Positions 1-64,000 of a stretch of 64,000 nt of DNA are shown piece by piece. The translations under genes and the position numbers were made by a program. The notes under the pieces are model-generated. The model ran no database searches. It had not been told where the DNA came from and worked only from the letters and a program-made list of their open reading frames with translations. The stretch covers positions 186,001-250,000 of the forward strand of contig NZ_CP011254.1 of the NCBI RefSeq assembly GCF_001006005.1. The letters are read 5' to 3'. Origin of the DNA: Serratia fonticola (lineage in GTDB: Bacteria > Pseudomonadota > Gammaproteobacteria > Enterobacterales > Enterobacteriaceae). Numbering within the stretch: the stretch's first letter is position 1; every line of letters begins with the position of its first letter.

Positions 1-447
1 ATCCAGCGTTTTCAGCGCTTCATCCAGCTTTTTCTCTTGCATCTGAATACGAGCCAGACGCAGGTTTACCAACGCCAGCAGGTTTTCATCTTTGGCATGG
101 CCCTGTGCCACCACCAGTTGCTGTTCTGCCTTGGCAAAATCACCTTGTTCTGCAAAGTGTTTAGCCAAATCCAGAGCCGCGAACACGCCGTAGCTGTTGT
201 CGTTCGCCTGGATAAACTTCTCTGCCGTTGCCACATCTTCGGCTTTACCCGATGCCAAGGCAACGTCAACCTGTTGATAAGACTGTGAGGCAGCCATCAT
301 GCTGGAGGTCTGGTTGCTCTGCCAATAGCGCCAACCAACCAGGGCACCAATACCGAGCACCACACCCACAACCAAAGCTTTACCGTTTTCGGCAAAAAAG
401 TTGCGCACGGCGTCAAGCTGTTCGTTTTCAGTGGTATAGACTTCCAC
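1..447 (-). CDS. yfgM: YfgM, ancillary SecYEG translocon subunit (3' end outside window)
   Basis: 149 codons are visible and the frame runs off the left edge. It starts at a GTG preceded by GGAGAAGG, 14 bp after the hisS stop. The protein begins MEVYTTENEQLDAVRNFFAE, followed by one hydrophobic segment at about residues 24-40 (ALVVGVVLGIGALVGW) and then an Ala/Gln-rich TPR-like periplasmic part. This matches E. coli YfgM closely over its first 150 residues. YfgM is an inner-membrane protein with a periplasmic TPR domain that associates with SecYEG and PpiD and helps hand secreted proteins to periplasmic chaperones. It follows hisS in the same direction, as in E. coli, where bamB and der come next. 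Confidence 0.93.
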   Translation of the reverse strand, partial: MEVYTTENEQLDAVRNFFAENGKALVVGVVLGIGALVGWRYWQSNQTSSMMAASQSYQQVDVALASGKAEDVATAEKFIQANDNSYGVFAALDLAKHFAEQGDFAKAEQQLVVAQGHAKDENLLALVNLRLARIQMQEKKLDEALKTLD

Positions 448-460
448 GGTGTCCTTCTCC

Positions 461-1735
461 TTAACCTAACATCAAAGCCAGACGCGCAGCGACTTCGCTT
501 TGCGCCAGCGTTTCTTGTTCACCACTGCGCAGGTCTTTAACCACCACCTGCTGTGCTGCGACTTCGTTCTCACCCAGGATCAGGGCGATACGCGCGCCCC
601 ACTTGTCCGCACGGGTGATCTGCTTTTTAAAGTTGCCGCCGCCATAGTTGGTCATCAATTTAATCTGCGGCGCAGCATCACGAACCTGCTCTGCCAGCAA
701 CATGGCCGCACTCTGGGTACCCGCACCGCTCGATATGACGTACACGTCGATGGTGGCCGGTGCCTTGAAGTCCGGATTAACCGCCTGAACCAGCAGTACC
801 AGACGCTCCAGCCCCATGGCAAAACCCACGCCAGGGGTAGCGCGCCCACCCAGTTGCTCAACCAGGCCGTCGTAACGGCCACCGGCACACACGGTGCCCT
901 GAGCGCCCAGGCTGGTGGTGACCCACTCAAACACCGTGCGATTGTAATAATCCAGGCCGCGCACCAGGCGCTCGTTAACGGTATAAGGGATACCGGCCTG
1001 AGCTAAAAGTTCACACAACCCGGCAAAGTGGGCTTTGGACTCTTCATCCAGATAGTCGGAAAGACGCGGCGCATCATTAAGCAGGGTTTGCACTTCTGGA
1101 TTTTTAGAATCCAGCACGCGCAGTGGGTTGCTGTACATGCGGCGTTTGCAGTCTTCGTCGAGTTTTTCCTGATGCTGTTCCAGGAAAGCCACCAGAGCGT
1201 CACGATAGTTGGCGCGAGCTTCCAGTGAACCAATGGAGTTCAGTTCCAGATTGACGTGTTCGGCAATACCCAGCGTTTTCCACCAGCGGGCGGTCAGCAG
1301 GATCAGCTCGGCGTCAATATCCGGACCTTGCAGGCCAAATACCTCTGCGCCTAACTGATGGAACTGGCGGTAACGGCCTTTTTGCGGACGTTCATAACGG
1401 AACATCGGGCCGATATACCACAGACGCTGTTCCTGATTGTACAGCAGACCATGTTCGATACCGGCGCGTACGCAGCCAGCCGTTCCTTCCGGGCGCAGCG
1501 TCAGGCTTTCGCCGTTGCGGTCCTCGAAGGTATACATCTCTTTTTCCACGACGTCGGTCACTTCACCGATGGCGCGCTTAAATAACGGGGTCTGCTCTAC
1601 AATCGGCAACCGGATTTCGCTATAGCCATAGCCGCTCAGCACCTGCTTGAGTGTGCCTTCAATACGCTGCCACAGTGCCGTTTCTTCCGGCAGGTAATCG
1701 TTCATGCCGCGAATGGCTTGAATGTTTTTTGCCAC
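461..1735 (-). CDS. hisS: Histidyl-tRNA synthetase
   Basis: 424 residues, the normal length for the bacterial enzyme, which charges tRNA-His with histidine in the cytoplasm as a homodimer. It is near-identical to E. coli HisS. Visible class II aaRS and HisRS motifs include TLRPEGT (79-85), the motif 2 arginine region [16 protein letters not shown] (112-127) and the histidine-specific LVRGLDYY (257-264). The C-terminal anticodon-binding domain contains GGGNFKKQ. The start is [18 protein letters not shown] is the family N-terminus, and no upstream ATG fits. It lies between ispG and yfgM in a same-strand cluster. Confidence 0.98.
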
Positions 1736-1856
1736 GTGAGTTCTCTGTCCGTTTATATAAAATGGATCCGATTATAGGGACTTTGCCACCCGCTATTCAA
1801 CGCAGATGCGCAATCCAGTCCTCGGATTATCAATCAGCGGGCCAATAGCCGCCGAC

Positions 1857-2978
1857 TTATTCTTCCAGAAGATTGATCGAAATGCGCTTGGACTCGTCCA
1901 TCATGGCCGCTTTGGCCCGGATCTTCGCTTCCAACTGGTCAATCATCTGTTCGTTATCAAAACGCTCTTTCTGGCGCACGCCATCTTCGTAGAAGCCACT
2001 CTTCTTGTGCCCACCGGTTACCCCAATGGTAGACACCAGGGCTTCGCCCGGCCCGTTCACCACGCAACCGATAATGGACACATCCATCGGGGTGATGAGA
2101 TCTTCCAGGCGTTGTTCCAACGCATTGACGGTGCCAATGACGTCAAACTCCTGACGTGAACAGGTTGGGCAGGCAATGAAGTTGATGCCACGGGCGCGGA
2201 TGCGCAAGGACTTCAGGATATCAAAACCAACCTTCACTTCTTCAACCGGATCCGCCGCCAGCGAAATGCGCAGCGTATCGCCGATCCCTTCCGACAGCAG
2301 CATGCCCAGGCCAATGGCTGATTTCACTGAGCCACTGCGTGCTCCGCCCGCCTCGGTGATGCCAAGATGCAAGGGTTGGTCAATACGGGCAGCCAGCAGC
2401 CGGTAGGACTGCACGGCCAGGAACACGTCGGACGCTTTTACGCTCACCTTGAACTGGTCAAAGTTGAGACGGTCCAGAATATCCACGTGACGCATGGCGG
2501 ATTCCAGCAGCGCTTCCGGCGTAGGTTCGCCGTACTTTTCCTGAATATCTTTTTCCAACGAGCCGCCGTTAACGCCGATGCGGATCGGGATATTTTTGTC
2601 ACGCGCACAGTCAACCACTGAACGGATACGAGATTCGTTGCCAATGTTGCCCGGGTTGATACGCAGGCAGTCAACGCCGTATTCGGCAACCTGCAACGCA
2701 ATGCGGTAATCGAAATGGATATCGGCCACCAGCGGTACGTTGACCTGCTGCTTGATCAGCCGAAACGCCTCGGCGGCGTCCATGGTGGGAACGGAAACGC
2801 GGACGATATCAACCCCCACGCGCTCCAGAGCCCGGATCTGATTAACCGTCGCTTCGACATCGGTGGTACGGGTGTTGGTCATCGATTGCACGGCAATCGG
2901 CGCTCCATCGCCTATAGGCACGTTACCGACGTAAATACGGGTAGATTTGCGACGGTTAATGGGAGCTTGGTTATGCAT
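1857..2978 (-). CDS. ispG: 4-hydroxy-3-methylbut-2-en-1-yl diphosphate synthase (flavodoxin)
   Basis: 373 residues. IspG (GcpE) performs the penultimate step of the MEP isoprenoid pathway, reductively converting MEcPP to HMBPP on a [4Fe-4S] cluster. The three cluster cysteines C270, C273 (ACPTCSRQ) and C305 (GCVVNGPGE), plus the cluster-ligating glutamate E312, are all present, along with the N-terminal TIM-barrel part. The downstream isc operon probably supplies its cluster, which is an inference from proximity and biochemistry only. The gene lies 121 bp upstream of hisS and 47 bp downstream of rodZ on the same strand. Confidence 0.98.
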
Positions 2979-3025
2979 CAGTTACTCTCCACTGCTGCTC
3001 AGACATAACGACAATAGCCGCGCAA

Positions 3026-4006
3026 TTACTGCGCGGCAACGGTCAGACGAGCAACACGGTTTGACTTGACAAACCGGCTTAAATCGACCGGTTTACCCTG
3101 GAATTGGACCTGTACCGAAGCCGGTGCGCCAAGGGTCAGTTTAAACGGCGCCTTGCCAGCCAGATTCAGCCGGGAACCGCTTTTCTGGATGCCGCTGACC
3201 AAGGATTTCCCCGTCGCGTCAACCACTTGTACCCAGCAGTCGCCGGAGAAATCCATCACCAGCCCGTTGGCATCAGCCTCAGAAGCACTGACTCCAGCGG
3301 CACCGGTAGGCAACTGAGCCTGGGCGACTGGCGCAGTCGATGTCGCATCCGGGATAGTAGCCTGGCTTGGTGCTACCACCGCAGGCTGTTGAGCCGCCTG
3401 AGGATCAAGCACAACCGGAACCTGTTGAGTCGTAGCAGCGTTATTGGTTGACGGCGCAGGGCTGTTGTCTGGAACAACTGCCGATGCGCCATTATCCGCG
3501 TTACCGTCGGTCAATGGCACTGGCTGGCCTTCACCATGCTGAGACAGTTGTGCGGAAGATTGATCCGCCATGGTGGCGATCTCTTCCTGCTGAGCCTTGT
3601 GATTCTGCCACCACCAGGCACCGGTCAAACCCACGACCACAAACACAATCAGCCAGGTAAAGCTCATCAGCCAGCCATCACGCTTTTTACGGCGCTTACC
3701 CAAAGAGAAGCTCTGCATTTGAGCCACTTTCGCCGCTCTCACCGGTGCCTGTTTTTCCATCATCGGCAACAGTTCATCTTCTGGTAAATGCACCAGCTTG
3801 GCATAGGAACGGATATAACCACGCACGAACGTTGAAGCCAGATCGGCAGACATATTGTCGTCTTCAATGTCGCGCACGGTAGACATTTTTAGGCACAGGC
3901 GTTCAGCCACGGCCTGTTGACTCAGCCCGAGTTGTTCACGAGCCTGGCGCAGGCGTTGACCTGTTGTCATAGATACGGTTTTATCTTGGGAATCTTCAGT
4001 ATTCAT
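3026..4006 (-). CDS. rodZ: RodZ, cytoskeletal adaptor for the MreB elongasome
   Basis: 326 residues. RodZ is a bitopic inner-membrane protein that links cytoplasmic MreB filaments to the cell-wall elongation complex. The sequence shows an N-terminal Xre-like helix-turn-helix at about 16-80 ([20 protein letters not shown]), a basic stretch KRRKKRD, one transmembrane segment at about 111-133, a Pro/Ala/Gln/Thr-rich periplasmic linker (about 150-235) and a C-terminal beta domain (DUF4115 type, about 240-320). Its start codon overlaps the 3' end of pilW by 11 bp, so the two are probably cotranscribed and translationally coupled. Confidence 0.96.
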
Positions 4007-4757
4007 TAGCTAAGAACTGCTGGTACTGTTTGGATTGTGGAAAACTTCGCGCTAGCTGTTTGCCATAGCGTTGAACGCTATCCTGACGGCCCGCTAACGC
4101 GGCGAAACGAATCTGTAGCCATAGACTGTCGGCACTCGCCGGCAGAACATGTTGATAACTGTCCAATAAAAGTTGCGACTGCGCGCGCTTCCCTTCTCCA
4201 AATTGCTTTTCTGCTTCCACTAGCAGCGGAGCCCCCTTGTCCGGATCGATCTTCAGCGCTCGCGTTAATAACTTACGAGCTTCATCATTTTGACCGGCCT
4301 TGAGGAAACAGTAACCTGCGTTTTCCAGACTGTCGGCAACCTGGCCATATTCTGGCGCCAGTGCCGCAGCGCTAAACTGCTGTTGGGCCGGTACATACTG
4401 CCCTAAACTACAGAGAAACGCACCGTAATTATTCAATACGGTACCGTTACCCGGTGCAAGTTTAAGCGCTTGCTGATAACGCTGTTCAGCGGCGGCGTTA
4501 TCGCCGATCCGCTGGTTGTAGAGTGCCATGCCCAATTGGGTACGATAATCCTGTGGGGCCGCATCAACCGCTTTTTGCAGATTCTGCCTGGCAGCCGGTA
4601 GATCGCCCTGGTTCAGATACTCCAGGCCCAGTTGCAACCGGGTCTGGCCTGCCGCCACCGCTGGCCCGTCGTTATCGGGTTGCGAGCTGGAACAGCCCGC
4701 CAGCAAACTGGCCGCCAATAATACACCCCACAGTTTCAGCTTCATGCTTGCACTCAT
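3996..4757 (-). CDS. pilW: PilW-type TPR lipoprotein (type IV pilus biogenesis/stability)
   Basis: About 253 residues from the ATG at 4757. A longer frame back to 4802 adds 15 unlikely residues, and an ATG at 4745 (MKLKLW) is also possible. A lipoprotein signal peptide is clear: [17 protein letters not shown], with lipobox LAGC. Tandem TPR motifs follow (for example [20 protein letters not shown], and [20 protein letters not shown]). PilW/PilF proteins are outer-membrane lipoproteins that help assemble the type IV pilus secretin. The gene sits between rlmN and rodZ, a position recognised in Yersinia and Serratia. No other pilus genes are in the window, so its role here is inferred from family. 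Confidence 0.85.
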
Positions 4758-4843
4758 TTCCTTATCCGATGTTACCCGATCGCCTGAAGGATTGCTGCTC
4801 ACATAACAGGCTGTTAGATAACAAAAAAATCATGCTATAGGAT

Positions 4844-6031
4844 TCAGACCGCTCGTACGTTGATAGGTTCCCCGGCCATTTTCTTTTTCAGGGTACGCTT
4901 GGTACGATCAATCACCTCTCCCGCCAACTGCCCACAGGCAGCATCGATGTCATCGCCACGGGTTTTACGAACAATAGTCGTAAAGCCGTATTCCATCAAC
5001 ACCTTGGAGAAACGGTCGACGCGGCTGTTGGAGCTGCGGCCATAAGGTGCCCCAGGGAACGGGTTCCATGGGATCAGGTTGATCTTGCACGGCGTATCTT
5101 TCAGCACTTCCGCCAGTTGGTGCGCATCGTCGGTGCTGTCGTTGATGTGATCCAGCATCACGTACTCAACGGTGACCCGCCCTTGGTTGGCATTGGATTT
5201 TTCCAGATAACGGCGTACCGCCGCCAGGAAGGTTTCAATATTATACTTGCGGTTGATCGGCACGATCTCGTCGCGGATCTTGTCGTTAGGCGCATGCAGC
5301 GAAATGGCCAGGGCCACATCGATCATATCGCCCAATTTGTCCAAAGCGGGTACGACACCGGAGGTAGACAAGGTAACGCGGCGCTTGGACAGACCAAAAC
5401 CAAAGTCATCCAGCATGATTTCCATCGCTGGCACCACGTTGGTCAGGTTAAGCAACGGCTCACCCATGCCCATCATCACCACGTTGGTGATAGGACGTTG
5501 GCCGGTGACCTTGATGGCACCCAGGATTTTAGCAGCACGCCAAACCTGGCCGATGATTTCCGAGACGCGCAGGTTGCGGTTAAAGCCCTGCTGAGCCGTG
5601 GAACAGAATTTGCACTCCAGTGCGCAGCCTACCTGTGAAGACACGCACAGGGTGGCGCGATCGCCATCTGGGATATAGACGGTTTCGACCTGTTGATCGC
5701 CCACCTTGATGGCCCACTTGATGGTGCCATCGGCCGAACGCTGCTCTTCTGCAACTTCCGGCGCACGGATTTCCGCCACGCGCTGTAATTTATTGCGCAG
5801 CACCTTGTTGATGTCGGTCATCTGCTCAAAATCGTCGCAGCAATAGTGATACATCCACTTCATCACCTGATCGGCGCGGAAAGGTTTTTCACCCATGTTG
5901 GCGAAGAATTCGCGCAATTGCTGACGGTTCAAATCCAGCAGGTTGATTTTGGCGGTAGCCGGTTGTTCCGTTTGCACGGTCAGGGAATTATTTTCAGACA
6001 AGGTATGCTCGGGCGCGATGGGTTCTAACAT
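4844..6031 (-). CDS. rlmN: Dual-specificity 23S rRNA/tRNA adenine-C2 methyltransferase (radical SAM)
   Basis: 395 residues. RlmN methylates C2 of A2503 in 23S rRNA and of A37 in some tRNAs, using a radical SAM mechanism with a methylated cysteine. The CxxxCxxC cluster motif is at 136-143 ([16 protein letters not shown]), with the [12 protein letters not shown]-binding motif following. The C-terminal substrate cysteine lies in [13 protein letters not shown]. Similarity to E. coli RlmN is very high from residue 29 onward. The first 28 residues are poorly conserved and the start is uncertain; the only in-frame ATG is used. Confidence 0.97.
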
Positions 6032-6078
6032 AATGATCTCTTAGCCTCGTTATTACACGTTATGGCTTGAAGGAGTGT

Positions 6079-6102
6079 GTAGGGGCGCTGCATGCTGCGC
6101 CC
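6079..6102. repeat. REP-like palindrome, family 1
   Basis: Palindrome with the core GCGCTGCATGCTGCGC preceded by GTAGGG. It lies in the gap between rlmN and ndk. Similar copies occur at 7767, 17153, 17228, 31388, 42911 and 43074, always in non-coding DNA. Confidence 0.8.
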
Positions 6103-6153
6103 ATGTTCTCTGCGGCGAAGCGATTCGCCCCATTAGTTTGGCAAAACTAACGG

Positions 6154-6191
6154 AAAAAGCACGCCCCAGGCAAGATAGCTTCCCTGGGGCG
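6154..6191. terminator. Strong hairpin in the ndk-rlmN gap
   Basis: A perfect 9-bp stem CGCCCCAGG/CCTGGGGCG with a 12-nt loop. On the minus strand it is followed by TGCTTTTT, fitting a second (distal) ndk terminator or a boundary before rlmN. Confidence 0.6.
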
Positions 6192-6285
6192 CGGCATTGT
6201 ACAAATTTTAGTAGCGGGTTTCTACGTCTGAACGGCTTTCACGGCATTTTTATTGTATCTGCCGGTAAATAGCCTATTTCAGCAG

Positions 6286-6310
6286 AAAAACGCCCGCAAT
6301 TAGCGTGGGC
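6286..6310 (-). terminator. Rho-independent terminator of ndk
   Basis: On the minus strand a GC-rich hairpin (GCCCACGC ... GCGGGC) overlaps the ndk stop codon and is followed by GTTTTT. Confidence 0.6.
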
Positions 6311-6725
6311 AGATTTCGCTTTCGTTAAAGAAATAAGCGATTTCACGCTGGGCAGATTCTACTGCGTCTGAGCCGTGAACGGCGTTGGCAGTGAAGCTGT
6401 CTGCATAGTCAGCACGCAGGGTGCCGGCCAATGCGTTGTCCGGGTTGGTTGCGCCCATGATGTCACGGTTACGCTGTACGGCGTTTTCGGCTTCCAGAAC
6501 CTGTACCACGATCGGGCCAGAGGTCATGAACTCCACCAGACCGTCGAAGAAAGGACGACCTTTGTGCTCAGCGTAGAAGCCTTCGGCCTGTTCGCGAGTC
6601 AGACGCAACATTTTAGATGCGATGATTTTGAAACCCGCGCGCTCGAAACGAGCATAGATAGCGCCGATGTCATTGTTAGCTACAGCGTTTGGTTTAATGA
6701 TGGAAAAGGTACGTTCTACGGTCAT
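6300..6725 (-). CDS. ndk: Nucleoside diphosphate kinase
   Basis: 141 residues from the ATG at 6725 ([15 protein letters not shown]); an 8-residue upstream extension is not conserved. Ndk transfers the gamma-phosphate of ATP to NDPs through a phosphohistidine, maintaining NTP and dNTP pools. The active-site histidine is H117 in NAVHGSDA, and the KPNAV nucleotide-binding motif is at 11-15. It is a single-gene unit between sseB and rlmN with hairpins downstream, as in E. coli. Confidence 0.98.
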
Positions 6726-6905
6726 GATGGCCTCTATTATGTCTTCCAAAACAGGCCGGGCGATAAGGTGAGGTGCCGGCCTTTCAAGTGGCGCAGATTA
6801 TATGTGCGCTGTTAACGCTTGCCTACGGGAAAATCAACATTTCATTAAAAAAAAATTATCTTAATCCTCGATAGTCAGCGACAAATTGGATCCTGACCTA
6901 TCGGC

Positions 6906-7745
6906 TTACTGGGTTTTATCGGTCGATGGGATCATATTTCGCAGCCAACTGCCCCAGCGACGCTGATAGAAGGCCTGGGTATGGGTGATCAGATAATGGC
7001 TCACGCCCCGCGCATTCTCTTCTACCAGGCAAAAATCAACTGGCTCATCGTTCGGCGCAGTTTCGCTAGCCACCATACCGGCTTCGCTGATCAACGCTTC
7101 AATCTCTGCCGGGTCGCCATCCACTTCCAGACCCACCAGCAGGTTCGGCTTCTCATCTACGGCGCGATCGTGCATCAACGCCAGGAAAGCGCGGCGTACC
7201 GGTTTCCGCTGACTGAACAAGGTCGTCAGCGCATCCACCATCGCCGCCGGATACTCTTCAGGCTGCCCCAGCAGCAACTGGGTTTCGGTATCGATATAGC
7301 GCTCTGCCGGTTTCACTACGCCACCGGTAGCCAACAGCATGGCGATCTCGGCTGGCAGGAATTCCTTGCCATGGGTGCCTTTCGGGTTCAGGAACAGTTC
7401 GGCACCTTGGGTGATTTCAAACAGCACGCGAGCGGGCATGGCGATAAAGGGTTGCTCATCCTCCACCGCGTTTTGCAGCGCCTCCAACGAGGTGAAGAAA
7501 GGCACCACGCTGCTGCCATCCTGCTTTTCCCAGTGCTGAATGTTCACCGGCGTCTCGGCATTCAGCGTAATTTCACCGTCGTGCGGCACCTGCTCGCTGT
7601 CACCCAGAATGTAGACCGTTGAATCCAGCAGTTCGCGGAAAAACGCCGGGCGGTGCGCCGGTTCCGAGGCCGCCAGCCTCAGCAGGCGCTCAAGCTCGTT
7701 TTCGCCCGCAACGGCGTCATCATCATGATGGTGGTGGGAACTCAT
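6906..7745 (-). CDS. sseB: SseB, enhanced serine sensitivity protein
   Basis: 279 residues from the ATG at 7745, which has a good ribosome-binding site (GGAG); the frame extending to 7850 runs into a palindromic repeat and is not credible. E. coli SseB is recognised by AEPAHRPAFF-like, QHWEK-DG-S-VPFFTSLEALQ-AVEDEQ-F and C-terminal FYQRRWG segments. Its biochemical role is not established; the name comes from a serine-sensitivity phenotype. The N-terminus here is unusual, MSSHHHHDDD, a run of four His and three Asp not present in the E. coli protein, which may bind a metal or simply be a low-complexity extension. Confidence 0.92.
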   Translation of the reverse strand: MSSHHHHDDDAVAGENELERLLRLAASEPAHRPAFFRELLDSTVYILGDSEQVPHDGEITLNAETPVNIQHWEKQDGSSVVPFFTSLEALQNAVEDEQPFIAMPARVLFEITQGAELFLNPKGTHGKEFLPAEIAMLLATGGVVKPAERYIDTETQLLLGQPEEYPAAMVDALTTLFSQRKPVRRAFLALMHDRAVDEKPNLLVGLEVDGDPAEIEALISEAGMVASETAPNDEPVDFCLVEENARGVSHYLITHTQAFYQRRWGSWLRNMIPSTDKTQ

Positions 7746-7766
7746 TGCCGACTCCTTCAATGTATC

Positions 7767-7793
7767 AGGGGCCCAGCATGCTGGGCCCCTACG
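7767..7793. repeat. REP-like palindrome, family 1
   Basis: Perfect palindrome AGGGGCCCAGC/ATGCTGGGCCCCT followed by ACGG, immediately upstream of sseB. It is a copy of the dispersed family also seen at 6079 and 17153. Confidence 0.8.
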
Positions 7794-7842
7794 GAAAATT
7801 TGGGATAATCGAGGTGAGAAGTTTTCCTGCTTCAGTGATCTT

Positions 7843-8010
7843 CCCCTCACCCTAACCCTCTCCCACAGGGAGAGGGGACTGAACGTGCCACCACTTTATT
7901 ACGGTACACGTCCTCAACATTCATCCTGTTACAGATTAACGTCTACACCTGCCCACGACACCGAACGGCTCCCTCTCCCTGTGGGAGAGGGTTGGGGTGA
8001 GGGGCCAATA
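7843..8010. repeat. Composite palindromic repeat, family 2 (two inverted copies)
   Basis: Two inverted copies of a unit with the form CCCCTCACCCTAACC followed by CTCTCCC-ACA-GGGAGAGGGG, at about 7843-7880 and 7970-8010, separated by about 90 bp. They fill the gap between sseB and pepB. The left copy contains at 7850-7866 an uninterrupted version of the sequence into which an IS110 element has inserted at 60181. Confidence 0.8.
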
Positions 8011-8014
8011 CAGG

Positions 8015-9310
8015 TTACTTGGCTTTGCTCAGTAACAGGTTGGCCAGCGTACGCACGCCCAAACCCGTTGCGCCTGCTGACCACTGATCCACGGCACCTT
8101 TACGGTAGGTGGCAGAACAGTCGATATGCAGCCAGCCCTTTTGGTAATTCTGCACAAAGTGTGACAGGAAAGCCGCTGCGGTGCTGGCGCCAGCGGTGTA
8201 AGCCGGGCCCGCAACGTTGTTCAGTTCAGCAAAGTTTGACGGCAACTGGCTGCGGTGGAACTCCGCCAGCGGCAGACGCCAGAACGGCTCGTGCTCTTCA
8301 TCCGCACTGGCCAACAGCTCTTGCGCCAGCGCATCGTCAAAGCTGAACAGCGCGTGGTAATCATTTCCTACCGCCGTTTTAGCTGCGCCGGTCAAGGTCG
8401 CACAGTCAATGATCAACTCCGGGTTTTGCGCGCTGGCATCGATCAGGCCATCGGCCAACACCAGACGCCCTTCCGCATCGGTATTCATCACTTCAACGGT
8501 TTTGCCATTACGATAGCGGATAATGTCGCCCAGTTTAAAGGCGTTACCGCTGACCATATTGTCCGCACAGCACAGATACAGTTTGACGCGCTGCTGCAAG
8601 CCGCGTGCCACCGCTAATGCCAATGCACCAGTGATAGTGGCCGCGCCGCCCATATCGGACTTCATCGAGTCCATAAACGCGCTCTGCTTGAGGCTGTAGC
8701 CGCCGCTGTCGAAGGTGATCCCTTTACCTACCAGACAGGCAAATACCGGTGCTTCTGGGTTGCCCGTCGGGTTAAAGTCCAGCGCCAACAGCACCGGAGA
8801 ACGATCGGAACCCCGGCCAACGGTATGGATACCGGCGTAGTTCTGCTCGCGCAGGTCTTCACCTTTGGTGATTCGATAGCTGACGGCATCGCACCCAACA
8901 GCACACATCAGATCAACCGCGCGGGTTGCCAGTTGCTCTGGCCCCAGCTCTTCCGCTGGCATATTGATGGTGTCACGCACCCAATCGACAATCTTCAGGC
9001 GCTGTTGCAGCTCTTGGCTTTCCGCTTCCGGCAGCTCAGCCCATTCAACGCTACGCTGCCCTTTCGGCCCGCGATAGCCCTGCCAAAACGCCCAGCTGTT
9101 TTCCAGGTCCCAGCCTTCCCCGGCCAGTTTCACTTTCTTGATGCCCTGGCCATCAATCCTGCGTGCCGCGCGCTGGATCAGGCCCAGTTTGCCGGAATTG
9201 CTCAGATGGATGGTGATGCCTTGGTCATTGGTGCTCAGCAGCGCCTTTTCACCCCAGCGCGCATCGGCGGGTTGCTGGGATAGCGTGATCTGCATGATTT
9301 CGGTTGTCAT
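8015..9310 (-). CDS. pepB: Peptidase B (M17 leucyl aminopeptidase family)
   Basis: 431 residues from the ATG at 9310; the frame to 9337 adds nine non-conserved residues. PepB is a cytoplasmic aminopeptidase of broad specificity with a binuclear metal site. M17 motifs are visible: [21 protein letters not shown] and the active-site [13 protein letters not shown]. Similarity to E. coli PepB is strong throughout. It follows iscX as in E. coli, but an ERIC element lies between them. Confidence 0.97.
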
Positions 9311-9380
9311 AGCCTTACTCCGGATTCCCCCCTTCATTCTTCACTCTATCAAGCGAAATTCATTGGGGATTTTTATTGTA

Positions 9381-9505
9381 TACCCTATGGATTTCAAGTT
9401 GCAGCTAGGCGACAAGCTATCTCATCCCCAGGAGCTTACTTTTGGGTAAGTGACTGGGGTGAGATAGCGCAGGTAACAACGCTGCGGCTTGAAAGACGAC
9501 GGGTA
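9381..9505 (+). repeat. ERIC element
   Basis: 125 bp with imperfect terminal inverted repeats (TACCC...TTTCAAG..GCAGC at each end). The diagnostic ERIC core CCCCAGGAGCTTAC...GTAAGTGACTGGGG is central. It lies between pepB and iscX, with a second copy in inverse orientation at 11981-12105. Confidence 0.92.
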
Positions 9506-9553
9506 TGTCGGATACAAAATAAACGGGCTGCCTTTGGCAGCCCATTTCGCTAT

Positions 9554-9754
9554 TTACTCTGCTTCATCTAACCAGACCAGCAGGATCGCTTCCAGTATTT
9601 TTTCATTGGAAGCCTGCGGTTCGTCGTCAAATTCTTCCAGATCGCAAATCCACTGGTGCATATCGGTGAAACGCACGGTTTTCGGATCGGTATCTGGATA
9701 GGCATCGTACAGGGCTTCGCCGATTTCGCGGCTGTCTGTCCACTTCAGTCCCAT
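9554..9754 (-). CDS. iscX: IscX, Fe-S assembly accessory protein
   Basis: 66 residues, the family length. It is an acidic protein ([20 protein letters not shown]) that binds IscS and iron and modulates cysteine desulfurase activity in the ISC pathway. It is the terminal gene of the isc operon and lies 9 bp downstream of fdx, as in E. coli. Confidence 0.97.
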
Positions 9755-9763
9755 TAGTAGCTC

Positions 9764-10099
9764 CTAGTGCTCGCGTGCGTGGTTGACGGTATAACGCGGC
9801 ATTTCGACCACCAGATCGTCTTCGGTGACCCGGGCCTGGCAGCTCAAGCGGCTTTCCGGCTCCAGTCCCCAGGCTTTGTCCAGCATGTCGTCTTCCAGCT
9901 CGCTGCTTTCGGCCAGGGAATCAAACCCTTCACGCACGATGCAGTGGCAGGTGGTACAGGCGCAGGATTTCTCACACGCATGTTCAATTTCAATACCGTT
10001 ACGCAGTGCGACATCGAGGATAGTTTCCCCAACTTCCGCTTCCAGTACTGCCCCCTCCGGGCATAGATCTTGATGGGGCAGGAAAACAATTTTCGGCAT
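9764..10099 (-). CDS. fdx: ISC-system [2Fe-2S] ferredoxin
   Basis: 111 residues. This adrenodoxin-type ferredoxin donates electrons during ISC cluster assembly. Cluster ligands C42, C48, C51 and C87 are in the expected spacing (ACEKSCACTTC ... LSCQARV). It lies between hscA and iscX in operon order, with a 2-bp gap to hscA. Confidence 0.98.
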   Translation of the reverse strand: MPKIVFLPHQDLCPEGAVLEAEVGETILDVALRNGIEIEHACEKSCACTTCHCIVREGFDSLAESSELEDDMLDKAWGLEPESRLSCQARVTEDDLVVEMPRYTVNHAREH

Positions 10100-10101
10100 G
10101 G

Positions 10102-11952
10102 TTAAACCTCATCCACAGAATGGCCAGCCAGCGCACGGCGAATGGAGGCATCCATGCGGCGCGCGGCAAAATCTTGGGTTGTTGCATCGACTATTTTTAT
10201 TGCGGCCTCGATCGCAGCAGGATCGGAGCCTTGTATCACTTGCTGGAGCTCGGCTACCGCGTTGTTGATAGCCAGGCTTTCTTCGTCACTCAGCAGAGCG
10301 GCATCGCTGGCCAGTGCACCTTGCAGGCTTTCCAGCACGCGGGAAGCTTCTACCCGTTGCTCCGCCAGCTTGCGAGCACCGACATCGCTTTGCGCATTGG
10401 CCATCGAGTCCTTCAACATGCCGGCAATTTCGGCATCGGACAGGCCATACGATGGCTTGACCTGAATGGAGGCTTCGACGCCGGTGGATTTCTCCATCGC
10501 CGTCACGCTCAGCAGGCCGTCTGCATCCACCTGGAAGGTCACACGAATATGTGCCCCACCGGCAGGTAGCGGCGGCAAGCCACGCAGCGTAAAGCGCGCC
10601 AGCGAACGGCAATCTTGCACCAGTTCACGCTCGCCTTGCAGCACGTGGATCATCATCGCGCTCTGACCGTCTTTAAAGGTAGTGAACTCCTGCGCACGCG
10701 CCACCGGAATGGTAGTGTTACGCGGGATCACCTTCTCAACCAGGCCACCCATGGTTTCCAGGCCAAGCGACAGCGGGATCACGTCCAGCAACAGCATTTC
10801 GCTATCCGGCTTGTTACCTACCAGGATATCCGCCTGGATAGCAGCACCGATCGCCACCACCTTGTCCGGATCGATCGACGTCAGCGGCGTACGGCCAAAG
10901 AACTCGCCCACCTGTTCGCGTACCAAAGGCACACGGGTTGAGCCACCAACCATCACCACTTCCAGCACCTCATCGGCACTGACGGCGGCATCTTTCAGCG
11001 CGCGGCGGCAAGCCATCAGGGTACGTTTCACCAGCGAGGCAATCAGCGTTTCGAACTGTTCGCGGGTCACTTCACCCTGCCAACCAGCAATATCTACCGT
11101 GGTGCTCTGCGCATCGCTCAGGGCGATTTTGACCGCAATCGCGGCATCCAGCAATTGGCGTTGCACACCATGATCGCTACGATCGCTAATGCCGGCCTGT
11201 TCACGCAGCCAGTCCGCCAGCAGATGATCGAAGTCATCGCCACCCAATGCGGAATCACCGCCGGTAGCCAGCACTTCAAACACGCCACGGCTGAGGCGCA
11301 AAATGGAAATATCAAAGGTACCGCCACCCAGATCGTAAACAGCGATCACCCCTTCCTGACCTGAGTCCAACCCGTAGGCAATAGCCGCAGCGGTCGGTTC
11401 GTTCAACAGGCGCAGCACTTGCAGGCCAGCCAGACGCGCAGCGTCTTTGGTGCCTTGGCGTTGAGCGTCGTCGAAGTAAGCAGGAACGGTGATCACCACC
11501 CCATCAAGTTCACCTTCCAGCGCCGCTTTAGCGCGGGTAGCCAGTGCCTTGAGGATATCGGCAGATACGCCAACCGGGTTAACCAGGCCTGCGGCGGTCA
11601 CGATCATTGGCAGGCCGTTATCGCTGGCCTGGAACTGATACGGCAGGTTTGGATAGCGTTGTTGCACGTCCGCCAAAGAGCGGCCCATCATGCGTTTGAC
11701 AGAGCTGACCGTATTGACCGGATCTTGTGCCGCCTGTGCACGAGCGCTCCAGCCAACCTGATGTTCGGTGGCCTGATAATGCACCACGGAAGGGAGCAGA
11801 TAGCGCCCTTCAAGGTCGGCCAGCGTCTCGGCCTGGCCGCTACGCACCGTAGCCACCAGCGAGTTGGTGGTCCCCAGATCAATACCGGCAGCCAGGCGGC
11901 GCTGATGCGGCGCAGCCGTGAGGCCAGGCTCACTAATTTGTAATAAGGCCAT
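10102..11952 (-). CDS. hscA: HscA, Hsp70-type chaperone for IscU
   Basis: 616 residues from the ATG at 11952 ([20 protein letters not shown]). The open frame continues to 11997, but that extension is encoded by ERIC-proximal DNA and is not conserved. HscA is a dedicated Hsp70 that binds the LPPVK motif of IscU and drives cluster transfer with HscB. Visible features: phosphate-1 motif GIDLGTTNS, the ATPase signature [13 protein letters not shown], phosphate-2 motif [11 protein letters not shown], and the substrate-binding domain from about residue 390. Confidence 0.98.
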
Positions 11953-11980
11953 ATACAAAGCTTCCACAATCAAGAATGTT

Positions 11981-12105
11981 TCCCCGTCGTCTTTCAAGTT
12001 GCAGCGTTGTTACCTGCACTATCTCACCCCAGTCACTTACAAAAACGTAAGCTCCTGGGGATGAGATAGTTTGCCGCCTAGCTGCAACTCGAAATCCATA
12101 GGGGA
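11981..12105 (-). repeat. ERIC element inside the isc operon
   Basis: 125 bp, inverse orientation to the copy at 9381-9505 (CCCCAGTCACTTAC...GTAAGCTCCTGGGG), bounded by TCCCC/GGGGA ends. It separates hscB (stop at 12109) from the hscA start (11952), two genes that are usually nearly adjacent. Confidence 0.92.
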
Positions 12106-12108
12106 GTT

Positions 12109-12630
12109 TTAATCAAAACCCAGCAATTTTTCTTCGAGTTGTTCAATCTGTTGCTGGAGTTTGTCCAAAAAGCGTAGCTTGCGCACGGTATCGGCAGCCT
12201 GTGACCACTGCTGCTCGTCAAGCTCCTGCACCATCTGCGCGCTACGCTGTTTGAAGGTTTTGTTCAGGCGCGTGGCGAAGGCAGCCAGTGCGTTTTGCGC
12301 ATCCGGCGAGCGTTCAATGGCATCAAGCTCTTCACGCAGCTCCAACTGTTCCATCAGGAACGCGGTGTCGCGCAGGGTATGTTGCTCGTTGCCCAAATCA
12401 AAGCCGTGCAAAGATAGCATATACTCGGCACGTTTTAACGGGTGCTTCAGCGACTGATAGGCTTCATTGATGGTCGCCGCCTGCTGCAACGCCATCAGGC
12501 GTTCACGCTCCGGTTGGAGGGCATGGCGATCGGGGTGAAATTGGCGCTGCAAATCTTGATAGCGTGAGGTAAGCAAGCTGCCGTCTACGCTATAGCGGAC
12601 CGGCAACCCGAATAAAGTAAAGTAATCCAT
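12109..12630 (-). CDS. hscB: HscB, J-domain co-chaperone
   Basis: 173 residues. HscB delivers IscU to HscA and stimulates its ATPase. The J-domain HPD tripeptide is at 32-34 ([16 protein letters not shown]), and the C-terminal helical IscU-binding part contains the [10 protein letters not shown] region. It is the fourth Fe-S gene after iscA. Its stop codon is only 4 bp from the ERIC element that separates it from hscA. Confidence 0.98.
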
Positions 12631-12698
12631 AGCGTGCTCGGGGCGTTATCGTGATGATTGAGGTTCCCCCGTGGGTCACGGGGGAGCACGATGGACTG

Positions 12699-13022
12699 TC
12701 AGACGTTAAAGCTTTCGCCGCAGCCGCACTCGCTTGAGACGTTCGGGTTGTTGAACTTGAAGCCTTCGTTCAGACCTTCCTTGACGAAATCAAGCTCGGT
12801 ACCGTCCAGATAGACCAGGCTCTTGCCGTCAATGATCACCTTGACGCCTTTGTCTTCAAAAACGATATCATCGTCGTTCGTTTCATCAACAAATTCGAGT
12901 ACATACGCCATTCCGGAACAGCCGGAAGTTCGCACGCCCAGACGCAGGCCGAGACCTTTGCCACGGTGGTCCAAAAATGCCTGAACCCGCTGCGCGGCGC
13001 TGTCGCTCATGGTAATCGACAT
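12699..13022 (-). CDS. iscA: IscA, A-type Fe-S carrier
   Basis: 107 residues from the ATG at 13022 ([14 protein letters not shown]), preceded by GAGG; the nine-residue upstream extension is not conserved. A-type carrier proteins accept clusters or iron and pass them to apo-proteins. The three conserved cysteines are C35 (TSGCSGMAY), C99 and C101 (ECGCGESF). Confidence 0.98.
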
Positions 13023-13074
13023 AACAACCTCTTCAATCTTAGCCCGCAAAGCTGGCTAACTGACTCAATAATAA

Positions 13075-13461
13075 CTACTTGGCGCTGTGCTTGCTCTTGT
13101 AGTCGGCGATCGCTGCTTTAATGGCGTCTTCGGCCAGAATTGAGCAGTGAATTTTAACCGGAGGTAACTCCAGTTCTTCGGCGATCTGGGTATTTTTGAT
13201 CGCTTCGGCCTGATCAAGAGACTTGCCTTTCATCCATTCGGTCACCAGCGAGCTGGAAGCGATGGCGGAACCGCAGCCGTAGGTTTTGAAACGGGCATCT
13301 TCGATAATGCCTTCGTTGTTGACCTTGATCTGCAGCTTCATCACGTCGCCACAGGCCGGTGCCCCTACCATACCGCTACCGACGGTAGGATCTTCGTTAT
13401 CAAACGACCCTACGTTACGCGGGTTTTCATAATGATCGATTACTTTTTCGCTATAAGCCAT
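13075..13461 (-). CDS. iscU: IscU, Fe-S cluster scaffold
   Basis: 128 residues. IscU is the scaffold on which IscS-derived sulfur and iron are assembled into [2Fe-2S] and [4Fe-4S] clusters. Ligands C37, C63 and C106 and the labile-cluster aspartate D39 (APACGDV) are present. The HscA recognition motif LPPVK lies at 99-103. It is 24 bp downstream of iscS. Confidence 0.99.
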   Translation of the reverse strand: MAYSEKVIDHYENPRNVGSFDNEDPTVGSGMVGAPACGDVMKLQIKVNNEGIIEDARFKTYGCGSAIASSSLVTEWMKGKSLDQAEAIKNTQIAEELELPPVKIHCSILAEDAIKAAIADYKSKHSAK

Positions 13462-13485
13462 GACGTTGCTCCTGGATCCTGAGAA

Positions 13486-14700
13486 TTAATGATGTGCCCA
13501 TTCGATGCTGTTGATATCCACGCCCTGCTTGAACATGTCCCACAGTGGGGAGAGATCGCGCAGACGGCCAATGGATTTACGCACCAACGAAATGGTGTAA
13601 TCGATCTCTTCTTCCGTGGTGAAACGCCCCAGGGAGAAACGGATCGAGCTGTGCGCTAACTCATCACTCATACCCAGTGCACGCAGCACATAGGAGGGTT
13701 CAAGGCTGGCAGAAGTACAGGCTGAGCCTGAAGAAACCGCCAAGTCTTTCAACGCCATGATCAGCGACTCACCTTCAACATAGTTGAAGCTGACGTTGAG
13801 AATGTTTGGTGCACCGTGTTGCAGATCGCCGTTCAGATACACTTCTTCCATATCTTTCACGCCGTCCCACAGACGATCGCGCAGAATGCGCAGGCGTGCC
13901 ATTTCGCTGGCCATTTCTTCTTTGGCAATACGATAGGCTTCACCCATGGCAACGATCTGATGTACTGCCAGGGTACCGGAACGCATACCGCGCTCATGGC
14001 CACCGCCGTGGATCTGGGCTTCGATGCGGATGCGCGGCTTACGCTGCACATACAGGGCACCAATACCTTTCGGGCCATAAATCTTGTGGCCGGAGAAGGA
14101 CATCAGATCTACTTTCAGCTTGCTCAGATCGATAGGCAGTTTACCTACGCTCTGGGTTGCATCGACGTGATAGATGATGCCACGCGCCCGGCACATTTCG
14201 CCGATGGCGGCGATATCCTGCACCACGCCAATTTCGTTATTCACGTGCATGATGGAAACCAGGATGGTGTCTTCACGTATCGCGGCTTCTAGAACCTGGA
14301 GATCGATGATCCCGTTGCTCTGCGGTGCCAGATAGGTGACTTCAAAACCTTCGCGCTCAAGTTGGCGGCAGGTATCCAGCACGGCTTTATGTTCGGTTTT
14401 GCTGGTGATGATGTGCTTGCCTTTCTTCTGATAGAAGTTGGCAGCGCCTTTGATCGCCAGGTTATCGGATTCGGTGGCCCCAGAGGTGAAGACGATCTCA
14501 CGCGGGTCGGCGCCAACCAGTTCAGCGATTTGGTTACGGGCGATATCAACCGCCTCTTCCGCCTGCCAGCCGAAACGGTGGGAACGGGAGGCCGGGTTAC
14601 CGAAAGTGCCGTCCAGGGTCAAAAACTGCATCATCTTCTCGGCAACACGCGGGTCCACAGGGGTCGTGGCCGAGTAGTCCAGATAAATCGGTAATTTCAT
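13486..14700 (-). CDS. iscS: IscS, cysteine desulfurase
   Basis: 404 residues from the ATG at 14700 ([14 protein letters not shown]). IscS is a PLP enzyme that takes sulfur from cysteine as a persulfide and supplies Fe-S assembly, tRNA thiolation and thiamine synthesis. The PLP lysine is K206 ([10 protein letters not shown]), the catalytic cysteine is in [17 protein letters not shown], and H104 (TEHKAV) stacks on PLP. It lies between iscR and iscU. Confidence 0.99.
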
Positions 14701-14755
14701 TGCTCTTGTACTCCGTACATCACTTCCAAAAACCAATAAATTAGTCGTCAGCTGC

Positions 14756-15250
14756 TTATGCGCGCAGATTAACGTTGATCGTTTCTTGCAGACGACCGTT
14801 GGCCGTGCGGCGCGTATCGCTATTTTGACGGTCTGCCACGTCCAGCACTTCCTGGTTGTTCACCAGTTCGGCCAGCGTAATATTGTTCAAGAACCCGCTG
14901 ATGCGCTCGCTCAGATCGCGCCACAGGGTATGGGTCAGGCAACGATCGCCCCCCTGGCAGCCTTCTTTACCCTGGCAACGGGTGGCATCTACAGATTCGT
15001 CGACTGCGGAAATCACCGCGCCTACGGCGATAGCGTCCGCGTCTTTGCCCAACAGGTAACCACCGCCTGGCCCACGCACGCTGGCCACCAGGCCATTCTT
15101 ACGCAGACGGGAAAACAGTTGTTCCAGATAAGAGAGCGAGATACCTTGGCGTTCGGAAATATCCGCCAGTGGTACCGGCCCTTCCTGGGAGTGTAATGCC
15201 ACGTCGAGCATGGCAGTTACTGCATAACGGCCTTTGGATGTCAGTCTCAT
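14756..15250 (-). CDS. iscR: IscR, Fe-S cluster-sensing transcription regulator
   Basis: 164 residues of the Rrf2 family. IscR carries a [2Fe-2S] cluster and represses the isc operon when the cluster is loaded. The N-terminal winged helix ([18 protein letters not shown]) is conserved, and the atypical ligand set is seen at C92, C98, C104 and H107 (CQGKEGC...RCLTHTLW). The last about 25 residues are less conserved. It is the first gene of iscRSUA-hscBA-fdx-iscX. Confidence 0.98.
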
Positions 15251-15286
15251 AGCTAATTGGTTACCTGTTGGTCAAACATGGGCCAA

Positions 15287-15344
15287 ATTCTGACATTCCC
15301 GAGTAAATCAGTCAACTATTTAACCTACTAATTTACTCAAGTAT
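15287..15344 (-). promoter_or_regulatory. iscR promoter with two type 1 IscR sites
   Basis: On the minus strand TTGACT (15315-15310) and CAGAAT (15292-15287) are spaced by 17 bp. Two adjoining 25-bp sequences resemble type 1 IscR sites: one at 15344-15320 (ATACTTGAGTAAATTAGTAG...) and one at 15319-15295 (ATAGTTGACTGATTTACTCG...). The second overlaps the -35 hexamer, as expected for autorepression. Confidence 0.8.
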
Positions 15345-15444
15345 TCGTGCTTTTTGTGCGCTTTGCTATCCGATGCATATAAAATACACCTTATAACCCC
15401 CAGATAAGCAATACTATCTTGCGTAACTGCGGGTGACAGCAAAA

Positions 15445-16179
15445 TTAATTACCTTGCTGTTTATCCTGTTTCTCGATCGAGGTCAGCATGCCACGCAAGA
15501 TATTCAGCTCCTGCGCTTCCGGGCGTGCCCGAGCAAACAGGCGGCGTAAACGGTTCATCACCTGCCCTGGATGGGCGGCGCGGATAAAGCCGGTGCGCAC
15601 CAGCGTCTGCTCCAGATGCTGATAGAAGCGTTCAATATCATCCACCAGCGGATACGGCGACTCTTCCACCGGTGCAGCCTCTTCCTGCTGGCGATCGAGG
15701 AAGGCAACGCGAACCTCATACGCCAGGATTTGCACCGCCATGGCCAGATTCAGCGAGCTGTACTCCGGGTTGGCAGGAATGGCGACATGATAATGGCATT
15801 TCTGTAATTCGTCATTGGTTAGCCCAACGCGTTCACGGCCAAAGACCAACGCAACCGGCCCCTGCTCGCCTTCCTGTACCGCGCGTACGCCGCATTCGCG
15901 AGGTTCCAGCATCGGCCATGGGAGAGTGCGCGAACGAGCGCTGGTGCCTACCACCAAGCGGCAACCCGCAATGGCTTCATCAAAGGTATCGACAATCGTG
16001 GCGTTGCCAATCACATCGCTGGCGCCTGCGGCCAGGGCGATCGCCTGGGAATCGGGTTTCACCAGTGGATTGACCAGATAAAGGTTGGTTAACCCCATGG
16101 TTTTCATGGCACGGGCAGTAGAGCCCATGTTGCCGGTATGAGAGGTTTCAACCAGAACAATGCGGATATTGTGCAGCAT
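15445..16179 (-). CDS. trmJ: tRNA (cytidine/uridine-32 2'-O)-methyltransferase TrmJ
   Basis: 244 residues from the ATG at 16179 ([17 protein letters not shown]). The open frame continues 101 codons further, but that part overlaps suhB promoter DNA and has no family similarity. TrmJ is a SpoU/TrmH (SPOUT) methyltransferase. Motif 1 ([20 protein letters not shown]), motif 2 ([15 protein letters not shown]) and motif 3 ([22 protein letters not shown]) are all present. It is divergent from suhB and upstream of iscR, as in E. coli. Confidence 0.97.
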
Positions 16180-16235
16180 ACAAACTCTGAGCGTTGCGGA
16201 AAATCGTAGCATCCTAACACAGTCGTAGGTGTTTT

Positions 16236-16296
16236 GCCGAACACCTGCTATACTTCGCGCCGTTTCCTGTTCTTTAACATCCTGTGGAAGATACCC
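16236..16296 (+). promoter_or_regulatory. suhB promoter region
   Basis: An extended -10, TGCTATACT (hexamer 16249-16254), lies 42 bp before the suhB ATG. No good -35 is visible at standard spacing. Confidence 0.5.
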
Positions 16297-17100
16297 ATGC
16301 ATCCGATGCTGACTATCGCCGTGCGCGCTGCGCGCAAGGCTGGCAACCTGATTGCCAAAAATTACGAGACTCCAGACGCTGTAGAAGCGACACAAAAAGG
16401 TTCTAACGACTTTGTCACTAACGTCGATCGCGAGGCTGAGCGTCTGATCATCGAAATCATCCGTAAATCTTACCCGAAACACACCGTAATTGGTGAAGAG
16501 TGCGGTGAGTTAACCGGTGAAGATCAGGATGTACAATGGGTGATTGATCCACTGGATGGCACCGCCAACTTCATCAAACGTCTACCACATTTCTCCGTTT
16601 CCATCGCCGTACGCATTAAAGGCCGTACCGAAGTGGCCGTGGTTTACGATCCAATGCGCAACGAACTGTTCACCGCCACCCGTGGCCAGGGCGCCCAGCT
16701 CAACGGTTACCGTCTGCGCGGCACCAATGCCAAAGATCTGGATGGCACCATCCTGGCGACCGGCTTCCCGTTCAAAGTCAAACAGCACGCACCAGCTTAC
16801 ATCAACGTGCTGGGCAAACTGTTCACCCAATGTGCCGACTTCCGTCGTACCGGTTCCGCTGCGCTGGATCTGGCCTACGTTGCCGCTGGCCGCGTTGATG
16901 GTTTCTTTGAGATTGGCCTGAAGCCTTGGGACTTTGCTGCTGGCGAACTGCTGGTACGTGAGTCTGGTGGCTTGGTCACCGACTTTGTTGGCGGGCATAA
17001 CCACTTCAGCTCTGGCAACGTGGTTGCCGGTAACCCGCGTGTGGTGAAAGCATTGCTTTCCAATATGCGTGAAGAACTGAGTGAAGCGCTGAAGCGTTAA
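16297..17100 (+). CDS. suhB: SuhB, inositol monophosphatase-family protein / rRNA antitermination factor
   Basis: 267 residues from the ATG at 16297 ([16 protein letters not shown]); 21 upstream codons are not conserved. SuhB has Mg-dependent inositol-1-phosphatase activity. In E. coli it is also a component of the rRNA transcription antitermination complex with NusA/B/E/G. Metal-site motifs are visible: [18 protein letters not shown] and the C-terminal [17 protein letters not shown]. It is divergent from trmJ. Confidence 0.98.
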
Positions 17101-17150
17101 TCTCGGGCGGCATCAGGCTACTGATGTGGCATTACCCCTTGATTATCCAG

Positions 17151-17257
17151 ACGGGCGCAGCATGCAGCGCCCCTACGTTTTGAGCCGGTGGGGTTGTCGG
17201 CAATGCTGCTGAATTTGTAGGATTCGGCCGTAGGGGCTCAGCATGCTGAGCCCGTTT
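17151..17257. repeat. Paired REP-like palindromes, family 1
   Basis: Two inverted palindromes, 17153-17177 (GGGCGCAGCATGCAGCGCCC, then CTACG) and 17228-17257 (CCGTAGGGGCTCAGCATGCT, then GAGCCCG), between suhB and jetD. The outward geometry and the conserved TTTTGAGCC spacer start resemble the composite at 42910-43104. They mark the downstream border of the inserted defence operon. Confidence 0.75.
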
Positions 17258-17274
17258 AATAACAAGCACGTTTT

Positions 17275-18474
17275 CTACTGCAAACTGCTCAACCATTCAC
17301 TGAGTCGCTGTTGGATATAATCCGGCGCCAGCTTCTCCTGCTCCAAACGCGTTCCTGGGTAATTTCCCGCGATCAACGCCTCAAACAGCACTAGTTCATC
17401 CGCCGTCAGGTGCGTTGGCACTACGGTCATCGAAGAATCCTCATCAACCATCATCGCTGAATAACGCATCACGGTAGTATGATCCATCATTAGAGCCGTC
17501 AGTTGTGGCAATTTGCTGCGGGCATCGCTCAACACATGCAATCCCCACGAGTCGATATCGCCCCAGTAAGCGACCTGTTTATCGGCCAGCCAGGGTGCAT
17601 CCAGCCAACTGACATTCTTCCCTCCGCCGGATACCGCTATCGTATCTGCCAATAAGGGTAATCCCAATCCTGACTGCACATTCTCCACCACCAGAATATG
17701 TTTGGCCGGTAACGGTTGTTGTCGCAGCTCATCCACCGTTAACTGCAACAACCCTAATCCCCCCAGCCTGGCCTGCGCGGCGGCGCATAGCGGGCGTACC
17801 GTTAACCAGCCTTTATGATTGCCTTTAACATCCAGCCAGTTAGCCAAACCACCTTGTGCTTCGATCGCTCCATCATGCAGGCAATCGAGCAGATCGCTAA
17901 TCAAGCGAACATATTGCTCGACAAATTTGGTATCAACGCCTTGCAGCGGTAAAGCACGCAGATACTGGCCATTCCCCATGCCGGGTTTAAGCTGAGGAAT
18001 TAACTGCTGTAACCGCTGAATATCTATTGGGGATAACGAGGCTAATAACTCCAGGTAATTCACCAATACCGGGTACAATTTGGCCTCTATCGCCAATAAT
18101 GGCGCCATATTTCGTACCCAGCTATCGCTGCGGGCTTGCGCCTCTTTCCCCAGATAAGCCAACAAGCTGGTGATATCCTCAAGCACCAACGCCATCGGCA
18201 CCCGCTGGCTCCCTAACGTTCGATAATTACGTTCTTCCCACTCAAGCCATTGCTGCTGCGGAAATTGCCGCCAGGCACCGACGTAACGCTGAAAATGGGC
18301 CAGGTCAGCTAATATTGCCCGATTCGTCGGTGGTTTCAGCGAAACGCGTATGGGAAAAGGGCGTTCCCCTAAAAGACGGGCTTTCAAATTGCCCCGGTGA
18401 AACCACTCACGCTTCGAGATCATGGCATAAGCCTGCTCAGGCAAACGCCCCCAATCATCCGCCATGTTGGCCAA
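17275..18474 (-). CDS. jetD: JetD, nuclease subunit of Wadjet type I
   Basis: 399 residues. JetD (also MksG) is the DNA-cleaving subunit of the Wadjet SMC complex, with an N-terminal DUF3322 region and a C-terminal DUF2220 Toprim-like domain. Candidate Toprim acidic residues are E264 (ILVVENVQSG) and the D306/D308 pair (YWGDIDSWGLHVL). The conserved tail LEQEKL is at 378-382. It overlaps the 3' end of jetC by 20 bp (an ATG at 18465 is an alternative start) and is last in the jetABCD operon, the usual type I order. Confidence 0.92.
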   Translation of the reverse strand: MANMADDWGRLPEQAYAMISKREWFHRGNLKARLLGERPFPIRVSLKPPTNRAILADLAHFQRYVGAWRQFPQQQWLEWEERNYRTLGSQRVPMALVLEDITSLLAYLGKEAQARSDSWVRNMAPLLAIEAKLYPVLVNYLELLASLSPIDIQRLQQLIPQLKPGMGNGQYLRALPLQGVDTKFVEQYVRLISDLLDCLHDGAIEAQGGLANWLDVKGNHKGWLTVRPLCAAAQARLGGLGLLQLTVDELRQQPLPAKHILVVENVQSGLGLPLLADTIAVSGGGKNVSWLDAPWLADKQVAYWGDIDSWGLHVLSDARSKLPQLTALMMDHTTVMRYSAMMVDEDSSMTVVPTHLTADELVLFEALIAGNYPGTRLEQEKLAPDYIQQRLSEWLSSLQ

Positions 18475-21400
18475 CCTCGGTCAATTCGATGCCCAGGTTT
18501 TGCGCACGGCGTTGGCGTGCCGTATCCAAGCGCCGATCGATTTCCGCCCAGGTGACTTCACACAGGCGGCTTTCATGGTTCTTGGCATCACGTTCGGCAA
18601 TCAGTAAAGAGCGCGCAGATTCACGCGCCAGGTTGAGGTTCTTATAGGGCGTAATGATATTGACGTGAATGTGCAACTCACGGAAGACCTGCAATACCCG
18701 GCGGCTGACGGCCTCCGCCGTATTGGAAAAGGCCTCATCCAGAAACACCGTACAGTAAACCGGCCGATCCTGGCCTTCGGGCGTCAACACATAGGCCAGG
18801 CTGGCGGCGACAATAGTGCCAGCGAAGGATTCTTTCTCTCCACCGGATTTACCGCCCGAAGATAGCAGGACGTCACGCACCTCATGATTGGCCATATCTC
18901 GCTCTTCGGCAAAGAAAGACATTTGATAACGCGCATCCAACAGGCGCAGGCTTTCCTGCGTTCCCGAAGAAACCGGATTGCTGGCTTTCTCGAGGATCCC
19001 TACCACCAGCCTTAGCTGCTGATAGCGGGCCAGATGATCGTCACTGGTTGCCTGAGCGAAAACCTTATCCAACTGGCGATTAAAATCCTGCACATGAGGA
19101 TACAGTTCGGTCTTGGTACCCAACTTCAAGTAGCTCCCGGCCCGGAACTCGGTGCGAGCCAGCACTTTATTGATCGTCGCAATCCGCTCCAGAATATCAT
19201 CGCGTTCGGCATCAATGCGCTGACGAATACGCACCATTGACTGGGTGGCGTGCTTGTTTAGACGTGCTTTGAACTGCTCCACCAAGGCTGGCAGACCTTC
19301 GCGCTCCAACTGTTCGAGGTGTTGCAAATACTCGGGCAGGCTGTCGACACCGGCTCCCCAACTGCCTGCGATAATTTCCCACTTGGTACGGAAGGATGAC
19401 ATGCTGCCCACCGCTTCCCGTAGGGCAGTGTTCTTGCGATCGCTGGCTTTATCCTGAGCTGTCACCAACCGCTTGCGATGTGATTCAGCCAAAAACGCCA
19501 GTTGAGACAGCTCCGCGTCGTCCAAAGCCCCGACTCGTTGTTGCAGCAGAAGACGCACTTCGTCTTCCATCCCAGGCTCAGCAGCCTTGCTGGCTTTATC
19601 CTGCTCGCGCTGCGCGTTGGCTTTTTCGTTATCCAACCCGCCTTGGCTGGCATTCTTGCGGTCTTTCTCTCCCCGCAAGGTGGCTAAACGCTGCTTGGCC
19701 TCTTCCCAACGTGCTTTACACTGCTGGAGATCGCTCCCCGAAGCCACCCACTGATTAAGCTGCTGCTCAATCCGGCCAACCTTGCCTTGCCACAACGGAG
19801 CATCGATATCTTCCCAACGATAGCGAGGCAGCTTTTGCCACAAAGCCTCCCGCTGGTTCACCTCATCCAGATCGATGCGCGCCGATTCCAGCGCCTTTTG
19901 CGTTTTGCTCAGCTCACTGCCTGATGACTTGATATCCTGCTCTAACAACGCAATACGCGTCTGGTTAGAAAACCCCAGTTGCCATGCCCGCCGATCGTCA
20001 ACCTTATGCTGATCCTTTTTCTCAAAACGACCTTGGTCGCGATGGATCAACCCTTGCTGAGTCATGGAAAATGCGGTGGCATCCAGGGTTTCGACCGTAT
20101 CGACACAGTGCAAATCAAAACGCGCCAGATGGTGTTGCAGCCAGCTGCGGTAAGGATGCTCGCGCCAGGTTAATTTATGCAGGTAGCCATCATGATGGAA
20201 CGCGGGCTGGGCTGACGCGACAGCTTCCCGAACCACCTGCACTCGAACATGAAGCCCGGTATGGCGCTGATTCAGCCAGCGGGTCACTAAATGAAAACTC
20301 GCCTCCGGCACGGCTAGCGTCGTGCGTATACCGCCCAATGCCCGTTCTATAGCCCCCTGCCAATGTTGCTGATCCGGGTCAACATCCAACAGCTCCCCAA
20401 TAAACAGACATTGTTCACGTGGCAACGCCAAGGCAGCCACCATTTCGTCACGCAAACGTTGGAAACGCAGATCGATATTCGAATCGGGCCGGGCGCGTAT
20501 CCCTTCCAATTCCTGTTCAAGTTGGCGCAACTGCCCCTGCAAGTTTGCCAACTCGGCGCTCAGCGCGCCAAATCCATCTTGAGCTGCGCGCTTTTCATCG
20601 CTAATGGTTTGCAGCTTTTCCCGCGAAATCGCCTGATTATGCAGAAAGACACCTTCACGCAGGCTAGTCTCCAGCCCCAGCGCTTTAACCTCTTGCTGAT
20701 ACTCCGAGGCTTTAACTCCCACGCTTTCCAGTTGACGCTGAGCCTGCGCCAACTCTTGTTTGATGATTTCGATCCGGTCGCCACCGGCGTTAATATAATC
20801 CGTATGCGTTTTTTCAACCTGCTCCTGGGTTTCTTGCTCATCGCGATCCAACTGCCTGATTTCCAGCGCCAGCGCGTCCAGTTGGTTTTGTAACCCTTTG
20901 ATCCGGCTATCCCACAGGCGAAAACCACATTCCCCCATGTAAACCGGTAAGGCATCAAGCTGGGCCGTCAGCCGTTTGATCTCCGCTTCACTGCTGCGCA
21001 AGCTACGATCTAAATCGGGGAATCTGATCAGGTGATCCCGCTGATTGCGAGCATCCAGCAAACGTTCATGGATCGCCACCAGATCGGCAAACTCATCCAC
21101 CACTCGGCGGGCATCGTCTTTAACACCGCTGGCTTCCAACACCAGTTCACGGATCAATTCGGTTAAATCATCGATTTTCTTTAAACCCAGCGCCCGCGCC
21201 AGCAATGCCGGAGCATTTTTATTTTCCATATGCAGGCAGCGCCGGTAAGTTTCCTGATAATCACTAAAATTATCGCCGCATGGCGTAATGGCGGGATCTT
21301 CTTTCAACCATTGGTTCAAGCCACGTACGTTGCCTTCACCAAAGCGATCTAACAGCTCTTTCAAGGCGACATCGCGCCGGGCCACCAGATAGATCCGGCT

Positions 21401-21844
21401 AATGTCCGCCAGCGCGTGGCTGTGTTTGGTGGTCCAGAATAGCGCTGCCAACACGATGCAAGAGCCATCGTCGGCACGGTATAACGCCCTTAATGCGGTA
21501 AGCACTGGCCCTTCACGCTTGCTTTTGACCCGCGTTTTGGCTCCGTCATGCTCCGAGCCGAAACTACCGCGCATATAGGACACCAGCGAACGATCGGTGC
21601 GATCCCCCTGCGCCGCGGCAATATTAAACGAGGCTTTACCCGCGGGCAGCAGCAGCGCCATCAGGCCATCGATCAGCGTCGATTTACCTGACCCGTTATC
21701 CCCGGTCACCAGCGTGCCCAACGGATCGATGACGGCCGTATGCAGTTGGTGAAATGAGCCCCAGTTATAGACGGATAACTCAGCCAGTCTGATTTGCCCA
21801 CAATCAGCACCAGCCAGCGTCAATTGTTCACTCTTCGCCATCAT
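18455..21844 (-). CDS. jetC: JetC, MukB-like SMC ATPase of Wadjet
   Basis: 1129 residues. JetC (MksB) is the SMC motor that extrudes DNA loops in the Wadjet complex. Walker A is GDNGSGKS at 48-55. Long Gln/Glu/Arg/Leu-rich coiled coils flank a central hinge-like region near 480-560. The ABC signature SGGEK is at about 1000-1004, and Walker B CTVFLDEAF has its DE at 1036-1037. The overall layout is like MukB, but the protein is shorter than MukB (about 1480 residues) and belongs to a separate four-gene operon. It overlaps jetB by 17 bp and jetD by 20 bp. Either of two adjacent ATGs may start it. Confidence 0.93.
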   Translation of the reverse strand: MMAKSEQLTLAGADCGQIRLAELSVYNWGSFHQLHTAVIDPLGTLVTGDNGSGKSTLIDGLMALLLPAGKASFNIAAAQGDRTDRSLVSYMRGSFGSEHDGAKTRVKSKREGPVLTALRALYRADDGSCIVLAALFWTTKHSHALADISRIYLVARRDVALKELLDRFGEGNVRGLNQWLKEDPAITPCGDNFSDYQETYRRCLHMENKNAPALLARALGLKKIDDLTELIRELVLEASGVKDDARRVVDEFADLVAIHERLLDARNQRDHLIRFPDLDRSLRSSEAEIKRLTAQLDALPVYMGECGFRLWDSRIKGLQNQLDALALEIRQLDRDEQETQEQVEKTHTDYINAGGDRIEIIKQELAQAQRQLESVGVKASEYQQEVKALGLETSLREGVFLHNQAISREKLQTISDEKRAAQDGFGALSAELANLQGQLRQLEQELEGIRARPDSNIDLRFQRLRDEMVAALALPREQCLFIGELLDVDPDQQHWQGAIERALGGIRTTLAVPEASFHLVTRWLNQRHTGLHVRVQVVREAVASAQPAFHHDGYLHKLTWREHPYRSWLQHHLARFDLHCVDTVETLDATAFSMTQQGLIHRDQGRFEKKDQHKVDDRRAWQLGFSNQTRIALLEQDIKSSGSELSKTQKALESARIDLDEVNQREALWQKLPRYRWEDIDAPLWQGKVGRIEQQLNQWVASGSDLQQCKARWEEAKQRLATLRGEKDRKNASQGGLDNEKANAQREQDKASKAAEPGMEDEVRLLLQQRVGALDDAELSQLAFLAESHRKRLVTAQDKASDRKNTALREAVGSMSSFRTKWEIIAGSWGAGVDSLPEYLQHLEQLEREGLPALVEQFKARLNKHATQSMVRIRQRIDAERDDILERIATINKVLARTEFRAGSYLKLGTKTELYPHVQDFNRQLDKVFAQATSDDHLARYQQLRLVVGILEKASNPVSSGTQESLRLLDARYQMSFFAEERDMANHEVRDVLLSSGGKSGGEKESFAGTIVAASLAYVLTPEGQDRPVYCTVFLDEAFSNTAEAVSRRVLQVFRELHIHVNIITPYKNLNLARESARSLLIAERDAKNHESRLCEVTWAEIDRRLDTARQRRAQNLGIELTEVGQHGG

Positions 21845-22640
21845 CTGCTTCCTCCTTGTTAGCCGGAGAGGTTTCCGCGTTCAGAGCCAGCCGCTCATAC
21901 TCTTCGAGCATAGCCTCCAAAAATGCCGCATTGACCACATAACGAATGACCGGGGTAATTTCATAGCGCTCACTCTCACCACGGATCGCCGACAAAATAT
22001 AGCGCTCGGCCATTTTATCTAACGCCGAATTCAGCTTCTTTCTATCCGCCTTGCTGTTATTGGTTAACGGCAGAAAGGGCGTCAGGTGGCTTTCGATACG
22101 CTCAATGTCAATGATCACACGCTGTTCGCCTGCGCGTTCCCGCTCCTGATAATGCTTGCGTAGTACCAACAGCAGTAAGGTGTCATACAAGGACAAGGTC
22201 CGGCGGTTAATCAGGGAAATGGTTTCCGTCTCTTCATCTTCCTCCAGATCTTGCTGCAGGACAAAAGCCACTCCGCCCGGTTCATCCAGCAATAAACGTA
22301 GATACATATTGGCCAGGTGATTACCGATGACGGCCTGATGGCGACATAAGGCTTCAAACAGCTTGGGCTTTTGCGCGGCCAGTACGACGCCAACACGCAG
22401 CAGGCTAACGAGAGTACGCCGGATCTCCGGAGCTAACACCTCGGTATCAACTTCCGTTATCTCTGGTTCAGCGGTAGCAAGCTCTGGTACCACCAAATCC
22501 AGCTCCAAATCCAACCGCTCTTCCGGCAATTTTGCCACGGGTTCAGGCTCAGGAGTGCGTTCCCGTTGCTCTTTGCTAAGCTGGCTTAAACGCCGCATGC
22601 GATCCAGTAAATCGCCTGATGACACTTTCTCTTCGCTCAC
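21828..22640 (-). CDS. jetB: JetB, MukE-like (KITE) subunit of Wadjet
   Basis: 270 residues starting at a GTG that overlaps the jetA stop (GTGA, 4 bp). JetB (MksE, DUF4194) is the tandem winged-helix subunit that bridges the kleisin and the SMC. The N-terminal about 75 residues are charged and proline-rich. The conserved part contains LVSLLRVGVVLAAQKPKLFE, and a wing-like segment IERIESHLTPFLPLTNNS lies near 185-205. Its function is inferred from family and position between jetA and jetC. Confidence 0.88.
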   Translation of the reverse strand: MSEEKVSSGDLLDRMRRLSQLSKEQRERTPEPEPVAKLPEERLDLELDLVVPELATAEPEITEVDTEVLAPEIRRTLVSLLRVGVVLAAQKPKLFEALCRHQAVIGNHLANMYLRLLLDEPGGVAFVLQQDLEEDEETETISLINRRTLSLYDTLLLLVLRKHYQERERAGEQRVIIDIERIESHLTPFLPLTNNSKADRKKLNSALDKMAERYILSAIRGESERYEITPVIRYVVNAAFLEAMLEEYERLALNAETSPANKEEADDGEE

Positions 22641-24097
22641 AGCGCCAGCTCCCCCAAGTTCGCGGGAAACATGGCCGCACTCAGCAGATAGCCGGGTATC
22701 ACCGCATTCAGTTGCACACCTTGTTTATCCGTCACCATTATGGTTTCCTTTTCATCCAGCTCTGTCGCTTTCACCGCTTTGGCAACGCGCAACCAGGCAA
22801 CCAACTCTTCCAGCCCCATCTCTAACGGCTGCTGCTGTGCCAATGCGGCAAGGGTCATAGGGCCACCACGTTGCAATAGTTCCAGCAGGCACTGCGCCAC
22901 TTCGAGCATTCTTACCGTGTCCAGATAGTCCAGCATATCGTCGCTGGGAATGCTGCCGTTGGTTTGAACTTCTACGCCAGAGGTATCCAACTGCTCATCG
23001 GGAGACTTCAGCAGCAGCGCATCTGGCGAGTAAAAGCGAATATGCCCAGTGGGTAGACGTACCGAGGTGCTGATTTTCAAGCTGTTCTGGTCTTCCTTGA
23101 AGCGGATCGCCAACCGCTCCAGCCGCCCCAACAGACGATCCACCGCGCGCTGTTCAGACAATGTCCCGCTTTCGATATAAGCACGCAAGCTCTCTTCGGT
23201 CTTACGGCGGATCAGAAATACCCGTTCACTTTCACGGCTCAGCTCACGCATCAGTTGCCCAAGAAACTGCTTCTGCTGGGCCGTTAATGATTCTGCGACC
23301 GGGAGATTCAGGATCACCTGTAACTGCTCACGAAATTCCGTCGTACGGTTTTGATCGCACAATAATTGGAAAAACCCCTCGAAGGCACTGCCAGCATCGG
23401 TCTCGGTCAATAGCTGTTCTTTTTCCAGCACCGCCAATAGCACTTCCCCTCGGCTTGCTCCCTGTTCGATCATCTGGATACGAATATCTTTATCCATGGT
23501 GCGGATTTCGTCTTCGACACGGCGAAAATCCCCCGTCAGCACCGAAGCCAACTGATAGATTTCCCGTAAGCGCTCTCGTTGCTGAGAAGGTGACAGCTCA
23601 ACGATCACTCCGGCCTTAACCGCATCGATTTCGCGCTGAATTTCACGCCTCTTCTGCTCAAGCACCGCCAAACGGCGATCGGGATTGGGGGAAATAGAAA
23701 TGACAAAATCACGTACCGCATCTTGTACGATGCGTAAATGTGAGGCTGTGGTGGTGGCATTGTGCTGATCTAAGGAGAGGCTGAAGCGTAGGGCTGTCTC
23801 ACAGGCATCGGTTTTGGTCAGTTGGCCGTCCAACTCACGTAACCACCCTGCCTGGATCCATTGGTTCAGATAGCTGGTCGCTGGACTTTCGGTGATCCAA
23901 ATGCCCTGGAGGCGGCACTGTTCAAGGATGCTTTCCAACAGAATGCGGGCTCGCCCATAGGGCACTTCATTTTCTTCACTGAACAGATCGGCGACGAAAG
24001 CCAATATCAACGGGGCGTTATCTGCGCGCAATAACTTCCAGGCAATATTTTCCTGATAGATACGCCGGAATCTGGCTTGGAACTCATAGAAACTAAT
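22637..24097 (-). CDS. jetA: JetA, MukF-like kleisin of Wadjet, probable AUU start
   Basis: About 486 residues if translation starts at the ATT at 24097. JetA (MksF, DUF3375) is the kleisin-like subunit. The family N-terminal block, AWKLLRADNAPLILAFVADL, straddles a TTG at 24031, so that TTG cannot be the real start. No ATG, GTG or TTG exists between it and the upstream in-frame stop at 24142-24140. A strong ribosome-binding site, AGGAAAGAGAGG (24115-24104), sits 6 nt before ATT-24097, and the resulting protein begins ISFYEFQARFRRIYQENIAW. ATC at 24100 is an alternative with poorer spacing. The gene leads the jetABCD operon. Confidence 0.85.
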   Translation of the reverse strand: MSFYEFQARFRRIYQENIAWKLLRADNAPLILAFVADLFSEENEVPYGRARILLESILEQCRLQGIWITESPATSYLNQWIQAGWLRELDGQLTKTDACETALRFSLSLDQHNATTTASHLRIVQDAVRDFVISISPNPDRRLAVLEQKRREIQREIDAVKAGVIVELSPSQQRERLREIYQLASVLTGDFRRVEDEIRTMDKDIRIQMIEQGASRGEVLLAVLEKEQLLTETDAGSAFEGFFQLLCDQNRTTEFREQLQVILNLPVAESLTAQQKQFLGQLMRELSRESERVFLIRRKTEESLRAYIESGTLSEQRAVDRLLGRLERLAIRFKEDQNSLKISTSVRLPTGHIRFYSPDALLLKSPDEQLDTSGVEVQTNGSIPSDDMLDYLDTVRMLEVAQCLLELLQRGGPMTLAALAQQQPLEMGLEELVAWLRVAKAVKATELDEKETIMVTDKQGVQLNAVIPGYLLSAAMFPANLGELAL

Positions 24098-24146
24098 GAT
24101 AAACCTCTCTTTCCTTATAAGAAATCCTGAGGGATTACATTAGGTT

Positions 24147-24174
24147 ATTTTACTTATGTTAGCTCTTTGTTCAA
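24147..24174 (-). promoter_or_regulatory. Candidate promoter of the jetABCD operon
   Basis: TTGAAC (24174-24169) and TAAAAT (24152-24147), 16 bp apart, lie between the zevB stop and jetA. This predicts a leader of about 40 nt and independent transcription of the defence operon. Confidence 0.6.
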
Positions 24175-24189
24175 TATTTAATCTCGCGA

Positions 24190-25212
24190 TCAACGGGAAA
24201 AAGGTCGTATCCCGCCACCAAATTCCGGCTGAGCGCTGACGTACAGCAGCACACCGGCAAACAGCAGAATCAAACCTCCGGCTAACGCCAACGTACCCCA
24301 AGCAACCGCACTCCAGGCTGCCGGTGCGCGCTGACGGCTGAGGCGTATCGCCAACTTACGGCTGTAATGCACCAACAGCGCCAATCCGGAAATTGTGATC
24401 GAGGTCCCCAGTGCCATGGCCAGTGCCGACAACACGCCCCAGGTAAAAACGCCGATCACCTTGGAAAACAGCAATACCAGGATCGCCCCGGAGCAAGGCC
24501 GTAGCCCCATTGCCAGCACAATCGCCGTTTTGGTACGCCAATCATTGCCGGCTTGCAGTTCCTCATCGCTCGGCAAATGCCGGTGGCCGCAACCACAATT
24601 CGCGCTATGCACATGATCGGCTGGCAAAGGCTGCAAGCTGTTGATGCGCAGCACAGGCCGAGGCCGCATGGCTTTCACCGCCATAAACAAGCGCTTTAAT
24701 GCCCGCCAACTGAGCAAGACGCCGAGCAGGATCACCAGAATAAAACTGCCCTTCTCCAGCCAGAAACTACTTTGATGCAACTGGCGGGAAGAGAGCTGCA
24801 GCACCACCAGCACTAGCGTGACCAGGGCAATCGCGACCAATCCCTGCACCACGGAGGCGGCAAACGTCAGCTTCAGGCTGCTTTTCAACCGTGCCGGGTG
24901 GGTAGCCAGATAGGTGGCGATCACCACTTTACCGTGGCCCGGACCCAGGGCATGCAATACGCCATAGCCTAGACTGAACAACATCAGCGCCACTCCCGCT
25001 TGCTGGGGATCCGCTTTTACCTGTTGCAGCAACGCCGCCATTTCCTGATGTAGCCCTTTCTGCCACACCACGCTTTGCATCAACAACTGCGGCCAGTAAT
25101 GCCAAACCCACTGAGCCACCGCAGCCAGCAAAATGAAGAACAGCAACAACGGCCACAGGCTGAAGGCCCAATGGCGCTGAGGTTTGCTGGCCTGGCTGAG
25201 GTTTACTGACAT
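24190..25212 (-). CDS. zevB: ZevB-like membrane transporter (NicO family)
   Basis: 340 residues, six to eight hydrophobic segments. NicO/NiCoT-type signatures are HALGPGHGKVV in an early helix and GLRPCSGAILVLLF later. A metal-binding-looking loop, DHVHSANCGCGHRHLP, lies between them at about 199-214. In Haemophilus influenzae the homologous ZevA-ZevB pair takes up zinc. Related proteins are often annotated as nickel/cobalt transporters, but here a Zur operator upstream of zevA supports zinc. Its start overlaps the end of zevA by 10 bp. Confidence 0.85.
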   Translation of the reverse strand: MSVNLSQASKPQRHWAFSLWPLLLFFILLAAVAQWVWHYWPQLLMQSVVWQKGLHQEMAALLQQVKADPQQAGVALMLFSLGYGVLHALGPGHGKVVIATYLATHPARLKSSLKLTFAASVVQGLVAIALVTLVLVVLQLSSRQLHQSSFWLEKGSFILVILLGVLLSWRALKRLFMAVKAMRPRPVLRINSLQPLPADHVHSANCGCGHRHLPSDEELQAGNDWRTKTAIVLAMGLRPCSGAILVLLFSKVIGVFTWGVLSALAMALGTSITISGLALLVHYSRKLAIRLSRQRAPAAWSAVAWGTLALAGGLILLFAGVLLYVSAQPEFGGGIRPFSR

Positions 25213-25838
25213 GTTAACGTCACCCGCTGGGCAAACTGTTGCCCCAACGCCATATCTTCGCCTGGCGAGTCGTTCTTATCGAGAGACAGTGCGTAGGCTT
25301 GCAACGACTCATTTGGCTTTGGTGTCATCAGGCTGAATTTGCACTGCTTGGCCATTTCTGGCGGCAAATGCAGCGCCTTTTGATCCTGATAGGTCATGTC
25401 CACAAAATAGGTGGGATCGTAGGTGGCAATCTCAAACGGCTTCCCCACCAGCGGCTGTGGCTCCGCCAGCGGCAACACAAACTCCAGCACGGCTTTATGG
25501 CCCTGCCGGGATAGATGGTATTCGGTTGGCAAGTTGAGGTATTTCACCGGTTTGCCTGCGCGGTAAATATCGGTGAAATAGTGCTGCCCGAGGACGTTAG
25601 CCATCACTTCCGCCGCCAGTTTTTTCCAGACTTCTGAATCGCTGTTGGCATTTTCTGCGTCATACAGCAGATCCGCCGAGGTGATCTCATCCATTACCCA
25701 AACCATTTTTAAACCGGTCAGCTTCTGATCCTTAGCCACAAAAGTGGTGTTCATATCGATAAAACTGTGTGGGTGGGCCAGTGCCCCCATGCTGATCATC
25801 ATTACCAAGCAGGCCACCAGGGCGCGGAGTTTCATCAT
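25203..25838 (-). CDS. zevA: ZevA-like periplasmic metal-uptake protein (DUF1007)
   Basis: About 211 residues from the ATG at 25838; the adjacent ATG at 25835 is equally possible. An N-terminal signal peptide (KLRALVACLVMMISMGALA) is followed by the DUF1007 block HPHSFIDMNTTFVA, rich in potential metal ligands. The open frame extends to 26072, and an ATG at 25871 has a GAGG site, but that ATG lies inside the Zur operator at the promoter, so the downstream start is preferred. ZevA works with ZevB in zinc acquisition in H. influenzae. Confidence 0.82.
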   Translation of the reverse strand: MMKLRALVACLVMMISMGALAHPHSFIDMNTTFVAKDQKLTGLKMVWVMDEITSADLLYDAENANSDSEVWKKLAAEVMANVLGQHYFTDIYRAGKPVKYLNLPTEYHLSRQGHKAVLEFVLPLAEPQPLVGKPFEIATYDPTYFVDMTYQDQKALHLPPEMAKQCKFSLMTPKPNESLQAYALSLDKNDSPGEDMALGQQFAQRVTLTCQ

Positions 25839-25851
25839 CCAAGCATACTTT

Positions 25852-25890
25852 TTATTGTTATAATATAACATCAACAAAACCTCAACCGGC
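25852..25890 (-). promoter_or_regulatory. Zur operator and promoter of zevAB
   Basis: TGTTATAATATAACA at 25856-25870 is a perfect 7-1-7 palindrome identical to the core of the enterobacterial Zur consensus. On the minus strand it overlaps a TATAAC -10, spaced 17 bp from TTGAGG, so bound Zur would block transcription when zinc is plentiful. Confidence 0.85.
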
Positions 25891-25967
25891 GTGAACAAGC
25901 CGAATAACTGTGACGAAAGTAGTAAGCCGAAGTAAAAGCAGGGGCAACTGCCACGCCCCGCAGAGCC

Positions 25968-25985
25968 TTTTGCTATGCTTAAACA
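25968..25985 (+). promoter_or_regulatory. csiE promoter, sigma-S-like -10
   Basis: TGCTATGCTTAA (hexamer TATGCT at 25974-25979) resembles the extended -10 favoured by sigma S. In E. coli csiE is stationary-phase induced. The csiE ATG follows at 26016, with AAGGTGAT as ribosome-binding site. Confidence 0.5.
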
Positions 25986-26015
25986 TAATTTAAACACGAC
26001 CTGCCAGAAGGTGAT

Positions 26016-27281
26016 ATGAGCCTGGAGACTTCTTCTGCGCCTGAGTTCTCCGGTCAACAACGGCGCTGTCATTTACTGCTGATGCTGTATGCGCCAGTGC
26101 CCTCGGTACAACTGGAGACAATCGGCCAAATCAACGGCGTAGACCTGCTCATTACCCGGCAAGATATAGCCGAGGTTGCCAGCGAGATCCAGCATTTCCA
26201 TCATCTGGAAATCAGCGGCGATCCCGACGAAGGCTACCAGATCCAGGGCAGCGCGCTGGATCTACGGTTGTGTCTGCTCCAATGGCTACGGCGAGCCTTG
26301 CGTTGCAGCCCTGAGTTTGTCGAACAACACTTTGGCCCTCAGTTTCAGCGGGCGATGCAGCTTCAGCACCAACAGCTTCCGGCACTGGAATTGTGCATCA
26401 ACCAATGTGAACAGCGCCTTAACCGCCGTTTTGAGCAGCGTGACCGACTGTTTTTGCAACACTATCTTTGTTATTGCGTCTGGGCTAGCCAGCATCAGCG
26501 CCATCCTCAATTTGATCGCCGCCAGCATGAGTGGCTGCAAAGCAAGCCAGAGCACCTGGCGGCAGCGGAACTGCATCAAGCGCTGAATCAGCTATTTGGC
26601 CAGCTCGGTGATAGTAGAGAATGCGACTTCCTGGCGTTGATGTTTACCCTGCTGAAAAGTCACAGCTACCAGAGCAGCGATTCGCCAGAGGACCAACGCT
26701 TGATGGCGGCCATCGGGCAGGTGGTGGAACGCTTCCAGCAGATCTCCGGCATGCATTTCAGCAGCCAGGAGGGGTTAATCAGCCAGCTGTTTGCCCATTT
26801 GGCCCCTGCCGTGGAACGCTGCAGGTTTGCTATCGGCATCGACAATACGCTACTGGAAGAGGTGGTCCGTAAATATCCCCGTCTGATGCGCACCACGCAG
26901 GAGGCATTAGCACCGTTTGAACAAGAATATGAGATTCAATTTTCGCGGGAAGAAGCAGGGCTAGTGGCGATCAGCTTTGGTGCCTGGTTGATGCAGGGCA
27001 ACGCGCTGCAGGAAAAGCAGATACTGTTGCTGACGCTGGATAACCCGCAGTTGGAAGAAGAAGTGGAATATCAGATCCGCGAACTGACGCTATTACCGTT
27101 GAATATCAAATATCAGCCGTTGCACGATTATCTGCTCGCAGGCGCGCCACAAGGGATTACGCTGGTGATCAGCCCCTATGCCACACCGAGCCAGGAGCAA
27201 CCACCCACACTGATTATTACCGAATTGCCGCTGGAGCGTCAGCAGCGCAAGGCGATCCGTGCGCTGCTGGAAAGCCATTAG
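26016..27281 (+). CDS. csiE: CsiE, stationary-phase-inducible PRD-type protein
   Basis: 421 residues. CsiE resembles the PRD (PTS regulation domain) part of antiterminators such as BglG, with conserved histidine-containing regions (LKSHSYQSSDSPEDQRL, LFAHLAPAVERCRFAIGIDN). Its molecular target is unknown. In E. coli it is induced in stationary phase under sigma S and cAMP-CRP. It is convergent with hcaT; the two stop codons overlap by 4 bp. The csiE-hcaT neighbourhood is the same as in E. coli. Confidence 0.93.
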   Translation: MSLETSSAPEFSGQQRRCHLLLMLYAPVPSVQLETIGQINGVDLLITRQDIAEVASEIQHFHHLEISGDPDEGYQIQGSALDLRLCLLQWLRRALRCSPEFVEQHFGPQFQRAMQLQHQQLPALELCINQCEQRLNRRFEQRDRLFLQHYLCYCVWASQHQRHPQFDRRQHEWLQSKPEHLAAAELHQALNQLFGQLGDSRECDFLALMFTLLKSHSYQSSDSPEDQRLMAAIGQVVERFQQISGMHFSSQEGLISQLFAHLAPAVERCRFAIGIDNTLLEEVVRKYPRLMRTTQEALAPFEQEYEIQFSREEAGLVAISFGAWLMQGNALQEKQILLLTLDNPQLEEEVEYQIRELTLLPLNIKYQPLHDYLLAGAPQGITLVISPYATPSQEQPPTLIITELPLERQQRKAIRALLESH

Positions 27282-28429
27282 CGGCTGCTGTTAACCGCCA
27301 CCGCCGGTGGGCGAATAAACAGCGCTGGCACCACCACCGCGACCATCACCCAGAACACTCCGCCCTGATAATGCTCGAATAGGAAGCCGGCCACCACGGT
27401 CATCACGGCAATGCCGCCGCCCATCGCCAGCGCCGAATAAACCGCCTGCAGACGGATGACTTCTGCCCCCTGACGCGCCGCAATAAAGCGCATTGCCGCC
27501 AGATGGCAGACCGTGAAGGTACCACAGTGCAGCACCTGCACCAGCAACAGCCAGCCGATTTCCGTCGTGGTTGCCATCAACCCCCAACGCAACAGACCGC
27601 ATACTGCGGAAAGTAACAGCAGATTACGCGCGTTCCAGCGGCGGAACAGGAAATTGCTGCTGGCAAAGATAACCACTTCGGCGACCACGCCCAAAGACCA
27701 CAGGTAGCCGATAGTCGCCGCAGAATAACCCGCCTCTTCCCAATAGATAGAGGCAAAGCTGTAATAACCGGCATGTGCCCCTTGCAACAGCGTCACGCAC
27801 AGCAGAAAACGCCAGACTGGCCCTTCGCTGAGCAGTTCACGCCAGGAGCGGCTAGGTTCATTCTGCGCCCGAGCCTCACCTTGTGGCTGCACGCTCGGTT
27901 TCAGCAACATGCCCACCAGCATCGCCAGGATGCTGACCAGCAGGCTGATCAAAATCGCATTATGGCCCCAAACGGACACCAGCTTGCCGGTTAACGCCGA
28001 GCCGATCACAAAGGCCAGCGATCCCCACAGCCGCACCCGGCCATAGTCCAGAGTGATCTGCCGTTGCCAGGTGGCAGCCAACGCATCGGTCAGGGGAACC
28101 AGCGGGGAGAAGAACAGGTTAAAACCGGCGATCACCAATATCAGCCAGGCCCAACCATTACCGAAGCAGAAGCCGACGGCAAACGCCAGAGAGAGCAATG
28201 CCAACAAACGCAACGCAGTGATTAAATATGAGGGATCTTTTACGCGTGGAGCAATCAGCAGGCTACCCAGGAAGCGCGCTACCAAGCCAGCGCCGAGCAA
28301 GATACCGATGGTTTCAGGCGGTATGCCCTCACCTTTTAACCAAACGCTCCAAAACGGTAGATAGATGCCATAGGAAAAGAAGTACGTGAAATAACTGAGA
28401 GCGAGCCAACGCGTTGATTGCAGAACCAT
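27278..28429 (-). CDS. hcaT: HcaT, MFS permease (3-phenylpropionate transporter type)
   Basis: 383 residues with about twelve hydrophobic segments. Closely similar to E. coli HcaT from the first residue (MVLQSTRWLALSYFTYFFSY) through LQGAHAGYYSFASIYW and LHCGTFTVCHLAAMRFIAAR. It belongs to the nucleoside:H+ symporter/LacY-like MFS group and is a putative 3-phenylpropionate importer. No hca catabolic genes are in the window, so its substrate here is not confirmed. Confidence 0.93.
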   Translation of the reverse strand: MVLQSTRWLALSYFTYFFSYGIYLPFWSVWLKGEGIPPETIGILLGAGLVARFLGSLLIAPRVKDPSYLITALRLLALLSLAFAVGFCFGNGWAWLILVIAGFNLFFSPLVPLTDALAATWQRQITLDYGRVRLWGSLAFVIGSALTGKLVSVWGHNAILISLLVSILAMLVGMLLKPSVQPQGEARAQNEPSRSWRELLSEGPVWRFLLCVTLLQGAHAGYYSFASIYWEEAGYSAATIGYLWSLGVVAEVVIFASSNFLFRRWNARNLLLLSAVCGLLRWGLMATTTEIGWLLLVQVLHCGTFTVCHLAAMRFIAARQGAEVIRLQAVYSALAMGGGIAVMTVVAGFLFEHYQGGVFWVMVAVVVPALFIRPPAVAVNSSR

Positions 28430-28542
28430 GTTCCCTCCAGGATGAGGGCAATACTTTGACAGAGCTCACACCTTGCAGCAATCTTCCTTCATGCTCAAAG
28501 GGCTAGAGTGCAAAGCAGTTCACAGTTTCGCTGCAACAAAGC

Positions 28543-28567
28543 CAAAAAAACCCGCCGAAGCGGGTTT
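28543..28567 (-). terminator. Rho-independent terminator of glyA
   Basis: On the minus strand CCCGC-TTCG-GCGGG followed by TTTTTTT, 23 bp after the glyA stop. Confidence 0.9.
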
Positions 28568-28589
28568 ATCTGCAAACCAATCGAAGTAC

Positions 28590-29843
28590 TTAGGCGTAAA
28601 CCGGGAAGCGAGCGCAGATATCCAGCACTTTCTTCTTGGTACGTTCGATAGTGGCTTCGTCGTTCAGGTTGTCCAGCACGTCACAGATCCAGCCAGCCAG
28701 TTCACGCACTTCGGCTTCTTTAAAGCCACGGCGAGTCACCGCTGGGGTACCCAGACGGATGCCAGAGGTCACAAACGGGCTCTTCGGATCGTTTGGCACG
28801 CTGTTCTTGTTAACGGTGATGTTAGCGCGGCCCAACGCGGCATCGGCTTCTTTACCGGTCAGGTTCTTATCGACCAGGTCCAGCAGGAACAGGTGGTTGT
28901 AGGTGCCGCCAGAAACCACTTTGTAACCGCGATCCAGGAACACTTTCACCATCGCTTTGGCGTTATCGGCCACTTGCTGCTGGTAAACCTTGAACTCAGG
29001 CTCCATCGCTTCTTTCAACGCTACCGCTTTACCCGCGATCACGTGCATCAGCGGGCCGCCCTGGCCACCTGGGAAGACGGCAGAGTTCAGCTTCTTGTAC
29101 AGATCTTCATCACCACCTTTGGCCAGGATCAGGCCGCCACGCGGACCTGCCAGCGTTTTGTGAGTGGTGGTGGTCACGACGTGAGCATGAGGAACCGGGT
29201 TCGGGTAAACGCCAGCGGCAATCAGGCCAGCCACGTGTGCCATATCCACGAACAGGTAAGCACCGATGCTGTCAGCGATTTCACGCATTTTTGCCCAATC
29301 AACCACACCGGAGAAGGCCGAGAAGCCGCCGATGATCATTTTTGGTTTGTGGGTCTGCGCCTGTTTGGCCAGATCGTTATAGTCAATCTGCCCGGATTCA
29401 TCGATGCCGTAAGGCACCACGTTATACAGCTTACCGGACAGGTTCACCGGTGAACCGTGCGTCAGGTGGCCGCCGTGTGCCAGATTCATCCCCAGGATGG
29501 TGTCACCCGGCTGCAGCAGTGCGGTATAAACGGCAAAGTTAGCCTGAGAACCAGAGTGCGGCTGCACGTTGGCATAGTCGGCACCGAACAGCTCTTTGGC
29601 GCGATCGATCGCCAGTTGCTCAACGATATCAACGTATTCGCAACCGCCGTAGTAACGCTTGCCCGGATAGCCTTCTGCGTATTTGTTGGTCAGTTGGGAA
29701 CCCTGGGCCTGCATCACACGCGGGCTGGTGTAGTTCTCAGACGCAATCAGCTCAATGTGCTCTTCCTGACGCACCACTTCCTGCTCCATTGCATGCCACA
29801 GTTCGGCATCATAATCAGCAATGTTCATTTCACGCTTTAACAT
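28590..29843 (-). CDS. glyA: Serine hydroxymethyltransferase
   Basis: 417 residues, same length and start as E. coli GlyA ([16 protein letters not shown]). This PLP enzyme interconverts serine and glycine with tetrahydrofolate, the main source of one-carbon units. The PLP lysine lies in [16 protein letters not shown]. It is divergent from hmp, and the shared upstream region contains a PurR-like site at 29951. Confidence 0.99.
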
Positions 29844-30184
29844 CCGGCATCTCCTGACTGAAATCAGCTAGCTTAATTTACCCCTATGGGTGCTGGGCCA
29901 CAGTGTAAACCGTTTCGGCCTATCGAAGATAGGTCTTGACAGAGGTTTTTACGCAAACGATTGGCATCAGGTGGCGTAAGGCTTTGAACCCTTAAAGGAC
30001 GCATTTTGGCAACGGAGTTTTACTCATCAACAAAATGCGCTTTTTTCAAGTTCTGTGAAGGCGATCGACGGTTAACAACCCCGCAACAACAACAGGGATA
30101 TTTACAAGCATGAGAAAATTTCATAAGATGCATATAAAATGCATCTATTAGATAATCATAAAAACATCCCCAAGGAGCCTCACC
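29844..30184. promoter_or_regulatory. glyA-hmp divergent regulatory region (341 bp)
   Basis: ACGCAAACGATTGGCA at 29951-29966 matches 12 of 16 bases of the PurR consensus and fits purine control of glyA. AAGATGCATAT-A-AAATGCATCTA at 30125-30147 is a near-perfect 11-1-11 NsrR box placed just upstream of hmp, fitting nitric-oxide derepression. TGAA/TTCA half-sites that might bind MetR are scattered at 29985-30060, but none forms a clear full site. Confidence 0.75.
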
Positions 30185-31375
30185 ATGCTGGATAGTCAAA
30201 CCATCGCCACCGTTAAATCGACCATCCCCCTGTTAGCCGAAACCGGCCCCAAACTGACCGCCCACTTCTACGATCGCATGTTTGCTCATAACCCTGAATT
30301 GAAAGATATTTTCAATATGAGCAACCAGCGTAACGGCGATCAGCGCCAGGCGTTGTTCGATGCTATCTGCGCTTACGCCAGCAATCTGGAAAACCTGGCC
30401 GCCCTGCTGCCTGCGGTAGAACGCATTGCCCAGAAGCACGCCAGCTTCAATATCCAGCCCGATCAGTATCAGATTGTCGGCCACCACCTGTTAGCCACGT
30501 TGGACGAAATGCTCAGCCCTGGTCAGGAAGTGCTTGATGCCTGGGGAAAAGCCTACGGGGTGCTGGCCAACGTGTTTATTCAGCGTGAAGGCCAGATTTA
30601 TCAGGAAACGGAAAAGAGTGACGGCGGCTGGCGTGATTTGCGAGCCTTCCGCATCGTGAAAAAACAGCCGCAGAGCGAGGTCATATCCAGCTTTATACTG
30701 GCACCGGTAGACGGCGGCCGCGTGGCCGATTACCAGCCGGGTCAGTATCTGGCGGTTTATATTAACGATGGTAGCCTGCAACATCAGGAGATCCGCCAGT
30801 ATTCACTCACCACCGCATCGAACGGGGAATATTACCGTATCGCGGTCAAACGTGAGGAACAGGGCGCCGTTTCCAACTTCCTGCATCAACAGGCCAAAGA
30901 AGGCGATATCATTCATCTCGCGGCACCACACGGCGATTTCTTCCTGCAGGTAGAACCTACTATGCCGGTGGCATTAATCTCGGCAGGTGTTGGCCAAACG
31001 CCAATGCTGGGGATGCTTAACACCCTGCACGACAATCAGCATCCGGCCAACATCCACTGGCTGCATGCAGCAGAAAACGGCTCGGTGCATGCTTTTGCCG
31101 ACGAAGTGGCGGATATCGCCGGGCGTATGCCTAATCTGAGCCGTCATGTCTGGTATCGTGAACCCAATGCCGATGATGTGCAGGGCCGCGATTATCACAG
31201 CCAGGGCCTGATGGATCTGAGCGCATTGCGTAGCGAGTTGAGCGATCCGCAGATGCATTACTACTTCTGTGGCCCGGTGCCGTTTATGCAGCACGTGGGT
31301 AAGCAGTTGCTTGAGATGGGTGTGGAGGCCGAACGTATCCACTACGAATGCTTCGGCCCGCATAAGGTGCTGTAA
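30185..31375 (+). CDS. hmp: Flavohemoglobin, nitric oxide dioxygenase
   Basis: 396 residues, as in E. coli Hmp. The protein detoxifies NO to nitrate with O2 and NAD(P)H. The globin domain at 1-140 has proximal histidine in AQKHASFNI. The FAD domain carries IRQYSLTTA, and the NAD domain carries [14 protein letters not shown]. The C-terminus [17 protein letters not shown] is typical. The ribosome-binding site AAGGAG precedes the ATG, and an NsrR box lies upstream. Confidence 0.98.
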
Positions 31376-31387
31376 GGCTTCAGGTAA

Positions 31388-31413
31388 GGGGCTCAGCAAT
31401 GCTGCGCCCCTAC
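31388..31413. repeat. REP-like palindrome, family 1
   Basis: GGGGCTCAGCAATGCTGCGC followed by CCCTAC, between the convergent hmp and cytochrome c genes. The palindrome is slightly degenerate. Confidence 0.7.
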
Positions 31414-31419
31414 ACCCTG

Positions 31420-32601
31420 TTATTTAGTCCGCTTCCAAGCATCCCGTACCTGCTCCGCCGTTACCGGCGCAGCCTGGTTCCCCCAGCTCCCGCGCAGATA
31501 GCTCATCAGATCGGCAGCCTTCTGATCGTTGAGCACCCAGCCATAGCCCGGCATAACGATCGCCGTGGCATGTTGGGTGACAGGCGTATGAGCGCCCTCC
31601 AGCACCACGCGCAACGCAGTCAGCGGATTATCCGCCGTCACCGACAGATTGCCCGCCAGAGCAGGTATGACATTGTCGCTCCCCTCCCCCTTATTGCCAT
31701 GGCAAGTTGAACAGTACATCGCATAGATCTGCCCGCCAGAAGCCATGCTCGCGCTTGATGCCGCCGTAGTTGCTACAGGTTTCGGTGCCTCTATCTCCAG
31801 GCTGTGTACATACTGCGCGATAGCCTTTAAGTCGTCATCACTGAGGTATTGCGTGCTGTGCGCCACGACGTCGCTCATTGGCCCGGCCACTGCCGCATGT
31901 TGGCTACGGCCGCTTTTCAGCAGCGCAACCACATCATCCGGCTTCAACCCACGCAGGCTCGGCGCATACCAACCATCCAACTCTGCGCCGCTCAGGAACT
32001 CAGCGGATTGGTTATCCAGCCCTTTTTCCTGCATCGCCCAGCCGCGCGGAGTATGGCAACTGCCACAGTGGCCCAACCCCTGCACCAGGTAGGCGCCGCG
32101 GTTCCACTGGGCGCTTTGCTTACTGTCTGGCTGATAGGTTTGGTCTTCATGGAACAGCGTATTCCATACCGCTAACGGCCAACGCATGGACAACGGCCAG
32201 CTGATATCGCTTTCCCGGTTGGCAGTGCCTTGCGCCGGGACTTCGTGCATCAGGTAGTCATACAGAGCGCGCATGTCCTGCTCGCTCATTTTGGCGTAGG
32301 AGGTATAAGGCATGGCGGGATACAGGCGATGCCCATCTTTGGCCACGCCCTGCCGCATGGCACGGTCGAACTCTTCAAAGCTGTAGCTGCCAATACCTTG
32401 CTGCTTATCCGGCGTGATGTTGGTGGCATAGATATCCCCTACCGGCGTGGGGAACTTCATCCCACCCGCCAGTTCCTTACCACCCGGAGCCGTATGGCAA
32501 GCCGTACAGTCCCCTGCCTTGGCCACATATTCACCGGCGGACATGGCGTGAGCCGAGCCACCAGCCAGTAACAGCATCAGATACAACGGACGTAATGTCA
32601 T
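31420..32601 (-). CDS. Triheme cytochrome c, probable electron acceptor of spermidine dehydrogenase
   Basis: 393 residues with an N-terminal signal peptide (LYLMLLLAGGSAHA) and three CxxCH heme sites at C32-H36 (CTACH), C179-H183 (CGSCH) and C297-H301 (CSTCH). This is the layout of the cytochrome c subunits of membrane-bound alcohol, gluconate and aldehyde dehydrogenases. Its start overlaps the spdH stop by 4 bp (ATGA), strongly suggesting that it takes electrons from that enzyme into the respiratory chain at the periplasmic face. This partnership is an inference from context. No C-terminal membrane anchor is evident. Confidence 0.88.
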   Translation of the reverse strand: MTLRPLYLMLLLAGGSAHAMSAGEYVAKAGDCTACHTAPGGKELAGGMKFPTPVGDIYATNITPDKQQGIGSYSFEEFDRAMRQGVAKDGHRLYPAMPYTSYAKMSEQDMRALYDYLMHEVPAQGTANRESDISWPLSMRWPLAVWNTLFHEDQTYQPDSKQSAQWNRGAYLVQGLGHCGSCHTPRGWAMQEKGLDNQSAEFLSGAELDGWYAPSLRGLKPDDVVALLKSGRSQHAAVAGPMSDVVAHSTQYLSDDDLKAIAQYVHSLEIEAPKPVATTAASSASMASGGQIYAMYCSTCHGNKGEGSDNVIPALAGNLSVTADNPLTALRVVLEGAHTPVTQHATAIVMPGYGWVLNDQKAADLMSYLRGSWGNQAAPVTAEQVRDAWKRTK

Positions 32602-34508
32602 ACCCCCTCCTTGGCAGCCACTTTGCCGTAAGCCAGTTCATTCACTGCTCGCCAAGCCTGATCGATCGCCGAGTTGGCATAGGGGCTCCAGTCGGAATCG
32701 GAATTGGCAATGACGATCTTGCCGATCGGCTGGCGTGCGGTTTCGATAATCTTTTGGGATCCATCTTCATCATCGAACATGCCGTTGAGGAAATAGGAGT
32801 AACCGTGCGACCAGCGGTTGACGGTGATCGCCTGAATATCCCGCTGATGATCAAATCCGGCATCACCTAACATGCCCTGCAACTGTTCACGGATCATCTG
32901 CTCGTGTACCTCAAACGGAGTTCCTAGCAACAGCGCTCTTCCTTTGCGCGACTGTTCACGCGGGCTAAGGCCGCTGCCGGGCAATGTTGGCACATACACC
33001 ATATGCAGCCCGATAGGTTGGTTTGGATCGCGTGGGTGCTGATATCCCCCCATGCTTACCGGGTAGTCCAGTTTCACCCGGCTATAAGGCGCAGTCGGGG
33101 CATAGACTTCGTGCACCCCCAGTTTGATAAACGGCTGCCAGTTGCGGATCACCACCTTGCTGTACACCAACGGCGATTTGACGTTCTGCTTCAGCGCCTC
33201 TTGCTGCTCGTGAGGCATTTCCGGGATCAGATAAGGGATCATCATGTTGTAACCGGCCATCACCACCTGCCCGGCACGTACTTTGACCATCTTCTCGCCG
33301 TTAATATAGGCCACCTCGGCCTTATCACCCACGTTGGCCACGTGCAGCCCGGTGCTGTTCAAGCGTAGTTTCACCGGTGACTCGGGGCGATCCAACTGGC
33401 TGTAATCAAACTTTGCCAGGATGACGTCGTTCATATCTTTGCCACCCGGTGCCACCGCCGGGATCAAATGGCGCACCATCAGGCGAGCCAGCGTGGCATT
33501 GCCATCCGGGAAGTGGAACACATAGGGATCGTCGAGATCGGCCTGCGATTCCTCATCCAGCGGCGGCAGGTTCATGCCGTTCAGGCCCGGCAGATCACAG
33601 ATTCGGGCATCGCTGCATGAGGTCGCATCAATGCCGACGGCCTGAAAATCGTTGGTGGTTTGCTGGAAATAGCGGATCGCCATTTCGCTCAGCCCCACTT
33701 TCTCGCGTAGGAACTGGCTATAGCTGTGCTTGTCCAACCAGGCCATCTTCTCTTCCTGGCTCAGGCCCGGCAGGTAGTCTTTTTCAACGGTGTGCAGCGC
33801 AATCAAGGCCTGGCGATCGGCCTGCGGCAACGGGAAGTCGTTGATAAAATCTTCATAAGAGCGACCATTGAGGCGGTCACGCGGAATATCATCCGCCACC
33901 ACTCGGCCCGGATCGCCACTCACCACCTTATCAACGCCAAAGTTCTGGCGATCGAAATAGACGCCACGGCTGAGATTCAGATCCGGGTAGAAAGTAGTGT
34001 CGAAGGCCTTTTCCATACCGTCCAGGCTAACGCCCAGGTTTTTCAATAGCCCCATGGCTACCGGGCTGAAGTTGGAACGTGGCGACTGTAACGATTCGCT
34101 GCCCCCGTAGCCGAGGAGGGTGCCGTTCTCGCTGCTGAATTCGTTACGCTTGGCGTGGCCGCCAAAGTCATCATGGTTATCAATCAGCAAAATACGTTGC
34201 TGTTTGCCCTTCATCTGCTGCCAGAAACAGGCCGCCGCCAAGCCACTGATGCCAGCGCCGACGACCACCAGATCGAATTCTTCCTCGATCGGCAGGCTGC
34301 CAAAATCAAAGGTTTTGCCATCACGCCCCAACTGATGGGCATGTTCGAATGAGCCTGGGTGATTGCCACGCAGACCAGTTAACGCGGGTGGGTAATACAG
34401 GGTTTGATGGGCGGCTTGCGGCGATGCGCGGAGGATCTGCATCGGCGTTAGCCCAGCGGCGATGGTGATCGCCACCCCATTTAAAAAATCGCGACGGGTG
34501 ATAGCCAT
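32598..34508 (-). CDS. spdH: Spermidine dehydrogenase, Tat-exported flavoprotein
   Basis: 636 residues. A twin-arginine signal (ITRRDFLNGVAITIAAGL) begins the protein, followed by the SpdH-family block YYPPALTGLRGNHPGSFE and a FAD-binding GAGISG at 84-89 (VVVGAGISGLAAACFW). Further conserved: NHDDFGGHAKRNEF. Spermidine dehydrogenase, known from Serratia marcescens and Pseudomonas aeruginosa, oxidises spermidine to 1,3-diaminopropane and 4-aminobutyraldehyde. Adjacent aminobutyraldehyde dehydrogenases and a polyamine-type ABC importer agree with this. The family match is by recognition, not by database search. Confidence 0.88.
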   Translation of the reverse strand: MAITRRDFLNGVAITIAAGLTPMQILRASPQAAHQTLYYPPALTGLRGNHPGSFEHAHQLGRDGKTFDFGSLPIEEEFDLVVVGAGISGLAAACFWQQMKGKQQRILLIDNHDDFGGHAKRNEFSSENGTLLGYGGSESLQSPRSNFSPVAMGLLKNLGVSLDGMEKAFDTTFYPDLNLSRGVYFDRQNFGVDKVVSGDPGRVVADDIPRDRLNGRSYEDFINDFPLPQADRQALIALHTVEKDYLPGLSQEEKMAWLDKHSYSQFLREKVGLSEMAIRYFQQTTNDFQAVGIDATSCSDARICDLPGLNGMNLPPLDEESQADLDDPYVFHFPDGNATLARLMVRHLIPAVAPGGKDMNDVILAKFDYSQLDRPESPVKLRLNSTGLHVANVGDKAEVAYINGEKMVKVRAGQVVMAGYNMMIPYLIPEMPHEQQEALKQNVKSPLVYSKVVIRNWQPFIKLGVHEVYAPTAPYSRVKLDYPVSMGGYQHPRDPNQPIGLHMVYVPTLPGSGLSPREQSRKGRALLLGTPFEVHEQMIREQLQGMLGDAGFDHQRDIQAITVNRWSHGYSYFLNGMFDDEDGSQKIIETARQPIGKIVIANSDSDWSPYANSAIDQAWRAVNELAYGKVAAKEGV

Positions 34509-34603
34509 AAAAGCGTCCTTTTATTCTTTATTATTATCAGGCCAGCCGAAGCCAGCCTGAGAGCCGCGTTATTGTGCGTATAAATCCTGTCAGATCAAGC
34601 AGA

Positions 34604-36028
34604 TTAGTGTTTGAACATGACGTGGCGAATGGTGGTGTAATCCTCCAGTCCGTACATCGACATGTCTTTGCCATAGCCAGACAGCTTCTGCCCGCCGTGC
34701 GGCATTTCGCTCACCAGCATAAAGTGAGTGTTCACCCAGGTGCAGCCATACTGCAAACGCGCGCTCAGGCGATGGGCACGCCCTACGTCACGCGTCCACA
34801 AAGAGGAAGCCAAGCCGTAATTGGAGGCGTTGGCCCAGGCCAGCACCTGCGCCTCGTCGTCGAATTCCGTCACCGTCACTACCGGGCCAAACACTTCACG
34901 CTGGACGATCTCATCTTCCTGGCGCGCGCCTGCCAACAGCGTTGGTTGGAAATAGAAGCCAGGGCCAGCGACTTTTTCGCCCCCGGTGACCACCTGGATA
35001 TGAGGCAGTGCTTTGGCCCGCTCAACAAAGCCAATCACCCGCTCCAGATGCTGGGAAGTGATCAACGGCCCTAATTCGGTACTGCTGTCCTCCGGTGGCC
35101 CGATCTTCAAGCTGGCCACCGCTTCACCCAGCGCTTTCACCAGTTGTGGGTAAATGCCTTTTTGCGCATAGATCCGGCAGGCGGCGGTGCAATCCTGCCC
35201 GGCATTGTAAAAGCCGAAGGTGCGGATGCCGTCAACAACCTGCTGAATATCGGCATCATCGAAGACGATTACCGGCGCTTTGCCCCCCAGCTCCATATGC
35301 GTACGTTTAATGCTTGGCGCGGTATGAGCAATGATATGTTCGCCAGTAGCAATAGAGCCGGTAAGAGACACCATCCGCACCTTGTCGTGGCCGGTCAGCA
35401 CATCGCCCACGCTGGCACCACGGCCAAACAGCACGTTGAGCACGCCCGGCGGGAACACGCCAGCGGCCAGTTCGGCCAGCTTGAAGGTGGTTAGCGGCGT
35501 CTGTTCAGAAGGTTTGATCACCACACAGTTCCCTGCCGCCAACGCGGGTGCCAACTTCCAGGCGGCCATCATCAGCGGGTAGTTCCAGGGAGCAATCGAA
35601 GCCACCACGCCCAGCGGATCGCGGCGGATCATCGAGGTATGGCCGGCCAAATATTCACCGGCAGCCATGCCACTCAGGCAACGGCTGGCACCGGCGAAGA
35701 AGCGGAAGACATCGGCTACCGCTGGCAGTTCGTCATTCAGCGCGCAGTGATAAGGCTTGCCACAGTTGAGGGACTCCAGCTTGGCGAAGGTTTCCGCATG
35801 TTGGTCAATCACGTCCGCCAGCGCCAGTAAGTGTTCGGCGCGCTCTTTCGGGGTGGTTTGCCCCCACTGTTCAAACGCCGCATCGGCGGCCTGCACGGCC
35901 TCTTCAACCTGCTGTGCGCTGGCCTCGGCCACCTGCACAATCACTTCTCCCGTCGCCGGGTTGTAGACCGGCAACTTTTCGCCCTGGCCGGTAACCAGTT
36001 GACCATTAATCAGCAGTTGGCTTTGCAT
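34604..36028 (-). CDS. patD: Gamma-aminobutyraldehyde dehydrogenase (PatD-type)
   Basis: 474 residues from the ATG at 36028, which has AAGGAT as ribosome-binding site; the frame to 36055 is longer but non-conserved. Strong similarity to E. coli PatD (YdcW): [52 protein letters not shown]. The catalytic cysteine is in [13 protein letters not shown]. It oxidises 4-aminobutyraldehyde (1-pyrroline) to GABA with NAD+. It sits between spdH and the transporter operon, the E. coli ydcSTUV-patD arrangement with spdH added. Confidence 0.93.
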
Positions 36029-36077
36029 AAGGTTATCCTTTGAAAATATTGGCATCAGCTATTTAGGGATTGAGGCA

Positions 36078-36884
36078 TTACTTTCCGCTACCGGCGACGC
36101 TCTCTCCGCCTTTGGTCAGGTAGTACGCGCCCAGGATCGGGAACATCGTCAATACCATCACCGACAGCGCGACCACGTTGGTGATCGGCACATCACGTGG
36201 GCGGCCCAGCTGGTTCAGCAGCCACAGCGGCAGCGTACGTTCGTGCCCGGCGGTGAAGGTGGTCACAATGATTTCGTCGAATGACAGGGCAAACGCCAGC
36301 ATGCCCCCCGCCAACAGTGCCGAGCCAAGGTTAGGCAAGATCACGTAACGGAAGGTCTGCCAGCCATCGGCTCCCAAATCCATCGAGGCTTCGATCAGGC
36401 TGTGTGAGGTACGGCGGAAGCGGGCGATCACGTTGTTGAACACGATCACCACGCAGAAGGTGGCATGACCGATGACGATCGTCATGATCCCCGGTTCGAT
36501 ATTCAGCGCCTTGAAGGCCGCCAGCAATGCCAGACCGGTGACAATCCCCGGCAAGGCAATAGGTAACAGCAGCAGCAACGAAATGCTGTCCTTGCCGAAG
36601 AAGTCCCGGCGATACAGGGCCGCGGCGGCCAGAGTGCCGAGCACCAGCGCAATCGCCGTGGCCAGGCAGGCGATCTGTACCGAAAGCAGTACCGCATCAA
36701 TAATGTCCTGCCGCCCCGCCGCCACGCTGAACCAATGCAGTGTAAAGCCCCGCGGTGGGAAGCTGAACGCCGCGTCTTCAGTATTGAAGGCGTACATGGC
36801 GATAATCACTATCGGGAAGTGCAGGAAGATCAGGCCACCCCAGGCGGCCAGTTTCAGCCCTAACGGCGCGCGTTCAGAGTGCAT
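36078..36884 (-). CDS. ydcV: ABC transporter permease, YdcV/PotI type
   Basis: 268 residues with about six transmembrane segments. The permease EAA loop is visible as [20 protein letters not shown]. It is the second inner-membrane subunit of a polyamine-type importer, related to E. coli YdcV and PotC/PotI. It overlaps the upstream permease by 11 bp. Confidence 0.9.
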
Positions 36885-37818
36885 CGAAGGCCCCCAGGCG
36901 TTTCACAATCGAGAGATAAATGGCGATCAGGACGATCGGCACCAGCGTAAAGGCGGCCGCCATCGGCATATTGCCGATCGCCCCCTGTTGGGCATACACC
37001 ATGCTGCCGATAAAATAGCCCGGCGGCCCCACCAGCTGTGGCACGATAAAGTCGCCCAGCGTCAGTGAAAAGGTGAAGATGGAACCGGCTGCGATACCCG
37101 GTACCGCCAGCGGCAGGATCACATAGCGGAACGTTTGGGACGGGCGCGCGCCCAGATCCGCAGAAGCGTGCAGTAACGAAGGCGGCAAGCGCTCTAACGC
37201 CGCCTGGATCGGTAAGATCATGAACGGCAGCCAAATATAGACAAACACCAGGAAGCGCCCAAGACCGGAAGTGGATAGCGTATTACCCCCAACGCCGGGA
37301 ATGCTCAGAATGCTCGCCAATACCGGCTCTAGCCCCATATGTTGCAGGAACCACTGCGCCACGCCGTCCTTCGCTAGCAACAGCGTCCAGGCATAGGCTT
37401 TAACGATGTAGCTGGCCCACATCGGCATCATCACGGCGATATAAAAGAACGCCTTCACCTTGCCGCTGGTGTATCGGGCCATGTAATAGGCGATCGGGAA
37501 GGCCAATACCGCACTGGCCAGCGAAACTACTACCGCCATGGTCAGTGTACGGACGATGATGTCGTAGTTGGCCGGGTTGAACAGCGCGCTCAGGTTGGCG
37601 AAGGTCAGATCCGGCGTCACCGTCATGGTGAAATCGTCGAAGGTGTAAAAACCCTGCCACAGCAAGGTCAGCAGCGAGCCAAGATACACCGCCCCAAACC
37701 ACAGCAGCGGTGGCACCAGCAACAGCAGCAGATACAGCGTTGGCTTGCGGTACAGATAGGTTGAAATCGCGCGAATTTTACCGCCGGGCGCTGCCGGCTG
37801 CTCGATGCTCATGTCCAT
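36874..37818 (-). CDS. ydcU: ABC transporter permease, YdcU/PotH type
   Basis: 314 residues with about six transmembrane segments after an N-terminal cytoplasmic stretch. The EAA loop is [20 protein letters not shown]. It pairs with the permease at 36078. The ATG at 37818 has AGAGGTG just before it and lies directly after the ATPase gene stop. Confidence 0.9.
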
Positions 37819-37819
37819 C

Positions 37820-38848
37820 TCACCTCTCCTCCAGCAGCGGTACCATTGCCTCTCTGGCCCAACAGGCGGTGACCGGCTGACCGATCAGGCGCTGCTGTGC
37901 CACGGCCTGCCACTGTGGGTTAGCCTGGCTGACCAGCAGTTTCTCACCGCTGCTCAGGGCGATTTCATAGCGTGTCGCCGCTCCTTGGTAATGGATATCC
38001 TGCAAGGTACCCTGAACCTGAACTTCCCCCTGCGCTGCCCCGCTTTGATCCAACAGGCGGATATGCTCTGGGCGGATCGAGAAGGTGGCCGATTGCCCCA
38101 GCAACCGCTCCGCCAGTGCGCTGCGTACCACGTTGGACGTGCCGACAAACTCGGCAACAAACGGCGTTCTTGGCCGCATATACAGTTCGCGAGGCGCATC
38201 TACCTGCTCAATGCGGCCATTGTTAAATACCGCCACCCGATCGGACATCGACAGGGCTTCGCTTTGATCGTGCGTGACGAAGATAAAGGTGATGCCGAGT
38301 TGGCGTTGCAGCTTCTTCAACTCCCCCTGCATCTGCTCGCGCAGTTTCAGATCCAACGCCCCGAGCGGCTCGTCCAGCAGTAGGACGCGTGGACGATTAA
38401 CCAATGCACGGGCCAGAGCTACGCGCTGACGCTGGCCACCCGAAAGGTGCGCCGGTTTGCGCTCGGCGGCGAATCCCAACGCCACGCTTTCCAACGCCTG
38501 ATTCGCCCGCGCCAGCCGCTCACGCTTGGCAACGCCTTTCACCATCAGCCCGTACGCCACGTTCTCCAGCACCGACATGTGTGGGAACAGCGCATAGTCC
38601 TGGAATACGGTATTCACATCGCGCTGATAAGGCGGCAGATTGCTGGCCTCTTGCCCATGAATGCGGATGGAGCCCGAACTCAGTTGCTCAAAACCGGCGA
38701 TCAACCGCAGGCAGGTGGTTTTACCCGAGCCAGAAGGCCCAAGCATGGAGAAAAACTCGCCGTCCTGTATTTCAACAGAAACCCGATCTACGGCGCGAAC
38801 ATCGCCGAAAATGCGCGAGACATCGATAAATTGCACTGCAATGGTCAT
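37820..38848 (-). CDS. ydcT: ABC transporter ATPase, YdcT/PotA type
   Basis: 342 residues from the ATG at 38848 (MTIAVQFIDVSRIFGDVRAV). The frame extends to 38893, but that part is encoded by a palindromic repeat. Walker A is GPSGSGKTT, the signature LSGGQRQRVALARAL, Walker B RVLLLDEPLGALD, and the H-loop FVTHDQSEAL. A C-terminal TOBE-like domain follows from about 240. It energises the polyamine-type importer. Confidence 0.95.
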   Translation of the reverse strand: MTIAVQFIDVSRIFGDVRAVDRVSVEIQDGEFFSMLGPSGSGKTTCLRLIAGFEQLSSGSIRIHGQEASNLPPYQRDVNTVFQDYALFPHMSVLENVAYGLMVKGVAKRERLARANQALESVALGFAAERKPAHLSGGQRQRVALARALVNRPRVLLLDEPLGALDLKLREQMQGELKKLQRQLGITFIFVTHDQSEALSMSDRVAVFNNGRIEQVDAPRELYMRPRTPFVAEFVGTSNVVRSALAERLLGQSATFSIRPEHIRLLDQSGAAQGEVQVQGTLQDIHYQGAATRYEIALSSGEKLLVSQANPQWQAVAQQRLIGQPVTACWAREAMVPLLEER

Positions 38849-38865
38849 GATGTACGCTCCAAAAT

Positions 38866-39038
38866 GTTGCCCCTCACCCCAACCCTCTCCCACAGGGAGA
38901 GGGGGCCGTCAGGCACTCGTAGGTGAGAACGGTGGTGGTTATCTACCGCCCGTAATGGCGATGTAGTCCAGTTGTTCACCCCAACGCTCCCAAAGGGAGA
39001 GGCAGCCGTCTGGCGCTCTCAGGTGAGAACAATGAGGG
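38866..39038. repeat. Family 2 palindromic repeats and duplicated ydcS 3' end
   Basis: A family 2 copy at about 38872-38908 and a degenerate copy at 38978-39004 each precede a nearly identical segment: GTTATCTACCGCCC, one base pair of differences, then TGGCGATGTAGTCC. The segment occurs at 38938-38970 and again at the real ydcS 3' end at 39038-39070. This is an imperfect tandem duplication with a period of about 100 bp. Confidence 0.8.
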
Positions 39039-40190
39039 TTATCTACCGCCCATGATGGCGATGTAGTCCTGGGTCCAACGGCTATAAGGGACGAACTTGC
39101 CGCCCTCAGCCTGTGGCGTTTTCCAGAAGGCAATCTTGTCGAACTGGTTGAAGCCGTTGGTTTCACACCCTTTGTCACCGAGCAGGGTGCTGGCTTTGCA
39201 ACCGGCTGGAACTGCTGGTAACGAACCAAACCAGGCCGCAACGTCACCCTGTACCTTCGGTTCCAGCGACCAGTTCATCCACTGGTAGGCGCAGCTTGGA
39301 TGCTTAGCCTCGGCGTGCAACATGGTGGTATCCGCCCAGCCGGTAACCCCTTCTTTCGGGAATACGGTAGCGATAGGCTGGCCTTCGCCTTTCAGGGCGT
39401 TGGCCTGGTATGGCCAGGCGCTGGAGGCCACCACGCCTTCGTTTTTGAAATCGCTCATCTGTACCGAGGTGTCATGCCAGTAGCGGTGGATCAACGCATG
39501 CTGGCTGCGCAGCAGTTTCAGTGCCGCCTGATACTGCTCTTCGTTCAGTTGGTAAGGATCGGTGATACCGAGCTGAGGTTGAGTCGCCTTCAGGAACAGA
39601 GCCGCATCGGCGATATAGATTGGACCGTCGTAAGCCTGCACCCGACCCTGATTGGTCTTGCCATCCGGCAGGTTTTGTTGCTGGAACACCACGGCCCAGC
39701 TGTCTGGCGGCGTCGGGAAGGTTTTGGTGTTATACATCAGCAGGTTTGGCCCCCACTGATACGGCGTACCATAGGTTTTGCCCGCCACGTTGTACCAAGG
39801 GCCGTTCAACAGGCGTGGGTCGATATTCTTCCAGTTAGGGATCAGCGCGGTATTGATTGGCTGCACGCGCTTGCCGAAGATCAGGCGCAACGAGGCATCG
39901 CCGGAAGCGGTCACCAGATCGTAACCGCCTTTCGCCATCAGGCTGACCATTTCATCAGAGGTCGCAGCGGTTTTCACATTCACCGCACAGCCGGTCTGTT
40001 TCTCAAACTGGGTCACCCAGTCGTAATTCTTGTCGGACTGACCACGTTCGATGTAACCGGGCCAGGCGATGATGTCCAACCGCCCTTCCCCTTTGCCCAA
40101 CTGCTGCGGCGCATCGGCGGCCTGAGCCATACCGCAAAGGATCGTCATACAGAGCGCGGTGACTGTGGTGATTGCGTGTGTTTTTCCCAT
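39039..40190 (-). CDS. ydcS: ABC transporter periplasmic binding protein, YdcS/PotD type
   Basis: 383 residues with a Sec signal peptide (AITTVTALCMTILCGMAQAAD). The PotD/PotF-like fold is suggested by GRLDIIAWPGYIERG, CAVNVKTAATSDEMVSLMA and the YDLVTASGDASLRLI segment. It captures the polyamine in the periplasm for the permeases YdcU/YdcV. The ribosome-binding site GAGGTAATTACG is good. The last ten codons (DYIAIMGGR) are duplicated downstream as DYIAITGGR. Confidence 0.93.
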   Translation of the reverse strand: MGKTHAITTVTALCMTILCGMAQAADAPQQLGKGEGRLDIIAWPGYIERGQSDKNYDWVTQFEKQTGCAVNVKTAATSDEMVSLMAKGGYDLVTASGDASLRLIFGKRVQPINTALIPNWKNIDPRLLNGPWYNVAGKTYGTPYQWGPNLLMYNTKTFPTPPDSWAVVFQQQNLPDGKTNQGRVQAYDGPIYIADAALFLKATQPQLGITDPYQLNEEQYQAALKLLRSQHALIHRYWHDTSVQMSDFKNEGVVASSAWPYQANALKGEGQPIATVFPKEGVTGWADTTMLHAEAKHPSCAYQWMNWSLEPKVQGDVAAWFGSLPAVPAGCKASTLLGDKGCETNGFNQFDKIAFWKTPQAEGGKFVPYSRWTQDYIAIMGGR

Positions 40191-40266
40191 CGTAATTACC
40201 TCGGTGTTGCGTATGTTTAAAGTGCGGCAAGAAACGGTTGCCGCCGATTTTTTATCGGCCGAGTGG

Positions 40267-41730
40267 CTAGAAGGAAGCCTTGAACTTCGCCATCACGTGC
40301 CGGACAACGCTGTAATCCTGTAATGAATCGCTGGAGAGATCTTTGCCGTAGCCGGAGCGCTTTAAGCCACCGTGGGGCATTTCGCTCGCCAGCGTAAAGT
40401 GGGTATTGATCCAGGTGCTGCCATATTGCAAATGCGCCGCGATGTGCAGCGCGCGGTCGATATTCTGTGTCCACACAGAGGAGGCCAAACCGTATTCGGA
40501 GTCGTTGGCCCAGGTCACCGCCTGCTCCAGGGTGTCGAAACGCGTCACGCTGACCACCGGGCCAAACACTTCACGCTGGACGATTTCATCGGTTTGCAGG
40601 CAGCCAGCCAATAGCGTGGGCTGGTAGTAAAAGCCGGGGCCAGAGTGCGCCGCCGCGCCAGTGATCAATTCGATATGTGGCTGGCTGAGAGCCCGTTCGA
40701 CAAAGCTGGCCACCCGGTCACGCTGGCGGCTGCTAATAAGTGGGCCGATTTCATTATCTTCGTCGCGCTTGCGGGCAAAGCGCAGGCTAGAGACCGCTTC
40801 CCCCAAGGCTTCCACCAGCTTCGGATAGATGCCTGCCTGGGCGTAAATGCGGCAGGCCGCGGTGCAATCCTGCCCGGCATTGTAGTAACCGAAGGTGCGG
40901 ATGCTGCTGACGACCTCATCCAGATCGGCATCGTCGCAGACGATCACCGGGGCTTTACCACCCAGCTCCAGATGGGTGCGCTTGACGCTTTTGACCGCCG
41001 CCTGCAGGATTTTTTGCCCGGTAACGATATCGCCGGTAACGGAAACCAAACGAACCTGCGGATGACCAACCAGATGGCTGCCCACGCCTTCGCCACCGCC
41101 GTAGACAATGTTCAACACGCCTGGCGGCAGGATTTCCTGCAACGCAGGCACCAAGGCCAGAATGGTCAATGGGGTATGTTCGGAGGGTTTGAATACTACG
41201 GTGTTGCCCGCAGCCAGCGCCGGAGCAATCTTCCAGGCCGCCATCATCAACGGATAGTTCCATGGCGCGATGGAGGCCACCACGCCGATCGGGTCACGCC
41301 GGATCATTGAGGTATGGCCCTCAACATATTCACCGGCCAACTGACCTTGCTGGGTGCGCACGGCACCGGCGAAGAAACGGAATACGTCAATGGCTGCAGG
41401 GAGATCGTCGTTCAGTGCCTGATGGAAAGGTTTACCGCAGTTCAGCGCTTCAAGGCGCGCCAGATGTTCTGCCTGCCGTTCGATGGCATCGGCAATACGC
41501 AGCAGGATTGTTGCTCGGAAAGCGGGAGTGGTCCGTGACCAGTGGGAAAATGCCTGCTGCGCGGCGGCAACTGCTTGCCCCACCTGGGTTGGCGTTGCCT
41601 CAGCAATGGAAACCAGGGTTTCACCGTTGGCAGGGTTAACAATGGTCTCCTGATGGCCTTCACCCTCGACCGACTCGCCGTTAATGAATTGCCGACAGGA
41701 CAAACCTGAAACCAACTGTAACTCTGCCAT
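40267..41730 (-). CDS. Second aminobutyraldehyde dehydrogenase-like enzyme
   Basis: 487 residues, clearly paralogous to the PatD at 34604: shared [36 protein letters not shown], and catalytic cysteine in [13 protein letters not shown]. It probably oxidises an amino-aldehyde such as 4-aminobutyraldehyde or 3-aminopropionaldehyde; the latter would come from 1,3-diaminopropane after spermidine cleavage and transamination. The exact substrate cannot be told from sequence. It is the first gene of the transporter operon, 76 bp before ydcS. Confidence 0.88.
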
Positions 41731-41841
41731 TGCGCCGCCTCATGTGACAAAAACGTTAACCAAATGTGATAAGTTAGTTTTAATCAGACTAAGCGAGCGC
41801 ACTGCGGACAACAAATTCTAAATACTGAAGGCAGCGTTCGA

Positions 41842-42765
41842 TTAAATCGAAGGCTTGAGGCCGGTCATGTTCGTTTTGCTGTTCTCACGCGCAATGGTGA
41901 GGAATGGCGTCACCAATTCAGGCCGTGCGCTGCCACGCCGCCAGGCCAGGCCGATATCCAGCGGTTCCAGCAAATCCACCAGTTTGCGCGCTTCGATCAT
42001 ATTGCCCTCCAATGACCAGGCGCGGTAAGCCATATCCGGCAGGATGGCAATGCCCATGCCCGCTGCCACCAGGCTGCGCACCGCTTCGGTGGAGGCGGTT
42101 TTCATGGCGATCTCCGGCTTCAGGCCCGCTCGCCCCCAGATGCGCCGGGCATGAACGTCCATTTCATCAACGTTGAGTTGGATCAGCGGCTGTTTGACCA
42201 CGTCTGCCAAACCGATGCTTTCGTGCTCCAGCAGCGGGTGCAGCGGCGGCAGCCACAGGCGATACGGGGAGTGCATCAGCACTTCGGTCTGTAAGGCATC
42301 GCGGTCTTCAATGTTCGACAGGATCAGCACCCCGATATCAATTTCACCGCTCACCAGCAAATGCTCGATATAGGGCCGTTCGTCCTCAACCACCTGGATG
42401 GTTACATTGGGATAGGCAGACTTGAAGCGCTTGAGCAGCTCCACCAGGAAATACCCCGCCACCAAGCTGGTGACGCCGATGGTCAATTTTCCACTCAGGC
42501 TTTCGGTGCCCAGCTGCAGGCTGCGCTTGGCATTATCCACCGTTGCCAGGATCAGGTAGGACTGGCGCAGGAACTGGTGCCCCTGGTGGGTCAGGTTCAT
42601 TCCCTTGGCGTGGCGCTCGAACAACCGGACGCCAATGTCGGTTTCCAACTGCTGGATCGCTAGCGTGAGCGAAGACTGTGACACAAACACCGCCTGCGCC
42701 GCCGCCGAGATCGACCCGGTTTCGGCCACGGCAATAAAATGGCGGATTTGGCGTAACGTCATCAT
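41842..42765 (-). CDS. LysR-family regulator of the polyamine cluster
   Basis: 307 residues from the ATG at 42765, preceded by GAGG at 8 nt. The winged helix at 1-60 (TLRQIRHFIAVAETGSISAA, then VSQSSLTLAIQQLE) is typical LysR. The effector-binding domain follows from about 90 (GKLTIGVTSLVAGYFLVELL). It is encoded directly upstream of and in the same direction as the aldehyde dehydrogenase/transporter genes, so it is likely to control them, perhaps with a polyamine or GABA-related ligand. That is an inference. Confidence 0.88.
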   Translation of the reverse strand: MMTLRQIRHFIAVAETGSISAAAQAVFVSQSSLTLAIQQLETDIGVRLFERHAKGMNLTHQGHQFLRQSYLILATVDNAKRSLQLGTESLSGKLTIGVTSLVAGYFLVELLKRFKSAYPNVTIQVVEDERPYIEHLLVSGEIDIGVLILSNIEDRDALQTEVLMHSPYRLWLPPLHPLLEHESIGLADVVKQPLIQLNVDEMDVHARRIWGRAGLKPEIAMKTASTEAVRSLVAAGMGIAILPDMAYRAWSLEGNMIEARKLVDLLEPLDIGLAWRRGSARPELVTPFLTIARENSKTNMTGLKPSI

Positions 42766-42881
42766 GGTAGCAACCTCAAACAAAACAGTTGGTTTGAGTG
42801 TAGATGCTCACCGGTAAGCCATCAGGAAATGTGTGAAAAACGCGATATCGTTCGCTTTTTTAGAACGCAAAAAGGGAGGGT

Positions 42882-43104
42882 GTGCACAAAAACCGCCAGA
42901 CGTAACCAAATGGGCGCAGCATGCAGCGCCCCTACGCTTTGAGCCAGGGGATGACAATGTCGCCGAATAGGGGAGTCGCAAGTTGCACAAAAACCACCAG
43001 ACGCAACCAAACGGACGTAGCATGGTGAGCCTGGGGATGGGAATATTGTTGGGTAGGAGTCGCAAGTGTTTGACCGTAGGGGCGCCGCATGCTGCGCCCG
43101 TTCC
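42882..43104. repeat. Family 1 palindromes with an imperfect tandem duplication
   Basis: Two palindromes (42911-42936 and 43074-43104) flank two related units. TGCACAAAAACC-CCAGACG-AACCAAA starts at 42883 and again at 42983. Both units end in GTAGGAGTCGCAAGT or GGGGAGTCGCAAGT. No credible gene lies in the 350 bp between the LysR gene and glnB. Confidence 0.75.
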
Positions 43105-43115
43105 ACAGTCTGCGA

Positions 43116-43463
<348 letters not shown>

Positions 43464-43467
43464 TTAA

Positions 43468-45090
43468 TTACCAATTTTTACGGCCAAAGCCGGAGGTGAT
43501 CGGGTAGCGGCGGTCTTTGCCAAAGTTACGGGCGGTAATGCGCGGCCCGACGGCGGCCTGACGGCGTTTGTACTCGTTGATGTCCACCAGGCGGATCACC
43601 TTGCGCACCATGGCTTCTTCAAAGCCCTCAGCAACCAGATCGGCGACCGATTTATCGCGCTCGACATAACCTTCCAGAATAGCATCCAGAATGTCATACG
43701 GCGGCAGGCTGTCCTGATCGAGCTGATCCGGCGCCAACTCGGCAGACGGTGGACGATCGATCACCCGTTGAGGGATCACGTAGGAGACGGTATTACGGTA
43801 TTCGGAAAGCTTGAACACCAGGGTTTTCGGCACATCTTTCAATACGTCGAAGCCACCGGCCATATCACCATACAGCGTGCAATAACCGACAGCCACCTCG
43901 CTTTTGTTACCCGTGGTTAACACGATGCTGCCGCGTTTGTTGGACAGCGCCATCAGCACCACGCCACGGCAGCGGGCCTGCAGGTTTTCTTCGGTGGTAT
44001 CCCGTGCGGTATCAGCAAACATCGGGGCGAGCTGACCCATAAAGGCGTCGAACATCGGTTCAATCGAGACGACGTCAAATTCGATGCCGAGAATTTCGGC
44101 CTCTTCCTTGGCATCGGCAATGCTGATATCTGCCGTGTAGCGGAACGGCATCATCAAGGCCTGAACCTTGTCTTTGCCCAACGCATCCACGGCGATCGCC
44201 AGGGTCAGCGCCGAGTCGATCCCGCCAGACAAGCCCAACACCGCGCCTTTGAAACCGTTCTTGGTCACATAGTCGCGTACGGCCAGCACCAGCGCTTCAT
44301 ACACCTGCGCCAGCTGTGGCAACTCTGCCGCCGGAGCCGTCATCGGTACCACTTCCAGGCCTTTGAACTCAAGCAGAGTCACCTGCTCGGCGAAAGCCGC
44401 CAGGCGGTGAGTCATATTGCCAGCGGCATCAAAGACTTTTGAACAGCCGTCGAAAATCAGTTCGTCCTGCCCGCCGATCTGATTCAGATAGACCAACGGC
44501 AGACCGGTACGCTGGCAGTGGCCGGACATCAGGGTTTTGCGGATATACGGCTTTTCACGGTTATACGGGGAAGCGTTGATCGACAGCAGGATCTCTGCTC
44601 CCGCCGCTTTCGCCGCATCGACCGGTTCCGAGAACCACAGATCTTCGCAGATCAGCAGCCCCAGGCGATAGCCCTTCAGCTCCACCACGCAGTTTTTATC
44701 GCCCGCATAGAAATAGCGCTTCTCATCGAATACGCCGTAGTTAGGCAGTTGTTGCTTGAAGTAACGAGCCTGCAAAGCCCCCTCAGAGAACAGTGACAGC
44801 GCGTTATACAGTTTGCCGTCTTCACGCCACGGGTGGCCAACCAGGATTGCCACATCGGCGGAGGCCTGCTGCAAGCGGCTTAGCTGAGTATCGCAACGCT
44901 GGTAGAAATCATCACGGTACAGCAGGTCTTCCGGCGGATAGCCGGACAGCGCCAGTTCAGTGAACATGACCAGATCGGCTCCCGCCTTCTGCTGCTCCTG
45001 CACGGTTTGCAACATGCGCTCGCTGTTGCCTTCAATATCGCCCACCAGCAAATTCAGCTGGGCCAACGCAATGGAAAGTGATCTGCTCAT
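43468..45090 (-). CDS. nadE: Glutamine-dependent NAD+ synthetase
   Basis: 540 residues from the ATG at 45090 (MSRSLSIALAQLNLLVGDIE). It amidates nicotinate adenine dinucleotide to NAD+. The N-terminal nitrilase-type glutaminase has its triad motifs (FTELALSGYPPED, the lysine before YGVFDEKR, and catalytic Cys in GLLICEDLWF). The C-terminal synthetase has P-loop LGLSGGIDSALTL. This is the two-domain form; E. coli K-12 nadE is the shorter ammonia-dependent type encoded elsewhere. Confidence 0.96.
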   Translation of the reverse strand: MSRSLSIALAQLNLLVGDIEGNSERMLQTVQEQQKAGADLVMFTELALSGYPPEDLLYRDDFYQRCDTQLSRLQQASADVAILVGHPWREDGKLYNALSLFSEGALQARYFKQQLPNYGVFDEKRYFYAGDKNCVVELKGYRLGLLICEDLWFSEPVDAAKAAGAEILLSINASPYNREKPYIRKTLMSGHCQRTGLPLVYLNQIGGQDELIFDGCSKVFDAAGNMTHRLAAFAEQVTLLEFKGLEVVPMTAPAAELPQLAQVYEALVLAVRDYVTKNGFKGAVLGLSGGIDSALTLAIAVDALGKDKVQALMMPFRYTADISIADAKEEAEILGIEFDVVSIEPMFDAFMGQLAPMFADTARDTTEENLQARCRGVVLMALSNKRGSIVLTTGNKSEVAVGYCTLYGDMAGGFDVLKDVPKTLVFKLSEYRNTVSYVIPQRVIDRPPSAELAPDQLDQDSLPPYDILDAILEGYVERDKSVADLVAEGFEEAMVRKVIRLVDINEYKRRQAAVGPRITARNFGKDRRYPITSGFGRKNW

Positions 45091-45189
45091 ATCTCTATGG
45101 TCTGCCATGCCACAACAAAGAAACCGGAGTGTAAATCATTCCGGCTACTTTGTTGAGAACCTGCGCATGCAGGTTCAGAAAAGAAAACA

Positions 45190-46530
45190 TCATTCTTTGA
45201 AATCGTTGGCATCCAGTTCATGGCGCGACAACAATTTATAGAACTCAGTACGGTTACGGCCCGCCATGCGCGCGGCCTGGGTGACGTTACCCTTGGTGAT
45301 CTGCAACAGTTTACGTAAATAGTGTAATTCAAACTGGTTGCGCGCCTCGACAAAGGTTGGCAGCGCTGTGTTTTCCCCTTCCAGCGCCTGCTCAACCAGA
45401 GCTTCACTGATCACCGGCGCCGTGGTCAATGCCACACACTGCTCGATCACGTTCACCAACTGGCGCACGTTGCCGGGCCAGCTGGCAGTCATCAGGCGTT
45501 TCATGGCATCGGAGGAGAAACTACGTACAAAAGGTTTGTGGCGCAGCGCCGAAGCACGTAGCAGATGGTTGGCCAGCAGAGGGATATCTTCGGCTCGCTC
45601 GTTGAGCGCCGGTATTTTCAGGTTAACCACGTTCAGACGGTAATAGAGATCTTCACGGAACTCGTTTTTTACCATCGCTTTCGGCAGATCGCGGTGGGTG
45701 GCGGAAATGATGCGTACATCAATATCCAGATCGCGGTTGCTACCCAGTGGACGCACCTTACGTTCCTGCAACACGCGTAGCAATTTTACCTGCAGCGAGA
45801 GCGGCATATCGCCAATCTCATCCAGGAACAGCGTGCCCCCTTCTGCCGCCTGGAACAAACCTTCACGGCTGCTGACGGCACCGGTGAACGCCCCTTTGGC
45901 ATGGCCAAACAGCTCCGACTCCAGCAGTTGCTCCGGCAACGCGCCGCAGTTGATGGCGATAAAGGCTTTCTTGGCCCGTGGGCTGGCCGCATGGATGGCC
46001 TGTGCCAGCACCTCTTTGCCGGTGCCGCTTTGGCCGTTGATCAGCACGCTGACGTCCGACTGGGCGACCATCTTGGCCTGTTCAAGCAGCCGCAGCATAA
46101 TCGGGCTACGGGTGACAAAATCCTCACGCCAGCTGTCATCACCGGCTGGGATCGACGACAGCGACAACGCTTCATCGATCGCCTTATACAACGCATCACG
46201 ATCGACCGGCTTGGTCAGGAAGCTGAACACCCCTTGTTGGGTCGCCGCCACCGCGTCTGGGATAGAACCGTGGGCGGTCAGAATAATCACCGGCATCCCC
46301 GGCTGGTATTTCTGGATCTCGGCAAACAGCGCCATACCGTCCATTTCATCCATCCGCAGATCGCTGATCACCAGGTCGATCTTTTCGCGGGCCAGCAGGC
46401 GCAAAGCCTCTTGACCGCTTTCCGCCGTGGTAACGTGAAAACCTTCGCTGGTCAGGCGCATTCCCAACAGCTTAAGCAGGCTGGGATCATCGTCAACCAA
46501 CAAAAGATTGGCCGGTTTGCGAGCTGTCAT
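45190..46530 (-). CDS. glrR: GlrR (QseF), sigma-54-dependent response regulator
   Basis: 446 residues. The receiver domain has phospho-acceptor D57 (IDLVISDLRMDEMDG). The AAA+ domain has Walker A GQSGTGKE, the sigma-54 contact loop KGAFTGA and Walker B GGTLFLDEIGD. The C-terminal Fis-type helix-turn-helix is AARMAGRNRTEFYKLL. GlrR activates glmY from a sigma-54 promoter, and three GlrR sites are visible upstream of glmY here. It overlaps qseG by 4 bp. Confidence 0.97.
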   Translation of the reverse strand: MTARKPANLLLVDDDPSLLKLLGMRLTSEGFHVTTAESGQEALRLLAREKIDLVISDLRMDEMDGMALFAEIQKYQPGMPVIILTAHGSIPDAVAATQQGVFSFLTKPVDRDALYKAIDEALSLSSIPAGDDSWREDFVTRSPIMLRLLEQAKMVAQSDVSVLINGQSGTGKEVLAQAIHAASPRAKKAFIAINCGALPEQLLESELFGHAKGAFTGAVSSREGLFQAAEGGTLFLDEIGDMPLSLQVKLLRVLQERKVRPLGSNRDLDIDVRIISATHRDLPKAMVKNEFREDLYYRLNVVNLKIPALNERAEDIPLLANHLLRASALRHKPFVRSFSSDAMKRLMTASWPGNVRQLVNVIEQCVALTTAPVISEALVEQALEGENTALPTFVEARNQFELHYLRKLLQITKGNVTQAARMAGRNRTEFYKLLSRHELDANDFKE

Positions 46531-47408
46531 TGCGCTGGGGACTCCTTGTTAGCCGCGGGCGGCGTGTAGGTCTCTTCCGGCTCTACCGGCAAGGCGGTAC
46601 CGGTTTCAGTCACCGGGGCTGGCTCTGCAGGCTCGGCCGCTTTGGCGGGCTCTGTGGGCTTACCTGCGGCATCTGCTTTAGGCTGCGCCACGCTGCTTTC
46701 CGGGATTTCCCCCTGCAGTTGCTTGCGTGATGAGAGCTGGCGTTCGATATCGGTCAGGTTCTCCAGTTTGCGGGAGGTCTCCTGCAACTGGCTCTGTAAA
46801 TAGCTCTGACTCTGGCGCAACGAGTCGATCTGGCTGTCTGAACTTTCCTGCAGGTGCTGGTAGCGCGCCCGCTCGTCAAACAGGCTCACTTGCAACGCCT
46901 GCTGCTGACGCCACAGTTGCAGCAATGGGCGCAGCGAGTTAGGGAATTCGAGGCGATAGCTGTTCAGACGATCGATGATCTGGCGGCGCTCGTTCGAGCT
47001 CGGCTCAGCGCTGCCCAGCAAAATGCTTTGCTTGAACACGTTCTGCCAATTGTTGCCCGGCAGGGTTTTCGCTAGCGCTCTGGCCTGCGTGGAGCCGATA
47101 CGATCGGCGCAGTCTATCGCCCGCAGCCAAAAGAGTGAGTTTTCCAAGGCTTCTTTTTCGTCAAGCTGCCATAGCGTATCGCAAGACGCAATGCGGTAAT
47201 CCACCACCTTGGTATCCGGGATCGCTTCCTGTTGCTGCTGAGCAGGGCCGCTACTGATAGCACGATCGACACAGCCGATCAGCAGAAACGGGGCAAAAAG
47301 GATCGTGCCCAAAAAAGAAAGCGAATGTTTGCCGAGCGGTGCGCGTAGAGAAACACGCGGTGAACCTTCGGTCTGCGATTGATAAGCGCGATTAGACCCT
47401 GTGTACAT
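46527..47408 (-). CDS. qseG: QseG (YfhG), outer-membrane lipoprotein of the GlrKR system
   Basis: 293 residues. Lipobox LLIGC (cysteine at about 46) follows a hydrophobic stretch HSLSFLGTILFAPF. A coiled-coil-like Gln-rich region (SQSYLQSQLQETSRKLENL) is near 200-225, and the tail is Pro/Ala/Glu-rich. In E. coli QseG interacts with the sensor GlrK and modulates its activity. It lies between glrK and glrR, overlapping glrR. Confidence 0.92.
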   Translation of the reverse strand: MYTGSNRAYQSQTEGSPRVSLRAPLGKHSLSFLGTILFAPFLLIGCVDRAISSGPAQQQQEAIPDTKVVDYRIASCDTLWQLDEKEALENSLFWLRAIDCADRIGSTQARALAKTLPGNNWQNVFKQSILLGSAEPSSNERRQIIDRLNSYRLEFPNSLRPLLQLWRQQQALQVSLFDERARYQHLQESSDSQIDSLRQSQSYLQSQLQETSRKLENLTDIERQLSSRKQLQGEIPESSVAQPKADAAGKPTEPAKAAEPAEPAPVTETGTALPVEPEETYTPPAANKESPAQ

Positions 47409-47411
47409 TAT

Positions 47412-48848
47412 TTATTCATTCTCGGCGGTTAATGGCAATTCAATACGGAAGCAGACGTCGGCATCAGCGAGATCCACCAATGTCAATTCGCCACGCATAC
47501 GGCGAATACAGTCCTGTGCAATGCTCAGCCCCAGTCCGCTTCCTTTAACGGCCCCTTTTCTCTGGTGACTCCCCTGGAAAAAAGGCTCAAAAATCATGGT
47601 TCGTTCCGCTTGCGGGATCGCGCTGCCGGTATTGGCAACGTCAATCTGTACCCGCTGGCCGACCTGGCGGCTGCGGATCCAAATGTTACCGGATTCCTTG
47701 CCGTAGTGCACCGCATTGGAGTAGAGATTATCCAGTACGCGCATTAATAGCGTAGGCTCTGCCCAGCAGATTTCCGCCTCAAGTTTGACTTCCGTGCGGA
47801 TCATCTTGGCACGTGCCGGCAAACTGTGGGCGGCGACCACCATGTCCACCAGTTCTTCCAGCTCGACGTTTTCATGTTCCGACGGGCCATCTGCCAGTTT
47901 GCGGTTGTAATCCAGCAGTTGCTCAATCAGCAATTGCAGATGACGGCTGCTCTGGTCGAGGATCGCCACCACCTCTTTCTGATCGGAGGTGAGCGGGCCT
48001 GCCACACCATCGGCCAACAGCTCGGTGCCTTCACGCATACTGGCCAGCGGCGTTTTCAGCTCATGGGAGATATGGCGCAGGAACTCATGGCGCTGCGATT
48101 CCAGCCAGGCCAGACGCTCGCTCAACCAAACAATGCGCTGAGCCAGAGAACGCAGTTCACGCGGGCCTTTAAAGGATGCCGTCATGCCGATGGGCCGCCC
48201 TTCTCCCAGACGGTTAATCATACGCTCAACGGCCTTGACGGGCCCGATAATCATGCGGGTAAACAGCACCACCAACAGCACGCTGACCAGGAACAGCAAC
48301 AGCGCCTGCCAGCCAAAGTATTGGCCACGCTCGGCGATCGCCTGCTGCAGCTGCTGCCCACGGGAAAAGATCACGGTGCGGGTGGCCTGGACCATTTCGG
48401 CGTTGGAATGTGAAAAAGACTCTAACAGCAGTGAAGCGTCCTTGTCCGGCCCGCTGCTCTGGCACTTGATGGTAGAAAGCTGAGTCAGCAGTTTACGTAG
48501 TGTCTGGTAGTAACGTTCGTCCGGCAGGATCGGGGCGTGGGCATCCAGCATTTGCGAATACTGTTTACGCTGGTTCTGGTACAGCCGCTCCAGGGTCGGA
48601 TCGACCAGTACGCAATACTGGCGATAGCTGCGCTCCATTTCCAGCGCCACGCTGGTCATTGCCTCACTACGGCGGGCATCCACCAGCGTCGTACGGTTGA
48701 TATCCGCCGCCTGCGCGCTGAGATGATCCAGGCTTTGGTAGGCCTGATAAGCCAATACCAGCAGCGGTAACAGCACCAGCAGGAACGCCATTACGACCAA
48801 TTGGCGCAACGAGCGTGGAAATAGACGCCATCTTTTCAAAGAAATCAT
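47412..48848 (-). CDS. glrK: GlrK (QseE), sensor histidine kinase
   Basis: 478 residues. It has an N-terminal transmembrane segment (LVVMAFLLVLLPLLVLAYQ), a periplasmic helical sensor domain, a second segment near 175-195 and HAMP (MIIGPVKAVERMINRLGEG). The phospho-accepting histidine is in HEFLRHISHELKTPL, followed by the N, G1 (DVANTGSAIP) and G2 (GSGLGLSIAQDCI) boxes. It phosphorylates GlrR and responds to cell-envelope and hormone-like cues in E. coli. Confidence 0.96.
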   Translation of the reverse strand: MISLKRWRLFPRSLRQLVVMAFLLVLLPLLVLAYQAYQSLDHLSAQAADINRTTLVDARRSEAMTSVALEMERSYRQYCVLVDPTLERLYQNQRKQYSQMLDAHAPILPDERYYQTLRKLLTQLSTIKCQSSGPDKDASLLLESFSHSNAEMVQATRTVIFSRGQQLQQAIAERGQYFGWQALLLFLVSVLLVVLFTRMIIGPVKAVERMINRLGEGRPIGMTASFKGPRELRSLAQRIVWLSERLAWLESQRHEFLRHISHELKTPLASMREGTELLADGVAGPLTSDQKEVVAILDQSSRHLQLLIEQLLDYNRKLADGPSEHENVELEELVDMVVAAHSLPARAKMIRTEVKLEAEICWAEPTLLMRVLDNLYSNAVHYGKESGNIWIRSRQVGQRVQIDVANTGSAIPQAERTMIFEPFFQGSHQRKGAVKGSGLGLSIAQDCIRRMRGELTLVDLADADVCFRIELPLTAENE

Positions 48849-49126
48849 CTCATTATCTCTAGTCTGCCCAGATGCTAACCGACAATCCGGGGAGAGAAAA
48901 GCCCGGCAGCGGATTAATGGCGTTCAGATAAGCAAAAACGCGTTATCCCCAAAAGAGGAAACTGATGTGGTTTGAGAACGTATCGAGGAAAATTACGGAG
49001 GCAATGCTTTTTGGATTTTGACGCTGGGGCATGATGCCCCATCGCAAGGAATATGTGGATGCCCTTACTCCTCGTCCCCAGGTGATGTAGCACTAAGCTG
49101 GCATCTGATCAGGACGAATAGCATCC

Positions 49127-49340
49127 AAAAAGTATCCGGGATTGATGAACATATCATCACAGTTGGATACTAGGCGGTGCCTCACTCCACGTGTCGTCCG
49201 ATGCTTGATAAAGTCGCTTGCGCGTCTGTTATCGGTTTGGTTGGACGATAGGCACCATTTCTTAGGCATCATTCGGAGGCTTATGAGGCGCTGTTCCGTA
49301 CTAGACGGGGCCAATCATAAAAAGGTGAATGAGCAACTGA
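49127..49340 (-). ncRNA. glmY: GlmY small RNA
   Basis: GlmY is recognised by position upstream of glrK, by its sigma-54 promoter and by its 5' sequence TTGCTCATTCACC, shared with E. coli GlmY. GlmY raises GlmS levels by sequestering RapZ and so protecting GlmZ. The 3' end is a long hairpin (outer arms GTATCC/GGATAC, inner TGATGA/TCATCA) followed by TTTTT. The predicted length of about 210 nt is slightly longer than E. coli GlmY (184 nt). Small open frames overlapping this stretch are not conserved genes. The 278 bp between it and glrK hold only a GGGGCATGATGCCCC palindrome at 49025. Confidence 0.85.
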
Positions 49341-49349
49341 CAGTTATAA

Positions 49350-49366
49350 TGCACCTTCCGTGCCAA
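49350..49366 (-). promoter_or_regulatory. Sigma-54 promoter of glmY
   Basis: On the minus strand TTGGCACGGAAGGTGCA has the -24 GG and -12 GC exactly 10 nt apart, with the predicted start near 49340. Confidence 0.85.
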
Positions 49367-49472
49367 CTTTACAAAATATTTTATAATCACATGTTTATTA
49401 AAGATAAAATATTTTATCACCACTTACAGCACTCTACCAAGGCAGCCAAGTTTGAGTAATAATCCGACACAC

Positions 49473-49585
49473 CGTCGCCAAAACACGACAACTTAACCCA
49501 ATCGAATTAACCATGATTAAAATCAATGAGTTAAATGTCTCTTTTTAGAGACAGGCAATGTGGCCTTTGTCTCAAAAAACCGACA
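49473..49585 (-). promoter_or_regulatory. Three GlrR activator sites upstream of glmY
   Basis: TGTC-N10-GACA occurs exactly at 49536-49553 and 49568-49585, and once with a single mismatch (CGTC-N10-GACA) at 49473-49490. They lie 130-245 bp upstream of the glmY start, as for enhancer binding by GlrR. Confidence 0.85.
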
Positions 49586-49617
49586 TATAACCTAACTCAT
49601 TAAAAAATAGGGATATA

Positions 49618-49643
49618 AAAAAGGCGCCAATGCGGCGCCTCAG
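49618..49643 (-). terminator. Rho-independent terminator of purL
   Basis: On the minus strand AGGCGCC-GCATT-GGCGCCT followed by TTTTTAT, about 30 bp after the purL stop. Confidence 0.9.
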
Positions 49644-49671
49644 TAAACTTTCACACAAACCTCAGGTTAAA

Positions 49672-52600
49672 TTACCCCAGTTGCTTGCGAGCGTTGCGGA
49701 ACATGCGCATCCAAGGGCTGTCTTCACCCCACTCCTCTGGATGCCAGGAGTTGCTGACGGTACGGAACACGCGTTCCGGATGCGGCATCATTACGGTGGC
49801 GCGGCCATTGCTGCTGGTCACTGCGGTAATACCATTCGGTGAACCGTTCGGGTTGGCAGGGTAAGCTTCGGTCACTTGACCATGGTTGTCGACAAAGCGT
49901 AACGCAACCAGGCCGTGATGTTCCAACGCCGCCAGATGCGCCGCATCGCGCACTTCTACATGGCCTTCACCATGAGAAACGGCAATCGGCATGCGCGAGC
50001 CTGTCATACCTTGCATAAACAGCGACGGGCTACTGGCCACTTCCACCAGGCTGAAGCGCGCTTCGAAACGATCCGACAGGTTGCGCACAAAGCGCGGCCA
50101 ATGTTCAGCCCCCGGGATCAGTTCACGCAGGTTGGACATCATCTGGCAACCGTTACAAACGCCCAGCGCCAAGGTCTGTGGGCGATGGAAGAAATCGGCA
50201 AACTCATCGCGTACGCGCTCGTTGAACAGTATCGATTTCGCCCAGCCTTCACCAGCCCCCAACACGTCACCATAAGAGAAGCCGCCGCAGGCAACCAGCG
50301 TGTGGAACTCTTGCAAATCGCGGCGGCCAGCCAGCAGATCGCTCATGTGAAAATCAACCGCATCGAAACCGGCACGGTGGAACGCCGCCGCCATCTCAAC
50401 GTGGGAGTTAACCCCTTGCTCACGCAATACCGCAACCTTAGGGCGTGCGCCCTTGGCGATATAAGGTGCCGCGATGTCGTCATCGGTTGCGAAGGTCAGC
50501 TTGACGTTCAGGCCCGGATCGCGTTCGTCCTGCTTGGCCTGATGCTCCTGATCGGCACATTCCGGATTATCACGCAGGCGCTGCATCTGCCAGGTGGTTT
50601 CAGCCCACCAGGTACGCAGGGTGCTGCGGCTTTCGCTGTACACCGGTTTGCCAGCGCTGGTGATAACGAAACGATCGCCACTCAGCGCCTGGCCAAGGTG
50701 ATGCACGTTATCCGTCAGACCGTGTTGGGCAAATACTTGCTGTACGGCTGCCAGCTGCGCAGCAGGCACCTGGATCACTGCACCCAGCTCTTCGTTGAAC
50801 AAGGCAGCCAAGGCGTCGGAACCCAGCGCCTGAATATCGACTTCCACGCCGCAATGCCCGGCAAACGCCATCTCGGCCAAGGTGACCAACAGGCCGCCAT
50901 CGGAACGGTCGTGATAGGCCAACAGCGCACGATCCGCCACCAGTTGCTGCATCGCGTTGAAGAAACCGGCCAATTGCTCCACGTTGCGAACATCGGCTGG
51001 CTTATCGCCCAGTTGGCGATAAACCTGCGCCAACGCCGTTGCCCCCAAGGCATTGTGGCCATTACCCAGGTCGATCAGTAACAGCGCGCTATCACCCTTG
51101 TCGGTACGCAGTTGCGGCGTCACGGTGTGGCGCACATCTTCCACGCGAGCAAATGCGGTGATCACCAGCGACAGCGGTGATGTCATTTCCCGCTGTTCAT
51201 TGCCTTCCTGCCAGCGGGTTTTCATCGACATCGAGTCTTTACCCACCGGAATGGTAATACCCAACGCCGGGCAAAGTTCTTCACCCACCGCCTTCACCGC
51301 TTCATACAGACCGGCATCTTCGCCAGGGTGGCCCGCTGCGGCCATCCAGTTGGCGGAAAGTTTCACCCTCTTGAGCGAACCGATTTCCACCGCGGCCAGG
51401 TTGGTCAGCGCTTCCCCTACCGCCAGGCGGCCAGAGGCGGCAAAATCCAGCAATGCGACGGGAGCACGCTCGCCGATCGACATCGCTTCCCCGTAATAGC
51501 TGTCCAGGCTGGCCGTGGTTACCGCACAGTCGGCTACCGGGATCTGCCACGGGCCGACCATCTGGTCACGCGCAACCATGCCGGTGACGGTACGGTCACC
51601 AATGGTGATCAGGAAGGTTTTCTCCGCGACGGCCGGCAAGTGCAGCACGCGCTTGACCGCATCGGCAATGGTGATGCCAGCACGCTGCAACACTTCTCCG
51701 TTTGCCTGTTGACGTTTCACGTCGCGGGTCATTTTTGGCGTTTTGCCCAGCAGCACATCCAACGGCATGTCGATCGGCTGATTGTCAAAGTGGCGATCGT
51801 TGAGCGTCAGATGGCGTTCTTCCGTCGCCTCGCCAATCACCGCGAAAGGTGCGCGCTCACGGCGGCAGATTTCCTCAAAGGTCGCCATCTGCTCAGGCGC
51901 TACCGCCATCACATAACGCTCTTGGGATTCGTTACACCACACTTCCAGCGGGCTCATGCCCGGCTCGTCGTTGAGAATGTCACGCAGTTCGAAACGACCA
52001 CCGCGGCCACCGTCGCTAACCAGTTCCGGCATCGCGTTCGACAGGCCACCAGCACCCACATCGTGAATAAACAGGATCGGGTTGCTATCGCCCATCTGCC
52101 AGCAGCGGTCGATCACCTCTTGGCAGCGGCGCTCCATTTCCGGGTTATCACGCTGTACCGAAGCAAAATCCAGATCGGCATCAGATTGGCCAGAGGCCAT
52201 CGACGAAGCCGCTCCACCGCCCAAACCGATATTCATCGCCGGGCCACCCAGCACCACCAGTTTGGCACCAACAGTGATCTCACCTTTTTGCACATGATCG
52301 GCGCGGATGTTGCCCAGGCCGCCTGCCAGCATGATCGGTTTGTGGTAGCCACGCAGCTCAACGCCGTTGTGGCTATTGACGCGCTCTTCATAAGTACGGA
52401 AGTAACCGACCAGCGCCGGGCGACCAAACTCGTTATTGAATGCCGCACCGCCCAATGGGCCTTCGGTCATGATATCCAGCGCGGTGACGATGCGATCCGG
52501 TTTGCCGAAATCCTGTTCCCAAGGCTGTTCGAACCCCGGAATACGCAGGTTGGAAACCGAGAACCCTACCAGGCCAGCTTTCGGCTTCGCGCCACGGCCG

Positions 52601-53562
52601 GTTGCGCCTTCGTCGCGGATCTCACCGCCAGAACCGGTCGCAGCGCCTGGCCAAGGCGAGATCGCCGTTGGGTGGTTATGGGTTTCCACCTTCATCAGGA
52701 TGTGTGCTTCTTCCTGATGATAGTCATACAGGCCGCTTTGCGGCGCGGCAAAGAAGCGCCCCACCTGGGAGCCTTCCATCACCGCCGCGTTGTCTTTATA
52801 GGCAGAAAGCACGTAGTCCGGCGTCTGCTCAAAGGTATTTTTGATCATTTTGAACAGCGACTTCGGTTGCTGTTCGCCGTCGATGATCCAGTCGGCGTTG
52901 AAAATCTTATGGCGGCAATGTTCGGAGTTGGCCTGTGCGAACATGTACAGCTCAATATCCGTTGGGTTGCGCCCCAACTCGGTAAAGGCGGCCAGCAGGT
53001 AGTCGATCTCGTCCTGCGCCAGTGCCAACCCTAACTTGGTGTTGGCCTGTTCCAGCGCGCTGCGACCTTGCGCCAGGATATCCACCGTCTGATACGGTGC
53101 GGGCTGATGATGAGAGAACAGTGTTTCCGCCTGTTGCAGCTCGCTGAATACCGTTTCCATCATGCGATCGTGCAGCAAGGTAGCAAGCTGTTGCCACTGG
53201 GCATCGGTCAAGGTCGGCGCTGTGACATAAAATGCCAGGCCGCGCTCAAGACGAACCACCTGCGTCAGGCCACAGTTATGGGCGATATCGGTGGCTTTGG
53301 AAGACCACGGCGAAATGGTGCCCGGGCGCGGCGTCACCAACAGCAGGCGGCCTTGCGGAGCATGTTCAGCGAGAGAAGGGCCGTACTTGAGCAACCGCTG
53401 CAGCTTGGCCTGCTCTTCGGCGCTTAGTGGTGCGCTGACATCGGCAAAGTGAACGTACTCGGCATAGATATCACCGATCGGGAGTTGAGCATCCTGGCAG
53501 CGGGACAGTAGTTTGGTAATACGAAAAGCCGACAAAGCGGGCGAACCACGCAGTATTTCCAT
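49672..53562 (-). CDS. purL: Phosphoribosylformylglycinamidine synthase
   Basis: About 1296 residues from the ATG at 53562 ([19 protein letters not shown]). A TTG two codons upstream is the only alternative. It catalyses step 4 of purine synthesis, converting FGAR and glutamine to FGAM. FGAM-synthase motifs: [22 protein letters not shown], and [12 protein letters not shown] with the glutaminase nucleophile Cys near the C-terminus, HGEGH downstream. This is the large single-chain form typical of proteobacteria. A PurR box lies upstream at 53660. Confidence 0.98.
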
Positions 53563-53659
53563 AATCAAAGTTCTCTCGTCTTCGAAGCAACTGGGTTCAG
53601 CACTTCATTGGGCGCAACAGGGGGAAAACGCGCGCCATTATAGATAATCCGCGCCGCCG

Positions 53660-53675
53660 ACGAAACCGTTTGCGT
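53660..53675 (-). promoter_or_regulatory. PurR operator of purL
   Basis: On the minus strand ACGCAAACGGTTTCGT is a nearly perfect PurR palindrome about 100 bp upstream of purL, in the divergent gap to mltF. Confidence 0.9.
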
Positions 53676-53840
53676 AGCTATTATTGATAAAAGCTATTCT
53701 CGCTGCCGAATTCTCATAACCTATCAATAAAGTTGCGCGCTGGCGTAATGTTGCGCAAAATGCCCCGGCACTGGTGATTTAACCATGAAAAAATCCTGAT
53801 TACGGTCAACATAAAGTGTGCATCTATTTGAGATAACTAT

Positions 53841-55298
53841 TTGAAACGCCTAAAAATAAATTACATTCTAATCGGTGTTGTGGCCCTGCTGCTGGCGCTT
53901 GCCCTGTGGCCCAATATCGCCTGGCGTGGTGGACAGGGAGGCCAACTCGAGGCGATAAAAGCACGGGGGGAACTGCGCGTCAGCACGTTAAACTCACCGT
54001 TAACCTATTTCACTACCCCGCAGGGGCCGAGTGGCCTTGACTATGAGCTGGCCAAAAGCTTTGCCAACTACCTGGGGGTCAAGCTGGTGGTGATCCCACA
54101 CCAAAACATCAATGACCTGTTTGACGATCTTGATGATGACAATGCCGATATTCTCGCCGCCGGGCTGATCTACAACCGGGATCGCCTCAGCCGCTCCAGT
54201 ACCGGCCCAGCGTATTATTCCGTTTCCCAGCAATTGGTTTACCGGCTGGGAACCACGCGGCCAAAAACCTTTGCCGATATCAAAGGCAAGCTGGCGGTGG
54301 CCTCCGGTTCGGCGCACGTCAGCACGCTAAAGCAGCTCAAACAAAGCAAATACCCCGACCTCAGTTGGGAAGCGTCAAGCGATATGACCTCGAAAGAGCT
54401 GCTGGAACAGGTGGCCGATGGCAAGCTGGATTACACCATCGGCGACTCCGTGACCATAGCCCTGCTGCAGCGCATCCATCCACAGCTGGCCGTCGCTTTT
54501 GACATTACCGATGAAGAACCAGTGACCTGGTATCTGAAGCGCAGCGATGATGATAGCCTGTACGCCGCGCTGCTGGATTTTTATAGCCAAAGGGTAGAAG
54601 ACGGCACGCTGGCCCGATTAGAAGAGAAGTATCTGGGGCACGTGGGCAGTTTTGACTACGTCGATACCAAAACCTTCCTGTCGGCCATCGACTCGGTATT
54701 GCCCACTTTCCGCTCGCTGTTTGAAAAGTATGCCAGCGAAATTGACTGGAAGCTGTTGGCCGCCATCGCCTACCAGGAATCACACTGGAATCCGCAGGCG
54801 ACCTCCCCCACCGGTGTCCGTGGGCTGATGATGCTGACCAGAGCCACCGCCGAAGGCCTGGGCGTCACCGACAGGCTCGATCCGGAACAGAGTATCCAAG
54901 GTGGGGCGCTCTATCTGCAGCGTCTGATGGAGAAGGTGCCCGATACGGTGCCGGAAGATGAACGGATCTGGTTCGCACTGGCCGCCTATAACATGGGCTG
55001 GGGCCATATGCTGGACGCACGTAAACTCACCAAAAGCCAGCAAGGCAACCCCGACAGTTGGGTCGATGTGAAACAGCGCCTGCCGATGCTGAGCCAGAAG
55101 CGCTACTATCCATCACTCACCTATGGCTATGCCCGTGGCCGCGAAGCCTATAATTACGTGGAAAACATCAGGCGTTATCAGGTCAGCCTGGTGGGCTATC
55201 TGTTGGAAAAAGAGAAGAAGGCAGTAGAAGCGATGAAACAGGCCGAACTGGCTAAGGGCTATCCGGCCGTGGAAGCCAAACTGGCGCTCGCCCTGTAG
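53841..55298 (+). CDS. mltF: MltF, membrane-bound lytic murein transglycosylase F
   Basis: 485 residues. A hydrophobic N-terminal signal/anchor ([19 protein letters not shown]) leads into a periplasmic-binding-protein-like domain (about 45-270; [31 protein letters not shown]). An SLT catalytic domain follows at about 290-480, with the active glutamate in [13 protein letters not shown] and GLMMLT. It cleaves peptidoglycan glycan strands and is outer-membrane associated in E. coli. It is divergent from purL. Confidence 0.95.
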
Positions 55299-55317
55299 TT
55301 ATTCTCAAGATAAGTAG

Positions 55318-55992
<675 letters not shown>

Positions 55993-56079
55993 TTAAATTT
56001 TGTTCATTTCTTAAAATTTCAGATAAACGTTATAAACTGCTGGAAAATCAAGCTGTAAAATTAAGCAAATTTTTTCTAA

Positions 56080-56162
56080 CTAAATTGTGATAGATCATAT
56101 TCTCTTAAGCATTAGCGCGATAATGTTTACCTCACGCAAAAAGCCTTTATAAGGAGTAGGTT
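56080..56162 (+). promoter_or_regulatory. Upstream region of the alcohol dehydrogenase gene
   Basis: TTGTGATAGATCATA at about 56085-56100 resembles a CRP/FNR-type site, and AAGGAGTAGGTT is a strong ribosome-binding site before the ATG at 56163. Confidence 0.45.
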
Positions 56163-57314
56163 ATGGCTGCCTCAACATTCTTTATCCCTTCCGTCAACAT
56201 GATTGGTTCCGGCTGTCTGGAAGACGCGGCAAAAACCATGAAAGAGCATGGTCTGCATAACGCACTGATCGTGACCGACAAGGTTTTGAACGGCATTGGC
56301 GTCGTAGCTCAGGTGCAAGCCCTGTTAGCGGCACAGAACATTGAAAGCTGCGTCTATGACGGCACGCATCCCAACCCGACCACGGAAAACGTAAAACAGG
56401 GCCTGGCACTGTTGCGCGAACATCACTGTGACTGTGTCGTTTCTCTGGGTGGCGGTTCGCCGCATGACTGTGCGAAGGGGATTGCCCTGGTCGCCGCTAA
56501 CGGCGGGGAAATCAAAGACTATGAAGGGGTTGATCGCTCAGCTAAGCCGCAGTTGCCGGTCGTTGCGATCAACACTACTGCGGGTACCGCTTCCGAGATG
56601 ACGCGTTTTTGTATCATCACCGACGAAGCGCGCCACATCAAAATGGCGATTGTCGACAAGCACGTCACTCCGATCCTGTCGGTCAACGATCCTCACCTGA
56701 TGGCTGGCATGCCGAAAGGCCTGACCGCTGCCACCGGTATGGATGCTCTGACCCACGCTATCGAAGCTTACGTCTCCAGCGCCGCCAACCCAATCACCGA
56801 TGCCTGCGCGCTTAAAGCCGCCACCATGATTGCCGAGTCTTTACGTGATGCGGTCAACGACGGGCAAAACATGCAGGCGCGCGAGAACATGGCCTATGCC
56901 CAGTTCCTGGCCGGTATGGCATTTAATAACGCCTCATTGGGTTATGTGCACGCTATGGCGCACCAGCTGGGTGGCTTCTACAACCTGCCACATGGCGTGT
57001 GTAACGCCGTGCTGTTGCCGCACGTGCAAGAGTTCAATACTCAGGTTGCAGCAGGGCGTCTTAAAGACATTGCCGCCGCTATGGGCGTAAATGTTGCAGG
57101 CCTTAGCGATGAGCAAGGGGCTGCCGCTTGTATCGCCGCCATTCGCCAACTGGCGAAAGATGTGGGAATTCCTGCTGGCTTACGCGATCTACAGGTCAAA
57201 GAAGAAGACTTTGCTACGTTAGCCACTAACGCCCTGAACGATGCCTGTGGATTCACCAATCCAATCCAGGCAAGCCACGAACAGATTATGGCAATCTTTA
57301 AAGCAGCCATGTAA
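56163..57314 (+). CDS. Iron-containing (group III) alcohol dehydrogenase
   Basis: 383 residues. Closest by eye to YiaY/EutG/Zymomonas AdhB-type enzymes: [20 protein letters not shown] (NAD-binding GGGS), [15 protein letters not shown] and the metal-site region [23 protein letters not shown] with its histidines. It should interconvert alcohols and aldehydes with NAD(H); the substrate is not known. The gene is inserted between tadA and pgpC, which are neighbours in E. coli, and has its own ribosome-binding site and terminator. Confidence 0.9.
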
Positions 57315-57322
57315 CTGCTGCC

Positions 57323-57355
57323 AGGCTCCCTCGTTTTACTGGGGGAGCCTTATTT
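57323..57355 (+). terminator. Terminator of the alcohol dehydrogenase gene
   Basis: AGGCTCCC...GGGAGCCT with a 12-nt loop followed by TATTTAAT, just after the adh stop. It may also serve pgpC, which converges on it. Confidence 0.75.
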
Positions 57356-58001
57356 AATCCAACTGCTGTAACTCGCCTTCTTTACCCACCCGCCAGCGGT
57401 GTTCGCAAAAATAGAGCAAAGGGTTATCCTGCTTGCTGTCGCTGTAGCCACTGAACAATTTCAATGGTGCTCCCAGACGCTGCTCCAGTTGCACCACCTT
57501 TTGTACTCCCAGGCAGCGCATGGGCAACACCCAGCCCCCGTAGCGACGCACAATGCTGCTCCCCACCAGCCGTACCCGTGGCAGGAACGCAGAATCCCGA
57601 TAAACCTGCTCCACCAGCCGTTCCGGCGAGCCGGTGATCAACCACACTTGAGCATCCTGGGCATCCAGGTACTGACGCAAACGCATCTGTACGACCGGAA
57701 AAGCGGTGACCTTACGGCGAAAATAGTCGACGAATTTCGCCTCCAGCGCTTTCAGCCTGGCCTCTGATCGGCCAAAAGTCATTGCCCACAATAGCAGGCT
57801 CATGGGCCAGCGAGTTGCCCACCCACCGATCAACAAACCCAATCCGATAATGGGTAACAGCGGCACCACCAACACCAGGTTCAACGGCAGATGCCGTAGC
57901 AAAAAGCGCAGGAAACTGCCAAACATGTCTTCCTGATGCAAGGTGCCATCCAGATCGAAAAATACCACGCGCTGGGCCTGTGCAACCGGTTTGTCAGTCA
58001 A
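57354..58001 (-). CDS. pgpC: Phosphatidylglycerophosphatase C (HAD family)
   Basis: 215 residues. A HAD phosphatase with nucleophile motif FFDLDGTLHQED at about 14-25, a hydrophobic membrane-associated segment (about 35-60; LPLNLVLVVPLLPIIGLGLL) and motif II WLITGSPERLVE. E. coli PgpC (YfhB) dephosphorylates phosphatidylglycerophosphate. It is convergent with the adh gene. Confidence 0.92.
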   Translation of the reverse strand: MTDKPVAQAQRVVFFDLDGTLHQEDMFGSFLRFLLRHLPLNLVLVVPLLPIIGLGLLIGGWATRWPMSLLLWAMTFGRSEARLKALEAKFVDYFRRKVTAFPVVQMRLRQYLDAQDAQVWLITGSPERLVEQVYRDSAFLPRVRLVGSSIVRRYGGWVLPMRCLGVQKVVQLEQRLGAPLKLFSGYSDSKQDNPLLYFCEHRWRVGKEGELQQLD

Positions 58002-58243
58002 ACGTTACTCCTCAGGATCGTTGACCCCATTATGCAGGTGAAAATACAACCGGCTATTATCGTAATCACTAGACCGACCAGATACAACCGACATTGGTCC
58101 ACGCCAAAGGCGCGTTAACCCATCAATACCACCCTATAGCCATGGTGTTGCTGCAAGCGCTTTAGCGGCCTGCTCACAAAAATGATTGCTGCCCGTTTTA
58201 CCACTGGCATGGCAGAATGCTGACTGGCTCAAAGGAAAAAACC

Positions 58244-59053
58244 ATGAGTACCCTTCTTCGCATTCGTCAGATTTACCCAACGCTGGCACAAAACGATCGC
58301 AAACTGGCGGACTTTCTGTTGGATAACGCCGAACAGGCCCGCCACCTCAGCTCACAAAAGCTGGCCCAGTTGGCCGGTGTCAGCCAATCGAGCGTGGTCA
58401 AGTTCGCCCAGAAACTGGGCTACAAGGGATTTCCGGCGCTGAAACTGGCATTGGGTGAGGTGCTGGCTCAACCGCAGGTCGCACCGGTGGTGACGGTGCA
58501 TAACCACATTCTGAGCAGCGATCCACTCAAAACCGTCGGTGAGAAATTGCTGCTGGAAAAGCAGGCCGCATTACGAGCTACTCTGGATATCAACAGTGAA
58601 CAGCGGCTGCTTACCGCCCTGGAGATGCTGCGTGCGGCGCGGCGGGTGATCTTGGTCGGCATCGGGGCTTCCGGACTAGTGGCCAAAGACCTGTCGTTCA
58701 AGCTGCTAAAGATTGGCGTGATGGCGGTAGCAGAAGCGGATATGTACGTTCAACTGGCGACGATAAAGGCGCTGAGCAGGGAGGATCTGCTGCTGGCGAT
58801 CTCGTTTAGCGGCGAACGGCGTGAAATCAACCAGGCCGCCGAAGAAGCACGTATTGCCGGAGCCAAGGTATTGGCACTGACCAGCTTCTCGCCTAATGGG
58901 CTACAGCAGCGGGCCGATCACTGCCTTTATACCATTGCGCAAGAGCCCAATATCCGCAGCGCGGCGATATCTTCCAGCACCGCGCAGTTCGCCCTGACCG
59001 ACCTGCTGTTTATGGCACTGCTCCAGCACGAGCCGGTTGGACACGTGGTATGA
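58244..59053 (+). CDS. yfhH: YfhH, RpiR/MurR-family regulator
   Basis: 269 residues from the ATG at 58244 (MSTLLRIRQIYPTLAQNDRK); a nine-codon extension to 58217 is unlikely. The N-terminal RpiR helix-turn-helix (LSSQKLAQLAGVSQSSVVKFAQKLGYKGF) precedes a SIS sugar-phosphate-binding domain (RRVILVGIGASGLVAKDLSF; LLLAISFSGERREI). The ligand and targets are unknown. It keeps its E. coli position near pgpC and yfhL. Confidence 0.9.
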   Translation: MSTLLRIRQIYPTLAQNDRKLADFLLDNAEQARHLSSQKLAQLAGVSQSSVVKFAQKLGYKGFPALKLALGEVLAQPQVAPVVTVHNHILSSDPLKTVGEKLLLEKQAALRATLDINSEQRLLTALEMLRAARRVILVGIGASGLVAKDLSFKLLKIGVMAVAEADMYVQLATIKALSREDLLLAISFSGERREINQAAEEARIAGAKVLALTSFSPNGLQQRADHCLYTIAQEPNIRSAAISSSTAQFALTDLLFMALLQHEPVGHVV

Positions 59054-59092
59054 ACTAATCAAATCAACTTCTTTCGCTTTCTGACTATAAAT

Positions 59093-59135
59093 TGACCATT
59101 GGTCATGTTAAATTATATCCATATAGGTATAATTT
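59093..59135 (+). promoter_or_regulatory. Palindromic operators upstream of the toxin-antitoxin pair
   Basis: TGACCA-T-TGGTCA (59093-59105) is a perfect palindrome. AAATTATA...TATAATTT (59110-59135) is an inverted repeat centred on ATAT. Both are well placed for autorepression by the antitoxin. Confidence 0.65.
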
Positions 59136-59153
59136 GACGCATGGATAACGCGG

Positions 59154-59498
59154 ATGAAGCCACTATATTGGGTTGGTAGCAGCAAGAAAGACCTCCAGTC
59201 TTTGCCCGAAGAGGTTCAGGATGTTTTCGGCTATGCTCTACATCTGGCGCAGGCAGGTGGTAAGCATTCCCAGACGAAACCATTAAGAGGGTTTGGTGGG
59301 GCCGGAGTACTAGAGGTAGTAGAAGACTTTCTTACTGATACTTATCGTGCAGTCTATACCGTTAAGTTTGGCGATGCCGTGTATGTTCTGCACGCATTCC
59401 AGAAAAAGTCTTCAGCCGGGATCGCCACACCGAAACCGGATATAGACAAAATCCGTGAACGACTGAAAGCCGCAGAAAATCATGCCAGAGGGGCATAG
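59154..59498 (+). CDS. HigB/Gp49-like toxin (RelE superfamily)
   Basis: 114 residues. The sequence pattern KKDLQSLPEEVQDVFGYALH, KPLRGFGGAGVLEVVEDF, YRAVYTVKFGDAVYVLHAFQ fits the phage-derived Gp49-like/HigB toxin family (PF05973 type), which are ribosome-dependent or free mRNA endonucleases. The toxin precedes its antitoxin, the reversed order typical of higBA. Adjoining operators and the 1-bp gap to the next gene support a two-gene unit. Its activity is inferred. Confidence 0.85.
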   Translation: MKPLYWVGSSKKDLQSLPEEVQDVFGYALHLAQAGGKHSQTKPLRGFGGAGVLEVVEDFLTDTYRAVYTVKFGDAVYVLHAFQKKSSAGIATPKPDIDKIRERLKAAENHARGA

Positions 59499-59499
59499 T

Positions 59500-59817
59500 A
59501 TGAGCCAAGATATCGAAGTCAGCAGCGGCAACGTTTATGCCGATATTGGCAGCGACGGCGCTGAAGAAATGCAGGTTAAAGCCCAACTTGCCAGCACAAT
59601 TGGCGACATCATCAAAAGTCGCCGCCTGACACAAGAGCAGGCCGCAAAGCTGCTGGGGATGACACAGCCCAAGCTGTCTAATCTGTTGCGTGGCCAGTTC
59701 CGGGGCATCAGCGAAGCCAAAATGCTAGAATGCCTCACCCGCTTAGGGCGTGATGTACAAATTGTGGTAGGCAAGCCACGCCGGACACCGGGCAGTCTTA
59801 AAGTGGTGTTTGCCTGA
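59500..59817 (+). CDS. HigA-like antitoxin (Xre helix-turn-helix)
   Basis: 105 residues from the ATG at 59500 (MSQDIEVSSGNVYADIGSD). A helix-turn-helix of the HTH_37/Xre type is at about 40-85 (RRLTQEQAAKLLGMTQPKLS, then NLLRGQFRGISEAKML). It should neutralise the upstream toxin and repress their promoter. An alternative start at 59482 would overlap the toxin gene. Confidence 0.87.
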   Translation: MSQDIEVSSGNVYADIGSDGAEEMQVKAQLASTIGDIIKSRRLTQEQAAKLLGMTQPKLSNLLRGQFRGISEAKMLECLTRLGRDVQIVVGKPRRTPGSLKVVFA

Positions 59818-59886
59818 CAGTAATAAGCACCCCCCGTTAAATCGGCTGACCGAACCGGTGCTTATTTTAAAAGATTAAATGAGTAA

Positions 59887-60156
<270 letters not shown>

Positions 60157-60164
60157 GTCAATCG

Positions 60165-60181
60165 CCCCTCACCCTAACCCT
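60165..60181. repeat. Left part of a family 2 repeat interrupted by IS110
   Basis: CCCCTCACCCTAACCCT ends at the core dinucleotide CT (60180-60181). The remaining part, CTCCCAAA then GGGAGAGGGG, continues at 61386 and, after a second insertion, at 61604. Confidence 0.85.
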
Positions 60182-60189
60182 TATGTCTT

Positions 60190-60380
60190 GATCTTCTCCG
60201 CCTTAGCGGAGAAGCTCCCCGACTGATCATCGGGAGATAGCCGGTGAGCTCCCCCTAACCCTAGTGCCTATGAGCCCGTGGGAGAGATTGTGCCCCGGCT
60301 GTCTATTTCCCTGTCGCCTTCTAGACCGAACGGTATCCTGTGCCTATGAGCACCCACATATAAGGATGGTCCGGCGATAA
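60190..60380 (+). ncRNA. IS110 bridge RNA
   Basis: A structured RNA can be read in order: 5' stem-loop CTTCTCCGC-CTTA-GCGGAGAAG (60193-60214); a second hairpin (60215-60236); the target-binding loop closed by AGCCGG/CCGGCT (60239-60300); and the donor-binding loop closed by TCGCC/GGCGA and GACC/GGTC (60314-60377). Both loops contain the same 12-mer GTGCCTATGAGC. The target loop carries CCCTAACCCT, identical to the left flank, and TGGGAGAG, complementary to the right flank CTCTCCCA. The donor loop carries ACGGTATC, identical to the element's right end, and ATAAG, complementary to CTTAT at its left end. Exact transcript ends are not determined. Confidence 0.85.
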
Positions 60381-60408
60381 ATTTCAGACATGGTTATGGA
60401 GTGCCATA

Positions 60409-61368
60409 ATGCGTAGAACCCCTGTCGGCGTTGATATCGCCAAACACAAATTTGATGTCGCCGTACTGCTGGACAATCAGAAGTATAAAGCCAAAAAGTT
60501 TGCCAATACCCCTTCTGGATGCCGCGAGTTCGCAGCCTGGTTGAGCCGCTTTGGCGACTGTCATGTCTGCATGGAAGCCACCGGGAGCTACAGTACGGAA
60601 CTGGCCACTTATCTGGCAGACAACAACTACCACGTCAGTCTGATGAACCCGGCGTGTATCCATTCCTTCGGCAATACAGAACTGGCCCGGAACAAAACGG
60701 ACAAAAGCGATGCAGCGATGATAGCCCGCTACTGCGCACTGCATCAGCCTGACCCGTGGTTCCCAGCCCCGTTGAGCGAACGCCAGTTGACCGCGTTGGT
60801 CAGGCATCTTAAGAACCTGGAAGAGATGCGTCAGATGGAAGAAAATCGCCTGGAGGTGGCCGAAGCAGTCATCGTCCCTTCACTCAATGAGCACATCGCC
60901 ACGTTGGATGAACTGATACGAGAAACGAAGAAGAAAATCAGTCAGCACATCGATGATAACCCTGACCTGAAACGGGACAGCGAGTTGCTAAAAAGTATCC
61001 CTGGAGTGGGAGAGATGCTGAGCTCCAGCCTGCTGGCCTTCGCAGGAAACCTGCGTCGGTTCACCAGCAGCAAGGCCCTGGTAGCGTACGCAGGACTGAA
61101 TCCACAGCGATGTGAGTCGGGGATGTTTAAAGGGAAAAGCCGGTTATCGAAAGTGGGACACGGTGAGCTGCGAAGTGCGTTATACATGCCAGCGGTAGTG
61201 GCAGGCCAATACAATGTTGTGGTTAAAGACTTAACAGAAAGACTGAAGTTGCGTGGGAAGTCGGGCAAAGAGAGAGTGTGTGCGGCGATGCGAAAACTGC
61301 TGCAACTGGCCTATGGTGTGGTGAAATCAGGAAAGACATTTAATGCGGAAATACCGCTTGCCGGATAG
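60409..61368 (+). CDS. IS110-family transposase (bridge recombinase)
   Basis: 319 residues, intact. The N-terminal RuvC-like DEDD domain has D9 (GVDIAKHKFDVAV), E56 (CMEATGSY) and D98/D101 (KTDKSDAAMIARYC). A coiled coil lies at about 130-185, then the Tnp domain with SIPGVGEMLSSSLLAF and VAYAGLNPQRCESG, whose Ser236 is the likely nucleophile. IS110 enzymes recombine a donor and a target under guidance of the bridge RNA. The gene is complete and appears functional. Confidence 0.95.
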   Translation: MRRTPVGVDIAKHKFDVAVLLDNQKYKAKKFANTPSGCREFAAWLSRFGDCHVCMEATGSYSTELATYLADNNYHVSLMNPACIHSFGNTELARNKTDKSDAAMIARYCALHQPDPWFPAPLSERQLTALVRHLKNLEEMRQMEENRLEVAEAVIVPSLNEHIATLDELIRETKKKISQHIDDNPDLKRDSELLKSIPGVGEMLSSSLLAFAGNLRRFTSSKALVAYAGLNPQRCESGMFKGKSRLSKVGHGELRSALYMPAVVAGQYNVVVKDLTERLKLRGKSGKERVCAAMRKLLQLAYGVVKSGKTFNAEIPLAG

Positions 61369-61383
61369 CCGACAAGACGGTAT

Positions 61384-61393
61384 CTCTCCCAAA
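61384..61393. repeat. Middle part of the interrupted family 2 repeat
   Basis: CTCTCCCAAA between the IS110 right end and the 210-bp element. Confidence 0.8.
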
Positions 61394-61603
61394 GGGCTGA
61401 GGAATCCCCACTAATTTTTTCTTAGTGGTTTCAGAGAATTAGAACGAGTGTTTTACGAGCAATTTGTTCCATTTTGTTCGTAAATTGGCAGTGAGAGAAT
61501 TGTGAACGACTTCTTTCCTCCTGCTTTAGGCTGTTTTTCATCCCGTTTTTGGGTGAAAAGCAGCCTATTTCCCGTCTCAATTTTTCTGGGGATTCCTCAG
61601 CCC
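61394..61603. mobile_element. 210-bp non-autonomous element with 17-bp perfect terminal inverted repeats
   Basis: The ends GGGCTGAGGAATCCCCA (61394-61410) and its exact reverse complement (61587-61603) flank DNA without a credible gene. The direct repeat AAA (or CAAAG up to CCCAAAGGG, because the target is palindromic) flanks it on both sides. An internal hairpin at about 61528-61566 has the arms AGGCTG-TTTTCA-CCC and GGG-TGAAAA-CAGCCT. It fits a MITE; the parental transposase is not in the window. Confidence 0.8.
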
Positions 61604-61755
61604 AAAGGGAGAGGGGACCGATCGAGCTATTTATCGTTACTGAGCTCACCTTTGCTCTTCCAACGAATGTGCCACAGACTTACTTCTGTAACAGACGGCG
61701 ACACCTAACTAGCTCCTTCTCCCTGTGGGAGAAGGTTGGGATGAGGGGACTGAGC
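61604..61755. repeat. Right part of the interrupted repeat and its inverted partner
   Basis: AAAGGGAGAGGGGACC completes the left copy, and an inverted family 2 copy lies at about 61712-61750 (CTCCCTGTGGGAGAAGG, TTGGGATGAGGGG). The spacing of about 90 bp between copies is like that of the composite at 7843-8010. Nothing else is seen before acpS. Confidence 0.75.
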
Positions 61756-61798
61756 GTTCAACAGATTAACTCCGGCACCTGGCAACCACTCTGGGCAA

Positions 61799-62179
61799 TT
61801 ACCCCTCGATGATCACCGTAGCACAGGCATAGCGGCGTTCATCCGCCAGAGAAACGTGGATCGACTTCACCCCCATCTCCTGCGCCAGCTCGGCAGCACG
61901 TTCATGCAGCCGGATATTGGGTTTCCCCAGGCCATCATTGAACACTTCGAACTGATTGAACGCCAGGCCATTGCGGATGCCAGTGCCGAACGCCTTGGCG
62001 GCGGCCTCTTTGACCGCAAAGCGTTTCGCCAGGAAGCGTACCGGCTGCTGATGCTGCTGATACACCTCCCATTCGGCCGGGCTTAGCACCCGACGAGCAA
62101 GGCGATCGCCGCTGCGCTCCACCACCGCTTCGATACGCGCCATCTCCACGATGTCGGTTCCCAAGCCCAGTACCGCCAT
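61799..62179 (-). CDS. acpS: Holo-[acyl-carrier-protein] synthase
   Basis: 126 residues. AcpS transfers 4'-phosphopantetheine from CoA to apo-ACP. Conserved motifs: [13 protein letters not shown] (Mg-binding Asp) and [21 protein letters not shown] (Glu/Lys). Its start overlaps the pdxJ stop by one base (TAATG). Confidence 0.98.
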
Positions 62180-62910
62180 TAGCGACGCGCTTCCCGCATC
62201 AGCAGTTTCATGTCCGCCACCGCGGCAGGTAAACCGCTCATCACCGCCTGACCAATGATGGCATGGCCGATATTCAGCTCATACATCTCTGGCAGCGCGG
62301 CGATCGGCTGCACGTTATGATAGGTCAAACCGTGGCCCGCATTCACCTTCAGGCCTTTGCTGGCCGCATAGGTGGCCGCTTTGGCAATGCGCTTGAGCTC
62401 GGCTTGAATGGCCAGATCGCCCTGCGCTTCGGCATAGGCACCGGTATGGATCTCGATATAAGGTGCGCCTACGGCCACCGCCGCGTCGATCTGACGGTGA
62501 TCGGCATCGATAAACAACGAAACCAAAATGCCAGCCTGTGCCAGGCGTTCAACCGCCACGGCAATTTTGTCCTGCTGCCCGGCCACGTCCAGCCCGCCTT
62601 CGGTAGTTACTTCCTGACGTTTTTCCGGCACCAGACAACAAAACTGAGGTTTCAGCTCAATGGCGATATCGAGCATTTCATCGGTGACGGCCATTTCCAG
62701 ATTCATACGGGTCTGGATGGTTTGGCGCAGGATACGCACGTCGCGGTCGGTGATATGACGGCGATCTTCACGCAGGTGAACGGTGATGCCATCGGCCCCC
62801 GCCTGCTCGGCAATAAATGCCGCCTGCACCGGATCCGGGTAGTTGGTGCCGCGCGCGTTACGTAACGTGGCAATATGATCGATATTGACGCCCAGCAATA
62901 AATCAGCCAT
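62179..62910 (-). CDS. pdxJ: Pyridoxine 5'-phosphate synthase
   Basis: 243 residues. PdxJ condenses 3-amino-1-hydroxyacetone phosphate with deoxyxylulose 5-phosphate in vitamin B6 synthesis. TIM-barrel landmarks: [42 protein letters not shown] and [12 protein letters not shown]. It lies between recO and acpS, as in E. coli. Confidence 0.98.
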
Positions 62911-62984
62911 GACAACCCTCTACTAAGTCATTTTCAGTAGCAGCAGTTTACACGGGCGAGCAAAACGGCAAAAGCAGAAACCGC

Positions 62985-63716
62985 TTAGGCTTCGTCGACG
63001 GGGGTATCAGGTTGTTTGCGCACGAACTGGCGAAACAGTTCACGGCTCTTCAGCGGCTTACCGCCGAGATAGGGTTTCAGCGCCATGCGGGTAAAGCGCT
63101 TGGCTGCACGCAGGGTTTCTGCATCGGGGAACTGGCGTTCATCCAGAGCGCGGAGTTCACGGCCGGTAAAACTGTAATGATCCACCACCAGGCTGGCGAT
63201 AAAGCCTTTTTCTTCGCGATAGCGATAGGTCATGCCGTCATCCACCGGCTCGCCGCTGCCAGCACAATGGAGGAAATCCAGCCCGTAACCCAGGTGCCCC
63301 AACAGCGCCAACTCGAACTGCCGCAGGGCATGCTCCGGGGAGCTGTCTTCCGCCGCCAGGGCCTGCAAGCATTGCAGATAATCGAAGAACAACACCGAAT
63401 AGTTGCCTTCCTGCTCCAGCACCCGTGACAACAGTTCATTCACGTAAAGGCCGCTGTAAAGCATCATGCCGCTGAGGGGTAAACCAAGGGAGACCGCTTC
63501 GGCACCGCGCAGCGTTTTGACTTCGCCACGACCGCCCCAGCGTACTAACAGAGGAGTAAAGGGTTGCAAGCAACCCTTTAGATTGGAACGGCGACTGCGT
63601 GCGCCTTTTGCCAGCAAGCGCACCCGCCCATGACCTTCCGTGAACAGGTCCAGCATCAGGCTGGTTTCACTAAAGGGTCGCCCATGCAGGACGAAAGCGC
63701 GCTCCCAACCATCCAT
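62985..63716 (-). CDS. recO: RecO, recombination mediator protein
   Basis: 243 residues. RecO helps load RecA on SSB-coated ssDNA in the RecFOR pathway. The N-terminal OB-fold part ([22 protein letters not shown]) and the [14 protein letters not shown] segment are typical. It lies 8 bp downstream of era. Confidence 0.97.
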
Positions 63717-63724
63717 AGGAGGTA

Positions 63725-64000
63725 TTACTTCAGGTCGTCGGTATAACCCAGGCTACGCAGCGCACGTTCGTCGTCCGCCCAGCCCGATTTCACTTTTACC
63801 CACAGTTCCAGATGCACTTTGGCTTCAAACATCTGTTCCATGTCCTGACGGGCTTCAATCCCGATAGTCTTGATCTTCGAACCTTTGTTGCCAATAACCA
63901 TCTTCTTCTGGCCTTCACGCTCAACCAGGATCAGACCGTGCACGTCGTAACCACCGCGCGCATTCGGTACAAACTGTTCGATCTCGACCGTCACTGAGTA
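63725..64000 (-). CDS. era: GTPase Era, C-terminal part only
   Basis: The frame is open to the right edge; the 92 visible codons (from [10 protein letters not shown]) are the C-terminal KH RNA-binding domain, with [20 protein letters not shown], then KIKTIG. Era is an essential GTPase that binds the 3' end of 16S rRNA during 30S assembly. The GTPase domain is outside the window. Confidence 0.97.

Follow-up and report, generated by a model that had tools for sequence, protein, structure and literature searches.

The locus examined here raises the question of whether a mobile element carries, legible in its own sequence, an RNA that tells its recombinase where to insert. It lies in a window of 64,000 nucleotides from Serratia fonticola, in which an earlier note had read positions 60190–60380 as an IS110 bridge RNA with guides for its own insertion site and its own ends. 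Our analysis leads to the same reading, to which we assign a probability of roughly 93%: the element belongs to the IS110 group of insertion sequences and has an RNA-guided (bridge) recombinase, and its mechanism is one that is already known. In the sequence, this reading is based on the boundaries, an open gene with catalytic residues, a conserved RNA structure, four guide matches, covariation of guides and flanks, and six copies within one repeat type; the circle, promoter activity, chemistry and strand exchange are carried over from IS621. Element and gene occupy the following positions:

60182–61385, forward strand: IS110-group element of 1204 bp, from the base after the left core CT (60180–60181) through the right core CT (61384–61385)
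60409–61368, forward strand: recombinase gene, 319 aa, DEDD and Tnp domains (Pfam, NCBIfam and PDB matches)

The long left end (227 nt, 60182–60408) holds the RNA, and the right end is short (17 nt, 61369–61385). Joined at the CT core, the flanks read CCCTAACCCTCTCCCA and restore an abundant genomic sequence, as would be expected of a scarless insertion at this core. By their translations, the neighbours of the element resemble yfhL and acpS. The recombinase matches PF01548 (DEDD_Tnp_IS110) and PF02371 (Transposase_20) in Pfam and scores 223.4 bits against a cut-off of 140 with the NCBIfam model NF033542 ('IS110 family RNA-guided transposase'). Its nearest solved structures are ISCro4 (9t56, E 1.2e-75) and IS621 (8wt6, E 1e-72), and 142 of 318 aligned residues (about 45%) are identical to an IS621 protein whose sequence was obtained by translating an E. 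coli record. Residues D9, E56, D98, D101, S237 and G238 align with D11, E60, D102, D105, S241 and G242 of IS621, whose catalytic roles are described in PMC11208158; the reading frame is open and the catalytic residues are all kept, in line with the intact recombinase of the earlier note.

Six copies of the element with 99–100% identity are present in the genome (6.0 Mb, one contig), and since these near-identical copies occupy six sites, the family is probably mobile. A protein search of seven genomes of the genus gave a match at E ≤ 1e-60 in this genome only. A later search with the RNA model detected one relic within the same genus (G004), with the left flank and guides of a Serratia silvae record; in the S. 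silvae relic (L015, L099), an internal deletion joins the 5′ half of the RNA directly to the first part of the recombinase gene, and TCTAACCCT stands in both guide and flank where the window has CCTAACCCT. Protein relatives with 80–84% identity exist. The element had no match in E. coli genomes by blastn in its distant mode, and a relative's RNA used as blastn query had none among plasmids; the search of genome contigs yielded a single, truncated relative, and the protein search of viral contigs yielded one (L146).

The RNA is predicted to be laid out as follows:

60190–60378, forward strand: predicted bridge RNA, about 189 nt (fold, RNAalifold on seven RNAs, covariation)
60190–60217, forward strand: 5′ stem-loop (helix 1, changes on both sides in 9 of 11 pairs)
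60218–60234, forward strand: additional hairpin with stem CCCGA/TCGGG (helix 2, 98.6% paired, changes on both sides in 3 of 5 pairs)
60223–60229, forward strand: loop of this hairpin, CTGATCA, 7 nt, also found in relatives
60235–60304, forward strand: target-binding stem with internal loop (fold and covariation, helices 3 and 4)
60313–60378, forward strand: donor-binding stem with internal loop (fold and covariation, helices 5–8)
61358–61385, forward strand: right-end half of a promoter-like junction (−35-like TTGCCG, 17-nt spacer, TATCT)

The exact start of the RNA is placed by the promoter-like junction. At position 60215, within the 5′ stem-loop, the window copy is one base off from its five siblings. 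The fold of the 189-nt RNA beats 199 of 200 shuffles (z −3.33), and RNAalifold on seven RNAs returns 56 pairs, 18 of them with changes on both sides. When 16 RNAs were fitted to the derived model, an alignment that by construction leans towards that model, 92.2% of cells were paired, compared with 33.7–42.7% for slid partners, with a covariation score of 0.534 versus at most 0.127 and 39 pairs changed on both sides; one of these RNAs is cut at its 5′ end, and another (L149) is without the CUGAUCA loop. The structure is thus conserved among homologues, with covariation, and it was on such conservation that the earlier note had made its claim depend. The model built from the window's branch also detects RNAs upstream of IS110-group genes that are more distant, including IS621-like ones. 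Rfam, which need not hold bridge RNAs, gave no family at E ≤ 1 for the element region (60.1–61.45 kb); elsewhere in the window, on the minus strand, it matched the sRNA GlmY (49171–49338) and an IscS-1 ICR thermometer family (14672–14855). In a circle, TATCT would be completed to TATCTT by T60182, so that joining of the ends is needed for the full TTGCCG-N17-TATCTT. Among 18 loci scanned, TTGCNN-17 nt-TATCT occurs in 11 (as a consensus match only); L191 has TTGAAG at 17 nt, the spacing differs in L151 and L152, and no match was obtained for L053, L059, L064 and L190.

The internal loops of the two binding stems carry the guides. As the earlier note had observed, they share the 12-mer GTGCCTATGAGC (60264–60275 and 60340–60351), which we recovered both by direct reading and by script. 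The four guides are these:

60254–60262, forward strand: left target guide CCTAACCCT, 9 nt, ending in the core CT, identical to insertion-site P1–P9 (9/9)
60280–60286, forward strand: right target guide GGGAGAG, 7 nt, reverse complement of P8–P14 CTCTCCC (7/7)
60330–60337, forward strand: left donor guide ACGGTATC, identical to donor P1–P8, the right end of the element (8/8)
60356–60364, forward strand: right donor guide AC(AT)ATAAG, pairing with donor P13–P14 and P8–P12 with 2 nt bulged

Here, target P1–P14 is CCTAACC-CT-CTCCC and donor P1–P14 is ACGGTAT-CT-TATGT. Both left guides had been recognised in the earlier note; that of the donor loop agrees in full, and that of the target loop, given there as CCCTAACCCT (60253–60262) and indeed equal to the left flank, is refined by us to 9 nt. 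The two right guides can also be refined. The proposed right target guide TGGGAGAG (60279–60286) is the reverse complement of CTCTCCCA (61384–61391), and its complementarity to the flank stands; however, G60278-U60279 is invariant in seven aligned RNAs and is the counterpart of the IS621 linker G72-U73, so the guide proper spans 60280–60286 and U60279:A is an extra pair. Likewise, ATAAG (60360–60364) does complement the left-end CTTAT, as had been claimed for the right donor guide, but the guide is longer, AC-(AU)-AUAAG, with seven bases paired. Donor P13 is G in the window, where the guide has C, and A in aligned relatives, where the guide has U. In addition, AT (60287–60288) may be a target-side handshake guide, able to pair with donor P7–P6 as IS621 A81-U82 does, and GA (60365–60366) a possible donor-side one, in which G60365 can pair with target C7 and A60366 mismatches C6. 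Of 20,000 dinucleotide-shuffled versions of the 189-nt RNA, 42 contain the left target guide, 624 the right target guide, 31 the left donor guide and 92 the right donor guide; none contains two or more guides. The guides can be assigned from the sequence alone and differ from those of IS621, as the earlier note had held, and the target-loop and donor-loop logic of IS621 is reproduced in guide geometry and in a structure that covaries.

The site to which the target guides point is a host repeat interrupted by the element:

60165–60181, forward strand: left part of the host repeat, CCCCTCACCCTAACCCT
61384–61394, forward strand: right part of the host repeat, CTCTCCCAAAG, resuming at 61603 past a nested MITE

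All six copies sit in one repeat type (6/6), with left flanks of the form CCCTCACCC[T/C]AACCCT and CTCTCCC on the right in 6/6; on the left, four copies have CCTAACCCT and two have CCCAACCCT, which forms a G-U pair with the guide. The left half of the repeat, CACCCTAACCCTCTCCCA, has 286 matches in the genome at up to 2 mismatches versus 0 for the reversed control. The consensus from 30 exact copies, CCCCTCACCCTAACCCTCTCCCACAGGGAGAGGGGAC, contains the palindrome CTCTCCC-ACA-GGGAGAG. By its sequence, the target is a repeat of the REP type, entered at CT at the 5′ foot of the palindrome; further examples lie in the window at 7848–7864 and 38875–38891. That insertion sequences target REP sequences is known (PMC1525189), and IS621 is described as transposing into the REPs of E. 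coli (PMC11208160). A side observation concerns the nested sequence at 61395–61602, a MITE-like foldback element of 208 bp with 15-bp terminal inverted repeats GGCTGAGGAATCCCC and a 5-bp target duplication (CAAAG at the window copy). It has six genome copies, 6/6 within the loop of the same REP palindrome and in both orientations; its ends give 12 matches at up to 1 mismatch, all accounted for by the six pairs, so that a longer partner sharing these ends did not show up among them. The REP-type repeat is used at two different points by two unrelated mobile elements.

Relatives with 57–63% protein identity (G028, G453, G487, G490, G525 and a Fukatsuia plasmid) keep the element ends and differ in target guides and flanks. 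We compared guides and flanks in elements matching one expression for the additional hairpin, which gave 35 guide-flank combinations in 8 guide groups, 6 of them with right flanks, loci at contig ends giving one flank or none; S. silvae, a near-duplicate of the window, was excluded from the permutations. On the left, the true assignment matches at a mean of 4.68 of 7 non-core positions, compared with 2.56 over 40,320 permutations, and on the right at 3.44 of 5 compared with 1.76; on the right side alone, 150 of the 40,320 permutations reach the true value. Only one assignment exceeds the combined score of 8.12: exchanging G028a with G453b, two groups with one left guide in common, gives 8.29 because the single right flank of G028a fits the right guide of G453b better. 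Sliding the guide by 1–5 positions abolishes the signal (left 4.76 versus 1.1–2.5, right 3.44 versus 0.7–2.3). Poor left flanks (at most 3 of 7 positions) are found in G525 (6/8 distinct), G487 (3/6) and G490 (2/6), and poor right flanks in G028a (matching at 2 of 5 positions) and G453 (at 2 and at 1 of 5). The comparison of relatives with their flanks suggested by the earlier note hence supports the view that guides and flanks change together, though some sites fit poorly, and by the permutation and register tests the insertion sites of homologues are related to their loop sequences, if not at every site. Three G525 loci have a fragment of the element itself as left flank, apparently by self-insertion; in L051 and L076 the site is at or just past the element's own left target guide, and in L123 it lies in the left end.

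Based on these features and on the description of IS621, we propose the following hypothetical sequence of events, in which (i) the element would excise as a circle with the predicted junction ACGGTATCTTATG; (ii) the joined ends would build the promoter TTGCCG-N17-TATCTT, and transcription from it would yield the left-end bridge RNA of about 189 nt; (iii) the donor loop would pair with the circle junction ACGGTAT-CT-TATGT and the target loop with CCTAACC-CT-CTCCC, the 5′ edge of the palindromic extragenic repeat; (iv) the DEDD/serine active site of the recombinase would cut both DNAs beside the CT core and exchange strands, leaving the element inserted into the repeat in one orientation.

Two other explanations of the locus have to be weighed against this scenario. 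The window copy could be a decayed element whose guides once worked, now immobile and with its RNA a fossil. Such decay would fit its single base change in the 5′ stem-loop and the slight divergence of its protein from the five siblings (99.4% identical), as well as the MITE inside the right half of its target repeat. We regard this as unlikely, since the frame of 319 aa is open with the catalytic residues present, the four guides and target P1–P14 are all intact, and five near-identical siblings lie elsewhere in the genome. Far less probable still, indeed close to negligible, is a choice of target by the recombinase itself or by the DNA structure of the palindrome, with the guide matches as a by-product. 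The repeat is palindromic, and the local MITE uses its loop without such a guide; a reader of structure, however, needs no two-sided matches of 9 + 7 nt on opposite strands, and relatives with other guides occupy other sites, which tend to match those guides. As an RNA-guided element, the locus would offer a bridge recombinase distant from IS621 and already programmed by nature for a repeat with hundreds of copies in the host: a natural system for insertion at many sites, which also illustrates how a change of guide can retarget elements within one branch.

Between the 5′ stem-loop and the target loop, the RNA of this branch has the additional hairpin. Its stem varies with compensation (CCCGA/UCGGG, CCCAA/UUGGG, CUCGA/UCGAG, CCGAC/GUCGG and UCCGA/UCGGA, with one mismatch in G453), and its loop CUGAUCA, one nucleotide followed by the self-complementary UGAUCA, is identical in all carriers down to 43–52% protein identity (L146, L147, L148, L151, L173 and L184); in L151 the hairpin stands at the 5′ end and precedes another hairpin. 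In a second branch (34–39% identity), a 5′ hairpin has the loop UUAGCUA, with self-complementary UAGCUA at the same one-nucleotide offset; the stems vary here too, and the loop has 9 nt in L074 and L192. Of 45 non-redundant upstream regions, 20 contain a 6-nt palindrome enclosed by a hairpin with 5 bp or more, compared with an average of 2.3 such regions, and 7 at most, in 200 shuffled sets. This count is not a probability because the elements are related: on the tree there are essentially two origins of the palindromic loop, plus L151. Coding sequence from these elements served as background: with a slightly wider geometry, the motif occurs in 8 of 137 windows of 240 nt. The 45 regions were kept from 70 loci after removal of redundant ones and of L155, which is without upstream sequence; loci at which the automatic guide finder had failed to pair the guide with the right end, which were many, stayed in. 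The single cases L152 (UCAUGA) and L195 (AAGCUU) are compatible with the background of 8/137 and were not counted as support. No 6-nt palindromic loop was seen at that place in L061, L149, L150, L153, L154, L156, L157, L158, L174, L175, L177, L188, L194 or the L057/L063/L185/L186 group. A DNA pattern for the hairpin had hit 13 stretches of viral contigs, one of which is the L146 contig; the other 12 are without such a hairpin and were judged chance.

The model of the second branch matched 17 of 251 genomes. Some of the stretches found (L203–L209) resemble bridge RNAs with no recombinase gene in the DNA examined and are possible relics or non-autonomous derivatives, L203 lying at a contig end; the RNA-like stretches L204, L205, L207 and L209, where no recombinase gene was found, have loops with a broken palindrome. 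In the gene search at these stretches, only the window protein gave matches, the query from L064 giving none and probably being the wrong open reading frame.

In the IS621 synapse, the target and donor loops are described as being supplied by two separate RNA molecules, with a disordered 5′ stem-loop whose deletion weakens binding and slightly lowers recombination (PMC11208158). Taken together with the conserved palindromic loop, this leads us to propose, tentatively, that the bridge RNAs of this branch may dimerise by kissing-loop pairing of their hairpin loops. Recognition by a protein, or coincidence, is likelier: the somewhat favoured reading is that the loop is conserved for the recombinase or a host factor to read and that its self-complementarity is fortuitous. 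The independent events are few (UGAUCA occurs in one clade and in L151, UAGCUA in another clade), by simple arithmetic about 3% of random 7-nt loops would contain a 6-nt palindrome, L156 and L158 lie within the UAGCUA clade yet are without the palindrome (L158, with an open gene, has UUAGCUC), no paired changes that preserve the palindrome were seen in the loops of either clade, and in IS621-type RNAs the palindrome is reduced to GGCC within a loop of 6 nt. Against a fortuitous palindrome stands the finding that two clades have different palindromes in one common geometry. UGAUCA might also act as DNA, given that GATC is the target of Dam and that Dam regulates some insertion sequences; the stem nevertheless covaries as RNA and the UAGCUA of the second clade contains no GATC, which makes control of the element through Dam quite improbable. 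If the kissing loop were real, it would tether the two bridge RNAs of a synapse, give the conserved, so far unexplained 5′ hairpins a role, and offer a handle for engineering bridge recombinases. The word 'kissing' does not occur in the main texts of PMC11208160 and PMC11208158, and among the matches listed by a search whose scope did not extend to preprints and most subscription journals, no paper joined it with IS110; the conserved self-complementary loop, as a point of possible novelty, is no more than suggestive.

Among known systems, IS621 as described in PMC11208160 and PMC11208158 shares with the window's element its gene architecture, DEDD and serine residues, CT core, left-end RNA and insertion into REP-type repeats. 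The 9-nt left target guide, the 8-nt left donor guide and the AU of the target-side handshake guide have the same form in IS621 (PMC11208158), and the right donor guide is likewise broken by two flipped nucleotides (PMC11208158; PMC11208160). In contrast, the right target guide has 7 nt here and four pairs in IS621, although longer ones are described for some orthologues (PMC11208160); the guides and the target repeat differ, and the additional CUGAUCA hairpin is skipped by the IS621-like L059 RNA in the model alignment. ISCro4 (PDB 9t56), the best PDB match by sequence, is about as distant as IS621 in a comparison of the protein alone. The ISEc11-type IS1111 group with its seekRNA, as described in PMC11187229, also combines a DEDD recombinase with RNA-guided site choice, but its non-coding region lies downstream of the gene and that of the window upstream; placement in the IS1111 group by a downstream RNA is ruled out by the mere 17 nt after the stop codon. 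A search for inverted repeats of at least 12 nt joining the element ends found none, the IS1111 trait being subterminal repeats of 7–17 bp. By description, the element also resembles ISPpu9, ISPpu10, ISPa11 and ISPsy8, which insert specifically into repetitive extragenic palindromes of other hosts (PMC1525189). With about 45% identity to IS621, the window's branch is a little-studied one, and its element is a new member that uses the known bridge-RNA mechanism.
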